Source: an uncultured Draconibacterium sp.
Lineage (GTDB): Bacteria > Bacteroidota > Bacteroidia > Bacteroidales > Prolixibacteraceae
Assembly (NCBI RefSeq): GCF_963677155.1
Contig: NZ_OY781884.1
Span: forward strand, 3,220,501 to 3,284,500
Length of the DNA stretch: 64,000 nucleotides
Direction: 5' to 3'
The position numbers and the translations under genes were made by a program. Every line of letters begins with the position of its first letter. Position 1 is the stretch's first letter. This document shows, in pieces, positions 1 to 64,000 of this stretch. Below the pieces are notes generated by a model, which was not told the DNA's origin, did not search any database, and was given only the letters and a program-made list of their open reading frames with translations.

Positions 1-255
1 TTGTTGTACCAGGCTTACCATTACAACGGCCATTGCTCCTGTTGCTCCCGATATCATTCCCGGGCGGCCTCCAAAGATGGAGGTAATCAGTCCCATCATA
101 AACGCACCGTACAAACCAACAATTGGCGATACACCAGCCACAAAACTAAAAGCCACCGCCTCGGGTACCAGTGCCAGCGCAACAGTTAGCCCCGAAAGGA
201 TATCATCTTTTATGCTTCCCTGCTTCTTATCTATAAATTTGAATTCAAATTTCAT
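1..255 (-). CDS. SulP family inorganic anion transporter, N-terminal part
   Basis: This gene runs off the left edge of the window, so only the first 85 codons are seen. The start is the ATG at 253-255. The protein opens with a short charged cytoplasmic stretch ([19 protein letters not shown]) and then has the characteristic first transmembrane block of SulP transporters, with [18 protein letters not shown] followed by GLYGAFMMG and [17 protein letters not shown]. The PEA(V/I)A motif and the GxxPxxSGxT motif are the parts of the SulP/SLC26 family that form the substrate cavity. Family members carry sulfate, bicarbonate or other anions across the inner membrane, and the substrate cannot be read from this fragment. 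The leader contains a strongly base-paired element (286-362), so the gene may be controlled after transcription starts. The family call is firm; the substrate is unknown. Confidence 0.88.
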
Positions 256-285
256 TCGTTCTACTTATTTTTTGTTGTGGAAAAA

Positions 286-362
286 CCCGGAAGGTGAGAG
301 ACCCCAGCACTGTGGCTGGTTGGAGTAGCTACTTTTGCTCGCTCCTGAAGTCTCGTTCCGGG
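286..362 (-). ncRNA. Three-way-junction structured leader upstream of the SulP gene
   Basis: Seen directly: 286-292 (CCCGGAA) is complementary to 356-362 (TTCCGGG), and 298-302 (GAGAC) to 350-354 (GTCTC), forming a two-part closing stem. Inside it are two hairpins: 304-308/315-319 (CCAGC/GCTGG) and 322-329/337-345 (GGAG and AGC arms facing GCT and CTCC). On the minus strand the closing stem is followed at once by five T residues and then, after about 25 nt, by the SulP start codon. A nested junction this compact is typical of cis-regulatory RNAs such as riboswitches. I do not recognise the sequence as a known class (not TPP, SAM-I, cobalamin or THF by their conserved cores). Confidence 0.5.
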
Positions 363-520
363 GGATTAATAATAAAAATTCAAAAAGACTATTCGTTTAA
401 TTGTTCTTACAATTAAAGCGCGCGAAAATAGGGCTAATTTTTAGAAAGTATGTTGTAGAGCATGTTTTAAGGGGGATTGTTAATGTTGGGATAAAGTGAA
501 GAAAAGGGAGGGGATTGATT

Positions 521-543
521 ACTTAAACCTTCAAGGTCTAAGT
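521..543. repeat. Short palindrome with CCTTCAAGG core
   Basis: A 23-bp near-perfect palindrome: ACTTA at 521-525 pairs with TAAGT at 539-543, and ACCTT at 527-531 pairs with AAGGT at 533-537, with one mismatched pair. The CCTTCAAGG core also forms each half of the larger perfect hairpin at 2453-2486, so the two look like members of one dispersed palindromic repeat family. It lies at the upstream edge of the 21-bp array. Confidence 0.5.
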
Positions 544-558
544 AACCTTAGAAAATGC

Positions 559-788
559 ATCAACCTGATCAGAAAAGCGATTGTTCCATCAGAAAAGGTG
601 AAAAACCGAACGGAAGTGCAATTGTACCAGCTGAAAATGCTAATGTACCGCTCGGAAATGTGATTGTACTGCCCGGAAATGTGATTGTACTGCCTGAAAA
701 TGCTATTGTACCACCTGAAAGTGTGATTGTACTGGCCGGAAATGCTATTTTACCGTCTGAAAGAGTGATTATACCGGTCGGAAAATGA
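559..788. repeat. Tandem array of 21-bp units (ATTGTACC... type)
   Basis: Eleven head-to-tail units begin at 559, 580, 601, 621, 642, 663, 684, 705, 726, 747 and 768, and a decayed unit may precede them at 538. All are 21 bp except the unit at 601, which is 20 bp. Most units start ATTGTAC(C/T), have a variable C-rich middle and then GAAA(A/T)G. An open frame can be read through most of the array as a seven-residue repeat (I-V-P-x-E/G-N-x), but the 20-bp unit puts the first units in a different frame, so the repeat period is kept by the DNA rather than by a protein. The last unit ends seven bases before the IS3-family element. No function is recognised. Confidence 0.75.
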
Positions 789-794
789 CCTTTC

Positions 795-809
795 CTAAAA
801 TAGCTTGAC
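795..809. repeat. IS left terminal inverted repeat
   Basis: CTAAAATAGCTTGAC, a perfect 15-bp match to the reverse complement of 2366-2380. Sequence similarity between the two ends stops directly inside the repeats, which is how the boundary was set. Confidence 0.85.
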
Positions 810-1007
810 AGATTATTACTTTCTTTACTGATAGGAGTAAATGATTTTTTCTCATTTACTGTTTTACAAAACTACTAAGTTTTTCTTTACTGTTCTTTCC
901 TGCGTTTTCATTTTTTGTTTCTGCAAAGTCCGACATGATTTTGTGTATGCCCTAAAACTGGCGACAGGTAAATTTTATCCTCCTGTAGTTTCTTACAGTA
1001 TTATTTT

Positions 1008-1928
1008 TTAATCCTGGTTTGCAGGAACACTCTGCAGGCTTTCCCCTGTTTCCGCATTCGCCTTATAATGCCGCTTTTTCCAGTGTTTTTTTAGTACTCC
1101 TGTATGCAAGTGTGCATCTGTTGGAAACATGAAGTCTACGCTGCGGTGAGGCCGTTTGTTGTTGTATTTGTACACCGCAACTTTTGTGGCTTCAAGCGCT
1201 TCCCGATAATCAGAAAATGTATGGTTTAAATCGTATTCGTCCTTTAAAATCCCATTAACCCTTTCGGCTATTGCATTTTCGTACGGATCGCCGTTTTCGG
1301 TCATCGAGATATTTATTTTCGAGCCCTTCAGAAAGTTCACATAGTCGTTACAACAGTATTGTATCCCCCGGTCAGAATGATGGATGAGACCTTGTTTCAC
1401 TCCCTCGCCTGCAACTGCCATACGCAAGGCGTTTAATGCCCCTTCGCTGGTTAAATCGGGCCAGAGGCACCAGCCTACTATCTTCTTCGAATAGGCATCG
1501 GTTACCAGTGAAAGGTAAACAAAGCCTTTTTCGGTGCGGATATAGGTAATGTCGCTCACCCATAAGCGCCCTGAGCTGAGTAGTTCTATCTCCCGGATCA
1601 GGTTGGAATATTTACGGTAAAAATGGTTCGAATTCGTGGTTTTAGGTCCTCTTCTTTTACGTTTTACCAATAAACCGTGTTCGCGCAAAAGGTAGTAGAA
1701 TTTGTCACGTCCATATTTAATATTATGGTCCTGTAACTGCGGCGCTATCAAATGATGGAGCTTCTCGGCCCCCATGCGAGGGTGATCCCCACGCAGCTCT
1801 TTTACCAATGTTAATATAAATACTTCCTGCATTTGAAGCCCCGACTGGCGCTTTTTGCTGTCGTACCAGGCCTGACGGCTAAACCCAAACAGTCCGCACA
1901 GTACCGCTTTGCTTGTTAGCGGGTACAT
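1008..1928 (-). CDS. IS3-family transposase OrfB (DDE integrase domain)
   Basis: The catalytic half of the transposase, 306 residues from the first internal ATG. It starts with the HTH_21-like region (LCGLFGFSRQAWYD, then HPRMGAEKLHHL) and continues into an rve integrase core. The DDE residues are visible: Asp in WVSDITYI, Asp in HHSDRGIQYC and Glu in NAIAERVNGILKDE, the last with the usual spacing to the second Asp. The natural product is probably a fusion with OrfA made by -1 frameshifting, because the OrfB frame stays open upstream of this ATG through the slippery site at 1961-1967. Separate translation from the ATG is also possible. It would cut and join the IS ends. Confidence 0.92.
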   Translation of the reverse strand: MYPLTSKAVLCGLFGFSRQAWYDSKKRQSGLQMQEVFILTLVKELRGDHPRMGAEKLHHLIAPQLQDHNIKYGRDKFYYLLREHGLLVKRKRRGPKTTNSNHFYRKYSNLIREIELLSSGRLWVSDITYIRTEKGFVYLSLVTDAYSKKIVGWCLWPDLTSEGALNALRMAVAGEGVKQGLIHHSDRGIQYCCNDYVNFLKGSKINISMTENGDPYENAIAERVNGILKDEYDLNHTFSDYREALEATKVAVYKYNNKRPHRSVDFMFPTDAHLHTGVLKKHWKKRHYKANAETGESLQSVPANQD

Positions 1929-1942
1929 GTGCGTTAGTACAC

Positions 1943-2347
1943 CTACTGCTTGGGGCCAGACTTTTTTCTGATCTCGAGTTTGTAGTCGTTCTCGGCAATG
2001 TCGATCATGGTGTTCAGCGCAACGTTTTTCATTTGCGCCAGTTCCAGCTGCTTCTCCAGCTCTTTGATGCGTTTTTCCAAGGCCTTGTTATCTGCTCTTT
2101 CTTTTGAACTCATAGACTGCAAAGATAAGTGGATTTCGTCGGAATATTTGACTTGCCAGTGCTTGTACGTCTTATCAAATCGATGTGGTAAATTAAATTT
2201 TTCACGAGCTTCAGTCACACTCATCCGTCCGGAATCAAGTTCGGCTATTAACCAACGCCGAAAACTGGTCTCGTAATTACTGTAATCTACTTTTTTCTGA
2301 TTAAAACCTTCCATATTATCCGAAAGGTTAGTGCTGATTTTTTTCAT
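1943..2347 (-). CDS. IS3-family OrfA (HTH and leucine zipper)
   Basis: A 134-residue protein with a helix-turn-helix region (about residues 40-65, SVTEAREKFNLP) that would bind the IS ends, followed by a heptad-repeat leucine zipper (about residues 88-115, LEKRIKELEKQLELAQ) that in this family drives multimerisation. It ends in KKSGPKQ, and the ribosome passes the slippery heptamer a few codons before the stop. The gene overlaps the upstream extension of orfB in the -1 frame, as is usual for IS3 elements. It is complete and shows no disruption. Confidence 0.88.
   Translation of the reverse strand: MKKISTNLSDNMEGFNQKKVDYSNYETSFRRWLIAELDSGRMSVTEAREKFNLPHRFDKTYKHWQVKYSDEIHLSLQSMSSKERADNKALEKRIKELEKQLELAQMKNVALNTMIDIAENDYKLEIRKKSGPKQ
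1961..1967 (-). promoter_or_regulatory. Programmed -1 frameshift site A-AAA-AAG
   Basis: Read on the minus strand, the orfA codons AGA AAA AAG contain the heptamer A-AAA-AAG in the correct phase for tandem slippage. Stepping back one base leads into codons GTC TGG CCC CAA and onward without a stop into orfB, which would yield the OrfAB fusion transposase. This is the standard expression mode of IS3-family elements. Confidence 0.8.
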
Positions 2348-2365
2348 TTTTGCTTAACTTTTTTA

Positions 2366-2380
2366 GTCAAGCTATTTTAG
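2366..2380. repeat. IS right terminal inverted repeat
   Basis: GTCAAGCTATTTTAG, the reverse complement of 795-809. It lies 18 bp upstream of the orfA start codon, where the promoter of an IS3 element would be expected. Confidence 0.85.
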
Positions 2381-2452
2381 TATAAGACAAAAAGAAAAAA
2401 CCATTCGGGAATGCCACACAACGACGTAAATTCCCGTTTCCGTCTCGTTTTT

Positions 2453-2486
2453 AGACCTTCAAGGTTTTTGAAAACCTTGAAGGTCT
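2453..2486. terminator. Perfect 16-bp palindromic hairpin downstream of the fucosidase gene
   Basis: AGACCTTCAAGGTTTT at 2453-2468 and its exact complement at 2471-2486 are separated by only two bases. It lies 28 bp beyond the fucosidase stop codon on the minus strand and, read that way, is followed by a T-rich stretch, so it could end that transcript. The same CCTTCAAGG core occurs at 521-543, which suggests a mobile palindromic repeat that has been recruited as a terminator. Confidence 0.6.
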
Positions 2487-2514
2487 GTATCCGAAACGTT
2501 GGAAAAGGAGCGGG

Positions 2515-3993
2515 TTATTCAATCGCCGATATTTTTACTGCCCATGCTAAATCGCAAGGCAGGTTTTTCCGAATGCTGGAAGGGATAATAACTTTTACGC
2601 CTTCGTTGGTGTTTTGCCATTTTAGGTTGCCTTTGGCGCCCAACAGCGTAAGTTTTGCATTTTTCGCCGCTTTAATTCCTTTCACGGTAAACGATGCCGG
2701 AAGACCACTGCCATCTTCTTGTTCAAGATACATGGCATAAACGGCTTTTGTGTCTTTTTGCTGAGTCAGACAAATATTATCAGTTTTGTATGGCGCAATA
2801 GCACGTGTTGAGTAAATGGCTTCTCCGTTTACGTCGATCCAATCGCCCATGGCTGAAAGTAGTTCGTATGCTCCTTCGGGCCATTTCCCATCGGGGCCGG
2901 GAGCAATATTGTACAACAGATTTCCGCCTTTTGCTACAATGTCAATTAACATATGAATCGCTTGTTTTGGTGTCATGAATGTCGCATCCGGCACCCACGA
3001 CCAACCGCCACCGGCGATAATACAGCTTTCCCATGGGTATGGAAGTTGTGTATCAGGCACTTTGTTTTCCGGTGTAAGGTAATTTTGGTTGGGGCCTTTT
3101 ACCGCGCGGTCAACCACAATTAAGCCGGGTTGCTTTTCGCGGGCTTTGGCTGCAATTTCGTCCATGCGAATATCCTGATTTACTTCGCGCGAAATCGGAA
3201 ATCCAGAAGTGGAGTTTTCGGCAATGTTGCTGTAATAGTTTTTTATTTCTTCGGGCGATTTTTTCGACACCCAGCCACCGTCGAGCCACAGAATGTCAAT
3301 TTTTCCGTAATCGCTCATCAGTTCCATAATCTGGTTTTGGGTGAACTGTACAAACTTTTCCCATTCTTCCGGATGTGCTTCCGGATCGTAATTTACGTTT
3401 CTATCCATGGGCGGGAATTTAGGATCCCAATAATACGGGCTGTGCCAGTCGGGTTTCGAGAAGTAAGCGCCTGCCCACAATCCTTCGTTACGAAAAGCAT
3501 CAAAAACCTCTTTGGTAATATTTGCCTTTGGATTTACGCTAAACGGGCACTCGGTGCTGGTTACTTTATAGTCGGTGTATTTCGAATCGAACATACAAAA
3601 ACCATCGTGGTGCTTGGTGGTAAAAACCACGTATTTCATTCCGGCATTGGCTGCTGCTTTTGCCCATTGGTCAGGATTAAACCCGGTTGGGTTAAACGAT
3701 AGCTTCAGGTTTTCGTATTCTTTTTTGTAGGTAAAATAATCGTCAGGATTACTTCCTTTTTTACGCTCACACCAGCCATAATCTTCTGGACAAATCGACC
3801 ACGATTCCACAACACCCCACTGGCTGTAGGCACCCCAGTGCATAAGTAAGCCAAACTTTAAATCCTGCCAATCTTCCAGCTTGTCGAGTAAAGCCTGGTC
3901 GGTTGGCCACACATAATCTGTCATTTCATGTTCTAACTGGGCATTTACCATAAATGCCAGAAAGACCGGTATCAACACCAATAATTTTTTCAT
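2515..3993 (-). CDS. Alpha-L-fucosidase (GH29), secreted
   Basis: A 492-residue glycoside hydrolase of family 29, which removes alpha-linked L-fucose from glycans with retention of configuration. A signal peptide is evident (MKKLLVLIPVFLAFMVNAQ), so it acts in the periplasm or outside. Family landmarks are W..LKFGLLMHWG near residue 50, KYVVFTTKHHDGFCMF near 120-135 and the nucleophile motif WLDGG, where Asp238 is the expected nucleophile. A beta-sandwich domain occupies roughly the last 90 residues. The start is 25 bp downstream of the cutC stop on the same strand, so the two genes are probably co-transcribed. The exact glycan specificity cannot be told from sequence. Confidence 0.93.
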   Translation of the reverse strand: MKKLLVLIPVFLAFMVNAQLEHEMTDYVWPTDQALLDKLEDWQDLKFGLLMHWGAYSQWGVVESWSICPEDYGWCERKKGSNPDDYFTYKKEYENLKLSFNPTGFNPDQWAKAAANAGMKYVVFTTKHHDGFCMFDSKYTDYKVTSTECPFSVNPKANITKEVFDAFRNEGLWAGAYFSKPDWHSPYYWDPKFPPMDRNVNYDPEAHPEEWEKFVQFTQNQIMELMSDYGKIDILWLDGGWVSKKSPEEIKNYYSNIAENSTSGFPISREVNQDIRMDEIAAKAREKQPGLIVVDRAVKGPNQNYLTPENKVPDTQLPYPWESCIIAGGGWSWVPDATFMTPKQAIHMLIDIVAKGGNLLYNIAPGPDGKWPEGAYELLSAMGDWIDVNGEAIYSTRAIAPYKTDNICLTQQKDTKAVYAMYLEQEDGSGLPASFTVKGIKAAKNAKLTLLGAKGNLKWQNTNEGVKVIIPSSIRKNLPCDLAWAVKISAIE

Positions 3994-4018
3994 TCGTAGT
4001 AGTTATTTAATTTCTATT

Positions 4019-4657
4019 TCAATTATTCTCCTCAGCTGTTAGATCTCCAACAATTTTACGGCCGTGTAATTCGTTGGTTCCCGTTATTTGTTGAATTTCG
4101 CTAACGTTTTCATTGGTTACTTTTCCCGCAACCAGAATGATGATCTTGCCTTCTGCTTCGGCGATCATTTTTTGTATTACTTCCTGTCCTTCAAGGGCTG
4201 TAGCTTTTCCGCCCGAGCTAAGAATGCGTTTTATATTTGGGATGTTTTTTAAAACGCGTACGCCTTCAACCGGATCGTCCATTTCATCAATTGCTTTATG
4301 AAAAGTTACAGGAAGTGGCTCGGCATATTTGGCCAGCAGGCATGTGTTTGCTTCGTCAATTTTATTGTCGGGCGTTAATAAACCGAAAACAATACCGGCA
4401 GCACCGGCAGCTTTTGCCTGATCGATTGCAGCTTTCATCGTTTCAATTTCATCTGCCATATGTACAAAGTTACCTGCGCGCGGACGTGCCATTACCATTA
4501 CCGGAATATCCAATTCTGAACAGGTTTTTGCCATTGTTTCAAGGTCAGGAGTTAAACCATCATTTGCCAGGTCGGAACACAGCTCAATTCGGTTTGCACC
4601 CTTTTCTTGTGCCAGTTTGGCTTCTAAAAACGATTCAACACATGCTTCTTTTATCAT
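4019..4657 (-). CDS. cutC: CutC family protein
   Basis: A 212-residue TIM-barrel protein of the CutC family, named for copper homeostasis although a biochemical role is not settled. The N-terminus MIKEACVESFLEAKLAQ, then GANRIELCSDLANDGLTP and the VMARPRAG segment are typical of the family, as is the late ILSSGGKATALEG motif. It is slightly shorter than the usual 240 or so residues, the difference being at the C-terminus. It is the first gene of a two-gene unit with the GH29 fucosidase, and a good TAnnTTTG-type promoter lies 27 bp upstream of its start. CutC genes are often found beside glycoside hydrolases in this phylum (general knowledge), so a role in sugar metabolism rather than copper is possible. 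Confidence 0.85.
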   Translation of the reverse strand: MIKEACVESFLEAKLAQEKGANRIELCSDLANDGLTPDLETMAKTCSELDIPVMVMARPRAGNFVHMADEIETMKAAIDQAKAAGAAGIVFGLLTPDNKIDEANTCLLAKYAEPLPVTFHKAIDEMDDPVEGVRVLKNIPNIKRILSSGGKATALEGQEVIQKMIAEAEGKIIILVAGKVTNENVSEIQQITGTNELHGRKIVGDLTAEENN

Positions 4658-4683
4658 TGTACATTTTTTACATGATGTGGCAC

Positions 4684-4691
4684 CAAAGATA
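4684..4691 (-). promoter_or_regulatory. Bacteroidota -7 box TATCTTTG upstream of cutC
   Basis: On the minus strand TATCTTTG matches the TAnnTTTG consensus perfectly and sits 27 bp before the cutC start codon, giving a leader of about 20 nt. The -33 TTTG element is weak at the expected spacing. It probably drives cutC and the fucosidase gene together. Confidence 0.5.
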
Positions 4692-4807
4692 AATAATTCG
4701 ACAATAATTTATAAAAAGAGAAGTGGTTTTTTAAATAATTTAAAAAGTATTTGAAAAATGGATAAGCCACTTATATTTTGTTATTTTGTAGCTAAAACTA
4801 CGAAATT

Positions 4808-5731
4808 TTGAAAAGCAATTTAGTAACGATACTTGGCCCTACAGCGACCGGAAAAACAGGATTAGCTGCACATTTGGCCGCACAGTTAAACGGAGAAGTA
4901 ATATCGGCCGACTCGCGCCAGGTGTACCGCGGAATGGATTTGGGAACCGGAAAGGATTACGAAGATTATTTTGTAAATGGCGTTGAGGTGCCGTCGCATT
5001 TGGTTGATATTGAAGATGCCGGGGCGCATTACAATGTTTATCGTTTTCAGACCGATTTTATTGAGGTTTTCAGCGAGATACAATCGCGCGGAAAATTTCC
5101 GGTGTTGTGTGGTGGCAGTGGTTTATACCTTGAAGCTGTGTTACGAAATTATAGATTAATTGAAGTTCCTCCAAACAAGGAATTGCGAAAAGACCTGGAA
5201 GGAAAATCACTAGAGGAACTCGCCGATATTTTGAAAGAGTTAAAACCTGAATTGCACAACGAAACCGATGTGGAAACCGATCGTCGTGCTATTCGGGCCA
5301 TAGAAATTGAACATTATTATCGGGAACATCCGCAGGAAGATTCTGAAATGCCCGAAATTAGCAGTTTAAATGTCGGGATTGATTTCGACCGGGAAATGCG
5401 CCGCCAGCGAATTACCTCCCGCTTAAAACAACGACTTGATGAGGGGATGTTGGACGAGGTGCAGAAATTACTCGATTCGGGGTTAACGCCTGAGCAGTTG
5501 ATTTATTACGGGCTTGAATATAAATTTCTGACGCTGCATTTAATTGGCGAGTTGAGTTTTGATGAGATGTTCAGCAAACTGGAAATTGCCATTCATCAGT
5601 TTGCCAAGCGCCAGATGACCTGGTTCAGGGGAATGGAAAAACGCGGAACAAAAATTCAATGGATTAACGGACACCTGCCAATGGATGAAAAAGTTGGCGA
5701 AATTTTGAAACTATTACAAAATCCTTCGTAA
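4808..5731 (+). CDS. miaA: tRNA dimethylallyltransferase
   Basis: A 307-residue enzyme that transfers a dimethylallyl group to N6 of A37 in tRNAs reading codons that begin with U. The P-loop GPTATGKT lies at residues 10-17, followed by the DSRQVYRGMDLGTGK and GGSGLYLEAVL motifs of the family, and the C-terminal QFAKRQMTWFRGM segment. The start is TTG at 4808: an in-frame stop lies 15 nt upstream and the P-loop comes within ten residues, so no ATG is available. It is a normal, full-length member. Bacteroidota often carry more than one miaA-type gene (established knowledge), so this may not be the only copy. Confidence 0.92.
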   Translation: MKSNLVTILGPTATGKTGLAAHLAAQLNGEVISADSRQVYRGMDLGTGKDYEDYFVNGVEVPSHLVDIEDAGAHYNVYRFQTDFIEVFSEIQSRGKFPVLCGGSGLYLEAVLRNYRLIEVPPNKELRKDLEGKSLEELADILKELKPELHNETDVETDRRAIRAIEIEHYYREHPQEDSEMPEISSLNVGIDFDREMRRQRITSRLKQRLDEGMLDEVQKLLDSGLTPEQLIYYGLEYKFLTLHLIGELSFDEMFSKLEIAIHQFAKRQMTWFRGMEKRGTKIQWINGHLPMDEKVGEILKLLQNPS

Positions 5732-5765
5732 AAGAGACGTCAGTAATCAATTAAATCGAATTGTG

Positions 5766-5948
5766 ATGGCTGAATCAAATTGTGCAGACTGTACACTTCG
5801 TGCTAAATACGATGAAAAACCAAAATCGTTTGCCGGTCGCTTTTGGCGTTGGCACATTAACTGGTGTCCGGGTTGGAAAGGGTATATGAAATCGTTGGAT
5901 GAGGCAGAGCGTGCTGAATTGAAGCAGCAGTATCATTTAAATAAGTAG
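5766..5948 (+). CDS. Small Cys/Trp-rich protein, unknown
   Basis: A 60-residue protein beginning at ATG 5766 (a GTG one codon earlier is also possible), 34 bp after miaA on the same strand and probably in the same transcript. It has an N-terminal CADC pair, a conserved-looking centre GRFWRWHINWCPGWKGYM and an amphipathic acidic/basic tail. Four tryptophans and three cysteines in 60 residues suggest a compact, possibly metal-binding or redox-sensitive fold. There is no signal peptide or membrane segment. I do not recognise a named family and assign no function; similar small proteins may exist near miaA in relatives. Confidence 0.65.
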   Translation: MAESNCADCTLRAKYDEKPKSFAGRFWRWHINWCPGWKGYMKSLDEAERAELKQQYHLNK

Positions 5949-5962
5949 TGTTGAGAATTAAC

Positions 5963-6089
5963 GGCTGTCTACAAAATCATTGACTCGTCACCCTGAACTT
6001 GTTTCAGGGTCTTTTTGCTTGTTAAGAAGGATCAAATCAGATTCTGAAATGAATTCAGAATGACGTTCTCTCAGAATTTATAGACAGCC
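5963..6089. repeat. 127-bp intergenic element with GGCTGTCTA ends
   Basis: The element is bounded by a perfect inverted pair, GGCTGTCTA at 5963-5971 and TAGACAGCC at 6081-6089. Inside lies a second hairpin, ACCCTGAA at 5990-5997 facing TTCAGGGT at 6003-6010, and an inner copy of the TTCAGAATGAC-type motif at 6054-6064. The nested inverted repeats and lack of coding potential resemble a small non-autonomous or REP-like element. It fills the space between two convergent genes and could also act as a two-way terminator. Confidence 0.6.
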
Positions 6090-6103
6090 TTGTTTAATTG
6101 TTC

Positions 6104-8245
<2,142 letters not shown>

Positions 8246-8328
8246 TTAAGTATTGTAGCCTTAATTAATCTTTAATTATTGGCTTTTGTTAGTATAAATA
8301 ATTCAAAATAAGCTGTTCAAAATCAATG

Positions 8329-8338
8329 CAAACGTTTG
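8329..8338. promoter_or_regulatory. LacI-type operator-like palindrome CAAACGTTTG
   Basis: A perfect 10-bp palindrome, CAAACGTTTG, 90 bp upstream of the GH97 start codon. The ACGT-centred CAAACGTTTG form matches the half-site style of LacI/GalR-family operators. It is the only such site I noticed near the carbohydrate genes. No LacI-family gene is in the window, so the link is inference. Confidence 0.35.
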
Positions 8339-8423
8339 AAATTGCCTGATTTTTTTTTGATCATTTCGTCTTACTTATTCCTGGAAGAAAAAGAGACTGT
8401 GATTATTTAAATGAACTGTTTCA

Positions 8424-9161
8424 TCAGAAAGCTTGTTTCCGCGGGCTCCAGACCAGTCTGGCGCGAATTAGATCGGCTCCGTCGCTTTCGCGAACTACAC
8501 TGCAAATATGGTTATTTTTGTCCAGTATTTGTTTCCTAATTCCCAACTTGTCGTTTTGTGTACCCTCTTTTACAAAATTCACTTCAAATTCAATGAGCTC
8601 ATTTGCTTCGTGGAAATCAAAGTCGTAGCTGTCGATAATACGTTCCAGGTAACGTCCGCTGTTAAAATGCTGGTTAACGTCGATCTCGTTAAAAAGCACC
8701 GGGGTAAAAACTACTTCATCATCGGATTTTACTGGTTTTACTTTTGCGGCATTCATTTCCAAAACGCGTTCGTCGTGTATTGGAATGGAATCGAGTTCCA
8801 GTTTTACGATTCGTTTAGTTTCCTGGTTTAGCACCAGCCAGCTGGTTGTAGCCTGAATGATACTTTCGCCGTTGGCATCAATAAAATGAATATCGCGAAG
8901 TGCCAGCAGGCCATCGATTCCGGCAGGCCAGGTTTCAACGGTAAATTTTTCTCCCCATTCGGGGCGTCGTTTTATCTTAACCAGCAATCGCGATAGCACC
9001 CAAAACTGCTTTTCTTTTTGAAGATTATCGAACCCGAAACCTAATTTTTCGGCATGTTCCCACGCAATGTCCTGAATTTGCCAAAAAAGGAAAGAAGTAG
9101 AAAGTTGCCCAAAATGGCTAACGAAATATGATTTTGTAGTTAATTCCTGTTTGTGTTTCAT
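8424..9161 (-). CDS. Acyl-ACP thioesterase, Bacteroidota type
   Basis: A 245-residue double-hotdog thioesterase of the acyl-ACP thioesterase family, which releases fatty acids from acyl carrier protein. The N-terminal half has the first hotdog (SHFGQLSTSFLFWQIQD, WVLSRLLVKIKRRPEWG, then VETWPAG) and the second begins with the motif DVNQHFNSGRYLERIID, which holds the Asn-His pair used in catalysis in plant FatA/FatB relatives. It is a cytoplasmic protein with no signal peptide. The gene stands alone between GH97 and map, with 180-230 bp of sequence on each side and no clear promoter that I could see. Confidence 0.87.
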   Translation of the reverse strand: MKHKQELTTKSYFVSHFGQLSTSFLFWQIQDIAWEHAEKLGFGFDNLQKEKQFWVLSRLLVKIKRRPEWGEKFTVETWPAGIDGLLALRDIHFIDANGESIIQATTSWLVLNQETKRIVKLELDSIPIHDERVLEMNAAKVKPVKSDDEVVFTPVLFNEIDVNQHFNSGRYLERIIDSYDFDFHEANELIEFEVNFVKEGTQNDKLGIRKQILDKNNHICSVVRESDGADLIRARLVWSPRKQAF

Positions 9162-9388
9162 GCTAAAACGATTTTAAGCTCGAAGTGCGATGTTGGAAGT
9201 TCAATTGCCTAAGAAAGATTCTTCCTGTTCAATCGCCTAAGAGCCCAGTATTAATTTTATCAAAAGAAATAGTCTCTCATTTTTATGCTTCAGACTTCGT
9301 TCTTTTTGTAAACTTTTTCACAAATTTATTGTTCGGTTTTTGAAAATCAATAACAAATGTTCAATTTTACGGCAAATTAAAAAGTTTT

Positions 9389-10168
9389 ATGGGAAAAATA
9401 ATAATTAAAACTCCTGAGCAGATCGAAGGCATCAGGCAAAGTGCAAAGCTGGCAGCAGAAACACTCGATTTTGCTGAGCAGTTTGTAAAAGAGGGAGTAA
9501 ACACCGAATTTATCGATGATAAAATTGAAGAATTTATTCGTTCTCATGGAGCGGTTCCTGCAACCAAAGGGTATAATGGTTATCCAAAATCAAGTTGTAT
9601 TTCGTTGAATAATGTGATTTGCCACGGTATTCCTTCAAAACAAACTGTTTTAAAAGAAGGAGATATTCTGAATATTGATATAACCACTATTTTAAATGGT
9701 TACTTTGGCGACACATCGCGTATGTTTACGGTGGGAGATGTAAGTAAGGAGGCTGAAGATCTGATCGACATTACCGGTCATTGTCTCGATCTTGGAATTG
9801 AGCAGGTAAAACCGGGCAACCGTTTTGGGAATATAGGATTTGTAATTCAGCGTTATGCAAAAGCGCAGGGATATAGTGTTGTATATGAGTTTTGCGGCCA
9901 CGGTGTTGGTATCGAATTTCATGAGGAACCACAAGTGGATCATGCCTCGCGAAGAAACACAGGACCGGAAATGAAACCCGGAATGATTTTTACCATTGAG
10001 CCGATGATTAACCAGGGAAAACCCAAAGCAGTAATTGATGAAAACGATGGCTGGACCGCCCGTACGATAGATAGCAAATTGTCGGCGCAATTCGAGCACA
10101 CCATTTTAGTAACATCAACCGGCTGCGAAGTTTTGACAGATATTCATAACGATTATCCGATTACTTAG
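9389..10168 (+). CDS. map: Methionine aminopeptidase, type I
   Basis: A 259-residue enzyme that removes the initiator methionine from nascent proteins. All five metal ligands are in their family contexts: Asp in GDILNIDITT, Asp in GYFGDTSRMF, His in CGHGVGIEFHEEP, Glu in MIFTIEPM and Glu in QFEHTILV. There is no N-terminal zinc-finger extension, so it is the short bacterial form. The start at 9389 follows an AT-rich leader. A terminator hairpin lies downstream at 10293-10328 and a dispersed repeat element sits in between. It is isolated here rather than in the ribosomal protein cluster where many bacteria keep it. Confidence 0.94.
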   Translation: MGKIIIKTPEQIEGIRQSAKLAAETLDFAEQFVKEGVNTEFIDDKIEEFIRSHGAVPATKGYNGYPKSSCISLNNVICHGIPSKQTVLKEGDILNIDITTILNGYFGDTSRMFTVGDVSKEAEDLIDITGHCLDLGIEQVKPGNRFGNIGFVIQRYAKAQGYSVVYEFCGHGVGIEFHEEPQVDHASRRNTGPEMKPGMIFTIEPMINQGKPKAVIDENDGWTARTIDSKLSAQFEHTILVTSTGCEVLTDIHNDYPIT

Positions 10169-10187
10169 TCTTCGTAATAAAAGTTTT

Positions 10188-10279
10188 GTCATTTCGAACG
10201 CAGTGAGAAATCTGTAATATCATTTGAGGCTGGAGATTTGGCGCCGCTGATTTTCAACTCTCACAACTTTTGAAATGAT
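10188..10279. repeat. Dispersed repeat element (GTCATTTCGAACG type)
   Basis: It begins GTCATTTCGAACGCAGTGAG at 10188 and ends with an approximate inverted copy, TTTTGAAATGA, at 10269-10279, so the whole can fold back on itself. Close relatives are at 22789, 26008-26088, 26647-26728 and 29624. It lies in a 3' intergenic space, as do the other copies. Confidence 0.7.
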
Positions 10280-10292
10280 AGTTAGAATAAAT

Positions 10293-10328
10293 AAAAACCG
10301 CTACTCTAATGAAAGAGCAGCGGTTTTT
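10293..10328. terminator. Bidirectional terminator between map and the repeat protein
   Basis: AAAAACCGCT at 10293-10302 pairs with AGCGGTTTTT at 10319-10328, and CTCT at 10304-10307 pairs with AGAG at 10314-10317. A and T tracts flank the stem on both sides, so it can end both the map transcript and the convergent minus-strand gene. Confidence 0.8.
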
Positions 10329-10350
10329 TATTAAAGTGAGTTATTCGTAA

Positions 10351-10887
10351 TTAGATATTCCAGGTTTTTGCGTTTGTCATCCAGGCTTCCAATTCTAAAG
10401 TTGCATCTGTTTCTTCTTCAACGTCTGCTGTTTGAACACTGAAGTACTCGGTATTTTGCATCCAGCCTTCCACTTCCAATGTTTCTTCAGTTTCTGCTTT
10501 AAAGTAGCTCGCCATTCCGTTAAAGTAGCTTTCGTTAGTCATCCAGTTTTCCACTGCAAGTGTGTTTTCTGCTTCTGTTGCTACTTCTACCGTTGTAAAG
10601 AAAGTGTTTTCGGTAAGCATCCAGTTTTCTACATCCAATGCTTCTTCTGCTTCAACTGTTGCATACTTGGCATAGGTACTCATATCTGTTGTTGATGAAG
10701 CATCTGCTGATGCTGAGCTAGCTTCAGTGTTATCTGTCATTGCCATGGCTATTTGGCTGAAGCTATTGTTTTCCATTACGGTTCTCCAAAAATCTTGTGC
10801 ATTTACTGTAATGCTGATCAAAACCAAACTAATAATAACTGCTAGTGATTTTGTGATTGCTTTCTGAACATTGTTTGTTGTTTTCAT
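10351..10887 (-). CDS. Secreted protein with four 27-residue WM repeats
   Basis: A 178-residue protein of unknown function. It has a signal peptide (about residues 1-30, ending ITVNAQ), a Ser/Ala/Thr-rich linker and then four imperfect repeats, each built around an acidic stretch and the core L-x-(V/L)-E-x-W-M. The Trp-Met pairs are at residues 89-90, 115-116, 142-143 and 169-170, spaced 26 or 27 residues apart. The repeats are strongly acidic and aromatic (Trp, Phe, Tyr), and there are no cysteines. The ribosome binding site GGAGG sits just ahead of the ATG. It is probably a surface or periplasmic protein; I do not recognise a named family. The upstream leader carries repeated AAAACAAG motifs. 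Confidence 0.75.
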   Translation of the reverse strand: MKTTNNVQKAITKSLAVIISLVLISITVNAQDFWRTVMENNSFSQIAMAMTDNTEASSASADASSTTDMSTYAKYATVEAEEALDVENWMLTENTFFTTVEVATEAENTLAVENWMTNESYFNGMASYFKAETEETLEVEGWMQNTEYFSVQTADVEEETDATLELEAWMTNAKTWNI

Positions 10888-11304
10888 GACTTTGCCTCCT
10901 GCTTTTGTTTTCTTGTTTTGTTGCTTCTACTTTTTTGTTTCTTGTTTTCTCGTTCTGTTTTCTTGTTTTCGATATTAAGACGACCAAAAATATAATTAGT
11001 TACAAAAATTTAGAACTTTTTTTTAAAATGTACTGGTTTAAAACCTGAACTTTGTATTGCAAATATAAGTATAAAAAATGGTACTATGCAAAACAAAGTA
11101 GTATATTTTTTGAAATATATTTTGTGTAGAGATTTTAATGCGCTTATTATTAGTCTTTTATATGTGTCGGTGTTGTCTGAGAAAAAACGAGCGATAAGTT
11201 AAGTCGTACAAATAGAGAAGAATATTTGTTTGAGCGTATACTTTAATTTCTTTTAAAAAAATCTTTCATCGAATTACTTTTATTACAGCAACATCTAAAA
11301 CTTG
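10888..11304. other. AT-rich intergenic region with an AAAACAAG-repeat leader
   Basis: No gene is seen in this 417-bp stretch. Next to the minus-strand gene, 10888-10975 reads on that strand as an A-rich leader with GAAAACAAG-type motifs repeated at least three times and then GGAGG before the ATG. A -7 box for that gene lies at 10985-10992. From about 11000 to 11300 the sequence is very AT-rich with no stem or repeat that I could support. Confidence 0.6.
10985..10992 (-). promoter_or_regulatory. -7 box TATTTTTG for the repeat protein
   Basis: TATTTTTG on the minus strand fits TAnnTTTG exactly and would give a leader of roughly 90 nt made mainly of AAAACAAG repeats. No good -33 TTTG is present at about 19 bp. 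Confidence 0.4.
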
Positions 11305-11312
11305 TATCTTTG
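11305..11312 (+). promoter_or_regulatory. -7 box TATCTTTG for the GroES-like gene
   Basis: A perfect TAnnTTTG match 22 bp before the ATG at 11335, implying a leader of about 16 nt. The -33 element is weak. Confidence 0.5.
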
Positions 11313-11334
11313 TCAACAGAAAAAATGATTGTTT

Positions 11335-11718
11335 ATGTCGTTAATAATTGAAGAAAAAGATCTGGAAAAATTTATAATGGTAGGCGACCGTGTTTTGGTA
11401 AAACCCAAAAATCCGTCGGGCAAAACCAAGTCGGGGTTGTATTTGCCGCCATCGGTTCAGGAGAACGAGAAAGTGCAAAGTGGATATATTGTAAAAGTAG
11501 GACCGGGTTACCCGATTCCGGCAGTGAGCGAAGAAGACGAAGCGTGGAAAGAAAAAAAGGAAGAAGTAAAATATGTTCCGTTGCAAACGCACATTGGCGA
11601 CCTGGCTATTTATTTAAATAAAAGCGGGCACGAAATTGAGTTTAATAACGAGAAGTACATTATTTTGCCACATTCGGCAATTTTGATGATCATCAGGGAT
11701 GAGAATTTATTTGCCTAG
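11335..11718 (+). CDS. GroES-like co-chaperonin family protein
   Basis: A 127-residue protein with the Cpn10/GroES beta-barrel pattern: VGDRVLVKPK near the start, a mobile-loop-like segment KTKSGLYLPPSVQE, and VGPGYPIPAVSEED before a lysine/glutamate-rich insert, ending in HEIEFNNEKYIILPHSAILMII. It is longer than canonical GroES (about 95 residues) because of the central insert, and it stands alone without groEL. It is therefore probably a divergent paralogue rather than the main GroES, and whether it pairs with GroEL is unknown. I chose the ATG at 11335 over the TTG two codons upstream because the promoter box leaves a short leader. Confidence 0.78.
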   Translation: MSLIIEEKDLEKFIMVGDRVLVKPKNPSGKTKSGLYLPPSVQENEKVQSGYIVKVGPGYPIPAVSEEDEAWKEKKEEVKYVPLQTHIGDLAIYLNKSGHEIEFNNEKYIILPHSAILMIIRDENLFA

Positions 11719-11739
11719 ATAATATATAAATATATGCTG

Positions 11740-11767
11740 AGTCGTTTCGGGAATTTCCGGAGCGGCT
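11740..11767. terminator. Terminator between the GroES-like and patatin genes
   Basis: AGTCGTTTCGG at 11740-11750 pairs with CCGGAGCGGCT at 11757-11767 through an 11-bp stem that includes wobble pairs, followed by a run of six T residues. It serves the plus-strand GroES-like gene and abuts the stop codon of the convergent patatin gene. Confidence 0.65.
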
Positions 11768-11770
11768 TTT

Positions 11771-12520
11771 TTATTTCAGAACCTCCAGCGTTTTTTTGTA
11801 ACCCAGGTCGAAAAGTTCATCGGCATGTTTGCGTTGGAAAACATCGAATTCGTCAATTCCTTTGGGTTCAATATAAACATCAACTTGTTTTTTTATCTCC
11901 TCCAGTTTCTGATTTACGCTCATATAAACGGTTCGTGTGGCAATCTGTATGAGGTTTCTCATTTTGGCTTTCGGATTTATGGGGCTGATGTTCGACGCAA
12001 TAATACGCTGGCAATCTTTCCGGATTGGTGCAACCGGAATATTATCCATTAATCCGCCGTCGACATATAAATACCGGCCCAGCTCAACCGGTGCAAAAAT
12101 AACCGGGATAGATGCCGATGCCAGCACTGTGTCGCCAAGGCTGCCGGTGTTGCGGTATTCAACAGTTCCTTTGTTCAGATTTGAAACACAAACATAAAAT
12201 GGTGTTTGAAGGTCTTCAATGTTTTTAACGCCTATTTCCTTTTCCAGAATTTCCTTTAAACCATCGAGCTTAAGCAACCCGTCAACCGGCAAATGAATTT
12301 TTGTATATTGAAAAAACCAACCACGTTTAAAATTATCCCGAACTTCTTCGGGTGATTTTCCTGCGGCAATAAAAGCGCCAACAATTGCACCTGCGCTAAC
12401 TCCTGAAATTATATCGGGCTGAATGCCCAGTTTCTGAAGCGCCGCAATAACACCCAAATGGGCAAAACCACGCGTTCCGCCACCACTTAAAACCAGACCG
12501 TTTTCATATTTCTTTGTCAT
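11771..12520 (-). CDS. Patatin-like phospholipase family protein
   Basis: A 249-residue lipid acyl hydrolase of the bacterial patatin/RssA type. The oxyanion-hole motif GGGTRGFAHLGV lies near residue 14, the nucleophile elbow GVSAGAIVGA near residue 42, and the catalytic Asp in VDGGLMDNIP. These form the Ser-Asp dyad that hydrolyses acyl esters. It has no signal peptide, so it acts in the cytoplasm. I chose the ATG at 12520 (MTKKYENGLV) rather than an ATG 18 codons upstream because the patatin fold begins right after it and a perfect -7 box TACCTTTG (12527-12534 on this strand) lies only a few bases before it, which would put the upstream start ahead of the promoter. Confidence 0.88.
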   Translation of the reverse strand: MTKKYENGLVLSGGGTRGFAHLGVIAALQKLGIQPDIISGVSAGAIVGAFIAAGKSPEEVRDNFKRGWFFQYTKIHLPVDGLLKLDGLKEILEKEIGVKNIEDLQTPFYVCVSNLNKGTVEYRNTGSLGDTVLASASIPVIFAPVELGRYLYVDGGLMDNIPVAPIRKDCQRIIASNISPINPKAKMRNLIQIATRTVYMSVNQKLEEIKKQVDVYIEPKGIDEFDVFQRKHADELFDLGYKKTLEVLK

Positions 12521-12675
12521 ACCTCTCAAAGGTAGAAAATCAATTGAAATGGTGTTACTAAAATGAGATTTCAAATCCTTCGTTTGATATTTATTTTGGA
12601 AAAGAAATTTTCGAGGGTATTTTTACTGACGTAGCAGCGCATGTTTTGACGCTGTAATTTTTCTACTATTATATA

Positions 12676-13647
12676 ATGAAGATAGACAAATTCGTTTTAG
12701 CCATTATTGGTGTTATTATTCTTGCCTGGTTTCTCCCCGGGATTGGAAGTCAGGAAAGTGGAGTGCCGCTTGATTTAATTGCGAGTATCGGGATTTCGCT
12801 GATTTTCTTTTTCTATGGGTTAAAACTCAGTCCGCGCGATATAAAAACGGGACTCAGAAACTGGAAACTTCATGCAGTGGTACAGGCAACTACCTTTTTG
12901 GTTTTTCCATTAATTGTTCTTGCTTTTCATCCTTTTATAAAATCGGAGAACGGGCAAACTATCTGGCTTGCTTTTTTGTTTCTGGCTGCACTACCCTCCA
13001 CTGTGTCATCGTCGGTGGTGATGGTTTCAATTGCTAAAGGAAATATTCCGGCTGCTATTTTTAACGCCAGTGTCTCGGGATTGATTGGTATTGTGATAAC
13101 TCCACTCTGGATGGGACTGTTTTTAAAGCAGACCACCATTGATTTTAATCTTGGCGAAATTTATTTTAAACTCATTACCGAAATCTTACTTCCTGTTATT
13201 ATCGGTATTTTTCTGCAGCGTTATTGGGGCGATTTTGCCCGAAAAAATAGTCGCTATCTAACTTTGTTTGATAAATCTGTGATTCTGCTTATTATCTTCA
13301 AAAGCTTTTCACATTCGTTCGAGAACAAGGTTTTTAGTGCTGTTGATGCCACTGATCTTTTTCTGATTGTAACGGCTGTAATCTTACTTTTTTATGCGAT
13401 TTATTTCCTAACGCTTAAAGTGTCGCAGTTATTCGGGTTTACTATCGAGGATCAGATTACGACACAATTTTGCGGAACAAAAAAGTCCTTGGTACACGGA
13501 ACTGTTTTTGCTAAAATATTATTTCAGCAATCGGCAACTACCGGAATTATGTTACTGCCAATTATGATTTTCCACCCGATACAAATACTTATAATCAGTT
13601 TTGTGGCTACCAGACTGGGAAAGCGAAAAAAGAAGCAGATTAATTAA
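12676..13647 (+). CDS. Bile acid:sodium symporter-like (SBF) membrane transporter
   Basis: A 323-residue integral membrane protein with about ten hydrophobic segments and the pattern of the SBF-like/YfeH family (FFFYGLKLSPRDIKTGLRNWKLH, then FLFLAALPSTVSSSVVMVSIAKGN with FNASVSGLIGIVITP). The SSSVVM segment is at the place where substrate and sodium are bound in related transporters. The natural substrate is unknown; YfeH-type members are not proven bile acid carriers. The last four bases overlap the 3' end of the convergent class V aminotransferase gene, so the two genes share their stop region. Confidence 0.85.
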   Translation: MKIDKFVLAIIGVIILAWFLPGIGSQESGVPLDLIASIGISLIFFFYGLKLSPRDIKTGLRNWKLHAVVQATTFLVFPLIVLAFHPFIKSENGQTIWLAFLFLAALPSTVSSSVVMVSIAKGNIPAAIFNASVSGLIGIVITPLWMGLFLKQTTIDFNLGEIYFKLITEILLPVIIGIFLQRYWGDFARKNSRYLTLFDKSVILLIIFKSFSHSFENKVFSAVDATDLFLIVTAVILLFYAIYFLTLKVSQLFGFTIEDQITTQFCGTKKSLVHGTVFAKILFQQSATTGIMLLPIMIFHPIQILIISFVATRLGKRKKKQIN

Positions 13648-15119
13648 TTGTGTTCGAGTGTAAACCACTTGTTCAACAATTCCTTATCATCTTTTTCATC
13701 TTTGTGCCAGAAGGTGTTGGTGCTATTTACATACTTGTAATCTTTCTCGTATTCGTTAATGTTCAAAACAATATCATTTAATGCCTCGATCATAATATCA
13801 ACCTCTCCATTGGTCATTGTAGGGTGAAGCGACCAGCGTACCCAGCCCGGTTTTTCCGAAAGGTCGCCATGGTTAATCTTATCAGTAATTTCTTCCGATT
13901 GCTCCAGCGACACTTCTAACAGAAAGTGACCATAAGTTCCGGCACAGGCACAACCTCCACGCGTTTGAATACCGTATTTATCGTTTAACAACCGAACCAA
14001 CAGATTGTAGTGAATTCCTTCAACGTAAAAGGAAATTACGCCAAGTCGGTCGCGTACGTTGTCGGCCAGAATATTTAATCCTTTTATGGAGTCGAGCCCT
14101 TTAAATGCACGCTCCAACAATTCTTCTTCGCGTTTACGGATATTTTCAATTCCCATCTGGTCTTTCAAATCAAAACAAAGTGCAGTGCGGATGGATTGCA
14201 GGAATCCTGGAGTCCCGCCATCTTCGCGGGCCTCAATATCATCAACATATTTATATTGTCCCCAGCGATTTGTCCAGTCAACAGTTCCGCCTCCCGGATT
14301 ATCAGGAACGGTATTTTTATACATGCTGACATCAAAAACAATTACGCCGGAAGATCCCGGGCCACCTAGAAATTTGTGTGGCGAGAACATTACTGCATCC
14401 AGCTTTTCCATCGGATCTTCAGGATGCATGTTTATCTCATCGTAAGGTGCAGAAGCTGCAAAATCGATAAAACAAACACCACCGTATTCGTGCATAATTT
14501 TTGCCATTTCGTGATAAGGCGCACGCACTCCGGTGACATTCGAGCAGGCCGTAAACGAGCCAATTTTAAATGGGCGATCTTTATATTTTTCCAATGCTTT
14601 ACGCAGGTTGTCTGTGTCGATTAACAATCCATCGCCGGGTTCAACAACAACAACATCGGCACTGGTTTCGTACCACGAAGTATGATTTGAATGGTGTTCC
14701 ATATGCGTAACAAAAACCACCGGCTTTTCGCGCTCGGCAATACACTTTTTGCCTGCTACTTCTCCGCAGTATTTTAAACCCAGAATGCGTTGAAATTTAT
14801 TAATCACGGCAGTCATCCCAAAACCGGCAGTGATGATAATATCGTTCGGCCCGGCATTTAAGTGTTGTTTAATGAGCTGGTGCGATTTGTGGTAAGCGTG
14901 TGTCATACGCAGTCCGGTTTCGCTGGTTTCGGTGTGAGTGTTCCCAACATAAGGGCCAATCTCGTCAGTAATTTTGCATTCGATAGGTCGATACAACCGG
15001 CCACTGGCAATCCAATCGCCATAATTGATTTTCATTTTGCCGTAAGGAGTTTCAAATTCCTGATCGATACCTACAATATTTTTTCTGAATTTTTCAAAAT
15101 ACTTTTCAAGACTACACAT
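13644..15119 (-). CDS. Class V aminotransferase / cysteine desulfurase-like PLP enzyme
   Basis: A 491-residue fold-type I PLP enzyme. The PLP lysine is in FSPHKFLGGPGSSG, the cofactor Asp in VCFIDFAASAPYD, and a conserved-looking TRGGCACAGTYGH segment holds cysteines where NifS/SufS-type desulfurases keep the catalytic Cys. It is longer than SufS (about 400 residues), with extra sequence at both ends. It may remove sulfur or a related group from a cysteine-like substrate, but the true substrate is unknown. No suf or isc genes are nearby. Its 3' end overlaps the convergent SBF gene by four bases. Confidence 0.82.
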   Translation of the reverse strand: MCSLEKYFEKFRKNIVGIDQEFETPYGKMKINYGDWIASGRLYRPIECKITDEIGPYVGNTHTETSETGLRMTHAYHKSHQLIKQHLNAGPNDIIITAGFGMTAVINKFQRILGLKYCGEVAGKKCIAEREKPVVFVTHMEHHSNHTSWYETSADVVVVEPGDGLLIDTDNLRKALEKYKDRPFKIGSFTACSNVTGVRAPYHEMAKIMHEYGGVCFIDFAASAPYDEINMHPEDPMEKLDAVMFSPHKFLGGPGSSGVIVFDVSMYKNTVPDNPGGGTVDWTNRWGQYKYVDDIEAREDGGTPGFLQSIRTALCFDLKDQMGIENIRKREEELLERAFKGLDSIKGLNILADNVRDRLGVISFYVEGIHYNLLVRLLNDKYGIQTRGGCACAGTYGHFLLEVSLEQSEEITDKINHGDLSEKPGWVRWSLHPTMTNGEVDIMIEALNDIVLNINEYEKDYKYVNSTNTFWHKDEKDDKELLNKWFTLEHN

Positions 15120-15309
15120 AGATCACATTTTATTAGAAGACGCAAAATAAACGTGTTTGGGTGAATTAAATATAGGGTAAAATCATTTTTCCGCCATATT
15201 TTACGTTTTGATGAGTAAGATTCTGTCAATTCGTCACAAAAAACGAATGGCACAGCGTTTGACTTTTGGCGAGCATAAAAATTGATAGTAAAATCTAAAA
15301 TATAGAAAA

Positions 15310-17364
15310 ATGCAAACAGGAAAAATTGGGGTAACCAGTGAGAATCTTTTTCCAATTATTAAAAAGTTTCTCTATTCTGATCACGACATTTTTTTGCGTG
15401 AGATTGTATCAAACGCAGTTGATGCAACACAAAAGTTAAAAACACTTGCCGGAAAAGGCGAGTACAAAGGAGATGTAAGCGATGCAAAAGTGGTTGTAAA
15501 ACTAGATACCGAAGCCAAAACAATTACAGTTTCGGATAACGGTATCGGGATGACAGCCGAAGAGGTTGAGAAATACATCAACCAGATTGCTTTCTCTGGC
15601 GCCAACGAATTCTTAGATAAATACAAAGACGACGCTAACGCGATTATCGGTCACTTCGGATTGGGTTTCTACAGTTCGTTTATGGTGTCGGAAAAAGTTG
15701 ATGTAATTACAAAATCATACAAAGACGGATCGCAGGCGGTAAAATGGAGCTGTAACGGAAGTCCTGAGTATGATCTGGAAGAGGTTGAAAAAGATACTGT
15801 TGGAACCGACATTGTAATGCACATCAGCGAAGAGGAAAAAGGTTTTCTTGATGATGCAAAAATTTCGGAAATTCTGAATAAGTACTGCAAATTTCTTCCT
15901 GTTCCGGTAATTTACGGAAAGAAAAAAGACTGGAAAGACGGTCAGCAGGTTGATACCGATGAAGACAACCAAATTAACGATGTTGCTCCGGCCTGGACAA
16001 AAATGCCTGCCGATTTAAAAGACGAAGATTACAAGAGCTTCTATAGGAAATTATACCCGATGGGCGACGAGCCGCTGTTCAATATTCATTTGAATGTGGA
16101 TTATCCGTTCAACCTGACAGGTATTTTGTATTTCCCAAAAATCAAAAACAATTTCGAGGTTCAGAAAAACAAAATACAGTTGTACAGCAACCAGGTTTTT
16201 GTTACCGATTCGGTTGAAGGGATCGTTCCTGAATTTTTGACATTGTTGCACGGTGTGATCGACTCTCCGGATATTCCGTTGAACGTGTCGCGTTCGTACC
16301 TGCAAAGCGATTCGAATGTGAAAAAGATCAGTAGCCACATTAATAAAAAAGTGGCCGATCGTTTACACCAAATCTATAAAGACAACCGCGAAGATTTTGA
16401 AAGCAAGTGGGACGATCTGAAGATCTTTATCGAGTACGGAATGTTGACTGAGGAGAAATTCAACGACCGCGCCATGAATTTCTTCCTGCTGAAAAATACC
16501 GAAAGTAAGTATTTCACCTGGGAAGAATATGAAAAACTGGTAAAAGAAAACCAGACAGACAAAGACAACAACACGATTTACCTGTACACAACTAATGTTG
16601 AGGAGCAGTTTACTTTTGTTGAAGCAGCGAAAAACAAAGGTTACGATGTGCTGATTTTGGATGATGTTCTGGCACCTCACCTGATTAATAAATTTGAGCA
16701 AAAATACACCGACAAACGTTTTGTGCGTGTTGACTCTGATGTAGTTGAAAACCTGATTAAGAAAGAAGATTCTGCGAAAGAAGAGTGGACATGGGAGCAA
16801 AAACAAGAATTGTCTCCGGTATTCCAGGCAGTTTGCCCACAAAATAACGATTATACTTACATTGTTGATTTCCAGGATCTGGGGGAAAACGGTTCGCCAA
16901 TGGTAATTACCCGCAGCGAATTTATGCGCCGTATGAAAGATATGAGTGCTGCTCAGGGTGGAATGAGTATGTATGGTGATCTGCCCGATTCGTTGAACCT
17001 GGTAGTAAACACGGCTCACCCATTGGTGAAAAAAGTGTTGGATGCAAAAGACAAAAAACTGGGTAGCAAGCTGGAAGAAATGACCGGAAAAATTTCGGTT
17101 CAGAAAGAGGAAATTGCTGGTTTGGAAAAAGCTAAAGAAGGCAAAAAAGAAGAGGAGATTCCAGCGGCAGATAAAGAAAAACTGGAAACACTGAATGCGG
17201 AGCTGGCAAAACTGGAAGAAGCTAAACGCGAAGAGCTGTCCGGATTTGGTAAAAAGAATAAACTGGCAAAACAAATGGTTGATCTGGCGCTTTTGGCGAA
17301 CGGCCTGTTAAAAGGTGCCGATCTGGATCAATTTGTAAAGCGCAGTGTTGAATTGATTAAGTAG
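15310..17364 (+). CDS. htpG: Molecular chaperone HtpG (Hsp90)
   Basis: A 684-residue bacterial Hsp90. The N-terminal GHKL ATPase has REIVSNAVDA (Asn in motif I), SDNGIGM and GHFGLGFYSSFMV, followed by a middle domain with LNVSRSYLQSD and a C-terminal dimerisation domain. Just before the C-terminus is a long charged, Lys/Glu-rich helix (about residues 590-640, EEIAGLEKAKEGKKEEE) that is an insertion typical of the Bacteroidota form. The ATG at 15310 follows a short AT-rich leader. Two terminators follow it. It is a normal housekeeping gene. Confidence 0.96.
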   Translation: MQTGKIGVTSENLFPIIKKFLYSDHDIFLREIVSNAVDATQKLKTLAGKGEYKGDVSDAKVVVKLDTEAKTITVSDNGIGMTAEEVEKYINQIAFSGANEFLDKYKDDANAIIGHFGLGFYSSFMVSEKVDVITKSYKDGSQAVKWSCNGSPEYDLEEVEKDTVGTDIVMHISEEEKGFLDDAKISEILNKYCKFLPVPVIYGKKKDWKDGQQVDTDEDNQINDVAPAWTKMPADLKDEDYKSFYRKLYPMGDEPLFNIHLNVDYPFNLTGILYFPKIKNNFEVQKNKIQLYSNQVFVTDSVEGIVPEFLTLLHGVIDSPDIPLNVSRSYLQSDSNVKKISSHINKKVADRLHQIYKDNREDFESKWDDLKIFIEYGMLTEEKFNDRAMNFFLLKNTESKYFTWEEYEKLVKENQTDKDNNTIYLYTTNVEEQFTFVEAAKNKGYDVLILDDVLAPHLINKFEQKYTDKRFVRVDSDVVENLIKKEDSAKEEWTWEQKQELSPVFQAVCPQNNDYTYIVDFQDLGENGSPMVITRSEFMRRMKDMSAAQGGMSMYGDLPDSLNLVVNTAHPLVKKVLDAKDKKLGSKLEEMTGKISVQKEEIAGLEKAKEGKKEEEIPAADKEKLETLNAELAKLEEAKREELSGFGKKNKLAKQMVDLALLANGLLKGADLDQFVKRSVELIK

Positions 17365-17411
17365 TGTGAGAAGTCCGTCAAACTGACGGATTGGTGAAGG
17401 GAGAGTGAGTA

Positions 17412-17444
17412 AAACGTCGGTCCATGAATTTTGGATCGGCGTTT
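17412..17444 (+). terminator. htpG terminator
   Basis: AAACGTCGGTCCA at 17412-17424 pairs with TGGATCGGCGTTT at 17432-17444 through 13 pairs including two wobbles, followed by a T-rich run. It lies 48 bp after the htpG stop codon. Confidence 0.75.
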
Positions 17445-17494
17445 GTTATTTTTGGTTTTCGCAGATTTCGCGGAAGGAAAAGTCAGGATATAAA

Positions 17495-17540
17495 AAAGCC
17501 TCGTTCTGTATTTTGATTAATGTATACAAAACGAGGCTTT
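17495..17540. terminator. Bidirectional terminator
   Basis: AAAGCCTCGTT at 17495-17505 pairs with AACGAGGCTTT at 17530-17540, with an inner TGTAT/ATACA pairing at 17507-17511 and 17524-17528. A and T tracts flank both sides. It separates htpG from the convergent minus-strand oxidoreductase gene. Confidence 0.75.
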
Positions 17541-17580
17541 AAATTTTATTTCTGCTGGAATCAGCGCAATCCGCGAGAGC

Positions 17581-18789
17581 TTACTCCCCGTCAGCAAAAT
17601 CCTGCAAATAAGAAAACTTCTCGGTCAACTCACCATCTTTTGTAATGGAGGCGCGTTGGATAACTCCATCTAAATCTTCACCAAACAAACTTGGGAAAAC
17701 TTTTTCGATAAGGTTACGCCCAAAATCAAGCGATGCATCTTTTGGAAGTTCACAAGGCAGGTTATCAACCGCCTGTACCGATACGTTATTCGGATTCGAG
17801 AAAGCCTCTTCCAACTCTCCACTTTGTGGATTATAATCGTAAAACGGATCGGCAATGGTTGCCGCACGTTTTGTCGAAGGAATAGAACCTTCAATATCGC
17901 AGGTAATATCCGAAATCACTCCGATGCGGAATTTATCCTCTTTCATCTCGTCGGCTGTAAAAAGCACCGGTGATTTTGGATCCCAGTACGCCGATGCGAT
18001 CAGCATATCTGTTGCCTCTGCAAACGGATGAAAACTGTTCTCGTATAGTGTTGGATTGTTGAAAAAATGCATCAATTCGAATGGTTCGCCATCAATACGT
18101 TTGGCATAATTGCGGGGCAGCAGCTGTACATAAATAGCTTGTTCCGGCTCCTGATCATTTAAATAGGCCTCGGGCGAAACCCGCATAATATTCATGTGAT
18201 TCAGAATCTCCAAAACACCGTGTGCCACTCGGCCGTCGCCGGTAAGTGCAATTTTTATCGGTGGCAGATTAACCTCGTCGAGGTGTTGCAACATTTCTTC
18301 CAGATCTTCGCATTCGTGTGCCGGTTTCAGGTTAAACAAATCGTGTTTCAATCCAAATGCGCGGAAGCCGTTGTAGGCACCAACCAGGCCGGCAAAACGC
18401 CCAAACCCGATGATACGGAATCCTTCTTTATCGGTCAACACTTCGTAATCAACCAGCTGAATATTTTTTTCTAAAACGGTTTGTAACAACTTACGGTTGT
18501 ACGCTTGCTTTTTTATGGTGTGCGAGAAAAACAGGTAGGTTTTTCCGGGTAGAAAATCTTCAATACGAACTTCTTTTACGCCCAGCAAAACATCACAATC
18601 CGAGAGATCTTCCTGTAACGGAATACCCAAAGCACTGTATTCTTCGTCTTTATAACTTCGTATAGGGCTCGGTTGAACAACAACTGAAACATGCGAAAAT
18701 GTTTGCTGCACTTCCATACATTGTTGCGGGGTTAACGGAACACGCTTATCGGGAGGTGTTTTCCCTTCTCTAAGAATACCTACTTTCAT
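17581..18789 (-). CDS. Alanine dehydrogenase / saccharopine dehydrogenase-like oxidoreductase
   Basis: A 402-residue protein with an alanine dehydrogenase/PNT N-terminal domain (MKVGILREGKTPPDKRVPLTP, a strong family signature, then QPSPIRSYKDEEY) and a Rossmann-type NAD(P)-binding region around PPIKIALTGDGRVAHGVLEIL. Similar proteins are annotated as lysine-ketoglutarate reductase-like or saccharopine dehydrogenase-like. The substrate cannot be fixed from sequence. I chose the ATG at 18789; the frame stays open upstream to 19065, but that extension is Phe/Tyr-rich, has no family match, and overlaps the divergent hydrolase gene. It is probably a cytoplasmic amino-acid metabolic enzyme. Confidence 0.8.
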   Translation of the reverse strand: MKVGILREGKTPPDKRVPLTPQQCMEVQQTFSHVSVVVQPSPIRSYKDEEYSALGIPLQEDLSDCDVLLGVKEVRIEDFLPGKTYLFFSHTIKKQAYNRKLLQTVLEKNIQLVDYEVLTDKEGFRIIGFGRFAGLVGAYNGFRAFGLKHDLFNLKPAHECEDLEEMLQHLDEVNLPPIKIALTGDGRVAHGVLEILNHMNIMRVSPEAYLNDQEPEQAIYVQLLPRNYAKRIDGEPFELMHFFNNPTLYENSFHPFAEATDMLIASAYWDPKSPVLFTADEMKEDKFRIGVISDITCDIEGSIPSTKRAATIADPFYDYNPQSGELEEAFSNPNNVSVQAVDNLPCELPKDASLDFGRNLIEKVFPSLFGEDLDGVIQRASITKDGELTEKFSYLQDFADGE

Positions 18790-19045
18790 GGTTTTGAAAT
18801 TTTTACGAAAGTAAGAAAATTTGTGTACTGATTTGTGAAACGAAGCGATTATAGTTGGACGGAGCAAATGAAGAAACTGCCTGCCGAATGAAATGTTATA
18901 TTTAGTAGTAGGAACAAAGTTGTTTTGATAGTGTACTGAAATGCTGAATAATAGACTACAGCCAATGGATTTTTGATTAAAATAGCTTAAGTTTAGTGTT
19001 TTAAAAACAAATACTATTCTACAATATAAACAAAAACGAAACCCA

Positions 19046-20275
19046 ATGAATCGGAAATTATTCATCCTTACGATGCTTGTTATGTTTTGCTGTTCCGGAG
19101 CAATAAATGCTCAGAAAACCTTCTCGGTAGCTGTCGATGAAGTAAAAAACGGAACAATAAAAATTGATCCGGCTATTCCTGATAATGGGCAAGTCGCCGA
19201 GGGAACGGTACTCACCATTAATGCTAAACCCGATAAAGACTATGCACTTGATGCGGTTTATTATTCGGTAAAAGGAATGTGGGGCGATATGTATCACGAA
19301 AGTATGGAATCGCCTTACGAGGTGGTGATTAACCAGGACACAAAACTGGGCGCATCGTTTATCGAAAAAGAAGAGGTAGACCACCTGGTGGTTACCCAGA
19401 ATGTTCCGTATGCAAAGCCGGGAGTAAAACAATTAAAATACGATGTATTTGCTCCCGAAGGTGCTCATGACCTGCCTTGTATTATTATCATTCACGGAGG
19501 AGGCTGGATTTGGAATACCGAAGATATTATGCGCGGAATGGCCCGCGAACTTACCAAAGACGGAAAGTATGTTGTTTTTAGTATCGATTACCGCTGGGCC
19601 GGAAAAAGCGATGGCGACGAGGTTGGCAATACCATGGCCGACATCATTGGAGATGTTTTTGGCGCTATCGCTCATATTATGGAACACGCAGCCGATTATG
19701 GCGGCGACCCAACCCGGATTGCGGTAACGGGCGACAGTGCCGGTGGGCATTTATCGGCAGTGGCCGGAACTATGCCCAACAAAATTGGTAACGGTGGCTT
19801 TGGCGAAACCGAGGGGGTATTTGAGTTTATGCCATCGTATATTCCCAAAAATAAAACGGTTGATCAGGTGCGTGCTGAAATGATAGCAGCCATAAAAGCA
19901 GCCGCTCCGAGTTACGGTGTATTTGGCAGCGATATTCTGAATCATTATTCCGAAGATCCGAAAGCCAACGATACCTGGAAAGAAGCGATTGCGCCATTGA
20001 GCAATATTCCTAACGCTGAAGAACGTGCAATTCCGCACTACCTTACCCGCGGAACAAAAGATGGTTTAATAACCGACGAGGCCGTTAAGCGATATGTGGA
20101 TGCTCTTGTTGACGCCGGACAACGTGTAGAATATGTACAGGTAGGTGGTGCCGGACATGCGTTTTTCGACTGGAAACCGGATGACAGAACAAAAGCTACA
20201 TTTAAAAAGTACGGTGTGTATTATATCAACGAAATGGAGGCTTTCTTTAATTCGGTGTTTTATCCAAAGAACTAA
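19046..20275 (+). CDS. Secreted alpha/beta hydrolase (esterase type)
   Basis: A 409-residue protein with a signal peptide (MNRKLFILTMLVMFCCSGA...) and two parts. Residues about 25-110 form a small beta domain resembling divergent InlB B-repeats (VKNGTIKIDP, VAEGTVLTINAKPDKDYAL). The rest is an alpha/beta hydrolase of the BD-FAE/esterase kind: oxyanion-hole motif IIHGGGW, nucleophile GDSAGGHLSAVAG, Asp in RGTKDGLI and His in GGAGHAFFDW. It probably removes acetyl or feruloyl groups from polysaccharides outside the cytoplasm, but that is an inference from the family. It is a single gene with a strong terminator 18 bp after the stop. Confidence 0.85.
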   Translation: MNRKLFILTMLVMFCCSGAINAQKTFSVAVDEVKNGTIKIDPAIPDNGQVAEGTVLTINAKPDKDYALDAVYYSVKGMWGDMYHESMESPYEVVINQDTKLGASFIEKEEVDHLVVTQNVPYAKPGVKQLKYDVFAPEGAHDLPCIIIIHGGGWIWNTEDIMRGMARELTKDGKYVVFSIDYRWAGKSDGDEVGNTMADIIGDVFGAIAHIMEHAADYGGDPTRIAVTGDSAGGHLSAVAGTMPNKIGNGGFGETEGVFEFMPSYIPKNKTVDQVRAEMIAAIKAAAPSYGVFGSDILNHYSEDPKANDTWKEAIAPLSNIPNAEERAIPHYLTRGTKDGLITDEAVKRYVDALVDAGQRVEYVQVGGAGHAFFDWKPDDRTKATFKKYGVYYINEMEAFFNSVFYPKN

Positions 20276-20292
20276 CTATAGCTAACAATAAG

Positions 20293-20329
20293 AAAGGCTG
20301 CTTATTCTCAATATGAATAAGCAGCCTTT
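20293..20329 (+). terminator. Strong rho-independent terminator
   Basis: AAAGGCTGCTTATTC at 20293-20307 is perfectly complementary to GAATAAGCAGCCTTT at 20315-20329, with a 7-nt loop and a following T run. It ends the hydrolase transcript. Confidence 0.9.
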
Positions 20330-20387
20330 TTTTATGATCAAAATGTTGAAATTTGTATCTTGCCGATCAACTAAACGATACTAAATT

Positions 20388-22745
20388 ATGAATCTACGTA
20401 AATCTCAACTATTACTTGTTGGTGCAGTTCTGTTAACTGCAATATCGTGTAAGCAAAAATCAAAAGAGGTAAATAACGAATTTACCGGATCGGCAAGTTG
20501 TATTGAGTGTCACGAGAACTTCTATAAGCTTTGGGAACCATCGTATCATGCACAGGCAATGATGCCGATTGATGCCGCTTTTATGGCAGAGCATCAGTTA
20601 CCCGATAGCGAACCAATTGATGTGGAAGGACACCAGTTTCAGGTGGAGTTTAAAGATTCAACCATGGTAATGTACGAACGCGATGGCGGCGAGCTGGTAA
20701 AAACCTACGATGTAATTTGGGCCATGGGTGGACACAATGTGTACACTTTTCTTACACCCTTTGAGAAAGGAAAACTGCAGAATATCCCGCTGGCTTTTGA
20801 TGCTAACCGCAACGAGTGGTTTAATTACCCTATGGCCGGTATGCGTCATTTTGGTGAGGATATGCCCGAAGACGAAGCTTTGCCCTGGAAGGATGATATG
20901 TTTGCTTTTAACTCTGGTTGCTACAGTTGCCACATCAGCCAGTTGAGTACCAACTACGACTTAGCCACAGATACCTATCATACGACCTGGAAAGAGCTTG
21001 GAATTAACTGCGAAACCTGTCACGGACCGGCGGGCGAGCACGTTCGTATTTTCAAAGCATTAAAAAAAGGCGAGGAAGCCGATGAGCTGGGGCTGATAAG
21101 TACAAAAGTGTTTACACAGGAGCAGCACGTTGCATCCTGTTCGCCTTGTCATGCCAAAATGAACCCGATTACGCCAAGTTACATGCCCGGCGATAAGTTC
21201 TTCGATAATTATAACCTGACTACGCTTGAGGATCATGATTTTTACCCCGATGGGCGTTCTTTGGGTGAAAACTATACCATGACCGAGTGGATGATGAATC
21301 CCTGTGCCGAAAACAGCGAATTGCATTGTGTTACCTGTCATACATCGAGTGGGCGCGACCGCAATAAGGACAAGCCTAACCAGGCTTGTTTGAAATGTCA
21401 TAATAACCGCACTGAAGATTTGGAAGCGCATACCGGACATCCGGCTTCGGCAGGACTTACCTGTTTGAGTTGTCACATGCCAAAGCGCGAGTTTGTTGGC
21501 CGCTTCCTGCGAAGCGATCACTCGTTCCGTCCGCCAATGCCCGAGGCTACTATTAAATTTGGTTCGCCAAACGCCTGTAACCAGTGCCATACCGATAAAT
21601 CGCCCGAGTGGGCCAATAAAATTGTAAAGGCGCGCCCCAATGGCAATTACCAGGAAGAAACTTTACGATGGGCACAGTTGATAAAAGAAGCCCGCGACAT
21701 GGAATGGGAGAATGTAGATAAGATGTTTGCAACCATTCGTAATCCAAAAACCGACGATGTTGTGGCCAATTCGCTTATTCGTTTGTTGAATAATTACTCC
21801 GATGCATCGAAAGCCGATGCGTTGATCGATGCGTTAAAAAATAAATCGGAACTGGTGCGCTCGTCGGCAGCATACGGTTTGGGCGGTATATTCACTGATG
21901 AGGTGAAAGCAGCCTTGCTGAATGCTTGTCAGGATGACATTCGTTTGGTACGCATACAGGCTGCTAATGCCATTTTGACCTTTCCCGGTGATGATTTTTC
22001 AGCAGAAGAAAAGACAATAATTGCCGCAGCCGAAAAGGAATATGTTGCTTCGTTGACTTCGCGGCAGGATAACTGGAGCAATCACTATAACCTTGGCTTG
22101 TATCATCAGAACAAAGGTGAGGCAACGGAAGCGTTAAATTCGTACGAAACAGCTGCCCGTTTGTATCCTCCCGCGGTATTGCCGCTAATTAACAGCAGTG
22201 TGTTGTATTCGTATATCGGCAATAACGAAAAGGCCGAGCAGAATCTGAAAAAGGTGTTGGAATACGAACCAAAGAACGAAGCTGCTAATCTGAATCTGGG
22301 TTTGTTGCTGGCCGAGCAGGGGCGTATGGCCGAAGCTGAAAAGGCCTTGCGAACAGCGCTGGAGGCGAGTCCCGAAAACCAACCGGTTGCAGCCAAAAAC
22401 CTGAGTGTGATTGTGGCGCAGCGTGGCGATTTGGCCGGAGCGGTAAAATATGCCGAAATGGCCTATGAAGCCAGCCCTGAAGATCCGGAATATGGTTACA
22501 CGTTGGCCTACTATCAGGTGCAGAACGGACAGTCTTCAGCGGCAAAGAAAGTGCTGGAGCATGTGATCAGTGCTTCGCCCGAATATCTTTCGGCAACTGC
22601 TTTCCTGGTTGAAATTTACCTTAATGAAGGCAACACCGAAAAAGCCATACAGTTGTATAAAAATGCACTGAAAGTAGAAGGTATATCAGAGCAGGATCGG
22701 GCAGCCATTCAGCAATCGCTTACCAGGTTGCAGCAAATTATGTAG
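20388..22745 (+). CDS. Octaheme c-type cytochrome lipoprotein with HEAT and TPR repeats
   Basis: A 785-residue lipoprotein (lipobox LLTAISC, Cys21) with eight CxxCH heme sites in the first 420 residues: CIECH, CYSCH, CETCH, CSPCH, CVTCH, CLKCH, CLSCH and CNQCH. It resembles the cytochrome c554-like multiheme proteins with TPR tails. After the heme part come HEAT-like helices (about 450-530) and at least four TPR units (about 555-780, with repeated N-x-G-x-x-x-x-x-x-G patterns). It sits on the periplasmic side of a membrane and probably carries electrons or has a reductase role. The partner and substrate are unknown. The gene stands alone, with no cytochrome biogenesis genes nearby. Confidence 0.88.
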   Translation: MNLRKSQLLLVGAVLLTAISCKQKSKEVNNEFTGSASCIECHENFYKLWEPSYHAQAMMPIDAAFMAEHQLPDSEPIDVEGHQFQVEFKDSTMVMYERDGGELVKTYDVIWAMGGHNVYTFLTPFEKGKLQNIPLAFDANRNEWFNYPMAGMRHFGEDMPEDEALPWKDDMFAFNSGCYSCHISQLSTNYDLATDTYHTTWKELGINCETCHGPAGEHVRIFKALKKGEEADELGLISTKVFTQEQHVASCSPCHAKMNPITPSYMPGDKFFDNYNLTTLEDHDFYPDGRSLGENYTMTEWMMNPCAENSELHCVTCHTSSGRDRNKDKPNQACLKCHNNRTEDLEAHTGHPASAGLTCLSCHMPKREFVGRFLRSDHSFRPPMPEATIKFGSPNACNQCHTDKSPEWANKIVKARPNGNYQEETLRWAQLIKEARDMEWENVDKMFATIRNPKTDDVVANSLIRLLNNYSDASKADALIDALKNKSELVRSSAAYGLGGIFTDEVKAALLNACQDDIRLVRIQAANAILTFPGDDFSAEEKTIIAAAEKEYVASLTSRQDNWSNHYNLGLYHQNKGEATEALNSYETAARLYPPAVLPLINSSVLYSYIGNNEKAEQNLKKVLEYEPKNEAANLNLGLLLAEQGRMAEAEKALRTALEASPENQPVAAKNLSVIVAQRGDLAGAVKYAEMAYEASPEDPEYGYTLAYYQVQNGQSSAAKKVLEHVISASPEYLSATAFLVEIYLNEGNTEKAIQLYKNALKVEGISEQDRAAIQQSLTRLQQIM

Positions 22746-22788
22746 GAAGAACAAGGCAAAAGTAACAAGGCAAAAGTTGAGAGCAGCT

Positions 22789-22821
22789 GTCATCTCGACG
22801 AGTATGCGAGGAAAGATCTGT
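22789..22821 (+). repeat. Dispersed repeat, GTCATCTCGACG variant
   Basis: GTCATCTCGACGAG followed by GAGGAAAGATCTG at 22789-22821 matches the start of the dispersed intergenic repeat also seen at 10188, 26008, 26647 and 29624. Only the left arm is present here. Confidence 0.6.
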
Positions 22822-22936
22822 TACATAAAAGCAGATTGCAGATTAACGATTTTTGATTTTAGAAGGAATTGGCAATAGGCAAAAAGCCCCGACAGGGCGA
22901 AATAACGGTAGCCTTTTTTTGCAGCCGGGATTTTTA

Positions 22937-22944
22937 TACATTTG
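22937..22944 (+). promoter_or_regulatory. -7 box TACATTTG for the DUF3124 gene
   Basis: A perfect TAnnTTTG match 17 bp before the ATG at 22961. A TTTG at 22918-22921 may be the -33 element, although the 15-bp spacing is shorter than the usual 19. Confidence 0.5.
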
Positions 22945-22960
22945 AACAAAAGCGAGTGTA

Positions 22961-23470
22961 ATGAAACAGCTGTTGATTTTTGTAGTAATGATTGTGGTTA
23001 CCTGTGCCTGTAGAAACCAGTCAGGTTTTGTGGAAGTAAAGCCCGTGAATTGGGAAAATCGCGATGCCAGCAAACTTGTTCAGGATTCGTTGAAAATAGG
23101 CAGTACATACTTGCCGGTTTATTCGCAAATCTATTCGGGAACACAGGAGCGTTTGGTCGATTTAACAGCTACCATCAGCATGCGTAATCCAAACATTAAC
23201 GATTCTCTGTTTATTCATTCTATCGATTACTACAATACTCATGGCGAATGTATCCGTTCGTATTTGCAGGAACCTATTTTTATCCGGCCCATGGAAACTG
23301 TTGAGATAATTATCGAGCACCGCGACAATGAAGGCGGAACCGGTGCCAATATTATTTTCGATTGGGGAAAAACACCTACTGCCTGCGATCCTATTTTTGA
23401 AGCAGTTATGATCTCTACCTACGGGCAAATGGGGCTTTCGTTTGTTACGCGCGGTACCCTTATAAATTAA
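22961..23470 (+). CDS. DUF3124 lipoprotein
   Basis: A 169-residue protein with a lipoprotein signal (MKQLLIFVVMIVVTCAC, modified Cys at about 15-17). The mature part is a predicted beta sandwich with RLVDLTATISMRNPN, DYYNTHGECIRSYLQ and IRPMETVEIIIEHRDNEGGTGANIIFDW, which is the DUF3124 pattern. The function of the family is not known. The gene has its own promoter and stands alone. It is anchored in the inner or outer membrane facing the periplasm. Confidence 0.82.
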   Translation: MKQLLIFVVMIVVTCACRNQSGFVEVKPVNWENRDASKLVQDSLKIGSTYLPVYSQIYSGTQERLVDLTATISMRNPNINDSLFIHSIDYYNTHGECIRSYLQEPIFIRPMETVEIIIEHRDNEGGTGANIIFDWGKTPTACDPIFEAVMISTYGQMGLSFVTRGTLIN

Positions 23471-23678
23471 ATACTTCCCGGAAGCGAAAAGTTATTGTTC
23501 ACTGGGCATTGGTATTTATAATGATATCGTGAGCACTGAGACCGTGGAAAGGTGAGCAGTTGCTAAACTGATAATTGTTAATATTGTATACTGCGACCAG
23601 ATACTATATGTAACGACTAAAAACTCTTTAGATTAAACTCTGATCACCAAACTTCCACGGGCATTACATTTCTGCTTA

Positions 23679-24947
23679 TTACCTTTTTTTTCTTCTAAAT
23701 CCTGGATTTTGATTTCCCCGCTTTTTATTTCGGTTTTCAAAAAACTCCTGTCGTTTACGTTTTTTTTCTGCTTCAAACTCTTTCTTTTCACTGGCGTTCA
23801 TCGGCCTGTCAGTCTGTGGAAAAGGATTGTTGTTGTTAACATTAATCTTAAGTTTTATCAACTTTTCAATGTCTTTCACATAAGCATTTTCTTCCGGTTC
23901 GCAAAGCGATATAGCCACACCTTCTTCGCCAGCCCGGCCACATCGTCCAATACGGTGTACATAGGTTTCTGGCTCGTTGGGTATGTCATAGTTAATTACA
24001 TACCGAAGTTTGTCAATATCAATTCCCCTTGCCGCAATATCTGTTGCTACCAATACGCGTATTTGTCCTTTTTTAAACTGCATTAAGGCCTTTTGGCGTT
24101 GATTCTGACTCTTTTCACCATGGATAGCAGCACTCTCTATTTTTTTATTCCGCAGGTTGCGCACAATTCGATCGGCCCCATGTTTGGTTCTCGAAAACAG
24201 GAGTACCTGCTCTATTTCTTTATTTTTAAGAATGTGTAATAGCAGATTCTTTTTATCGCTTTTGTTGGTGAAATAGATTTGCTGTTGTATGGTTTCGGCA
24301 GTTGAGGAAACCGGATTCACCGCCACTTTTTTAGGATTGATTAATATTTCTTGCGAAAGCTTTACTATTTTAGTTGGCATAGTGGCCGAAAAGAATAGCG
24401 ATTGTCGCTGTTTGGGTAATAGCTTTAGCAGTTTTTTTATGTCGTGAATAAATCCCATGTCAAGCATCCGGTCGGCTTCGTCCAGCACGAAATACTTTAT
24501 ATCTTGTAGCGAAATGTGATTCTGACTGATTAAATCGAGCAACCTGCCCGGTGTTGCAACCAGTATGTCAACTCCTTTCTGCAATTGTCGTACCTGTGGA
24601 TTTTGCGGTACCCCTCCAAAAATGACAGTGTTTAGTAAGTTGCTGTATTTGCCATATGCGTTAAAACTCTCGCCTATTTGAATGGCTAACTCGCGGGTAG
24701 GGGTAACCACCAACGATTTTATACGTCGTTTACCCTTTTCGTGTTGGGTATTGTTTATTAAATGCTGAATTATAGGAATAGCAAATGCTGCTGTTTTTCC
24801 GGTACCAGTTTGGGCACTACCCAAAACATCTTTTTTTTCTAATACCAGTGGAATAGCCTGCGCCTGAATGGAGGTTGGTTCCGAGTAGTTTTCATCCTTC
24901 AAGGCCTTTAGGATGGCAGGATGTAATTTTAAATCTTCAAATTTCAT
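23679..24947 (-). CDS. DEAD-box RNA helicase, RhlE-like
   Basis: A 422-residue ATP-dependent RNA helicase. The motifs appear in order: Q motif (EPTSIQAQAIP), I (SAQTGTGKT), Ia (PTRELAIQ), II (DEAD), III (SAT), IV-V (LVATDIAARGIDI) and VI (HRIGRCGRAG). The C-terminal tail is short and very basic (EAEKKRKRQEFFENRNKKRGN), as in RhlE-type proteins that work on rRNA and mRNA structure, often in the cold. The start is set by the MKFEDLKLHPAILKAL beginning. It is a single gene. Confidence 0.93.
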   Translation of the reverse strand: MKFEDLKLHPAILKALKDENYSEPTSIQAQAIPLVLEKKDVLGSAQTGTGKTAAFAIPIIQHLINNTQHEKGKRRIKSLVVTPTRELAIQIGESFNAYGKYSNLLNTVIFGGVPQNPQVRQLQKGVDILVATPGRLLDLISQNHISLQDIKYFVLDEADRMLDMGFIHDIKKLLKLLPKQRQSLFFSATMPTKIVKLSQEILINPKKVAVNPVSSTAETIQQQIYFTNKSDKKNLLLHILKNKEIEQVLLFSRTKHGADRIVRNLRNKKIESAAIHGEKSQNQRQKALMQFKKGQIRVLVATDIAARGIDIDKLRYVINYDIPNEPETYVHRIGRCGRAGEEGVAISLCEPEENAYVKDIEKLIKLKINVNNNNPFPQTDRPMNASEKKEFEAEKKRKRQEFFENRNKKRGNQNPGFRRKKR

Positions 24948-25231
24948 TATTGTTTTCTATGGTAAACAAGGGCTTACAAAATAATAACCGTGAATAAAGA
25001 GCACATTGCTACCAAACCGCGACCCCTCTGTTTTTGTTCGAAATTGCGGCAAAGATACTACAATTAATTACTTCGTATCGTTGATGTAATTTTATCGGTT
25101 TCCAAATCGACAATGAAAGTTATATTACTGCTGGTCTTTTTTGCGTGGAACTTTTTGAGGGTTAATAAATACCATAGTGCTGAACTTTAAAAAAGAAAAG
25201 CTGTTAAATTTGAAAAAGAAAATAAGAATAT

Positions 25232-25999
25232 ATGCTAATAGTAATATCGCCGGCAAAATCGCTGGATTATAAAACACCACCGGTAACCACAACGTACACC
25301 ATGCCCGACATGCTTGACGAGTCGGAAAAAATACTTCCGAAACTTAGGAAAATGAAACCTAAACAACTCTCGGAGTTAATGGGGATTTCGGCCAATCTGG
25401 GACAGCTGAATTATGATCGTTTTCAAACCTGGCATCAGCCATTTACACCCGAAAATGCCAAGCAAGCTGTTCTGGCTTTTAGTGGCGATGTTTTTCAGGG
25501 ACTGGAGGCCGGTACATTGAGTGAAAAGCAGTTGCTGAAATTGCAATCGAAGTTGCGGATTCTATCCGGTCTTTACGGTGTGTTGCGTCCGTTGGATTTG
25601 ATGCAACCCTACCGCCTTGAAATGGGAACAAAACTGAACGTTCAGCGCTCGGCCGATTTGTATGCTTTCTGGAAAAACAAAATTACTCCCAAAGTACAGA
25701 AAGCTATTGATGAGTCGGGGAGTAAGGTGCTAATCAACCTGGCATCAAACGAGTATTTCAAAAGTATCGATACAAAAAAGCTTGACGCAGAAATTGTAAC
25801 CCCACAGTTTAAAGATATGAAAAACGGGAAGTATAAGATGGTCTCGTTTTATGCAAAAAAGGCACGCGGGCTGATGACACGTTTTATCGTGGAGAATGAC
25901 ATTGAGAATGTAGACGATCTGCAGGCGTTTGATTCTGATGGTTATGTCTATAATCCACGTTTGTCAAAGGTTGGGAATCCGGTGTTTACGCGGGGATAA
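25232..25999 (+). CDS. yaaA: YaaA/DUF328 family peroxide-stress protein
   Basis: A 255-residue protein that matches the YaaA family from the first residues (MLIVISPAKSLDYKTPP) through FSGDVFQGLEAGTL, LSGLYGVLRPLDLMQPYRLEMG, NLASNEYFKSID and the C-terminal KKARGLMTRFIVEN. In E. coli YaaA lowers free iron and protects DNA under peroxide stress. The gene stands alone, followed by a dispersed repeat and a terminator. It is a full-length, ordinary member. Confidence 0.93.
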   Translation: MLIVISPAKSLDYKTPPVTTTYTMPDMLDESEKILPKLRKMKPKQLSELMGISANLGQLNYDRFQTWHQPFTPENAKQAVLAFSGDVFQGLEAGTLSEKQLLKLQSKLRILSGLYGVLRPLDLMQPYRLEMGTKLNVQRSADLYAFWKNKITPKVQKAIDESGSKVLINLASNEYFKSIDTKKLDAEIVTPQFKDMKNGKYKMVSFYAKKARGLMTRFIVENDIENVDDLQAFDSDGYVYNPRLSKVGNPVFTRG

Positions 26000-26007
26000 A
26001 TCCATAT

Positions 26008-26088
26008 CGTTATTTCGACGAAGAATGAGGAGAAATTTGTTACTTCTCAACCACATTGGTACAGATTTCTCACTGCGTTCGAAATGAC
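26008..26088. repeat. Dispersed repeat element with two arms
   Basis: A left arm at 26008-26034 (GTTATTTCGACGAAG... then GAGGAGAAATTTG) and a right arm at 26062-26088 (ACAGATTTCTCACTGCG, then TTCGAAATGAC) are inverted relative to each other. The right arm is an almost exact inverted copy of 10188-10214. This is the clearest complete copy of the family in the window. Confidence 0.75.
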
Positions 26089-26118
26089 AACAATTCTTTG
26101 TGGAAGTGACAACAAACA

Positions 26119-26155
26119 AAAATGCCATCTCTGTATCAAACAAAGCTGGCATTTT
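26119..26155. terminator. Terminator between yaaA and the DUF3127 gene
   Basis: AAAATGCCA at 26119-26127 pairs with TGGCATTTT at 26147-26155, with A and T tracts on the two sides. It can serve both convergent genes. Confidence 0.7.
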
Positions 26156-26187
26156 TTATTAATCGATAATTCTTAATTGTTCATCCT

Positions 26188-26559
26188 TTAAAACGGTAAA
26201 TCACCTGCCGAATCTTCCGATGGTTCGGGTGGAATATCGTCCATGCCAAATTCTGGTGGAGGCTCCGGCAAATTACCGTCTGCACTCACTTTGTCAATCT
26301 TCCAGGCATTAATGTTGTGAAACCAGCGACCGTTATATTCGCGTGATTCCAGGTTGAAAGACACATCAACTTCCTCTCCGGCAGACAGTCCCTTTACCAA
26401 ATCTACTTTGTCGCCAAACAAAGTAAAACATACTTTGCGTGGGTACTGTTCGTCTGTTTCAATTACAAATTCTTGTTTGCTCCATTCTTTCCCTGCACGG
26501 CTCACTCCAGATTCAGGTTTTAAAATCTGCTCAACTTTTCCTTTTACGCTTAATGCCAT
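26188..26559 (-). CDS. DUF3127 OB-fold-like protein with SSB-like acidic tail
   Basis: A 123-residue protein of the DUF3127 family found in Bacteroidota. The body (about residues 1-90) has an OB-fold look: SVKGKVEQILKPESG, KQEFVIETDEQYPRKVCFTLFGDKV and VDVSFNLESREYNGRWFHNINAW. The tail is acidic and proline-rich and ends DLPF, close to the DDIPF tip with which single-stranded-DNA-binding proteins recruit partners. A role in nucleic acid binding is likely but unproven. The gene is single and flanked by terminators. Confidence 0.82.
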   Translation of the reverse strand: MALSVKGKVEQILKPESGVSRAGKEWSKQEFVIETDEQYPRKVCFTLFGDKVDLVKGLSAGEEVDVSFNLESREYNGRWFHNINAWKIDKVSADGNLPEPPPEFGMDDIPPEPSEDSAGDLPF

Positions 26560-26598
26560 TTCCTAATTTTTAATTTCAGGAACGAAGATAAAAAAAAG

Positions 26599-26630
26599 AA
26601 ACCCTTTGCCTAAAAACAGACAAAGGGTTT
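26599..26630. terminator. Terminator-like hairpin upstream of the DUF3127 gene
   Basis: AAACCCTTTG at 26599-26608 pairs with CAAAGGGTTT at 26621-26630, with T-rich flanks on both strands. It lies between two minus-strand genes and would end the FKBP transcript that comes from the right. Confidence 0.75.
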
Positions 26631-26646
26631 TTTTCAACAAGTTTTT

Positions 26647-26728
26647 GTCATTTCGAATGAAGGGAGAAATCAGTTACTAAAATGCTATGTAGTTTCAGCT
26701 TCTTCAATCGGTCCTCTTTCGGAATGAC
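26647..26728. repeat. Dispersed repeat element, GTCATTTCGAATG copy
   Basis: It begins GTCATTTCGAATGAAGGGAG at 26647 and ends with the inverted arm TTTCGGAATGAC at 26717-26728. It has the same layout as the copies at 10188 and 26008, and lies right after the FKBP stop codon in transcription order. Confidence 0.7.
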
Positions 26729-26736
26729 AAGGCTTG

Positions 26737-27444
26737 CTATTCTTTTACTATTTCAAGAAGTTCTACTTCGAAAATTAAAGCCATATTGGGTTTAATTGCA
26801 CCACCGGGACGTGGGTTCGCACCGTAAGCCAAATCAGAAGGAATATATACTTTCCATTTTGATCCAACAGGCATAAGTTGCAATGCTTCAGTCCAACCCG
26901 GAATTACCTGGTTAACACCAAATACAATAGGCTCACCTCTGTCAACTGAACTGTCGAAAACTGTTCCGTCAATAAGAGTTCCGTGGTAGTTTACACGTAC
27001 TTTATCAGTTTCAGTCGGCTTTTCGCCAGTACCTTCTGTAAGTACTTCGTATTGTAAACCGCTTTCGGTAGTTGTTACACCTTCGCGTTTTCCATTTTCT
27101 TCTAAAAATTTGTTGCCTTCTTCAAGGTTTGCCTGAGCTTCGCGCTTGCTGGCTTGCTGAAAGTAACTTTGAATAATTGCATTTGCATCTTCTTCAGAAA
27201 TTTCAACTTCTTCGCCTAATGTTGCTAAACGAAATGCTGCTGCCATAGCTTCCAGGTTCATTTCGTCATTGCCCGGGGCAGTTTTAAGTTGTTGTTTATT
27301 GTTGGCCCCAACTAAAACACCAATTGCATAACTAACAGAGTCGGCACTGGTTTCTAATTTTACATTTGCCGGACCACCTTGCTGGCATGAAGTAGCAGCA
27401 ACAATTAATGCCACTACAAATACATAAATAATACTGTTCTTCAT
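26737..27444 (-). CDS. FKBP-type peptidyl-prolyl isomerase lipoprotein
   Basis: A 235-residue lipoprotein (signal ending VAATSC, modified Cys20) with an FkpA/Mip-type helical N-terminal dimerisation domain (about 30-115) and a C-terminal FKBP domain (about 120-235). FKBP landmarks are VRVNYHGTLIDGTVFDSS, EPIVFGVNQVIPGWTEALQLMPVGSKW and YIPSDLAYG. It would help fold proteins in the periplasm by isomerising prolyl bonds. It lies 38 bp downstream of a closely related paralogue on the same strand, and the two are probably one transcript and the product of a duplication. Confidence 0.92.
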   Translation of the reverse strand: MKNSIIYVFVVALIVAATSCQQGGPANVKLETSADSVSYAIGVLVGANNKQQLKTAPGNDEMNLEAMAAAFRLATLGEEVEISEEDANAIIQSYFQQASKREAQANLEEGNKFLEENGKREGVTTTESGLQYEVLTEGTGEKPTETDKVRVNYHGTLIDGTVFDSSVDRGEPIVFGVNQVIPGWTEALQLMPVGSKWKVYIPSDLAYGANPRPGGAIKPNMALIFEVELLEIVKE

Positions 27445-27482
27445 TTGTTAATCTTTTTTGGCCGCGAACGACCGTATTTTTA

Positions 27483-28097
27483 TTATTCTACAATTTCTAA
27501 TAATTCAACCTCGAAAATAAGGGTAGCGTTTGGTCCGATAACTCCGCCTGCTCCGTTTGGTCCGTAAGCCAGGTTTGCAGGAATATACAATTTCCATTTT
27601 GAGCCAACCGACATCAATTGCAGCGCTTCAACCCAACCTGGAATAACACCGTTTACAGGGAATACTGCCGGTTGGTTACGCTCTACCGAACTATCGAAAA
27701 CAGTGCCGTCGATCAATGTTCCGTGGTAGTGACATTTTACCTGATTGGCGGCGGTTGGAATATCGCCTTCTCCTTCGTTTATTACTTCGTATTGTAATCC
27801 GCTGGGTAATTCAATTATACCTTCGTTTTTGCTGTTTTCGGCTAAAAAGGCTGTACCTTCTTCCAGATTTTTGCTGCCATCGGCAGCTTGCGATTCGGCC
27901 ATAAATGACTCGAGAATCTGGTTGGCTTCTTCAGGTTTCATCCGTGGTGGAATACCTGAGAAAACATCCTGTAAAGCTGTAATAAAAGCGGTTGGATGAA
28001 CGGTTTTAACTCCTGACTGGATGAGATTTGCAGAAATACTCATTCCTAATGCATAACTAAATTTTTGTAAATCGTCTTTTAATTCGAAATCTGCCAT
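27483..28097 (-). CDS. FKBP-type peptidyl-prolyl isomerase, non-exported paralogue
   Basis: A 204-residue paralogue of the downstream FKBP lipoprotein, with the same helical N-terminal domain (SYALGMSISANLIQSG) and C-terminal FKBP domain (VKCHYHGTLIDGTVFDSS, VIPGWVEALQLMSVGSKWKLYIP). I chose the ATG at 28097 (MADFELKDD). The frame extends further upstream, but that part is hydrophobic, does not look like a signal peptide and has no family match. Without a signal it would stay in the cytoplasm. The pair therefore covers two compartments, if the start is right. Confidence 0.88.
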   Translation of the reverse strand: MADFELKDDLQKFSYALGMSISANLIQSGVKTVHPTAFITALQDVFSGIPPRMKPEEANQILESFMAESQAADGSKNLEEGTAFLAENSKNEGIIELPSGLQYEVINEGEGDIPTAANQVKCHYHGTLIDGTVFDSSVERNQPAVFPVNGVIPGWVEALQLMSVGSKWKLYIPANLAYGPNGAGGVIGPNATLIFEVELLEIVE

Positions 28098-28274
28098 TTT
28101 ATTTTTTTCTGAATTCAAGAGGGCGAAGATAAAGTAATTTTTTGGTAATAAGGTAATTGAAGTTTTATAAATTGGCAGAGAATTTAAATTCAAAAAAATA
28201 GTTTTTTATGGTAATTATTAAGAGCTTAACTTTACAAATGTATTGATGTTATAATTACAGACAATATTAGTCTT

Positions 28275-29519
28275 ATGCGATCGACCACATTATTTTTCGA
28301 AAATTTGAGAGTCGCTTTTTCTTCGGTAAAAAGCAACCTGTTGCGCACTACGCTTACCGTTATGATTATTGCCGTGGGAATTACAGCCCTGGTAGGAATT
28401 TTAACGGCTATTGATTCGATAAAAAATTCGATAACCAAAGAATTTGCAGTGATGGGGGCCAATACTTTTTCTATTTCGAGTGGTGGTTTGCGTACCCAGG
28501 GAAATATTCGTTACCGTACAAAAAACTACTCATACATTTCGTACTATCAGGCAAAGGAATTTAAGGAGCTTTTCGATTTCCCCTCAACAACATCTATTTC
28601 GGTTTCATCAACGGGGGCAGCAACATTAAAGTACCAGTCGGAAAAAACAAATCCGAATATTGCTGTTCGTGGGATTGACGAAAACTACCTGGGTACAGCG
28701 GGTTACGAAATTGGAACGGGACGAAGTTTTAGTAATCACGATATTGAGGATGGTCGGAATGTAGTGCTTTTGGGAAGTGCTTTGGCAAAACGTTTATTTA
28801 AAGGCGGTGAAAATCCTTTGCAAAAAGTGGTGAGCATAGGTAGTGGAAAGTATAAAGTGGTTGGTGTTTTAAAGGAAAAGGGGAGCGGTTTTGGTATGAA
28901 TAGCGACAGAGTTTGTTTTATTCCTTATACAAATTCACGAGCCTATTTCTCGCGTCCGAACATGAATTTTGATGTGCAGGTAAAAGTCGATCGTCCTGAA
29001 TTGATGGATGCGGCGGTGGGGCAGGCCGAAGCTATATTTAGAGTTGTTCGTAATTTAGATCCGCTCGATGATTCCGATTTTAGCATCGAAAAAAGTGATA
29101 ACCTAGCCAACATGCTTTTGGAAAATATTAAGAATATTACGTTGGTGGCAACAATAATTGGGTTGATTACTTTATTTGGAGCGGCTATTGGTTTAATGAA
29201 TATTATGCTGGTTACGGTAACCGAACGTACCCGCGAAATTGGGGTGCGAAAAGCTATTGGTGCAAAAAGCTCTACCGTTAAGCAGCAGTTTTTATTAGAG
29301 GCAGTTTTAGTTGGGCAAATGGGAGGATTTGTAGGAATAATACTTGGAATACTCGCCGGAAATGGTGTTGCCCGCCTTATCGATTCACCTTTCTTTATTC
29401 CATGGACCTGGATTATTCTGGGGGTTGTGTTGTGTTTTGTAGTGGGAATTATCTCTGGTTATTATCCGGCACAAAAAGCATCAAAACTCGATCCGATTGA
29501 ATCGTTGCGTTACGAGTAG
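28275..29519 (+). CDS. MacB/FtsX-type ABC transporter permease
   Basis: A 414-residue permease with one N-terminal membrane helix ([18 protein letters not shown]), a large periplasmic MacB_PCD domain (about 55-270) and three C-terminal helices with the FtsX signature ([27 protein letters not shown]). The ERTREIGxRKAxGA loop contacts the ATPase in MacB-type systems. The ATPase and the periplasmic adaptor are not beside it, so the gene is an orphan here and must work with proteins encoded elsewhere. The substrate is unknown; relatives move lipoproteins, antibiotics or peptides. Confidence 0.88.
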
Positions 29520-29623
29520 CGAAGAAAGGCAAAAGTAAAAAGTTGAAAGGCAAAAGTCGAGCATAGCGAATTGAAAATCGGCCAAAGCCAAATCCCTATC
29601 ATAGCGTCGGTAGCAAAAGTGTT

Positions 29624-29654
29624 TGTCATCTCGAAGCGAAGCAAGAGATCTGTT
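29624..29654 (+). repeat. Dispersed repeat, GTCATCTCGAAGC variant
   Basis: GTCATCTCGAAGCGAAGCAA followed by GAGATCTGTTA at 29624-29654 matches the left arm of the dispersed repeats at 10188, 22789, 26008 and 26647. Confidence 0.6.
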
Positions 29655-29759
29655 AGTGCTTATACGAATTTAATCTCCATCAATCTCGTCAACAGAAAAA
29701 CTCAGTCACTAGTTTTTCAAGTCGTCAGTCCTTCAATCCTTCCAGCTTCAGCAAATAAA

Positions 29760-29785
29760 AAAGGGACACCTTTCGGCATCCCTTT
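29760..29785 (-). terminator. gap terminator
   Basis: On the minus strand AAAGGGA (29785-29779) pairs with TCCCTTT (29766-29760) around a GCC-GAAA-GGT inner hairpin, followed by a T run. It ends the gap transcript 24 bp beyond the stop codon. Confidence 0.75.
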
Positions 29786-29808
29786 CCATACAGTATATAA
29801 TTGTAAAA

Positions 29809-30822
<1,014 letters not shown>

Positions 30823-30897
30823 TTAAATTTATTTAAAAGAAAATTATTGTAATTATTTCGCTTTCAGGTTTTAACTGCCTGTTTTTTTTAAGCCCCA

Positions 30898-30928
30898 CAA
30901 AGTAAGTACAAATTATTTATTGAGTCAA
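30898..30928 (-). promoter_or_regulatory. Probable gap promoter
   Basis: On the minus strand a -33 TTG (30926-30928) is separated by 20 bp from TTACTTTG (30898-30905), which matches TAnnTTTG at seven of eight positions. It would give a leader of about 80 nt. Confidence 0.45.
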
Positions 30929-31246
30929 GTGCTGTTTTTTTTTTCGTCCGAACCTTAATATTTAGTTAAAGTGTTTTCCGAAGAATAAGTGGCATTTCTC
31001 CCACCAATTCAACGCGTAGTTGGAATATTGCATTGTCGCACAGATGAAAAATGAATAAGAATCAATTTTGCCGAATGATCGATAGGAAATGTTTGTTTAA
31101 AATATATGAGGGAGTAATAAATCTTGCTTAAAAGATAATGGATTTACGGTGAAAATAGTTTTTCTGTTTGTTTGGGTAAAGATTAATTATGGAGCATGAA
31201 ATGTAACTGTTTTGAGATTATAAGGTAAATAAGTTAATGTAAAAGG
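30929..31246. other. AT-rich intergenic region, nothing recognised
   Basis: I see no gene, repeat or terminator that I can support in this stretch between the gap promoter and the small lipoprotein gene. Confidence 0.6.
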
Positions 31247-31393
31247 TTACGAATTTGAAGGTCTTGTAATTTCGGGTTGCTGTAATTGTTGGTAACTGTA
31301 AGCAGGGCACTTGCAAGTTTTGCATGAGCCAATAAATAGCATGAGGATGAACAAAAGTAATCCGGTGAAAAATGCTTTGGTTATATTCTTCAT
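31247..31393 (-). CDS. Small lipoprotein, 48 residues
   Basis: A 48-residue protein: MKNITKAFFTGLLLFILM then LFIGSC is a clear lipoprotein signal, followed by a short mature part with two more cysteines, KTCKCPAYS, and a Gln/Pro-rich end. The Cys-Lys-Cys-Pro-Ala-Tyr-Ser segment is a pattern I associate with tiny Bacteroidota lipoproteins of unknown role. The frame stays open upstream, but the extra part has no signal and the lipoprotein start at 31393 explains the sequence best. Nothing more can be said of its role. Confidence 0.6.
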   Translation of the reverse strand: MKNITKAFFTGLLLFILMLFIGSCKTCKCPAYSYQQLQQPEITRPSNS

Positions 31394-31812
31394 TTTCACA
31401 GATGACTTGATTGTTGTCTTAGTGTAGTGTGTTGATATATAGCCGTTTTTGTTATATCTATGGTTGGTTCTTTCCATTGCAAAAGTTGATTTGATTACTA
31501 ATAAGCGAAAAAATAGGATTTTTATTATATGAATTATAAAAATAAGCTTTAAATTGTAGGTAATACGGGATTTGGATGGCGTTAAACTCAAAATATAACA
31601 GGATATTAACCACTAAGCTTTGGATTTGCTTGCGGCGTGTTGAAAACATGGTGCAGGAGTATACCCTTATTGCAAGTTATATTTTGTACATTGATTGAAA
31701 TTTAAGCATGTAACAAAGGAAATATAGCATAGATAGAGACAAATTTTTCAGAGAGGAATAATTAAATATTAGAACCTACCAAGCGTTTTAAGTTCAATTT
31801 AAAAGAAGATCT

Positions 31813-34800
31813 ATGAGAAAAATGTTTACAAGGATTTTTAGTTTGGTGTTACTATGCAGTTTGGTAGGGTTTAGTACGGAGCTGAGCGCTCAGTGTGATG
31901 TGACCATTAACTCTGTTGCAGCAGCTGTTACCGACATTGTGTGTGGAGGTAGTAGCACCGGAGAAATAAAAGTATTCTCAGCTGAGGGAGGTACCGGGGA
32001 ATATATTTATACCATACAAGTCTGGGAAGAAGGAGCTTGGGTAGACGTTACTGCTTATGTGAGTGTAGTCGATACGGTATATTCTGGCCTTCCATACGGA
32101 ACTTATAAAGTACTAGTAGCTGACTCTGAAGGTTGTGGTGCTGAAACTGCAAATATTGACGTTGCCGGTATGGCACCAGAAGATGCAGTGGTAATTAGCA
32201 GCCATGATTTTATGGACATGTCGTGTAATGGAACAAGTGACGGAGTAATAGAGATATGGGCTGCGGGAGGTAGCGGAACATATCAGTTTAAAATTAATAC
32301 AAATGGTTGGGTCGATTTTCCTGATGGTGCCAGTTACAAAGAGATTATTGCTACCGAGGCAGGAGAATATGAGGTTCAGGTGCGTGATGCAATGGCTCCT
32401 GAGTGTACATCCGAAAGTGTAACTTTTATAATTGGTGAGCCGGCACCTGTTACCGTATCAACAGCGGTTGATAATGTTAACAGTGTATGTAGCCCCGACG
32501 GTGCGTTTACCTTAACGATGTCAGGAGGCCATATGGATGCAGGATATCCAATTGATTATGATGTTTATGTAAATGACCAATTATGGAGCGCCAATATAAG
32601 TGGCCCTTCAGTTACATACTCTGATCTACCAGCCGGAACTTATAACGTAAAAGTTATTGAAAACTGGGGAGTCGACAATTCCTGTGAAGGAAAAGCGACA
32701 GTGGAGATAACTGATGAGGGGCCAGTTACTGGTATAGCCACAGTTACTCCCGTGTTATGTAATGGTGGTACAAGTGGTGAAATTATGGTGAGGGAAGTTG
32801 CCGGAGGTACTGGGCCATACCATTTATATTTGACAGGCCCTGTTATTGCTGATATGGCCTACGATGCTACTGGCGTTAACACTTTTACGGGGCTGGTAGC
32901 CGGTACTTACAGTGTACTGATTGAAGATGCAGTGGGGTGCGACTTTTCTATTAATGATGTGATGGTGGAAGAACCAACAGCATTAATGTTGAGTACTACT
33001 CATATACAAGATATAGTATGTGTCGAAGATGGTAAATTCTCAGTTCAGGCTTCAGGTGGCGCAGGTGATTATAAATATTATGCAGCGTTATCTCAATTAC
33101 CAAGTTATATTACCGTGCCGGATGCAGGTAGTTCGGAGTGGCAGACAGACAGTATATTTACGGTTTCTGAACCCGGAACATATATTGTTTGGGCAATGGA
33201 TGCTAACGAATGTATGATTGGAGGAGAAGAGGATGATCTTGGAGCTCCGGTTGAGGCTTGGACAGTACAAATTCAAAAACCGGAGATTGAAGTTGTTGTT
33301 GACGCGACTGTAATGAATGCGCCGGCGTGTAACGGAGATTTAACCGGAAGTATCACTGTAAACGCTAATGATGTAACCATTTATAAGGATGGAGTTGTTG
33401 TTGTTGATCCTGTATATACCGTGACAATTAACGAGGTTGAAACAAATGCCCTTGGAAATCTTGGAGCCGGTACATATTATATTGTTGTTACCAGTGAAAG
33501 TGGATGCATCGGACGTGATACAGTAACATTTACCGAGCCTGAGGTTCTTGAGGCAATTCTTGATAAGGTTGAAGGACAATTTACATGTCCGGGAGATAAT
33601 ATAGGTTATATTGAAACAAGTGTTAGTGGAGGTACCGAAGGCACAGGTTATATGTATCAACTTTGGCAGAAATCAAAACTAAAAACGGATTATCAGGAAT
33701 CGAACTCATTTTTGGTTGCAATTGATAATGATTACTCTGTTGTAGTGATGGACAGCAACGGATGCACCGATACTTCAAATGTAATTACTATTGATCCTGT
33801 TCCGCCGGTTGAATTTGAGCTTACTGATGTTACGTGTTTTGATGATACAATGGCTTCAGTTTTAGTTGAAGTGGCAGTTGAAGAAGATAGAATGTATCGG
33901 ATACTTTGGCAAAAAATCGAAACAGAAGCTGGCGATTATACCGACACATCAGTATGGTTTTACGAACCAATAAAATTAGATCAGCTGTTTGCCTTTAGTT
34001 CTGAGGGCAATGATATTTCTTATCAATTTACTGTTGTTGATGACAAAAGTTGTGAAGCTCTTCCGCAAACAGTGACGTTCGATCAAAATATAACTGCCGC
34101 ACTTTCATTAAATATAACAATGGGAGAAACCGGTGATTGTACAACAGAAGTTACTATTGCGGCAGAAGGAGGAGTTGCTCCTTATACGATTATGGTTGAT
34201 AGTGTTGAAACCACAGAGACAGTGTTGTCATTAGGAGGAGGAACATACGAATTTACTGTAACTGATGCACATCAGTGTGTGTATACCGAAGAGGTTACAG
34301 TTGAATATGGTATTTCTTCCGACACAACAGTTGAAACCTATACCGATGAGGTAATACAATTCGTATATAATGACTTTATGCTTGATACGATGTTATCTGG
34401 CGGTGATTATTCTTTTTACTACGATGTAGAAACAGCATGTACTGCTGAGTTAAATGTAACAGTAACCGAACGCGACAGAATGGCTCCTGTTCTTGACTCT
34501 GTAAGCCCTAATGGTGTTGCAATAGAAACAAATCACCCAGTCTTCACAATAGTATTTACCGATGAGGTTTCATTTACATTTAATGAATCTGTAAACGGAT
34601 ACTTAATTGTAACGGCAGTGGATTCTTCCGATGCTACACTTGAAATACCAATTACTGCTGATATGGTTGATGGAAACACAATTACAGTCGACTACGATTA
34701 TATGGTTGTTGGTGCATTGGAACTAAATACTTCTTATACGGTAGCTGTAGATAGTGGTATTGTTATGGGAGACGGAATGGCCTGGAATGGTAATACAGGA

Positions 34801-35085
34801 GACTGGACATTTACAACAGGAGGAGAGTATCCGTTAGGCGCTGGTTCCGACCTTAAAGTTGTAGACTTCAAGGTTTATCCTAATCCGTTTAATGAATTTA
34901 TAAGGATTGATAAGGCAGCCGAACTTGACCGTGTAGTAATTTCAAACATTGCAGGTCAAAGAGTATTGGATATCGAATATCCAAATTATGAAATACCTAC
35001 AGGAAATCTGAACGCCGGCATTTATATAATGACATTGACTGCCGATGGCGAAATTGTTAAGTCAGTAAGATTAATTAAAAGATAA
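31813..35085 (+). CDS. Large SprB-repeat protein with T9SS C-terminal sorting domain
   Basis: A 1090-residue secreted protein. After a signal peptide (ending STELSAQ) come about nine SprB-type beta repeats of roughly 90 residues, each opening near a Cys (for example VCGGSSTGEIKVFSAEGGTG, then SCNGTSDGVIEI, LCNGGTSGEIMV, ACNGDLTGSITV) with GGTGxY turns. A Big-type Ig domain follows (about 905-1010, APVLDSVSPNG), then a type A T9SS sorting domain with KVYPNPFNEFI, VISNIAGQRVL and a basic end. It should be exported by type IX secretion and fixed on the cell surface, as an adhesin or gliding-type protein. PorT is encoded 5 kb away. It ends at a strong terminator. Confidence 0.88.
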   Translation: MRKMFTRIFSLVLLCSLVGFSTELSAQCDVTINSVAAAVTDIVCGGSSTGEIKVFSAEGGTGEYIYTIQVWEEGAWVDVTAYVSVVDTVYSGLPYGTYKVLVADSEGCGAETANIDVAGMAPEDAVVISSHDFMDMSCNGTSDGVIEIWAAGGSGTYQFKINTNGWVDFPDGASYKEIIATEAGEYEVQVRDAMAPECTSESVTFIIGEPAPVTVSTAVDNVNSVCSPDGAFTLTMSGGHMDAGYPIDYDVYVNDQLWSANISGPSVTYSDLPAGTYNVKVIENWGVDNSCEGKATVEITDEGPVTGIATVTPVLCNGGTSGEIMVREVAGGTGPYHLYLTGPVIADMAYDATGVNTFTGLVAGTYSVLIEDAVGCDFSINDVMVEEPTALMLSTTHIQDIVCVEDGKFSVQASGGAGDYKYYAALSQLPSYITVPDAGSSEWQTDSIFTVSEPGTYIVWAMDANECMIGGEEDDLGAPVEAWTVQIQKPEIEVVVDATVMNAPACNGDLTGSITVNANDVTIYKDGVVVVDPVYTVTINEVETNALGNLGAGTYYIVVTSESGCIGRDTVTFTEPEVLEAILDKVEGQFTCPGDNIGYIETSVSGGTEGTGYMYQLWQKSKLKTDYQESNSFLVAIDNDYSVVVMDSNGCTDTSNVITIDPVPPVEFELTDVTCFDDTMASVLVEVAVEEDRMYRILWQKIETEAGDYTDTSVWFYEPIKLDQLFAFSSEGNDISYQFTVVDDKSCEALPQTVTFDQNITAALSLNITMGETGDCTTEVTIAAEGGVAPYTIMVDSVETTETVLSLGGGTYEFTVTDAHQCVYTEEVTVEYGISSDTTVETYTDEVIQFVYNDFMLDTMLSGGDYSFYYDVETACTAELNVTVTERDRMAPVLDSVSPNGVAIETNHPVFTIVFTDEVSFTFNESVNGYLIVTAVDSSDATLEIPITADMVDGNTITVDYDYMVVGALELNTSYTVAVDSGIVMGDGMAWNGNTGDWTFTTGGEYPLGAGSDLKVVDFKVYPNPFNEFIRIDKAAELDRVVISNIAGQRVLDIEYPNYEIPTGNLNAGIYIMTLTADGEIVKSVRLIKR

Positions 35086-35103
35086 TACCATATTGGGGTA
35101 ATT

Positions 35104-35132
35104 AAAAAGGGAAGCTTTTTGCTTCCCTTTTT
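35104..35132 (+). terminator. Terminator of the T9SS cargo gene
   Basis: AAAAAGGGAAGC at 35104-35115 is perfectly complementary to GCTTCCCTTTTT at 35121-35132, followed by more T residues. It lies 18 bp after the stop codon. Confidence 0.9.
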
Positions 35133-35150
35133 TTATTTTCAATACTTTTG
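35118..35150 (+). promoter_or_regulatory. Nitroreductase promoter overlapping the terminator
   Basis: TTTG at 35118-35121 lies in the terminator loop and arm, and TACTTTTG at 35143-35150 is a perfect -7 box after a 21-bp spacer. It is 31 bp before the nitroreductase ATG. The two signals share DNA, which compacts the junction. Confidence 0.55.
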
Positions 35151-35181
35151 TGGTCTCGTAATTCTTAAATAAACAGGTTAT

Positions 35182-35925
35182 ATGGAGTTATTAAATAAGC
35201 ACGTATCCATTAGAAAATTCTCGGATAAAGTAATTGCCCCCGATTTATTAAAAAGTATAATCTATTCGGGAACAAGGGCTTCTACAACGGGTAATATGCA
35301 ATTGTATAGTATAATTGTAACAAAGGATGTTGAAAGGAAGGAAAAACTACTGCCACTACATTTTAATCAACCTGTTGCAAAAAATGCTCCAATACTTCTC
35401 ACTTTTGTGGCCGATTTTAATCGTTTTTCGAAATGGTGTCAGTATAGCGAAGCTCAACCCGCGTACAATAATTTGATCTCTTTTACCAATGCGGTAATCG
35501 ATACTTCGTTGGCTGCACAAAATGTGTGTATAGCTGCCGAAAATAATGGATTAGGAATATGCTACCTGGGCACAACAGCTTACAATGCAAAAGAACACAT
35601 TGACGTACTTGGCTTACCAAAACTTACATTTCCTGTAACTACTGTTGCCATCGGTTATCCTGAAGAGACTCCGGAATTAACAGACCGAATTCCAGTGGAA
35701 GGTATTATTCATGACGGAGTATACATGGACTATGATCAGGATAGAATCAAAGAGTTATATGCTTTTAAAGAAAGTTTAGATTCTTCGAAAGCTTTTGTAG
35801 CCGAAAACGGTAAACAAACATTAGCGCAAGTGTTCACCGATGTGAGATACAAAAAAGCGGATAATGAATTTTTCTCAGCAAAGATGCTGGAGACAATAAA
35901 ATCTCAGGGGTTTTTGGCAGATTAA
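35182..35925 (+). CDS. Nitroreductase family NAD(P)H oxidoreductase
   Basis: A 247-residue FMN-dependent oxidoreductase of the NfsA/FRP type. The N-terminal HVSIRKFSDKVI and SGTRASTTGNMQLYSIIV motifs bind FMN phosphate, and the middle has AAQNVCIAAENNGLGICYLG. Such enzymes reduce nitro compounds, quinones or flavins with NADPH, but the natural substrate is not known. Its last four bases overlap the convergent LytTR response regulator gene, so there is no room for a separate terminator between them. Confidence 0.88.
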   Translation: MELLNKHVSIRKFSDKVIAPDLLKSIIYSGTRASTTGNMQLYSIIVTKDVERKEKLLPLHFNQPVAKNAPILLTFVADFNRFSKWCQYSEAQPAYNNLISFTNAVIDTSLAAQNVCIAAENNGLGICYLGTTAYNAKEHIDVLGLPKLTFPVTTVAIGYPEETPELTDRIPVEGIIHDGVYMDYDQDRIKELYAFKESLDSSKAFVAENGKQTLAQVFTDVRYKKADNEFFSAKMLETIKSQGFLAD

Positions 35926-36641
35926 TCAGCGGTAAATTTGCTTATGTAAGCAAAAAAGTCCTGACGGTAACTGTTGCCAATAGGAAGCTTCTCTCCGTTA
36001 ATAGAAACCATGTTTCCTTCAAGTGAATCAATTTTATTTACCGATACAATGAATGATTTATGTGTACGATAAAATTGATCCTCGGGAAGAAGCGAATGGA
36101 TTTTTTTCATTGAAAGGTTGGTAACAAACTTGTTATCGCTAACGTGTATTTTAATGTAATCGCCTAAGCCTTCGATGTAAAGTATGTCGGTAAATTTTAT
36201 TTTAATCGACTTTTTATTCGATTTAATAAACAGAAAGTCAGTTGTCCTGTCGTTTGTGGGAGAGCTTTCTGCTTTGTTTTTTAGCCAGTACAACTCTTCA
36301 GCTTTTACAAAAGCCTTAAAAAATCGTTCAAATGAAAAGGGCTTTTTCAAATAATCCAAAGCATTGAGTTCGTAACCTTCAAGAGCATATTCTGAATAAG
36401 CTGTAGTAAAGATTACCATTACATTTTTATTCAGGTTTTTAAGAAATGAAATGCCCGAAAGCTTTGGCATGTTAATGTCAAGAAACAACAAGTCTACTTC
36501 ATTCTTAAGTAAAAACTCCTGGGCACAAATAGCATCGTTACATGCACCGACAATATCAAGCGAAGGTATTTTTAGCGCATATTGTTTGATAACATTTTGG
36601 GCAAGAGGTTCATCATCGATTATTAGTGCTTTAACTGCCAT
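35922..36641 (-). CDS. LytTR-family response regulator
   Basis: A 239-residue regulator with an N-terminal receiver domain (phospho-acceptor Asp in DLLFLDINMPKLSG, about residue 55, and a conserved Lys in LDYLKKPFSF) and a C-terminal LytTR DNA-binding domain (about 140-239, FIKSNKKSIKIKFTDILYIE, then FYRTHKSFIVSVNKI). It pairs with the sensor kinase directly upstream: their coding regions overlap by 11 bp, so they are translationally coupled. The kinase senses an unknown signal and this protein then binds DNA. Its targets are unknown, but the co-transcribed glycosyltransferase is a candidate. Confidence 0.92.
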   Translation of the reverse strand: MAVKALIIDDEPLAQNVIKQYALKIPSLDIVGACNDAICAQEFLLKNEVDLLFLDINMPKLSGISFLKNLNKNVMVIFTTAYSEYALEGYELNALDYLKKPFSFERFFKAFVKAEELYWLKNKAESSPTNDRTTDFLFIKSNKKSIKIKFTDILYIEGLGDYIKIHVSDNKFVTNLSMKKIHSLLPEDQFYRTHKSFIVSVNKIDSLEGNMVSINGEKLPIGNSYRQDFFAYISKFTAD

Positions 36642-37692
36642 GGTCTTTAAGTTTTAGTCTTAAATGAACTGAATAGGTAGAATCTTTTTGAGTTATATCG
36701 AGCTGATATTCGTTAGCGTGGTATAGGTGCTTAAGGCGTTGTTTTACGTTTGCGATTCCAATGCCTGAGTGTTTTTTATCGAAGTTTTCTGGTTCGGCAA
36801 AATTGTTTTCAAGATCAAATGTTAACCATTCATCGTCGATGCTGAAGGCAATGTTTAGGTAATCATTGTCGGTGCCGGGCAGGCCATGTTTAAAAGCATT
36901 ATCAATGAAAGGTTCGAATAGTAAAGGCGCAATATAAGAGGAACTTGTAATCTGCGGTTTTTCGTAATTAATAGTGGTATCTTCTGCAACCCTGATTTGC
37001 TGTAGAGCGATAAAATTATCGACAAACTCTACCTCTTTCCTCAAGCTTATAAAGTTATCCTTCGATTCGTAAATAATATGCCGCATAAGGTCCGACAGAC
37101 GCAAAATAAGGTCCGGCACTTTTTCGGAGTTAATAAGCGATAATGAGTAGATGTTGTTAAGCGAATTAAAAAGAAAGTGTGGATTCAACTGTCCTTTTAA
37201 CGATTTTAACTCGGCTTCAAGTTTGCCTTTTTCGGTTTTAGCCAGTTTATAGTTTAGATCCTGTAATGACAGCCAATCTTTAAACAGCTTTAAGAAAGTG
37301 GTTATACCGATATAAAAAAGCGTGGCAAAGAAAAAGGCCGAGTGGGTTTCGGTACTTAACGTTTGTAATTGCACTGATACTTCGAGGAATTGCCGTAAAG
37401 GATAAACAATGAGGAACTGAACAACCAAACTGCTGAATGAAATAAGAGCCACCAGCCAAAAGATGTAATAAATATATTGTTTCCGGATAAGAAACCGGGG
37501 GATAAGAATATTAAGGTTAAGGTATACGGCTATTGCAAAGCCGGTGTTAATAACCACCGATTTTGCAATGGATGTAAAATTAAATTCGCGACTGTAAATG
37601 AAAAAGAGAAAACACAAAAAAACAACACTGGCTATCCAAAATAGAATGTGCCCAAAAATCTTATTCCGCTTATTTAAAAGGTGTTGTCGCAT
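36631..37692 (-). CDS. LytS-like sensor histidine kinase
   Basis: A 353-residue kinase with four N-terminal membrane segments (about residues 10-150) and a cytoplasmic coiled-coil leading to a His_kinase domain. The phospho-accepting His is in LKGQLNPHFLFNSLNNI, and the ATP-binding N box is in LFEPFIDNAFKHGLPG, with a G box later (HSGIGIANVKQRL). This is the YehU/LytS form of kinase with no separate sensor domain. Its start codon directly abuts the glycosyltransferase stop and its end overlaps the regulator gene, so the three genes form an operon. Confidence 0.92.
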   Translation of the reverse strand: MRQHLLNKRNKIFGHILFWIASVVFLCFLFFIYSREFNFTSIAKSVVINTGFAIAVYLNLNILIPRFLIRKQYIYYIFWLVALISFSSLVVQFLIVYPLRQFLEVSVQLQTLSTETHSAFFFATLFYIGITTFLKLFKDWLSLQDLNYKLAKTEKGKLEAELKSLKGQLNPHFLFNSLNNIYSLSLINSEKVPDLILRLSDLMRHIIYESKDNFISLRKEVEFVDNFIALQQIRVAEDTTINYEKPQITSSSYIAPLLFEPFIDNAFKHGLPGTDNDYLNIAFSIDDEWLTFDLENNFAEPENFDKKHSGIGIANVKQRLKHLYHANEYQLDITQKDSTYSVHLRLKLKDHGS

Positions 37693-38403
37693 TTAAATTC
37701 TGTCGCGCTTTAAAAATATCTTCTTCAAATAATAAAGCACCGGGTTTTTATATTTTAGATTTTTCCATGGACGGCTTGAGTGGGGTAGGTGTAAAACTCT
37801 TACTCCTTTTGCCAGGTAGTTCGTAAAACCAATTTTTTTCGATTGGCGACTAATAAATACATCAAACCAGTCTTTATCTTCGGCCAGCTCTTTAAAATCA
37901 AATTTTTCAAGAAAAGGAATAGTAATCAATGTACAGCAAAAACTTAAACTATGCGATGTGTCAACAACATCGTTGCTTTTCGTTTTCTCGAAATTATACG
38001 GAAAATTATAGTCTCCTTTTTCATCAACAGTTATAGCGCCAACTAAACCCGGGTTTGGCTCTGCTTTCATAATGTCGATTAACGATTGAATGGTATCCTT
38101 TTTAACCACAACGTCAGATTCTATAATTATCAAAGGCACTCCTGCCTCAAGAGCAAGTTGTTGCGCTTTCTGAAGAACGATCTTGTAATTTGGAGATGGA
38201 GTATCGGTAATATCTTCAAGATGAACTACCGAAAATCCCAGTTCTTTAGCCGTTGAATCGAGATACTGTTTCGTTTCTGGTTGGCTAAAATCGTTAAATA
38301 CATAATACGAAAAATTGCCACCGGCTTCCATTATTGCCTTAATTGTACGTTGAGTCGTATGCAACGAATCTTTTACCGGAGTAATTACTATAGCTTCTGA
38401 CAT
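37693..38403 (-). CDS. Glycosyltransferase family 2-like protein
   Basis: A 236-residue GT-A fold protein. It starts SEAIVITPVKDSLHTTQRTIKAI, has the DxD-like metal site in LIIIESDVVVKKDT and an acceptor-side segment with EDKDWFDVFISRQSKKIG and HLPHSSRPW. There is no signal peptide or membrane helix. It is the first gene of an operon with the LytS/LytTR pair, and a -7 box lies 20 bp upstream. The sugar donor and acceptor are unknown; it may act in capsule, LPS or glycoprotein synthesis, and the family is too broad for more. Confidence 0.85.
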   Translation of the reverse strand: MSEAIVITPVKDSLHTTQRTIKAIMEAGGNFSYYVFNDFSQPETKQYLDSTAKELGFSVVHLEDITDTPSPNYKIVLQKAQQLALEAGVPLIIIESDVVVKKDTIQSLIDIMKAEPNPGLVGAITVDEKGDYNFPYNFEKTKSNDVVDTSHSLSFCCTLITIPFLEKFDFKELAEDKDWFDVFISRQSKKIGFTNYLAKGVRVLHLPHSSRPWKNLKYKNPVLYYLKKIFLKRDRI

Positions 38404-38422
38404 TGTTTTTGAAATTGAACTG

Positions 38423-38430
38423 CAAAGTTA
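38423..38430 (-). promoter_or_regulatory. -7 box TAACTTTG for the GT2-LytS-LytTR operon
   Basis: On the minus strand TAACTTTG is a perfect TAnnTTTG match 20 bp before the glycosyltransferase start codon, implying a very short leader. The -33 element is weak. Confidence 0.5.
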
Positions 38431-38611
38431 ATTAAATTATTGTCCGTTAGGTAACAGAACATTGCTTTTGAAAAGCAGGTGCGCTACTAAAACGCTTAAC
38501 CATTGTCAGGTTATTTAAACTTATGTATCAAATATTCTAAATCCGTTGTATGGCAACGCTGGCAAGCGTTAAAAAATACTTTAAAATCTATGGTAGAATC
38601 GGCTACTTAAT

Positions 38612-38619
38612 TACCTTTG
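38612..38619 (+). promoter_or_regulatory. -7 box TACCTTTG for the PurL-like gene
   Basis: A perfect TAnnTTTG match 30 bp before the ATG at 38649. It would drive the PurL-like and ubiE genes together. No clear -33 TTTG is present. Confidence 0.5.
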
Positions 38620-38648
38620 CTTAAGGTTAACAAGAAAAGAAATGCTGT

Positions 38649-39689
38649 ATGAGTAATGCTGTTCAGACTGAAAAAGAGTTCTCGATCGATATGATTCCAG
38701 AACCGGAGAACCTGGAGGAGATAGTGTATTCCTTAATGGTTAATCCAAATTTATCAACCATTAACTATTTTAATGATTTTAGCGATCAGGGAATTTCGCC
38801 CGAATCGATTGGTGAAAGCGAAACCGATGAAATAGGAATCTTTGAGTTGGACGGTAATGGCACCCGAATGGCAATGAGCACACATGCTTTTCATCACCAT
38901 TTGGAAAGCGATCCTCAGAAAGCAACCGAAATTTTAATTTCGCGTGCAACGCGTAAAATGTTGTGTTTTGGTGCTCAGCCTTTTGCAGTAAGTGCATTCT
39001 TATATCACATCGACTTTGCCGATCCTAACGGTCAGTTTATTGCTTCTGGTGCTAAAAAGGGACTGGAAAATGCTGCCGCAAAGTATGGACTTAAAATATC
39101 TGATCGTAAAATTCGCTTCGATCATTTTTCAGAACACGGTCCGGTGCCACCTACTATTATTATAAGTATTATGGCACAGGTGCCCGGCGGCGAGAATTTA
39201 ATAACCCACAGTTTTAAAAATAAAGGAAACCACATATTTGTAATTGGCCGTTCGCTCGACGACATTAACTCATCGGAATACCTTGAGTTTTACCATGGTG
39301 TTGCTGAGTCGCCTCTGCCTTCATTTTCTATAGAGGATGAAATTGCGGTTCAGAAAGCGATAAAAACCTTAATCGGTAAAAAGTTGATAGAAAGCGCCAG
39401 CCCGGTTGGTAAAGGCGGACTTTTCTTTACCTTATTACGCGCTGCCATTCCAAATGAATTAGGATTTGATATTACTTCTGATGCAGAAACCAGGAACGAT
39501 GCATTTCTTTTTGGCGAATCAATGGGGCGTTTAATCGTGGGGGTAAATCCTGATAAAGAGGACGAGTTTGTTGATGCCATGTCGGAGATAAATGTGCCTT
39601 TCTTTACCTTAGGGCATGTTACCAAAGGAGAGATAAGAATCGACGATCAGTCGTTGGGTTACATTGATAAAATGACGGTTGGATCTTAA
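38649..39689 (+). CDS. AIR synthase-related (PurL-like) protein
   Basis: A 346-residue protein related to the PurM/PurL/SelD ATP-binding superfamily. It has a glycine-rich end of the first domain with DGNGTRMAMSTHAFHHHLESDP (in PurL this region binds phosphate and metal), a second-domain GKGGLFFTLLRAAIPN and a closing VGVNPDKEDEFVDAM. It is about half the length of bacterial PurL and lacks the glutaminase domain, so it is not a full FGAM synthase and its role is unknown. Its stop overlaps the ubiE start by one base, which couples the two translations. Confidence 0.75.
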   Translation: MSNAVQTEKEFSIDMIPEPENLEEIVYSLMVNPNLSTINYFNDFSDQGISPESIGESETDEIGIFELDGNGTRMAMSTHAFHHHLESDPQKATEILISRATRKMLCFGAQPFAVSAFLYHIDFADPNGQFIASGAKKGLENAAAKYGLKISDRKIRFDHFSEHGPVPPTIIISIMAQVPGGENLITHSFKNKGNHIFVIGRSLDDINSSEYLEFYHGVAESPLPSFSIEDEIAVQKAIKTLIGKKLIESASPVGKGGLFFTLLRAAIPNELGFDITSDAETRNDAFLFGESMGRLIVGVNPDKEDEFVDAMSEINVPFFTLGHVTKGEIRIDDQSLGYIDKMTVGS

Positions 39690-40420
39690 TGGCAGCTCTT
39701 CCTTACAAGCAATCAAAACAATCTAAGAAAGGTCAGGTAGAGGAGATGTTCGACAATATCTCTCACCGTTATGACTTTCTGAATCATGTTCTATCGTTGA
39801 ATATCGATAAAATATGGCGCAGAAAGACGATTAAGAAACTAAGACCTTATCAGCCCGTAAATATTTTGGATATTGCAACGGGTACCGGCGATTTTGCTGT
39901 TGCTGCGTTAAAATTTGGCGATGTTAAAGTTACCGGAATCGACATTTCGGAAGGGATGTTGAATGTTGGACGAGAGAAAATAAAGGCAAAAAAACTGGAA
40001 GACAAAATTCAGTTTCAAAAAGCCGATTCTGAAAATCTGCCTTTTAATGATGGTGCTTTCGATGCCGCTATTGTTGGTTTTGGCGTTCGTAATTTCGAGA
40101 ACATTGAAAAAGGACTTTCCGAAATTAAACGTGTATTAAAACCCGGAGGCGTATTTTTTGTTCTCGAATTCTCGAAACCAGTGAGTTTCCCGTTCAAGCA
40201 AATTTACATGTTTTATTTCATGCGTATTTTGCCCTTAATTGGCCGTATGATATCGAAAGATAGCAGGGCGTATACCTATTTGCCCGAATCGGTAAATGAA
40301 TTCCCCGATGGTGACAGATTTTTAGCTATTTTAGCTGATGTTGGTTTTGTTCAAAATGAGTGTTATCGACAAACTTTTGGAATCGCCTCAATTTACAAGG
40401 CACATAAAGCCAACAATTAA
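39689..40420 (+). CDS. ubiE: Demethylmenaquinone / ubiquinone methyltransferase
   Basis: A 243-residue SAM-dependent methyltransferase. The N-terminus has VEEMFDNISHRYDFLNHVLSL, the SAM site LDIATGTGDFAVAALKFGDVKVTGIDIS, and the later GVRNFENIEKGLSEIKRVLKPGG. In an organism that uses menaquinone this would be the final C-methylation of demethylmenaquinone (MenG activity). The start codon overlaps the stop of the PurL-like gene. PorT follows 60 bp downstream, an arrangement also seen in relatives (established for the phylum). Confidence 0.94.
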   Translation: MAALPYKQSKQSKKGQVEEMFDNISHRYDFLNHVLSLNIDKIWRRKTIKKLRPYQPVNILDIATGTGDFAVAALKFGDVKVTGIDISEGMLNVGREKIKAKKLEDKIQFQKADSENLPFNDGAFDAAIVGFGVRNFENIEKGLSEIKRVLKPGGVFFVLEFSKPVSFPFKQIYMFYFMRILPLIGRMISKDSRAYTYLPESVNEFPDGDRFLAILADVGFVQNECYRQTFGIASIYKAHKANN

Positions 40421-40480
40421 AAACAGAACAAACAATAAATTATTTGTTTTTTTGTTTTTCATAAAAGCAATAGTAACAAG

Positions 40481-41245
40481 GTGAAAAAAGTTTTAATCTC
40501 AATCATATTCCTTATTGTAGCTTGTAGTGTTTTTGCCCAAAAGCAAAAAATTAACTACCTGACTACTTTTGATGATAAGCTTTTTCATTTTGGTTTTACA
40601 ATCGGGATGAATACCCTCGATTTTAATGTGGTGAATTATAATCCAATTGGGGAAAATGAAGACTTTCGTCCGTATGTTGATGGTGCGGGCAATATTATTG
40701 TAAATTACGATGACCTAATTCGTTCTGATGTAGCGACATTGGTTCCCGGTTTTACCGTTGGAATTATAACAAGTATGAGGCTTTCAAAAGACTTTAACTT
40801 ACGTTTTCTTCCGGGTTTATCGTTTGGCGAACGGCAGTTAACTTTTAATGTGCCGGTAATAGACATTAATGAGTACGATGAAAGTCTTTCTTTCTACACT
40901 ATTCGCTCTACTTTCCTTGATTTTCCCTTATTGATAAAATACAAGGCCCGACGCATTAACAACGACCGGCCTTATGTAATTTTCGGAGGAGCCTATCGTC
41001 ACGATATTTCGCGAACTGCGCAAGAAGACTTGATTAAGTTGAAGAACGGTGGTTTTTATGCGGAAGTTGGTGGTGGCTGGGATCATTATTTTGCGTTTTT
41101 CAGGTTTTCGGTAGAAGCCAAATTCAGCTTTGGCTTAAACAATCAGCTGGGAGATTTGCCGGCACCAACACAACGATTATATTACGCACAGTCGATAAAA
41201 GATCTGCGTTCAAAGATTTTTACCCTTTCATTTCATTTCGAGTAA
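40481..41245 (+). CDS. porT: PorT-like type IX secretion protein
   Basis: A 254-residue protein with a signal peptide (MKKVLISIIFLIVACSVFA) and an outer-membrane beta-barrel pattern with alternating residues, including FHFGFTIGMNTLDF, FRFLPGLSFGERQL-type strands and the C-terminal IFTLSFHFE strand. PorT is needed for export through the type IX secretion system. Its start is GTG at 40481. Position after ubiE and before a convergent trmH-type gene matches the order in relatives. The last 13 bases overlap the trmH-type gene on the other strand. Confidence 0.85.
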   Translation: MKKVLISIIFLIVACSVFAQKQKINYLTTFDDKLFHFGFTIGMNTLDFNVVNYNPIGENEDFRPYVDGAGNIIVNYDDLIRSDVATLVPGFTVGIITSMRLSKDFNLRFLPGLSFGERQLTFNVPVIDINEYDESLSFYTIRSTFLDFPLLIKYKARRINNDRPYVIFGGAYRHDISRTAQEDLIKLKNGGFYAEVGGGWDHYFAFFRFSVEAKFSFGLNNQLGDLPAPTQRLYYAQSIKDLRSKIFTLSFHFE

Positions 41246-42003
41246 GCACGTTTAAATTCGGAACAAAGTATTGCAGTAGCAACCGATACATTCAATGATT
41301 CAGCCTTTGTTTCATTCATTGAAAAATTAGGAATACTCAGTTTATTAGGAATGAGTTTTTCTACGGCAGGTCTTATTCCGTTTCCTTCGTTGCCCATAAC
41401 AAGTACGGCCTGTTTGGGCAGTTGCTTTTGGTAAACATTATCGCCATTCATAAATGCGCCAAATAAGGGTGCTTCTGATTTTTGCGCTAAATCTGTCAGC
41501 GTTTCAAAATCACACTCATGCAGGTGAATACGATTGAATGATCCCATGCTTGCCTGAATTACTTTCGGGTTGTACAAATCAACCGAATCGGGCGAACAAA
41601 AAACATGTTGGATACCATACCAATCGCAAATACGTACTATGGTTCCCATGTTGCCGGGATCCTGAATTCCGTCCAGGTATATGGATAAACCTTCTGGTAG
41701 CGATTTGGTGAAATCCTGCTTCTTCGGAATCTCACAAACGGCAAGGCTGTTTTGTGGATGTTGCAACAGACTCACCTTTTTTATTTCTTTCGCATCGGTT
41801 TCAATAATTCTTTCCGCAGCAGATTGCGTTATTGGAAAACGAGTTGTAAACTGATCGGTAACGATTAATAGCTTGATTTTAAGGTCAGAGTCTAATGCTT
41901 CTTTTACCATTTTATCGCCTTCAATAAGAAAGCAGTTTTCTTTTGTACGGTATTTTTTTAAAGCCAGCGAATTAATAAGTTTTGTTGTACTTTTACCAAT
42001 CAT
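41233..42003 (-). CDS. TrmH/SpoU-family RNA methyltransferase
   Basis: A 256-residue 2'-O-ribose methyltransferase of the SPOUT type. It has an N-terminal substrate-binding domain (residues 1-90) and a catalytic trefoil-knot domain with motif 1 YLDGIQDPGNMGTIVRI, motif 2 AVLVMGNEGNGIRPAV and motif 3 IPNFSMNETKAESLNVSVATAIL. It methylates rRNA or tRNA; the exact site is unknown. Its 3' end overlaps porT by 13 bases in a convergent arrangement. Confidence 0.92.
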   Translation of the reverse strand: MIGKSTTKLINSLALKKYRTKENCFLIEGDKMVKEALDSDLKIKLLIVTDQFTTRFPITQSAAERIIETDAKEIKKVSLLQHPQNSLAVCEIPKKQDFTKSLPEGLSIYLDGIQDPGNMGTIVRICDWYGIQHVFCSPDSVDLYNPKVIQASMGSFNRIHLHECDFETLTDLAQKSEAPLFGAFMNGDNVYQKQLPKQAVLVMGNEGNGIRPAVEKLIPNKLSIPNFSMNETKAESLNVSVATAILCSEFKRAYSK

Positions 42004-42096
42004 TTATTTTTGAACTGAATTCATATAATATTTGTGGTAAAGTTACTGTTTCTGTAAAAACACTAGCTTATTTTTATACAATAAAAGATGTAGGAT

Positions 42097-44445
42097 TTGG
42101 CAGCGAAGAATTACAGGCAAAAAATTGGAAGTTACAAGTGGATATTTGTTTTATGCGCAATGCTGTTTGCATCGTGTTCTCAAACTCGTTTTGTGCCGGA
42201 GCAAGAGTATTTGTTGCAAAAAGTTGAACTCGAAATTGATAACCAGGAGGTGAGCCGGGAAGAAGCCAAATCTGTTTTACGGCAAAAGGAAAATTATAAG
42301 ATTCTGGGTTTTATAAAGTTCTATCTGTTGTTGTACAATATGTCGTCGAAGAAAAAGACTGACGATTGGCTAAAACGGATTGGTGAAGCACCGCAACTGT
42401 ACGATGAAAATATGGCCGAGCGTTCGGCAGAACAGCTTAAAAGGTACATGGGGCAACGTGGTTATTACCAGGCAAAAATTACGCAGGATGTACAGCTTAA
42501 TGAAAAGAAGCAGAAAGCCAAACTGAAATTTTCGGTAGAGGCAGGCGACCAGTATAAAGTACGGCGGGTAAACTATCACTTCGAAACGCCTGAATTGCAG
42601 AAAATATTTTACAACGACTCGGCAAAACATCAAATGAGTCCAGGTACTGCATTCGATATTTATGAATTGGAAAAGCAGCAGAAAAGAATTGTTAATTTGT
42701 ACCAAAAAAACGGGTACTATTACTTTTCGAATAACCAGGTGCGTTATCTTGCCGATTCAATACAGTACAATAAACAGGTAATTCTCGATCTTTTTATTGG
42801 AGAACCGCGATCGAGCCAGGTTGACAGCACCAGGTTGTTAAGGCCGTATTACCTGAATAATTTTTATTATTCGGTGATGCCCGGAAATACACCGGTTACA
42901 GCAAACCGAAAACAAGATTACAATTTCTCTGATACACTCTTTTGGGATCACTCTGTGCTTTATGCAAACGAAAAGGTTTCGTATCCGCCAGGGCTTTTTA
43001 TTCGAACCAACCAAATGCAAAGCGGCGACCTGTATAATATTGCTGAAGTAGAGAACACCTTTAATGCGTTGAATCGATTACGTCAGTTTCGGTTTGTCGA
43101 TATTCAGTTTAACGAAACTTATCCTGAGCAAGACACCAACTTGCTCGACTGTAATATTCGGTTGGCACCTCTAAATAAACAATCTACTTCGTTTGACATT
43201 GAAGGGACCAATACCTCGGGAAATTTGGGTGTGGCCGGTAATATTTATTATCAGCACCGCAACCTGTTTAAAGGCGCCGAGGTATTTCAGGTGCGGTTAA
43301 AAGGGGCTACCGAACGCCTGCACCGGTCGGTAGGAGATGGAACTACAGAATCATTTAATACGCGCGAATTTGGTGTTGAAACAAGTTTAATGGTGCCCAA
43401 ACTTTTAGGGCCGGGTAAATACATACGAAGTTTTGGAAAGTATTTACCGAAAACGGTTTTTAACGCCGGTTATAACTTTCAGCGCCGCCCGGAATACACC
43501 CGAACCATTACTAACTTTAAATTTGGTTACGACTGGAAGACCTCGCAAAACTACCGGCATGTCTGGAATTTTCTGGATATGAACGTTGTTCGTTTGTATG
43601 AATTCGATCCTCAGTTTATCAATTCCATTCAGGATTTGTACATTAAAAGTAGTTTTACCGACCACTTGATTTTTGCGATGAACTACTCGCTTATTTTTAA
43701 TAACCAGCGGCTTTCTTCCAATAAAAATTATATGTATACCCGGCTAAATGTCGAGTCGTCGGGAAATATTCTTTGGGCAATATCTGAACTTGCCGGACGA
43801 GATCTAACCTTTGAGCAAGACTCTGTTACCCATAAACTTTCTGATTATTACGAAGTACTTAATGTGCGTTTTGCCCAATACGTTAAAGCCGATCTGGAAT
43901 TGAGAAAAGCATTTCAGATTGACCGTTATAATTACGTTGTGGGGCGGTTGTTTGGTGGAGTAGGGTTGCCTTACGGAAACTCACCTTTCTTGCCTTTTGA
44001 AAAGCAATATTTTGCCGGCGGAGCAAATGGCATTCGTGCGTGGCAGGTTCGTTCGCTTGGGCCGGGAAGCTATACCCCGGAAGATGAGAATGCTTATCCA
44101 AACCAGTCGTCGGACATTAAACTGGAGGCCAATATCGAATACCGCTTTCGTTTGTTGGGTTCGTTAGAGGGGGCATTGTTTGTAGATGCCGGAAACATTT
44201 GGGCCATTAACAGTAACGATAACCGCGAAGGCGCGGTATTTAAAGTCGACAAGTTTTACAAGCAGATTGCTGTTGGTACCGGAACCGGTTTCCGCTTCGA
44301 TCTATCATATTTTATTCTTCGTACTGATATTGGGATGAAGCTTCGCGCCCCTGCTGCCCCCGTGGGGAAACGGTGGATTATTGGTAGCCGGGGCTACAAG
44401 AGAGACGATTTTACTTTTTCGTTTGCCATTGGTTATCCGTTTTAA
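42097..44445 (+). CDS. TamA/BamA-like outer membrane assembly protein
   Basis: A 782-residue outer-membrane protein with an N-terminal lipoprotein-like signal (CAMLFASCSQ), POTRA-like domains (about 40-350) and a C-terminal 16-stranded surface-antigen barrel (about 400-782, with TNTSGNLGVAGNIYYQHRNLF, FAGGANGIRAWQVRSLGPGSY and a final FSFAIGYPF strand). The FAGGANGIRAW motif is the lid-lock type loop of Omp85 proteins. It would insert or assemble outer-membrane proteins. The start must be TTG at 42097: an in-frame stop lies directly before it, and no ATG precedes the signal. The gene is a single transcription unit. Confidence 0.86.
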   Translation: MAAKNYRQKIGSYKWIFVLCAMLFASCSQTRFVPEQEYLLQKVELEIDNQEVSREEAKSVLRQKENYKILGFIKFYLLLYNMSSKKKTDDWLKRIGEAPQLYDENMAERSAEQLKRYMGQRGYYQAKITQDVQLNEKKQKAKLKFSVEAGDQYKVRRVNYHFETPELQKIFYNDSAKHQMSPGTAFDIYELEKQQKRIVNLYQKNGYYYFSNNQVRYLADSIQYNKQVILDLFIGEPRSSQVDSTRLLRPYYLNNFYYSVMPGNTPVTANRKQDYNFSDTLFWDHSVLYANEKVSYPPGLFIRTNQMQSGDLYNIAEVENTFNALNRLRQFRFVDIQFNETYPEQDTNLLDCNIRLAPLNKQSTSFDIEGTNTSGNLGVAGNIYYQHRNLFKGAEVFQVRLKGATERLHRSVGDGTTESFNTREFGVETSLMVPKLLGPGKYIRSFGKYLPKTVFNAGYNFQRRPEYTRTITNFKFGYDWKTSQNYRHVWNFLDMNVVRLYEFDPQFINSIQDLYIKSSFTDHLIFAMNYSLIFNNQRLSSNKNYMYTRLNVESSGNILWAISELAGRDLTFEQDSVTHKLSDYYEVLNVRFAQYVKADLELRKAFQIDRYNYVVGRLFGGVGLPYGNSPFLPFEKQYFAGGANGIRAWQVRSLGPGSYTPEDENAYPNQSSDIKLEANIEYRFRLLGSLEGALFVDAGNIWAINSNDNREGAVFKVDKFYKQIAVGTGTGFRFDLSYFILRTDIGMKLRAPAAPVGKRWIIGSRGYKRDDFTFSFAIGYPF

Positions 44446-44706
44446 GTTTTTCGCAGCAAGCCGGACGAATTTTTTCATTTCTGTAGTTCGCAGCAAGTAG
44501 CGTGATTTTGCGTTGTTTTATGGCTCTTTCCCGTGTAAGGCTCTTTGTTTGGAATCCGAATTTTAAATTTTGGTGGCGATTCCTATCAACCACGAATGTT
44601 TTTATGAAGGTTTGCTGGTTATGAATTATTTTTTTGCATTTTTGGGGCTTAAATTTTTACATATTGTTAGTTAAAGGAGGGGAAAACTCTCAAAATATTA
44701 ATTTCT

Positions 44707-46071
44707 ATGTCAAGTCTTCCTTCGGGTAACCGCGATTCTTTTAGTTCAAAATTTGGTGTTATAGCAGCAGCTGCTGGTTCGGCAGTTGGGTTAGGTAATA
44801 TCTGGAAATTTCCGTACATCGCCGGAGTTTATGGAGGTGCTGCTTTCCTCTTTGTTTACCTGGCTTTTATACTTGCCATTGGCTTGCCGGTTATGCTATC
44901 GGAGCTGATTATTGGTAGGAGCTCAAGAAAAAATGCTTTTGGTGCGTTTAAAGTTCTTGCTCCGGGTACAGCTTGGCGATATATTGGTATTATAGGTGTA
45001 GGGGCTGCATTTTTGATTTTATCGTTTTACGGCGTTGTTGCCGGTTGGAGCATAGAATATATTGTCTTATCTCTGAAGAATGGATTTTCAGCAAAAAGCC
45101 CTGATGAGATAGGAATGTTATTTACAACACTTATTGAATCGCCTGTTAAGCCGGTTATATTTCAACTAATATTTATGGTAATGAGTGCTGCAATTGTTAT
45201 TGTTGGTATTCAAAAAGGGATTGAGAAATACACAAAAATTTTAATGCCAATGTTGGTTATTATTCTTGTTTTTTTGTGTGTTAAATCGGTTTCGCTTGAA
45301 GGAGCAAAAGCAGGCTTGATTTTTTTGTTTAAACCCGATTTCTCGAAACTTACTGCCGACGGCATATTAAGTGCATTAGGGCATGCCTTTTTTACACTTA
45401 GCCTTGGTATGGGAACACTTATTACCTACGGATCATATGTACAGAAAGATAATAACTTGGTAAATACGGTTATAAATGTAACAGTTGCCGATACCGTAAT
45501 TGCATTAATGGCGGGGATTGCCATTTTTCCGGCTGTGTTCGCTTTTGGTATCGAGCCAAGCCAGGGACCCGGCCTTATTTTTATTACGCTACCCAATGTG
45601 TTCCACCAAATGCCGGGGGGCTATATTTTTGCAATTTTATTTTTTGTACTCCTGTCGGTAGCCGCATTAACCTCGTCCATTTCAATTCTCGAAGTTGTTG
45701 TGGCCTATTTTAAAGAAGAATTTAATATGGGCCGTAAGGCGTCAACCGTTTTGGCAACCGTTCTTATTTCTTTATTAGGAGTTTTATGCTCGTTGTCAAT
45801 GGGGGTGTTATCGCCATATACATTGTTCGGATTGAATATTTTTGACTTAATGGACTGGATATCGGCTAACTTGTTTCTGCCAATTGGAGGTATGTTTATT
45901 GCCTTATTTATTGGTTGGTATTTCGGGCGTAAAAAAGTTCAGGAAGAAGTATCGCAGGGAGGAACACTTTCCGGAGCGCTTTTGTCTATATTTATGTTCC
46001 TGGTAAAATTTATTGCCCCAATAGCTATTGCCATCGTAATGCTGAATAATTTCGGGCTGTTAAAATTCTAA
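44707..46071 (+). CDS. Sodium-dependent transporter, NSS/SNF family
   Basis: A 454-residue membrane protein with about eleven hydrophobic segments. The unwound TM1 motif of the LeuT family, GSAVGLGNIWKFPYIAG, starts near residue 24, and SELIIGR and the TM6-region LSLGMGTLITYGSYV motif are in place. Relatives import amino acids or neurotransmitters with sodium. The substrate is not predictable. The ATG at 44707 is the first start after a run of stops; an AAAGGAGG lies about 25 bp upstream, farther than usual. Confidence 0.93.
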   Translation: MSSLPSGNRDSFSSKFGVIAAAAGSAVGLGNIWKFPYIAGVYGGAAFLFVYLAFILAIGLPVMLSELIIGRSSRKNAFGAFKVLAPGTAWRYIGIIGVGAAFLILSFYGVVAGWSIEYIVLSLKNGFSAKSPDEIGMLFTTLIESPVKPVIFQLIFMVMSAAIVIVGIQKGIEKYTKILMPMLVIILVFLCVKSVSLEGAKAGLIFLFKPDFSKLTADGILSALGHAFFTLSLGMGTLITYGSYVQKDNNLVNTVINVTVADTVIALMAGIAIFPAVFAFGIEPSQGPGLIFITLPNVFHQMPGGYIFAILFFVLLSVAALTSSISILEVVVAYFKEEFNMGRKASTVLATVLISLLGVLCSLSMGVLSPYTLFGLNIFDLMDWISANLFLPIGGMFIALFIGWYFGRKKVQEEVSQGGTLSGALLSIFMFLVKFIAPIAIAIVMLNNFGLLKF

Positions 46072-46241
46072 TTTCCCGGTAGCCATTTGGGCTTTTCGAA
46101 CAGGAGTTATGGAGCTCCATCATTCGGTTGGTGCATTGTGTAAGAGGATATTCTGGCGCGATTGTATTGTTTTGTTTACTTAGTTTCAATATTGTAACTT
46201 AGCAGAACGTCAGTCATTGTCAACAATTTAGCCCAGATACA

Positions 46242-47345
46242 ATGAGAAAAGCCTGGCTCAAAATAAAAAATGGATTTCTTTCCTATTCCAGAGGCGATCG
46301 TGTTGGTATTATTATCTTATCAATCTTGATTTTGCTGTTGTTGGGAGCTAATGCTTTCGTGAAAAGAATAGCACCTAAGCCCTATTATACTTCGGAACAA
46401 TTTCTTGAAATACAGGCGCAGTGGGATGCAGCCTGGCAGCAAAATGATAATGGAGAGGTATTAAGTCTTTTTAATTTTAATCCGAATATCATCGATGAAA
46501 GTGCGCTCGACTCGTTGGATGTGCCTGAAGAAATTAAACGGAACATCATAAAATATCGTGCAGCCGGCGGAAGTTTTAAATCGAAAAATGATTTGCGAAA
46601 ACTTTACGGAATGAGTGATTCTGTTTTTCAGCATGTTGCTCCATACATTGTTATCCCTGAAAATTCTTCAAAAAAGCAAACAAAAAGTATTGACAAGTCA
46701 GTGGCCAAACAACCTTCTGGGTTTTTTGATCCGAATACGGCAGACAAAGACGAATTGGAATATTTTGGCTTTAATTCTTATCAGGCCAATAATATTGTGT
46801 CGTATCGAAATAGCGGTGGAAGTTATCGACAGCCAGAGGATCTTTTAAAGATCTATGGACTTGATTCGGCTACTTTAGCAAAGATATCCCCTTACTTGAA
46901 AATAGAGCTTGTTATGGAGCCGCCAGAAGCCTCGCCAAACGAATTGTTTATTGTAGAACTAAATAGTGCCGATACTTCAGACCTAATTCAGCTAAATGGG
47001 ATAGGTTCGGTTTATGCATCGCGAATTATTAAATACCGTAACCTGCTTGGTGGCTTTTACAAAACCAATCAATTAATGGAAGTATATGGTTTTTCGGAAG
47101 AGCTTTTCGCGGCCATAAAACCTTTTGTTGCTATTGATACAACAGCAATAAACCCAATTCGGATTAACTATGCCGAATTCTCAGAAATGATCAGACATCC
47201 ATATTTTGATAAATCGAAGGTAAGTGCAATATTAAATGAAAAGGATAAAAACGGACCCATAAAAAGAATTTCAGATTTGGAGGCACTTGATTCTATTGAT
47301 GCTGAGTTTATTGATAAAGTAAGGCCATATGTTACCTGCCGTTAA
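46242..47345 (+). CDS. Membrane-anchored protein with four helix-hairpin-helix repeats
   Basis: A 367-residue protein with one N-terminal membrane helix (about residues 24-42) and four consecutive HhH-like units: near 85-145 (NPNIIDESALDSLDVPEEI), 165-225 (DPNTADKDELEYFGF), 235-295 (LNSADTSDLIQLNGIGS) and 305-360. The third is the best ComEA match, with the PxG turn read as NGIGS. ComEA-type proteins bind DNA in the periplasm during uptake, but whether this one takes part in transformation is not known. The gene is followed by its own space and then the rpsU promoter. Confidence 0.83.
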   Translation: MRKAWLKIKNGFLSYSRGDRVGIIILSILILLLLGANAFVKRIAPKPYYTSEQFLEIQAQWDAAWQQNDNGEVLSLFNFNPNIIDESALDSLDVPEEIKRNIIKYRAAGGSFKSKNDLRKLYGMSDSVFQHVAPYIVIPENSSKKQTKSIDKSVAKQPSGFFDPNTADKDELEYFGFNSYQANNIVSYRNSGGSYRQPEDLLKIYGLDSATLAKISPYLKIELVMEPPEASPNELFIVELNSADTSDLIQLNGIGSVYASRIIKYRNLLGGFYKTNQLMEVYGFSEELFAAIKPFVAIDTTAINPIRINYAEFSEMIRHPYFDKSKVSAILNEKDKNGPIKRISDLEALDSIDAEFIDKVRPYVTCR

Positions 47346-47397
47346 AAAAGCTAAAACTATTTTTTCGCGGTAGGAATTATTATTTTTTTGCTTTAAA

Positions 47398-47428
47398 TTT
47401 GATATGCTATGAATTATTTCTAAATTTG
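47398..47428 (+). promoter_or_regulatory. Consensus Bacteroidota promoter of rpsU
   Basis: TTTG at 47398-47401, then a 19-bp spacer, then TAAATTTG at 47421-47428. Both elements match the TTTG-N19-TAnnTTTG consensus exactly, and the site is 34 bp before the rpsU start. It is the clearest promoter in the window. Confidence 0.8.
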
Positions 47429-47461
47429 CGCCTCAATTTAAAAAATGTAAATCCGAAAGAT

Positions 47462-47653
47462 ATGATTATTATTCCGGTAAAAGAAGGCGAAAATATTGAA
47501 AGAGCTTTAAAAAGGTTCAAGAGAAAATTCGAGAAAACTGGCGTTATCAAAGAATTACGTGATCGTCAGAAGTTCACCAAGCCTTCTGTAAGAAGAAGGG
47601 AAGAATTGAAGAAGGCAGCATACGTGCAAGGCTTGCAACAACAGGAAGACTAA
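47462..47653 (+). CDS. rpsU: 30S ribosomal protein S21
   Basis: A 63-residue basic protein: MIIIPVKEGENIERALKRFKRKFEKTGVIKELRDRQKF is the S21 core, followed by a basic end with RRREELKKAA. It is close to the normal length. I chose the ATG at 47462 because the promoter lies only 30 bp upstream; starts farther upstream lie inside the promoter. S21 affects translation initiation on the small subunit. xerC follows 43 bp later on the same strand and probably shares the transcript. Confidence 0.95.
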   Translation: MIIIPVKEGENIERALKRFKRKFEKTGVIKELRDRQKFTKPSVRRREELKKAAYVQGLQQQED

Positions 47654-47696
47654 AGTTTTCTTTGGTGATTCCTGAATTTATTAGTTTAGATGGCCA

Positions 47697-48593
47697 ATGA
47701 GTTATCAGGAATCGTTTATCAATTTTTTGAAGTATGAGAAGAGATATTCTCCTCATACGGTGAAAGCATATAAAAAAGACCTCGATCGGTTTGTGGAATT
47801 TTACACAAAAATGGTCGGGGATTTTATTGTTAAAGATGTTGATCTCCAACTACTGCGTTCTTGGGTGGTAGACTTAATGGAGCACGATTATAGTCCGAGT
47901 TCGGTAAGCAGAATGATGACGGCAGTAAAGTCGTTCTATAACTTTTTGCTTCGCGAACAAGTTGTTGATGTTAATCCGGCTATAAATGTTCCGCTTCCTA
48001 AAATTAGGAAGAAGTTGCCACATTTTGTTGAGGAAAATAATCTGAATCATTTGTTAGATGATGATCTTTTTGATAATGGGTTCAGAGGGAGGAGAGATAA
48101 ATTGATCATTTCTTTATTTTACGGGACCGGCATTCGTTTGGCAGAATTAATTAACCTAAAAGATCGGGATTTTAATACTACCGAATACTTGGTAAAGGTG
48201 CTGGGGAAAAGGAATAAAGAACGGATTGTACCATATCCAAGAGAAATTAACCAGTTGTTTGCAGATTATTTAGCTGTAAGAGATAGTGAAATAGTAAACA
48301 ATAGTGGCTATTTATTTGTAACGGAGAAAGGCAAGCAGATTTACGAAAAACTGGTTTACCGCGTTGTTAAAAGTAATTTAGCCAGGGTGACATCTCTTGA
48401 AAAGAAGAGCCCGCATGTTTTGAGGCATACTTACGCAACACATTTGTTGAATAATGGTGCCGATCTTAATGCAGTAAAAGAATTGCTGGGGCATGCAAAT
48501 TTGGCAGCAACTCAGGTGTATACGCATACTACATTCGAGAAGCTGCAACAGAGTTATAAACAAGCCCACCCTCGGGGTGGTAAAAACGATTGA
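47697..48593 (+). CDS. xerC: Tyrosine recombinase XerC
   Basis: A 298-residue integrase with an N-terminal SAM-like core-binding domain (about 1-90, FINFLKYEKRYSPHTVKAYKKDLDRF) and a catalytic domain. The catalytic residues are Arg in YGTGIRLAELI, Lys in LGKRNKERIVP, His and Arg in HVLRHTYATHLL, His in LLGHANLAATQ and Tyr in VYTHTTFEKLQ. It resolves chromosome dimers at dif with XerD. The gene is full-length and sits between rpsU and hpf as in relatives. Confidence 0.93.
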   Translation: MSYQESFINFLKYEKRYSPHTVKAYKKDLDRFVEFYTKMVGDFIVKDVDLQLLRSWVVDLMEHDYSPSSVSRMMTAVKSFYNFLLREQVVDVNPAINVPLPKIRKKLPHFVEENNLNHLLDDDLFDNGFRGRRDKLIISLFYGTGIRLAELINLKDRDFNTTEYLVKVLGKRNKERIVPYPREINQLFADYLAVRDSEIVNNSGYLFVTEKGKQIYEKLVYRVVKSNLARVTSLEKKSPHVLRHTYATHLLNNGADLNAVKELLGHANLAATQVYTHTTFEKLQQSYKQAHPRGGKND

Positions 48594-48595
48594 TT

Positions 48596-48898
48596 ATGGA
48601 AGTAAAAATTAATTCAGTGCATTTTAACGCCGACCAGAAGTTGGTGGAATTCGTAAACAAAAAAGTAAACAAACTGGATACTTTTTTTGATGGTATATTA
48701 AAGGCGGAGGTAATTCTTAAGGTTGCAAAGCCCGAGGCAGCAAATAATAAAGTTTCTGAGTTAAAAGTTTCCATTCCTTCTCAAGACTATTTGTTCGCAA
48801 AAAAGCAGGCAGATACATTTGAAGAAGCGACAGATTTAGCCATTGATGCTATTAAGAAACAGCTAGTTAAATACAAGGAAAAATTGAAGAATAAATAA
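48596..48898 (+). CDS. hpf: Ribosome hibernation-promoting factor HPF/YfiA
   Basis: A 100-residue protein: MEVKINSVHFNADQKLVEFVNKKVNKLDTF followed by the DGILKAEVILKVAKPEA strand and a basic helix end, the short HPF form without the C-terminal dimerisation domain. It binds the ribosome in the decoding centre during stress or stationary phase. I chose the ATG at 48596; a TTG two codons upstream overlaps the xerC stop region. It belongs to the same run of translation genes as rpsU and tuf. Confidence 0.93.
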   Translation: MEVKINSVHFNADQKLVEFVNKKVNKLDTFFDGILKAEVILKVAKPEAANNKVSELKVSIPSQDYLFAKKQADTFEEATDLAIDAIKKQLVKYKEKLKNK

Positions 48899-48922
48899 TA
48901 TTTGAAAATTAGAGACTAAATC

Positions 48923-48953
48923 TTAGTTTTTTAAAATAATATTTTTACATTTG
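48923..48953 (+). promoter_or_regulatory. Promoter candidate upstream of the tRNA-tuf cluster
   Basis: TTAG at 48923-48926 is followed by a 19-bp spacer and TACATTTG at 48946-48953, a perfect -7 box. Its transcript would have a leader of about 200 nt before tRNA-Gly. Confidence 0.45.
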
Positions 48954-49101
48954 CACACCCTTTTTAGGGGCGTTCTGAAGACAACTGAAAATATGGTGCT
49001 TTGTAGAGGACTGAAGCTTTTGAAGTGATTTTTTGATTTTCGCTTTGCAACGAAAAAAATGAGAAAAATCGAAAAAAAAAGTACATGATTAGATAAAAAT
49101 A

Positions 49102-49132
49102 TTCGGTTGTTTGGAAAAAAGTTGTAATTTTG
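49102..49132 (+). promoter_or_regulatory. tRNA-tuf promoter
   Basis: TAATTTTG at 49125-49132 matches TAnnTTTG perfectly and lies 27 bp before tRNA-Gly. A TTCG at 49102-49105 stands 19 bp upstream as a weak -33 element. This is the best start for the tRNA-Gly, tRNA-Thr and tuf transcript. Confidence 0.6.
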
Positions 49133-49159
49133 CACGGCATTTTTGCCAGTAGACTATAA

Positions 49160-49232
49160 GCGGGAATAGCTCAGTTGATAGAGCATTAGCCTTCCAAGCT
49201 AAGGGTCGCGGGTTTGAGTCCCGTTTCCCGCT
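49160..49232 (+). tRNA. tRNA-Gly (anticodon TCC)
   Basis: A complete cloverleaf. The acceptor GCGGGAA pairs with TTCCCGC, the D arm has GCTCAGTTGATAGAGC, the anticodon loop CTTCCAA at 49191-49197 holds TCC at 49193-49195, and the T arm has GGTTTGAGTCCCG-type pairing. No CCA is encoded. It is the first of two tRNAs ahead of tuf, where relatives carry a longer tRNA cluster. Confidence 0.96.
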
Positions 49233-49238
49233 CAGAAC

Positions 49239-49284
49239 AGAGATTGGAATTTTGAATAAGCAGTTATTCTTAATTCCCGTCTCT
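49239..49284 (+). ncRNA. Long hairpin filling the tRNA-Gly/tRNA-Thr spacer
   Basis: Three stacked stems with two-base symmetric gaps: AGAGA (49239-49243) with TCTCT (49280-49284), GGAATT (49246-49251) with AATTCC (49272-49277), and GAATAA (49254-49259) with TTATTC (49264-49269), closed by the loop GCAG. No T run follows, so it does not look like a terminator. It may be a processing site for the tRNA precursor; that is inference. Confidence 0.6.
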
Positions 49285-49297
49285 TTGTGTGTTTAAG

Positions 49298-49369
<72 letters not shown>

Positions 49370-49408
49370 CAGATGATTTAAAAGATAATAAATTAAAATT
49401 TTGCAATT

Positions 49409-50593
49409 ATGGCTAAAGAACATTTTAACAGGGACAAGGACCATGTGAACATTGGTACTATCGGCCACGTTGACCATGGTAAAACTACCTTAACAGCTGC
49501 TATTACTACAGTTTTAGCAAAAAAAGGCTTTTGTGAAATAAAAGCATTTGATCAGATTGATAATGCTCCTGAGGAGAAAGAAAGGGGTATTACAATTAAC
49601 ACTGCTCACGTTGAGTACGAAACAGCAACTCGTCACTACGCACACGTTGACTGTCCGGGTCACGCCGACTACGTGAAGAACATGGTAACTGGTGCTGCCC
49701 AGATGGACGGTGCTATTATTGTTGTTGCTGCTACTGATGGTCCTATGCCACAGACTCGCGAGCATATTCTTCTTGCACGTCAGGTAAACGTTCCTCGTTT
49801 GGTTGTATTCCTGAATAAAGTGGATATGGTTGACGACGAAGAGTTGTTAGAATTAGTTGAAATGGAAGTTCGTGAATTGTTAGACTTCTACGAATTCGAC
49901 GGAGATAACACTCCTGTTATACAAGGATCTGCTCTTGGTGGATTGAACGGAGAGCCAGAGTGGGAAGAAAAAATTCTTGAGTTGATGCAAGCATGTGATG
50001 ACTGGATTCCACTTCCTCCACGTGATGTTGAAAAACCATTCTTGATGCCTGTTGAGGACGTATTCTCAATTACAGGTCGTGGAACAGTTGCAACTGGTCG
50101 TATCGAAACTGGTATTATTCACACAGGTGATGAAATGCAGTTGATTGGTTTGGGTGCAGAAGGTCGTAAGACTGTTTGTACTGGTGTTGAGATGTTCCGT
50201 AAGATTTTGGACGAAGGTCAGGCTGGTGATAACGTTGGTTTGTTGTTGCGTGGTGTTGACAAGAAAGAAATTAAACGTGGACAAATTTTGGCAAAACCTG
50301 GTTCAATCACTCCTCACAACAAATTTAAAGCTGAGGTTTACGTATTGAAAAAAGAAGAAGGTGGACGTCACACTCCATTCCATAACAAATACCGTCCTCA
50401 ATTCTACTTGCGTACGCTTGACGTAACTGGCGAAATTCACCTGGAAGAAGGTCGCGAAATGGTTATGCCTGGTGATAACGTAACTATTGAAGTAGATTTG
50501 ATTTACCCGGTAGCATTGAACTTAGGTCTTCGCTTCGCAATCCGCGAAGGTGGTCGTACAGTAGGTGCAGGTCAGATAACTGAAATTCTTTAA
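49409..50593 (+). CDS. tuf: Elongation factor Tu
   Basis: A 394-residue GTPase that carries aminoacyl-tRNA to the ribosome. G1 is [15 protein letters not shown]3 is [13 protein letters not shown]4 is NKVDM and G5 is SALGG, followed by two beta domains. Codon use is strongly selected, as expected for the most abundant protein. The start at 49409 follows tRNA-Thr. A terminator-like hairpin stands 24 bp after the stop, and beyond it the tRNA-Trp position of relatives holds only a remnant. Confidence 0.98.
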
Positions 50594-50617
50594 TATTAAG
50601 ATATAAAGAAAATAGAT

Positions 50618-50645
50618 TTAATCCCGGGTTACGGCCCGGGATTAA
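50618..50645 (+). terminator. GC-rich hairpin after tuf
   Basis: TTAATCCCGGG at 50618-50628 is perfectly complementary to CCCGGGATTAA at 50635-50645, with a six-base loop. The tail is only TTTC, so it may be an attenuator or a 3'-end stabiliser that lets part of the transcription continue into secE. Confidence 0.65.
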
Positions 50646-50664
50646 TTTCGGTTGAAACTCAATA

Positions 50665-50710
50665 ATGGGAGTGGTTAGATAAACAGTAAGTTCGAACCTT
50701 ACCTTCCGAG
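50665..50710 (+). pseudogene. Remnant of tRNA-Trp reduced to acceptor stem and T arm
   Basis: In the phylum a tRNA-Trp usually lies between tuf and secE. Here only its outer halves remain. ATGGGAG (50665-50671) faces CTTCCGA (50703-50709) with six of seven pairs (two wobble), and GTAAG (50686-50690), TTCGAAC (50691-50697), CTTAC (50698-50702) form a perfect T arm that joins the acceptor without a gap. The next base, G50710, is the tRNA-Trp discriminator. Only 14 bases lie where the D arm, anticodon arm and variable loop should be, so no anticodon exists. It cannot decode. The paired part is the minimal shape that RNase P accepts. Confidence 0.7.
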
Positions 50711-50725
50711 CAAATAAGTTACTAA

Positions 50726-50917
50726 ATGAAACTAAAAGTATATATACAAGAGGCCTATGATGAACTGGTGCATAAAGTTACATGGCCAACTTGGAAAGAG
50801 CTACAAAGTAGCGCCTTGGTAGTAATGATTGCTTCCTTTATAATATCATTAGTTATTTTCGTTATGGATCTGTCTTTCAGAAACATAATGGATTTTATTT
50901 ATGGATTATTTTATTAA
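50726..50917 (+). CDS. secE: Preprotein translocase subunit SecE
   Basis: A 63-residue single-helix membrane protein. The amphipathic start KVYIQEAYDELVHKVTWPTWKELQSSA holds the SecE W-P-T motif, followed by one membrane helix (about residues 30-52). It is part of the SecYEG channel. It starts the secE-nusG-rplKAJL-rpoBC run, 16 bp after the tRNA-Trp remnant. Confidence 0.95.
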   Translation: MKLKVYIQEAYDELVHKVTWPTWKELQSSALVVMIASFIISLVIFVMDLSFRNIMDFIYGLFY

Positions 50918-50936
50918 TCAAAACCCTTAAGGCTTT

Positions 50937-51485
50937 ATGAGCGAAAATAGTAAAAAATGGTATGTTCTGCGTGCTATTGGTGGCAAAGAGAAGAAGGTTA
51001 AAGAATATATCGAGAACGAAATCGCGGTAGGAGACCTCAAAGGGTATGTAGATCAGGTTTTAATACCAACCGAAAAAGTTTATCAGATCCGAAATGGTAA
51101 AAAAATCAGTAAGGAGCGAAACTTTTTTCCGGGGTATGTTTTAATCGAAGCTGCTTTAGTGGGTGAGGTTACACACACATTAAGGAATTTTCCTAACGTA
51201 ATCGGATTCTTAGGCGACACCAAAGGTGGAGATCCGGTGCCGATGCGGCAAAGCGAGGTAAACAGGATTTTGGGTCGAGTGGATGAATTAGCTGAAACCG
51301 ACGAAGAAATCAATATCCCATATGTGGTAGGAGAAACTGTGAAAGTAATCGACGGACCATTCAACGGCTTTAACGGAACCATTGAAGAAATCAATGAGGA
51401 GAAGAAGAAGTTGCAGGTGATGGTGAAGATTTTTGGACGTAAAACTCCTTTGGAACTTAGCTTTATGCAAGTCGAAAAGGAATAG
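50937..51485 (+). CDS. nusG: Transcription termination/antitermination protein NusG
   Basis: A 182-residue protein with an N-terminal NGN domain (KKWYVLRAIGGKEKKVKEYIEN, then RNFFPGYVLIEA) and a C-terminal KOW domain (VGETVKVIDGPFNGFNGTIEEIN). It binds RNA polymerase and links transcription with Rho or ribosomes. It is slightly longer at the middle insert than E. coli NusG, within the normal range. It is followed by rplK after 20 bp, in one operon. Confidence 0.96.
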   Translation: MSENSKKWYVLRAIGGKEKKVKEYIENEIAVGDLKGYVDQVLIPTEKVYQIRNGKKISKERNFFPGYVLIEAALVGEVTHTLRNFPNVIGFLGDTKGGDPVPMRQSEVNRILGRVDELAETDEEINIPYVVGETVKVIDGPFNGFNGTIEEINEEKKKLQVMVKIFGRKTPLELSFMQVEKE

Positions 51486-51505
51486 TAACGCTTTAATTTA
51501 TTGTT

Positions 51506-51949
51506 ATGGCGAAAGAAGTTGCTGGATTAATTAAATTACAGATCAAAGGTGGTGCAGCTAATCCTTCACCACCGGTGGGACCAGCATTGGGTGCCAAAGG
51601 GGTAAACATTATGCAGTTCTGTAAACAGTTTAATGGTCGTACACAAGACCAGGCAGGGAAAGTACTTCCTGTTATTATAACTGTTTATGCAGACAAGTCT
51701 TTTGACTTCATAATAAAACAACCTCCTGTGGCTGTTCAATTATTAGAAGTTGCGAAACTGAAAAGTGGTTCACCAGAACCTCACATTAAAAAAGTGGGTT
51801 CGGTAACTTGGGATCAGGTAAAGTCAATTGCCGAAGGCAAAATGGCTGACCTGAACTGCTTTACAGTGGAATCAGCGATGAAAATGGTAGCTGGAACTGC
51901 CAGAAGTATGGGAATCACTGTAAAAGGTGCTTCACCATTCAATAACTAA
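51506..51949 (+). CDS. rplK: 50S ribosomal protein L11
   Basis: A 147-residue protein with the L11 start [42 protein letters not shown], here given in parts as [20 protein letters not shown] then [16 protein letters not shown], and the C-terminal RNA-binding domain ([17 protein letters not shown]). It is part of the GTPase-associated centre. It lies 14 bp before rplA. Confidence 0.97.
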
Positions 51950-51963
51950 AAATATCTTTTACG

Positions 51964-52659
51964 ATGGGCAGAATTACGAAAAATCAAAAAGCGTCTTTGG
52001 ATAAACTCGAAAAAGGAAAAGCTTACTCTATCGATGAAGCAGCACAGCTGGTGAAAGAAATTACATTCACCAAATTTGATGCATCGGTTGATATTGACGT
52101 AAGACTTGGAGTTGATCCTAGAAAAGCTAACCAGATGGTTAGGGGCGTAGTTTCGTTACCCCATGGGACAGGTAAAGAGGTACGTGTTTTGGCAATGGTT
52201 ACTCCTGACAAAGAGCAGGAAGCCAAAGATGCCGGAGCCGACTATGTAGGACTTGACGAGTATGTTGAGAAAATAAAAGGTGGTTGGACCGATGTAGATG
52301 TTATTATTACCATGCCTCCAGTAATGGGGAAAGTTGGGCAGTTAGGACGTATTTTAGGTCCTCGTGGCTTAATGCCAAACCCTAAAAGTGGTACAGTAAC
52401 TATGGAAGTTGGAAAAGCTATCTCCGAAGTAAAACAGGGTAAGATTGATTTTAAAGTTGATAAATTTGGTATTGTTCATACTACAATCGGGAAAGTTTCT
52501 TTCACGGCTGATAAGATTAAAGACAATGCCGTTGAATTTCTTAACATGATCAATAAACTGAAGCCTGTTGCTGCAAAAGGAACCTACATTAAGAGTATCT
52601 ATTTATCAAGCACCATGAGCCCTGGTATTCAAGTAGAAGCTAAGTCGTTTGCAGAATAA
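51964..52659 (+). CDS. rplA: 50S ribosomal protein L1
   Basis: A 231-residue protein with [21 protein letters not shown] near residue 40 and the [15 protein letters not shown] motif typical of L1, which binds the L1 stalk of 23S rRNA. In many bacteria L1 also binds the leader of its own operon; I did not find a clear copy of that site here. It is followed after 12 bp by rplJ. Confidence 0.97.
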
Positions 52660-52671
52660 AAATGAGGAATT

Positions 52672-53190
52672 ATGAAGAGTTCAGAGAAACAAGTTATTAT
52701 TAATCAGTTACAAGAACAGATAGATTCATACGACCATTTTTACCTGACCGACATTGCCGGCTTAAATGCTGAAAATACCAGTGATTTAAGGAGACTATGT
52801 TTCAGCCAAGATGTAAAACTGGTTGTTGTTAAGAATACTCTACTACGAAAAGCTCTTGAGAACTCTGCTAAAGAGGCTGAAGAGATTTTTGATGCGCTTA
52901 AGGGAAACACCACAGTAATGTTTTCTTCAAACGGTAATGCACCGGCTAAATTGATTAAAGACTTCGCTAAAAAGCACAAAAAGCCTGTATTAAAGGCTGC
53001 TTATGTTGAAGAGTCAATTTACATGGGTGCCGACCAATTGGAGGCATTAATAGCCGTTAAATCTAAAAACGAGCTTATTGCTGATGTTGTTGCTCTGTTA
53101 CAATCACCAATGAAAACTGTTCTCGGACAGTTGCAGTCTGGTGGTAATACAATTCACGGTGTTCTTGATACACTGAAAGCGAAAGAATAA
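52672..53190 (+). CDS. rplJ: 50S ribosomal protein L10
   Basis: A 172-residue protein with the L10 N-terminal domain (QEQIDSYDHFYLTDIAGLNA, then KLVVVKNTLLRKALE) and a C-terminal helix for L12 binding (KTVLGQLQSGGNTIHGVLDTL). It anchors the L12 dimers on the ribosome stalk. It is followed after 33 bp by rplL. Confidence 0.97.
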   Translation: MKSSEKQVIINQLQEQIDSYDHFYLTDIAGLNAENTSDLRRLCFSQDVKLVVVKNTLLRKALENSAKEAEEIFDALKGNTTVMFSSNGNAPAKLIKDFAKKHKKPVLKAAYVEESIYMGADQLEALIAVKSKNELIADVVALLQSPMKTVLGQLQSGGNTIHGVLDTLKAKE

Positions 53191-53223
53191 TTTTTTTGAA
53201 ATAATATTTAAAAAGAAATAAAA

Positions 53224-53601
53224 ATGGCAGATTTAAAACAGCTTGCAGAAGAGTTGGTAAACTTGACTGTTAAAGAGGTTAACGAATTAGCTGGTATTCT
53301 AAAAGACGAATATGGTATTGAACCAGCTGCTGCTGCAGTAGCAGTTGCAGGACCAGCTGCAGGTGGTGGCGAAGAGGCTGCTGCTGAACAAACTGAATTT
53401 GACGTGATCTTAAAAGCCGCAGGTGGATCAAAACTTGCAGTTGTTAAACTCGTTAAAGAACTAACTGGCCTTGGTCTGAAAGAAGCCAAAGCAGTTGTAG
53501 ATGAAGCTCCAAAAGCGCTTAAAGAAAAAGTTTCGAAAGACGAAGCTGAAGCTTTAAAAGCACAGTTAGAAGAAGCTGGAGCTGAAGTTGAAGTAAAATA
53601 A
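53224..53601 (+). CDS. rplL: 50S ribosomal protein L7/L12
   Basis: A 125-residue protein. The N-terminal half ([22 protein letters not shown]) binds L10, a flexible Ala/Gly-rich linker lies at about residues 38-55, and the C-terminal domain ([32 protein letters not shown]) contacts translation factors. Downstream stands a hairpin with a T run, before rpoB. Confidence 0.97.
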
Positions 53602-53627
53602 GCAAAATGCCTATTTATAGGTAATAC

Positions 53628-53666
53628 GGTTTAGAACCCTACGAAAGTTGGGTTCTAGACCTTTTT
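53628..53666 (+). terminator. Attenuator-type hairpin between rplL and rpoB
   Basis: GGTTTAGAACCC at 53628-53639 pairs with GGGTTCTAGACC at 53650-53661, with one wobble and one mismatch, and five T residues follow at 53662-53666. It lies 27 bp after the rplL stop. A partial terminator at this point would let only part of the ribosomal transcription reach rpoBC, as in E. coli. Confidence 0.75.
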
Positions 53667-53704
53667 GTGTATTTATATTTTATATAATTAACCTGTATAA
53701 ATGC

Positions 53705-56700
53705 ATGTCAGTACAAGCAAAAAAAGAGAGGATTAATTTTTCCTCAACACAAACCAGGTTTGATTACCCTGACTTCTTAGAAGTACAAGTTAAATCATTT
53801 AAAGATTTTTTTCAGTTAAAAACCACACCTGACAAAAGGAAAGTCGAGGGTTTATACAGAGTTTTTGAAGAAAATTTTCCAATTTCGGATACTCGAAATA
53901 ACTTCGTGTTGGAATTCATCGACTATCAAGTCGATCCTCCTCGATATTCAATAGACGAGTCTATTGAACGTGGTTTAACTTTTAGCGTGCCGTTAAAAGC
54001 AAAGCTGAAACTTTATTGTACCGATCCGGAACACGAAGATTTCGATACCGTGGTTCAGGACGTATATTTAGGAACTGTGCCATACATGACTAACAGAGGT
54101 ACCTTTATTATCAATGGTGCCGAACGTGTTATTGTTTCTCAGCTGCACAGGTCTCCTGGTGTATTCTTTGGTCAAAGTTTACATGCCAACGGTACAAAAC
54201 TATATTCTGCACGTATTATCCCTTTCAAAGGATCGTGGATTGAATTTGCTACCGACATCAACAGTGTGATGTTTGCGTACATCGACAGGAAAAAGAAATT
54301 ACCTGTAACCACTTTATTGCGTGCTATTGGCTACGAGAGCGATAAAGATGTTCTTGAAATATTCGATCTGGCTGACGAAGTAAAAGTTTCGAAGTCAGGT
54401 TTAAAGAAAGTAATCGGTAGAAGACTGGCTGCCCGTGTTCTTAAATCGTGGGTAGAAGACTTTGTTGATGAAGATACCGGCGAAGTTGTATCGATCGAGC
54501 GTAACGAAGTAATAATTGATCGTGAAACAGACATTGAAGAAGATCACATTGAGGAAATTCTTGAATCAGGTGTAAAAACCATTCTGTTGCACAAAGAAGA
54601 TCAAAATCAGCAAGATTTTGCTATCATTTACAACACGCTTCAAAAAGATCCATGTAACTCGGAAAAAGAAGCCGTTCTTCACATCTACCGTCAGTTGCGT
54701 AACGCAGAACCGCCCGATGAAGCTACTGCACGCGACGTTATTGATAAACTGTTCTTCTCGGATAAGAGATACGACCTTGGTGAGGTTGGTCGTTACAGAA
54801 TCAATAAAAAATTAGGAATCGATGTGGACATGGAAAATCGTGTCCTTACAAAAGTCGACATCATTGAGATTATCAAAAACCTGATTCAGTTGGTAAACTC
54901 AAAAACCGATGTTGATGATATTGACCACTTAAGTAACCGTAGGGTACGTACGGTAGGCGAGCAAATGTATAACCAGTTTGGTGTAGGTTTGGCACGTATG
55001 GCACGTACAATTCGCGAGCGTATGAATGTTCGCGATAACGAGGTGTTTACTCCGATTGATTTGATTAACTCGAAAACATTGTCTTCGGTAATCAATTCAT
55101 TCTTCGGAACAAACGCATTGTCGCAGTTTATGGATCAAACCAACCCGTTAGCTGAAATGACGCACAAACGTCGTATGTCAGCTTTAGGTCCTGGTGGTCT
55201 GTCGCGCGAACGTGCAGGTTTCGAGGTTCGTGACGTTCACTTTACCCACTACGGTCGTTTATGTCCGATTGAAACACCTGAAGGTCCAAACATTGGTTTG
55301 ATCTCTTCTTTGTGTGTTTTCGCAAAAATTAACCCTCTAGGGTTTATTTCAACACCATACCGAAAAGTAGAAAACGGAATAGTTGACTTGTCAGAAACAG
55401 GTGCTGTATACTTAACTGCTGAAGAGGAAGAAGGTAAAATTATTGCCCAGGCAAACGCGCCAATTGCTGAAGATGGTAAATTTGTTAACGATAAGGTTAA
55501 AGCACGTTTAGATGGTGATTACCCTGTAGTTGACGCAGGTGACGTTGAACTGATGGACGTTGGTCCTAACCAGATTGCTTCGGTAGCTGCATCGCTTATT
55601 TCGTTTCTTGAGCACGATGATGCGAACCGTGCATTGATGGGATCGAACATGATGCGCCAGGCTGTACCACTGCTTCGTCCTGAAGCTCCAATTGTTGGTA
55701 CAGGTTTGGAAGCAAGTGTGGCCAAAGATTCGGAAGTAATGATTTGTGCCGAAGCCGATGGTGTTATAGAATTTGTTGATGCAAAACAGATTATTGTTCG
55801 TTACGATGTAACGGAAGAAGATCGCTTTGTGAGCTTCGATCCTGAAGTGGTAACTTATAATCTGCAAAAATATACTAAAACCAACCAGGGAACTACAGTT
55901 GACTTGAAACCGATTGTAGTAAAAGGTCAGCGCGTAACCGAAGGTGAAATTCTTACTGAAGGTTATGCAACCGATAAAGGAGAGCTGGCACTGGGACGTA
56001 ACCTGCAGGTGGCATTTATGCCTTGGCAGGGTTATAACTACGAGGATGCGATCGTAATTTCAGAGCGTATCGTTCGCGAAGATGTTTTCACATCGGTACA
56101 CGTTGATGAATATACTTTGGAAGTACGCGACACAAAACGTGGAGTTGAAGAATTTACTTCAGATATTCCTAACGTAAGTGAAGAAGCTACTCGTAACCTG
56201 GATGAAAATGGTTTGATTAGAGTTGGAGCCAACGTAAAACCTGGCGACATTCTTATTGGTAAAATTACGCCAAAAGGAGAATCTGATCCTTCACCTGAAG
56301 AAAAACTTTTACGTGCAATCTTTGGTGATAAAGCCGGTGATGTAAAAGATGCTTCATTAAAAGCATCTCCATCTTTAAAAGGTGTTGTTATCGATAAAAA
56401 ATTGTTCTCGCGTGTAGCGAAAGACAAAAAAGGTAAAGCAACAAAAACATTGCTCGACCAAATCGATGAGAAACTGGAAAAAGATATTGCAGCACTTCGC
56501 ATTAAATTAGAGGATAAATTGTTCACGTTGGTTAATGGTAAAACTTCGCAGGGAGTGAAAGACTATTACGGAACAGAGTTTATTCCGAAAGGCGTTAAAT
56601 TTACACTGAAGCAATTACAGGAACTGGATTACCTGAATATCGATCCTTCAAAATGGACCACTGATAAAGCTAAAAACGATCTGATTTTTAGATTGGTGAA

Positions 56701-57514
56701 CAACTTCATTATGAAGCAGAAAGAAGCAGAGGCTGTTTCTCGCCGCGAGCGCTACAACGTAACCATCGGTGATGAGCTTCCTGCAGGTATTATTCAGTTG
56801 GCTAAAATTTATATTGCTAAAAAACGCAAACTGCAGATTGGTGATAAAATGGCGGGTCGTCACGGTAACAAAGGTATTGTTTCGCGTGTGGTACGTGCCG
56901 AAGATATGCCATTCCTTGCAGACGGAACACCGGTTGATATCGTATTGAACCCACTTGGTGTACCATCGCGTATGAACCTTGGACAGATTTACGAAACTGT
57001 ACTTGGTTGGGCCGGAAAAGAGCTTGGTTTGAAATTCTCAACACCTATTTTCGATGGTGCGAGTTTGGATGAGGTTTCTGAATATACCGATAAAGCTGGT
57101 ATTCCCCGTTATGGAGAAACGCGCTTGATTAACGGTGAAACCGGAGAACCATTCGACCAGCCAGCAACGGTAGGTATAATTTACATGCTGAAACTGGGCC
57201 ACATGGTAGAAGATAAAATGCACGCCCGTTCAATCGGACCTTACTCATTAATTACACAGCAACCATTAGGTGGTAAAGCACAATTTGGTGGACAGCGTTT
57301 TGGTGAGATGGAAGTTTGGGCACTCGAGGCATTTGGTGCTTCTCACATACTTCAGGAAATTCTTACCGTTAAGTCAGACGACGTAATGGGACGTGCAAAA
57401 GCTTACGAATCGATTGTGAAAGGTGAGCCAATGCCACAACCGGGAATTCCTGAATCGCTGAATGTACTACTTCACGAATTACGCGGACTTGGTCTGAGCG
57501 TTAGAATGGAGTAG
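53705..57514 (+). CDS. rpoB: DNA-directed RNA polymerase subunit beta
   Basis: A 1269-residue subunit. The rifampicin pocket reads [20 protein letters not shown] with Asp, His and Ser at the usual drug-contact positions, so it looks wild type and rifampicin-sensitive. [11 protein letters not shown] and the C-terminal [18 protein letters not shown] are typical. I chose the ATG at 53705 ([14 protein letters not shown]); an upstream ATG in the same frame would put the start inside the attenuator region. It is shorter than E. coli beta, as in the phylum. rpoC follows after 42 bp. Confidence 0.97.
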
Positions 57515-57556
57515 AATAAGTTAGGTGCAGTTTTAATTTGATAGTTAATTTGAATT

Positions 57557-60500
57557 ATGGCATTCAAAAAAGATAATAAAGCAAAAACTAGTTTCTCAAA
57601 AGTTTCAGTAAGCCTTTCGTCTCCTGAAGAAATTCTGGAAAGATCGTTTGGTGAAGTACTGAAGCCAGAAACAATTAACTACAGAACATATAAACCAGAA
57701 CGTGATGGTTTGTTTTGTGAGCGTATTTTCGGACCGGTAAAAGACTACGAATGTCACTGTGGAAAATACAAACGTATCCGTTATAAAGGTATCGTTTGCG
57801 ACCGTTGTGGTGTTGAAGTAACCGAAAAGAAAGTACGTCGTGAGCGTATGGGACACATTTCACTGGTGGTTCCGGTAGCTCACATTTGGTATTTCAAATC
57901 GTTGCCTAACAAAATTGGTTACCTGCTTGGTTTACCTACCAAAAAGCTGGATACCATTATTTATTACGAACGCTATGTTGTTATCCAGGCTGGTGTAAAA
58001 CATCAGGATGGTGTTAAAGAATTAGATTTCCTTACGGAAGAAGAATATCTGGATATTTTGGATACACTTCCAAAAGAAAATCAATTTCTTGATGACGACG
58101 ACCCAAACAAGTTTATCGCAAAAATGGGTGCTGAGGCGCTGTTTGATATTCTAAGCCGTTTGGAGTTGGATGAATTGTCATTCACATTGCGTCATAAAGC
58201 AAATACTGAAACATCGCAGCAGCGTAAAAACGAGGCGTTAAAACGTCTACAGGTTGTTGAGGCGTTCAGAGCAAGCAAAAACCTTAACCGTCCGGAATGG
58301 ATGATTGTTAGGGTGGTGCCTGTAATTCCTCCTGATTTGCGTCCGTTAGTGCCGCTTGATGGTGGTCGTTTCGCAACGTCAGATTTGAATGACCTGTACC
58401 GAAGAGTTATTATCCGTAACAACCGTTTGAAACGATTGATCGAGATTAAAGCTCCTGAGGTAATTTTAAGAAACGAGAAACGAATGTTGCAGGAAGCTGT
58501 GGATTCGTTATTCGATAACTCAAGAAAATCTAATGCCGTTAAAACAGAAAACAACCGCGCGCTAAAATCACTTTCAGATAGTTTGAAAGGTAAGCAAGGT
58601 CGTTTCCGTCAGAACCTTTTGGGTAAACGTGTTGACTATTCGGCACGTTCGGTAATCGTTGTAGGTCCTAAATTAAGGATTCACGAATGCGGTATTCCAA
58701 AAGATATGGCAGCAGAGCTTTACAAGCCTTTTGTAATTCGTAAGTTGATTGAAAGAGGTATTGTAAAAACTGTAAAATCGGCAAAGAAAATTGTTGACAG
58801 AAAAGATCCTGTTGTTTGGGAAATTCTTGAAAACGTGCTGAAAGGACATCCTGTAATGTTGAACAGGGCACCTACTCTTCACCGTCTGTCAATTCAGGCA
58901 TTCCAGCCTGTTCTTATTGAAGGAAAAGCAATTCAGTTGCACCCGTTGGTATGTACCGGTTTCAACGCCGACTTCGACGGTGACCAGATGGCGGTTCACT
59001 TACCATTAGGTAATGCTGCAATTTTGGAAGCTCAGTTGCTAATGCTTGCTTCGCATAACCTGTTGAACCCTGCTAATGGTGCTCCAATTCAGGTACCATC
59101 GCAGGATATGGTTTTGGGTTTGTACTACATGACCAAATCACGTAAAGGTAGTCGTGGCGAAGGAATGACTTTCTATTCAGCAGAAGAAGTAACGATTGCA
59201 TACGAAGAAAAAGCAATCGATCTTCACGCTATTATTAAAGTTAAAGTTGAAGACATCGATGAAAACGGCGAATATTTTAACCATATCATTGAAACGACTG
59301 TAGGTCGTGTTCTTTTCAACGAAAATGTGCCACGTCAGGCAGGTTACGTAAACCAGATTTTGACTAAAAAATCGTTGCGTAGCATTATTACCGACGTATT
59401 CAATAAGAGTGGAAACGCAATTACAGTTAAATTCCTTGATGATATTAAAAACCTTGGTTACACAATGGCATACCGTGGAGGTCTGTCGTTCAACCTTGGC
59501 GACGTTATCATTCCTGAGGATAAAGCAGAAATTGTTGGTAACGGTTATCAGGAAGTTGAAGAGGTAATCAACAACTATAACATGGGGTTCATTACCAATA
59601 ACGAACGTTATAACCAGGTTATTGATATTTGGACACATGCAAACTCTAAGCTGACAAATTCGGTAATGAAAACGATTAGTACCGACCGTCAGGGATTCAA
59701 CTCAATTTATATGATGCTTGATTCCGGAGCGAGGGGTTCTAAAGAGCAGATTCGCCAGTTGTGCGGAATGAGGGGTTTGATGGCAAAACCACAAAAGTCT
59801 GGTTCTACAGGTTCTCAGATTATTGAAAACCCGATTTTGGCAAACTTTAAAGAAGGTCTTTCGGTACTGGAGTACTTTATCTCTACTCACGGTGCTCGTA
59901 AAGGTTTGGCGGATACCGCACTTAAAACAGCTGATGCGGGTTACTTAACACGTCGTTTGGTAGACGTTGCCCAGGATGTTATCATCTCGGAAGACGACTG
60001 TGGAACATTGCGTGGTTTGGTAGCTAGCGATGTGAAAAATAACGAAGATGTTGTTGCATCATTATACGAAAGAATTATTGGTCGTACAACAGTTCATGAT
60101 ATTTACCACCCGTTAAATGGTGAATTAATCATCAAATCGGGTGAAGAAATTACTGAAGAGATTGCAAAAGTAATCGAAGACTCACCAATTGAGACCGTTG
60201 AAATTCGTTCGGTACTTACTTGTGAATCAAAAGTTGGTGTTTGTGCCAAATGTTACGGACGTAACCTGGCAACCGGCAAAAAGGTTCAGAAAGGTGAAGC
60301 TACCGGTGTTATTGCAGCACAATCGATCGGTGAGCCGGGTACACAGCTTACACTTCGTACCTTCCACGTAGGGGGTATTGCAGGTAACATCTCAGCACAA
60401 TCAACAGTTGAATCGAAATACGATGGATACTGCGAGATTGAAGAGCTTCGTTCGGTATCGTACAAAGACGACGAAGGAAACGATGTTGAGGTGGTAGTAA

Positions 60501-61825
60501 GCCGTTTGGCCGAATTAAAGATTATTGATAAAAACACCAATATTCCGCTATCTACACACCCACTTCCATACGGTTGTAAACTGTATGTGAAAAACGGTCA
60601 GGAAATCCGTAAAGGAACAATGATCTGTGATTGGGATCCATTTAACGGTGTAATTATTACTGAATTTGATGGTAAGGTAGAGTTTGAGAATCTGATCGAC
60701 GGTATTACTTTCCGTCAGGAATCGGATGAACAAACCGGTTACAGCGAGCGTGTAATTATCGAGACAAAAGATAAGACCAAAAACCCAACGTTGAAGATTA
60801 TGGACGATGCCGGTGAAATGATCCGCTCGTACAACCTTCCGGTTGGAGGTCACATCTCTGTTGATAACGGACAAGAGGTTAAAGCAGGTAAGATTTTGGT
60901 TAAGATTCCTCGTGCTGCTGGTAAAGCAGGCGATATCACAGGGGGTCTGCCGCGTGTTACCGAGTTATTCGAGGCACGTAACCCATCTAATCCTGCCGTT
61001 GTTTCTGAGGTAGACGGAGAAGTTTCACTAGGTAAGATCAAACGTGGTAACCGCGAGATCATTGTAACCACTAAAAACGGCGATGTGAAGAAGTATCTTG
61101 TACCGCTGTCGAAACAGATCCTTGTACAGGAAAACGACTACATCAGAGCAGGTATACCTTTATCTGACGGAGCAACAACTCCTTCTGATATTCTTGCAAT
61201 TAAAGGTCCTACTGCCGTTCAGGAATACATTTTGAACGAAGTGCAGGATGTGTACCGTATGCAAGGGGTGAAAATTAACGATAAACACTTCGAGATTATC
61301 ATCCGTCAGATGATGCGTAAAGTTGAAATCGTTGATCCGGGTGATACTCGTTTCCTTGAAAAGCAGATTGTAGACAAAAACGAATTCATGTCTGAAAACG
61401 ACTGGATCTACAACAAAAAAGTTGTAGTTGAGCCAGGAGATGCTGAAGGGCTGAAAGCCGGACAGATTGTTTCTTCACGTCGTTTGAGAGATGAGAATTC
61501 GCAACTCCGAAGAAAAGATAAAAAATTGGTGGAGTCGAGGGACGCAATCCCTGCAACATCAAGCCAGATTCTTCAGGGTATTACAAGAGCGGCGTTGCAA
61601 ACACGCAGCTGGTTGTCTGCTGCATCGTTCCAGGAAACAACAAAAGTTCTTAACGAAGCCGCTATCAACGGTAAGATGGATTACCTAGATGGGCTGAAAG
61701 AGAACGTTATTTGTGGTCACCTGATACCGGCAGGTACCGGATTGAAAGAATACAAAAACCTTGTTGTTGGTTCTAAATCAGAATACGACAGGTTGGTTGA
61801 TATGAGACATTCGGATAATAGCTAA
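57557..61825 (+). CDS. rpoC: DNA-directed RNA polymerase subunit beta'
   Basis: A 1422-residue subunit. The first zinc site is in [22 protein letters not shown], here as [13 protein letters not shown] then CDRCGVEV, and the catalytic aspartates are in [12 protein letters not shown]. The second zinc cluster lies near [15 protein letters not shown] and the trigger-loop region near [13 protein letters not shown]. It completes the rpoBC operon. It ends 11 bp before the DUF3467 gene. Confidence 0.97.
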
Positions 61826-61836
61826 AAAGGATTACC

Positions 61837-62163
61837 ATGGAAGATAACAAACAAAAATCGCAACAGATAAATATTGAATTGAACGAGGAAGTAGCTCAGG
61901 GAACCTATTCGAACCTTGCCGTTATTACTCACTCAACTTCTGAATTTGTAGTTGATTTTGTACGCATTATGCCAGGTATTCCAAAAGCGAATGTAAAATC
62001 GAGAATTATTCTTACACCGGAACATGCCAAACGTTTGTTAATGGCTTTGCAAGATAATGTAGCTAAATTTGAAGCACAGCATGGCCCGATTAAAAACGTT
62101 ACTCCGGGATCCGATCCGAGTTTGCCACCAATGAATTTTGGTGGACCTACAGCCCAGGCGTAG
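61837..62163 (+). CDS. DUF3467 protein
   Basis: A 108-residue cytoplasmic protein with the DUF3467 pattern: INIELNEEVAQGTYSNLAVI, then EFVVDFVRIMPGIPKANVKSRIILTPEHAKRLLMAL. It lies 11 bp after rpoC and shares its transcript, which ends at the terminator behind it. This pairing is usual in Bacteroidota. The function is unknown; its steady link with RNA polymerase genes hints at a role in transcription. Confidence 0.9.
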   Translation: MEDNKQKSQQINIELNEEVAQGTYSNLAVITHSTSEFVVDFVRIMPGIPKANVKSRIILTPEHAKRLLMALQDNVAKFEAQHGPIKNVTPGSDPSLPPMNFGGPTAQA

Positions 62164-62185
62164 TATAAAGTATTAAAAAGTATAG

Positions 62186-62217
62186 AAAAAGGCTTTCACA
62201 ATTGTGAAGGCCTTTTT
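62186..62217 (+). terminator. Terminator of the rpoBC operon
   Basis: AAAAAGGCTTTCACAA at 62186-62201 faces TTGTGAAGGCCTTTTT at 62202-62217 with one wobble pair, so the stem is nearly continuous, and more T residues follow. It closes the operon 22 bp after the DUF3467 stop. Confidence 0.85.
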
Positions 62218-62408
62218 TCTGCTTTATTGTGTCTTTCTTTTTTTCAGGAAGATGTGCATATCTGTTTATTTACTGCCAAAAAAATATTAGTTTGGTGCTA
62301 ACTTTACAATTCGAACCAGGCGACTGGAGGTAGTTCATTCCGAAAATTATATTTTGGGATCTATAACTGACAGCCTGCCAGTTTGTATAAATAATAAAAA
62401 ACCGACAG

Positions 62409-63194
62409 ATGAAATATCTTTTCTTTTTTGCATTTTTAGTTGTTACCAGTAGTTTGGTTAACGCCCAACCGACTTATAAGTATGTAATTATTCCAACTCA
62501 TTTTAACGATCTTGGCGACGGACTTAATCCACATGGAGTTTGTTCTTCGCTTCAGTCCCAGCTCTCTGAACGTTCAATAAACGTCGTTTTTGAAGGTACA
62601 GAGGTGCCCGATGATTATTGCGAAGCATTAACGGTTGATTTAATAAAGGTTTCGTCGATGTTGACGAATAAAATAAAAGTTGAATTTCGGGATTGTATGA
62701 ATCGTGTGGTATGGTCAGAAGAAGGAACAGGTACCTCGAAGGAATATAGAAAAGGATATTCAGAAGCGATTGCAGATGCTTTAAAAGATTTTAATCAACT
62801 TCCGGTAAATCAATCACTCAAAAGGGCAGAAAAAGCCGGAGTTGTTAGTGAGGTGAAAAACAAGAAGCCCATTGTAAAAGAGGCTGTCCCAGTAGATAAA
62901 GACTCGTATAAACCTGTAAATCCGTACTATAATAGCACTTATTTGGTTGATGTAATTGAATCTGATAAGAACGAGATGCAGATACTTATTTTAAATGGCG
63001 AGTTATTAGGTTACAATAATCATCAAATCATTGCCACTCTGAGTCCATCTGGGTTGAAAGGGATTTATACCGTAAGCTGGATAGATACCGAAGGCGGTAA
63101 TATTTCGGGTGTTGCAAAACTTGAAGGTACAGAACTTGAGATATCGCTGAAAACAGAACCGGAAGAACAAGTTATAGTGCTTCAGAAGTTATAA
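62409..63194 (+). CDS. Secreted protein of unknown function
   Basis: A 261-residue protein with a signal peptide (MKYLFFFAFLVVTSSLVNA). The N-terminal part (about 22-135) holds YVIIPTHFNDLGDGLNPHGV, QLSERSINVVFEG and a likely alpha/beta pattern reminiscent of proteins that contain a small LpoB/CsgG-like fold, but I cannot be sure. A linker rich in Lys and Val follows (about 140-175), and the C-terminal part (about 175-261) looks all-beta (EMQILILNGELLGYNNHQIIA). No named family is recognised. It is the first gene after the rpoBC operon and has its own transcript. Confidence 0.7.
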   Translation: MKYLFFFAFLVVTSSLVNAQPTYKYVIIPTHFNDLGDGLNPHGVCSSLQSQLSERSINVVFEGTEVPDDYCEALTVDLIKVSSMLTNKIKVEFRDCMNRVVWSEEGTGTSKEYRKGYSEAIADALKDFNQLPVNQSLKRAEKAGVVSEVKNKKPIVKEAVPVDKDSYKPVNPYYNSTYLVDVIESDKNEMQILILNGELLGYNNHQIIATLSPSGLKGIYTVSWIDTEGGNISGVAKLEGTELEISLKTEPEEQVIVLQKL

Positions 63195-63240
63195 TTTTTA
63201 TAGCAAAATATTTTCTGAATGCCCTTATCGGACGGTTGGC

Positions 63241-63296
63241 TATTTTTTGTTTTTCTGAAACAAAAAATAAAGCCGATTCAGAAAACCGACTTTATT
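63241..63296 (+). terminator. Double hairpin after the secreted protein gene
   Basis: TATTTTTTGTTT at 63241-63252 is perfectly complementary to AAACAAAAAATA at 63258-63269. It overlaps a second stem, AATAAAG at 63266-63272 with CTTTATT at 63290-63296, that adds CG and TT inner pairs. The two stems compete for the same bases. Either can end the upstream transcript. Confidence 0.6.
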
Positions 63297-63438
63297 ATTT
63301 AATTTGGTTAGATTTGGTTTGAAACCCGCTGATGAAGTTAGTAAAATAATCGATATATAACAACCCGTTAAGAATGATGTTGTTAATCTGCTTTAATCGT
63401 TTGCAAATTGCTTGTTTTGTGCCTGAATAAAAGTGGTT

Positions 63439-63669
63439 ACTGTTTGACTTAAAAAGCGCATTGCTTTAATTGAAATACTTATTGCTTTAGTTGAAGGACT
63501 CATTGTTTAGCTTGAAGAGGTCATTGCTTAACCCGAAGTACTCAATGTTTGGGTTGAAGAGCTTATTGCTTGAATTGTAGCACTTATTGCTTTACTCATA
63601 AAGCTTATTGCTTAACTTGAAGAGCTTAATGTTTTAGTTGAAATACTTATTGTTTGAAAGAAAGCTGCT
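63439..63669. repeat. Tandem array of 21-bp units (ATTGCTT... type)
   Basis: Eleven units start at 63439, 63460, 63481, 63502, 63523, 63544, 63565, 63586, 63607, 63628 and 63649, each exactly 21 bp with no insertion or deletion. Most begin ATTG(C/T)TT, have a variable middle, then TTGAAG and end (A/G)CT(T/C). Stop codons occur in every frame, so the array does not code for protein. The period and the ATTG...GAA layout match the array at 559-788, although the sequences differ. No function is recognised. Confidence 0.8.
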
Positions 63670-63861
63670 CCGGCGGAAAAGCGACAAAACATCTGAAACA
63701 AAAGAAGATTTGTATAATTCGTGTCGTTACACATTTTTGAACCAAAATGGTTGGTTGAAACGCCTGAAATCAGCCTAAAACCTTCTGTTTTTAATTAAAA
63801 TGGTTTTAAATTAATTTCCACTTTCTCCGCACAAAATTTTGGAATATTGAAGTTGATTGTT

Positions 63862-64000
63862 TTAAAGTATTGTCAGCATTGCGTTTGGACGGGTACGTGC
63901 TTGCTGAATGCCTTGGGTACTCTGCTTTTTAACAAACATTAAAGGTCTCAGAGTCCTAATCTCTTTGGTTAGTTTTCCGCCGATTTCTATATTTGTTAGC
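63862..64000 (-). CDS. Possible C-terminal end of a gene cut by the window edge
   Basis: An open frame on the minus strand enters from the right edge and stops at TAA (63862-63864) after 45 codons. The peptide is balanced and mildly basic (for example NIEIGGKLTKEIRTLRPLMF, then VKKQSTQGIQQARTRPNAML), and looks protein-like, but 45 open codons can occur by chance. No family is recognised. Confidence 0.35.
   Translation of the reverse strand, partial: LTNIEIGGKLTKEIRTLRPLMFVKKQSTQGIQQARTRPNAMLTIL

Follow-up and report, generated by a model that had tools for sequence, protein, structure and literature searches.

Organization of the tuf-secE spacer

The window, the whole stretch of 64,000 nucleotides that was analysed, is part of a one-contig genome of 5.27 Mb (G000, C1:3220501-3284500) whose best named relatives by secE are Draconibacterium and Maribellus. 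On its forward strand it carries a gene that we take from its sequence to be tuf, flanked on one side by tRNA-Thr(GGT) and on the other by a tRNA-like element of 66 bases (50648-50713). The element lies inside the 132-base spacer between tuf and the presumed secE, and contains an acceptor stem, a D arm and a T arm. The features of the locus, with the basis of each assignment in brackets, are as follows:

49298-49370, forward strand: tRNA-Thr(GGT), 38 bases upstream of tuf (ARAGORN; Rfam RF00005)
49409-50593, forward strand: presumed tuf, elongation factor Tu, 394 aa (open reading frame and translation)
50618-50645, forward strand: terminator-like GC-rich hairpin of 12 pairs with a short T tract, candidate protector of the tuf mRNA 3' end (consensus scan)
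50648-50654, forward strand: acceptor stem 5' strand, TCGGTTG (covariation; swap test)
50657-50672, forward strand: D arm, ACTC (50657-50660) - AATAATGG - GAGT (50669-50672) (covariation; stem count)
50673-50685, forward strand: 13-base stub GGTTAGATAAACA replacing the anticodon arm and variable loop (genus alignment; folding)
50686-50702, forward strand: T arm, GTAAG-TTCGAAC-CTTAC (TTCGA loop count; strand identity)
50703-50709, forward strand: acceptor stem 3' strand, CTTCCGA (covariation; swap test)
50710-50713, forward strand: discriminator G, then CAA (sequence; CCA not encoded)
50726-50917, forward strand: presumed secE, followed by genes that we take to be nusG, rplK, rplA, rplJ, rplL and rpoB (open reading frames; secE was the search anchor)

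No tRNA was called in the spacer by ARAGORN or by Rfam at gathering thresholds, both of which called only tRNA-Gly and tRNA-Thr before tuf. A known Rfam family was rejected because nothing in the spacer reached a gathering score; up to E 10 the spacer gave 11 Rfam matches, all far under gathering scores and none to a tRNA family. A promoter between tuf and secE was also rejected, since neither a sigma-70 consensus nor a Bacteroidetes-type pattern was found there. The hairpin at 50618-50645 passed a consensus scan for intrinsic terminators, defined as a GC-rich hairpin followed by a T run, and the tRNA-like element itself is not such a terminator.

The element is a tRNA lacking only the anticodon arm and the variable loop. 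It has the dimensions of a tRNA fold, with a 7-bp acceptor stem, a 4-bp D stem, a 5-bp T stem and a 7-base TTCRA loop, and two bases separate the acceptor 5' strand, which ends at 50654, from the D arm, which starts at 50657. Five of the seven acceptor pairs form in the window, the other two being U.U mismatches. The anticodon arm with CCA anticodon of a functional tRNA-Trp is absent, and the stub that takes its place is able to form a 3-bp hairpin.

An earlier note on this DNA had described the site as a tRNA-Trp reduced to an acceptor/T-arm minihelix. The T arm, the CTTCCGA that follows it without a gap and the G at 50710 were all located between tuf and secE as it described, and the loss of the anticodon part was confirmed by the 13-base stub and by the lack of a tRNA call. 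Of the D, anticodon and variable arms that it considered missing, the anticodon arm and variable loop are gone and the D arm is kept.

Distribution of the element

secE was found in 29 of 37 genomes of the same genus, the window's own included, and the element was present in all 29 spacers reached in this way. The family (f1) was taken as Prolixibacteraceae, Bacteroidales, and was searched with R2, a covariance model built from 48 elements. Matches at E<=0.001 were obtained in 114 of 140 genomes, at most 110 of which carry the element because G014, G022, G702 and G703 gave only matches of 75-77 bases; these long matches are tRNA-Trp in G014, G022 and G703, and also tRNA-Pro in G703. No R2 match was obtained in 26 of the 140 genomes. 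Completeness falls short of 90% in 9 of the 20 that were listed and reaches it in the other 11; six of the 20 belong to the same genus, and secE was likewise not found in these six.

Outside the genus 35 family regions were fetched, consisting of 33 R2 element matches, a locus that holds a tRNA-Trp (L413) and L389, which was discarded as an element when it proved to be tRNA-Pro. All 33 element matches, from 20 further genera, are anticodon-less and lie behind the end of tuf, a count that describes place and form and not frequency, as the regions had been chosen for being R2 matches. The element was read in 21 of the 23 family genera, the window's genus included. Genus g366 (four genomes) yielded R2 matches of the tRNA type only, or none, and one further genus gave no match at all in the R2 search.

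Several members of the family depart from the common form. L394 has no clear D arm, and in L024, from a complete relative in the same genus (G019), both the T loop (TGCAAGG) and the T stem are damaged, making this locus a natural test of function loss. In the tuf-secE spacers L173, L181 and L183 a duplicated ACGGATAA precedes the element and the T stem is weak; these are among the most worn members. The long stub of L381 (G664:C1:3864975-3865045) makes ARAGORN label the element as tRNA-Lys(TTT), and labels of this type are a possible source of false tRNA annotation. The tRNA finders employed either overlook the element or give it a tRNA label.

Two other tRNA-like loci were observed. L331 (G561:C2:536795-536850, minus strand) has an acceptor stem GTAGAAG/CTTCTAC, a T arm ATGAG-TTCGAAT-CTCAT and no normal anticodon arm; it stands upstream of an open reading frame whose start resembles an RNA ligase in its motif, and neither tuf nor secE was seen in the 455 bases examined. 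L313 (G221:C23:183386-183498, minus strand) is tRNA-Lys(TTT)-like, and a gene is read there by ARAGORN only with a 35-base insertion after position 39.

Secondary structure

The fold was compared with that of the earlier note, in which the acceptor 5' strand was ATGGGAG (50665-50671). This strand forms six of seven pairs with CTTCCGA, two of them wobbles, and leaves A opposite A at the end. The GGGAG within it fits better as the last bases of the D loop together with the first ones of the D-stem 3' strand, and TCGGTTG at 50648-50654 is the better place for the acceptor 5' strand, 17 bases upstream of 50665. The conserved body of the 29 aligned genus spacers begins at the same distance before 50665. 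Nor is an acceptor/T minihelix alone what is found, as the D arm is present and GG occurs in the D loop of 54 of 65 family elements. These 65 comprise 22 elements of the genus and 43 others, 7 of the 29 genus elements that are near or identical to others having been omitted.

In the window element the cloverleaf has an energy of -9.6 kcal/mol and the minihelix one of -5.9 kcal/mol. In the genus alignment (29 sequences, 25 distinct) the cloverleaf pairs 89.2% of cells, and its covariation score and its count of double-changed cells were reached by none of 500 shuffles; two further measures were not extreme, double-changed pairs being equalled in 18 and pair types in 274 of the 500. The minihelix pairs about 96-97.6% of cells in the same alignment, with a covariation score that was reached by 108 of 500 shuffles. 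Within the genus (n=22) a mean of 4.55 of the five minihelix pairs form, compared to 3.68 of the inner five pairs of the cloverleaf. For the 43 other family elements the means are 3.67 and 4.77, the script having placed the D arm wrongly in a few rows, which mainly depresses the minihelix value. Some rows in which the D arm was parsed in another register (e.g. L017-L019, L403 and L406) were left aside when the minihelix was judged.

In the genus the acceptor stem is interrupted by U.U at 6-67 (22 of 25 distinct sequences) and by a mismatch at 5-68 (11 of 25), which is why the five minihelix pairs form more often there. U also faces U at 6-67 in the genome's own tRNA-Trp, showing that a presumably functional tRNA tolerates this mismatch. 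The acceptor pairing of the earlier note was rejected as an explanation on the basis of its lack of covariation, the pair counts in the family and its weaker energy.

The unconstrained minimum-energy fold of the window element (-10.4) keeps the acceptor stem and the D arm, with the bases of the T arm paired otherwise. As a single sequence the element is no more stable than its shuffles (z 0.33), and the eight elements folded gave z values from 0.53 to -1.32, none of them beyond -1.4. A miniature cloverleaf with four arms was the unconstrained minimum-energy structure in 5 of 14 elements evaluated (L010, L012, L142, L387 and L401).

Covariation and conservation

Identical rows were dropped from the genus alignment and from the model-fitted family alignment used for covariation, and one further alignment, which ordinary tRNAs had contaminated, was left out of account. 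In a MAFFT alignment of 48 family elements that was not fitted to the structure, 93.4% of the acceptor and T-stem cells are paired and 8 of the 12 pairs are doubly changed, giving 47 double-changed cells against a shuffle mean of 11.6; neither this count nor the score was reached by any of 500 shuffles. In the model-fitted alignment, also of 48 elements and by its nature biased in favour of the structure, double changes were present in 12 of 19 pairs, including all four pairs of the D stem. Swapping the acceptor 3' strand among 34 distinct combinations lowered the pairing from 6.09 to 5.42 of 7 (0 of 5000 shuffles), and swapping the T-stem strands among 11 combinations lowered it from 4.64 to 4.05 of 5 (3 of 5000). 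A full 4-bp stem occupies the D position in 58 of 64 distinct middles, compared to a mean of 21 and a maximum of 31 after shuffling. Parsimony on a tree of 37 tips, built from tuf, secE, nusG, rplK and rplA, gave 12 compensated double changes (6 in the acceptor, 6 in the D stem), 11 breaks and 11 mends. Single tips account for 11 of the 12 compensated changes, the alignment was fitted to the model and gappy stub pairs were dropped.

Among the 65 family elements the acceptor stem has at least six of seven pairs in 49, the T stem is complete (5/5) in 58 and the T loop starts with TTCGA in 61. The stub, as parsed, is 2-27 bases long. Position 73 is not conserved (A33, C14, G12 and T6), so that the constant G73 of a tRNA-Trp is not kept across the family, though the window has G.

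The mean pairwise identity within the genus was measured with the fourfold sites of nusG (0.71) as a reference. The T-stem strands gave 0.96 and 0.99, bases 1-5 of the T loop 0.92, the D-stem strands 0.89 and 0.87, and the acceptor 3' strand 0.89. The acceptor 5' strand and the stub, both at 0.73, are barely over the fourfold sites. Among the loose parts, the trailer reached 0.57, the D loop 0.54 and the 5' spacer 0.50; T-loop bases 6-7 (59-60) stood at 0.45 and the discriminator at 0.42. The positions relevant to the fold are mostly held, the discriminator, relevant to charging, drifts, and the anticodon is gone. That the folded half is retained under selection, as had been proposed, is borne out by the covariation of the stems and by conservation across genus and family. 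Relatives in which both stems are broken were looked for over the genus and family spacers, and the proposal survived this comparison, in which the stems were found to covary.

Origin of the element

Among 80 named loci found by secE, ARAGORN placed a tRNA-Trp(CCA) upstream of secE in 42 and none in 38. An R1 match was present upstream of secE in all 38, that of L173 being weak (E 0.0016). R1 matches in other families (L195-L200, L204 and L205) were set aside, as they are tRNA-Pro, tRNA-Leu or sites without tuf and secE. A class-wide sample gave secE matches in 333 of 346 genomes. In other families of the class all 39 spacers read hold a tRNA-Trp(CCA), the end of tuf being recognised in 36, and these spacers were picked mainly from genomes without an R2 match beside secE. 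From the 39 spacers and the 42 named loci it follows that an intact tRNA-Trp is most likely ancestral at tuf-secE, as the earlier note had supposed.

On the tree the truncated loci fall into a Prolixibacteraceae clade, joined to L173, L181 and L183 with a support of 0.77, and a separate f82 clade consisting of two genomes (L177 and L201, which are one and the same contig, and L202), with support of 0.71-0.80 round its branch. The separate position of the f82 clade implies two truncations, unless the tree misleads. G221 and G310, of family f82, hold at tuf-secE a tRNA-like sequence that was apparently truncated independently. No tRNA-Trp was found in the f82 drafts, which are 92-97% complete, by DNA and tRNA-family searches in two and a pattern search in three (G221, G310 and G118); tRNA-Ile(GAT) was also absent among the tRNAs read there, and the G310 loci were read in part.

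The window's own genome contains one tRNA-Trp(CCA), at C1:3920513-3920586 and 650 kb from the element, in agreement with the expectation that a working copy would lie elsewhere. A full-length tRNA-Trp copy with 97-100% identity is present in 30 of the 37 genomes of the genus. Where the element was found, a tRNA-Trp lies elsewhere in 27 of the 29 genomes, and the other two (G018 and G028) are fragmented drafts. tRNA-Ser(TGA) lies within 1.5 kb upstream of the tRNA-Trp in 18 of 28 same-genus loci read. The tRNA-Trp at L238 (G015:C240:14928-14999) is only 80% identical to that of the genus and is possibly a replacement.

Since the element is conserved and covarying, the tRNA is intact in other families and a normal tRNA-Trp is present elsewhere, the element is an old tRNA gene that was superseded and lost its decoding half, with the fold then held by selection. 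A split or trans-joined tRNA was rejected, as the partial tRNA match L076 (G000:C1:3341559-3341609; positions 10-63) resembles the 3' end of a tRNA-Asn with its own T arm. The real tRNA-Asn, at C1:3332457, is 9 kb upstream of L076, which is possibly the far end of an integrated element.

Discussion

The structure of the tuf-secE element, its covariation and pattern of conservation, its synteny and the working tRNA-Trp elsewhere are observed directly in the genomes compared. The element is almost certainly a conserved, anticodon-less descendant of tRNA-Trp under selection for its fold. The idea of the earlier note that a tRNA had been turned into a processing signal survives, and is well supported on its structural and evolutionary side. 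The element probably serves as a mark for processing by RNase P and RNase Z that separates the tuf mRNA from the secE mRNA.

On the best explanation, another tRNA-Trp gene took over decoding in the ancestor of the family, after which the old tuf-secE copy was stripped of the anticodon arm and variable loop; selection has since maintained its acceptor stem, D arm and T arm. The cleavage, the enzymes involved and the benefit can be inferred as follows. The element would fold in the nascent tuf-secE transcript and would be cut by RNase P at its 5' end (about 50647/50648), leaving the tuf mRNA with a 3' end just behind the strong GC hairpin. The 3' side (about 50710/50711) would be trimmed by RNase Z or by exonucleases, thereby freeing the secE-nusG-rplK mRNA. 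In this way the tuf message, which is very abundant, and that of secE-rpoB could each have a stability of its own although no promoter is evident between them. The released RNA of about 63 bases would be unable to decode and is probably a by-product. The genome has an RNase Z gene above the cut-off, and an acceptor and T stem are sufficient for bacterial RNase P in vitro (excerpt of PMC11221534).

The GC hairpin adjoining the element could by itself separate tuf from secE. It might be a partial terminator that sets the tuf/secE ratio, the tRNA-like fold being merely a secE 5' leader that protects the 5' end or tunes translation, with no cleavage. The 12-bp hairpin at 50618-50645 is terminator-like and was detected on both strands, giving 2 sites where shuffles give 0.1, and a hairpin of at least 9 pairs stands within 45 bases before the element in 60 of the 65 family elements. 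A leader fold, however, would need neither the TTCGA identity of the T loop nor a T stem that is conserved while the acceptor and D stems covary. A hairpin also precedes an intact tRNA-Trp in four outgroup spacers (L146, L148, L149 and L153; judged by eye), and an intact tRNA needs an RNase P cut to mature. We consider a terminator with a leader an unlikely explanation of the locus.

A second alternative places the function in the released RNA, which would act in trans as a CCA-tailed, non-decoding tRNA-like molecule occupying EF-Tu, a tRNA-modifying enzyme or TrpRS and, because it is made from the tuf transcript, would perhaps feed back on tuf. EF-Tu contacts tRNA at the acceptor and T arm, both of which the element has, and its T loop hardly varies. 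An excerpt of PMC11221534 refers to the use of minihelices for EF-Tu, and tRNA-Other of Bacillus cereus is a non-decoding tRNA that can matter (excerpt of PMC3399842). Against such a role, the discriminator is free to vary and the anticodon is absent, making charging with Trp unlikely; the stub varies in both size and sequence; and the t-elements of plants are CCA-tailed yet uncharged (excerpt of PMC11658184). A function in trans is on these grounds improbable. A bolder reading, which is a long shot, is that a tRNA gene became a lasting, non-decoding RNA signal at least twice, each time at this one operon junction. In its boldest form EF-Tu would sense its own level through the element; the CCA-tailed acceptor/T half at the 3' end of the tuf mRNA would be a ligand of EF-Tu, and release of the tuf message would be coupled to free EF-Tu.

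The acceptor/T minihelix, with GGGAG paired to CTTCC, might be the working fold in this genus in the cloverleaf's stead. Its five pairs are complete in at least 16 of 22 genus elements, with a mean of 4.55 of 5, and about 96% of cells pair in the genus alignment. The pairs are complete in only 8 of the 43 other family elements, covariation is not beyond shuffles, the fold is 3.7 kcal/mol weaker than the cloverleaf in the window's genome, and the conserved outer acceptor pairs and the D stem would stay unexplained, so this fold is very improbable. A decaying, functionless tRNA-Trp pseudogene, to which the missing anticodon arm, the damaged T arm of one relative (L024), the U.U mismatches of the genus acceptor and the acceptor 5' strand identity of 0.73 against 0.71 at fourfold sites might point, was rejected as scarcely credible, being contradicted by retention across the family, by the covariation, strand swaps and compensated changes of the stems, and by a T arm, D stem and acceptor 3' strand far above the flanking spacer and above fourfold sites in identity.

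For a processing mark derived from a tRNA, the closest known kind is the plant mitochondrial t-element, which is tRNA-derived, lies at mRNA ends, is cut by RNase P and RNase Z and is CCA-tailed and uncharged (excerpt of PMC11658184). The tuf-secE element is likewise a non-decoding tRNA homologue at an mRNA end, with tRNA-Trp at the same site in outgroups, and may work like a t-element. Whereas t-elements are organellar, it occupies one fixed operon position in a bacterial chromosome, is family-wide and has lost its anticodon arm, and its cleavage is a prediction. Because of its location in a bacterial chromosome and not in a plant mitochondrial genome, it is not classed as a t-element.

The bacterial gene order tuf-trnW-secE has its tRNA in the same place and is the likely direct ancestor, differing in that its tRNA works and decodes UGG; tufA, secE and nusG are named beside tRNA-Trp genes in a figure legend of PMC13092985. 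tRNA-Other of B. cereus, which is tRNA-like, has a Trp anticodon and plays its part outside translation, resembles the element in being bacterial and in having a role other than decoding. It differs in keeping its anticodon, in adjoining a genomic island and in belonging to a larger regulatory RNA, and its known range covers the B. cereus group together with some other Bacilli (excerpt of PMC3399842). The tRNA-like ends of MALAT1 and NEAT1 (mascRNA; excerpt of PMC12941219) also bring the tRNA-processing machinery to a transcript that is not a tRNA; these are eukaryotic nuclear long RNAs and do not derive from an operon's former tRNA gene. Minimal RNase P substrates share the acceptor and T stems that suffice in vitro (excerpt of PMC11221534) and are laboratory constructs, whereas the natural element also keeps the D arm.

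No prior description of the element was found in searches of PubMed Central. In one large survey of bacterial tRNAs, putative pseudogenes and truncated genes were discarded ahead of the analysis (excerpt of PMC13092985), a step that would hide elements of this kind. As natural substrates with drifting stubs, identity bases and mismatches, these elements allow the requirements of RNase P and RNase Z in cells to be explored. They provide comparative evidence that a tRNA within a bacterial mRNA operon can take on a second job, probably as a cutting mark, which outlives its job in translation. A family that has lost the decoding half and kept the fold shows which half of the tRNA selection sees at tuf-secE.
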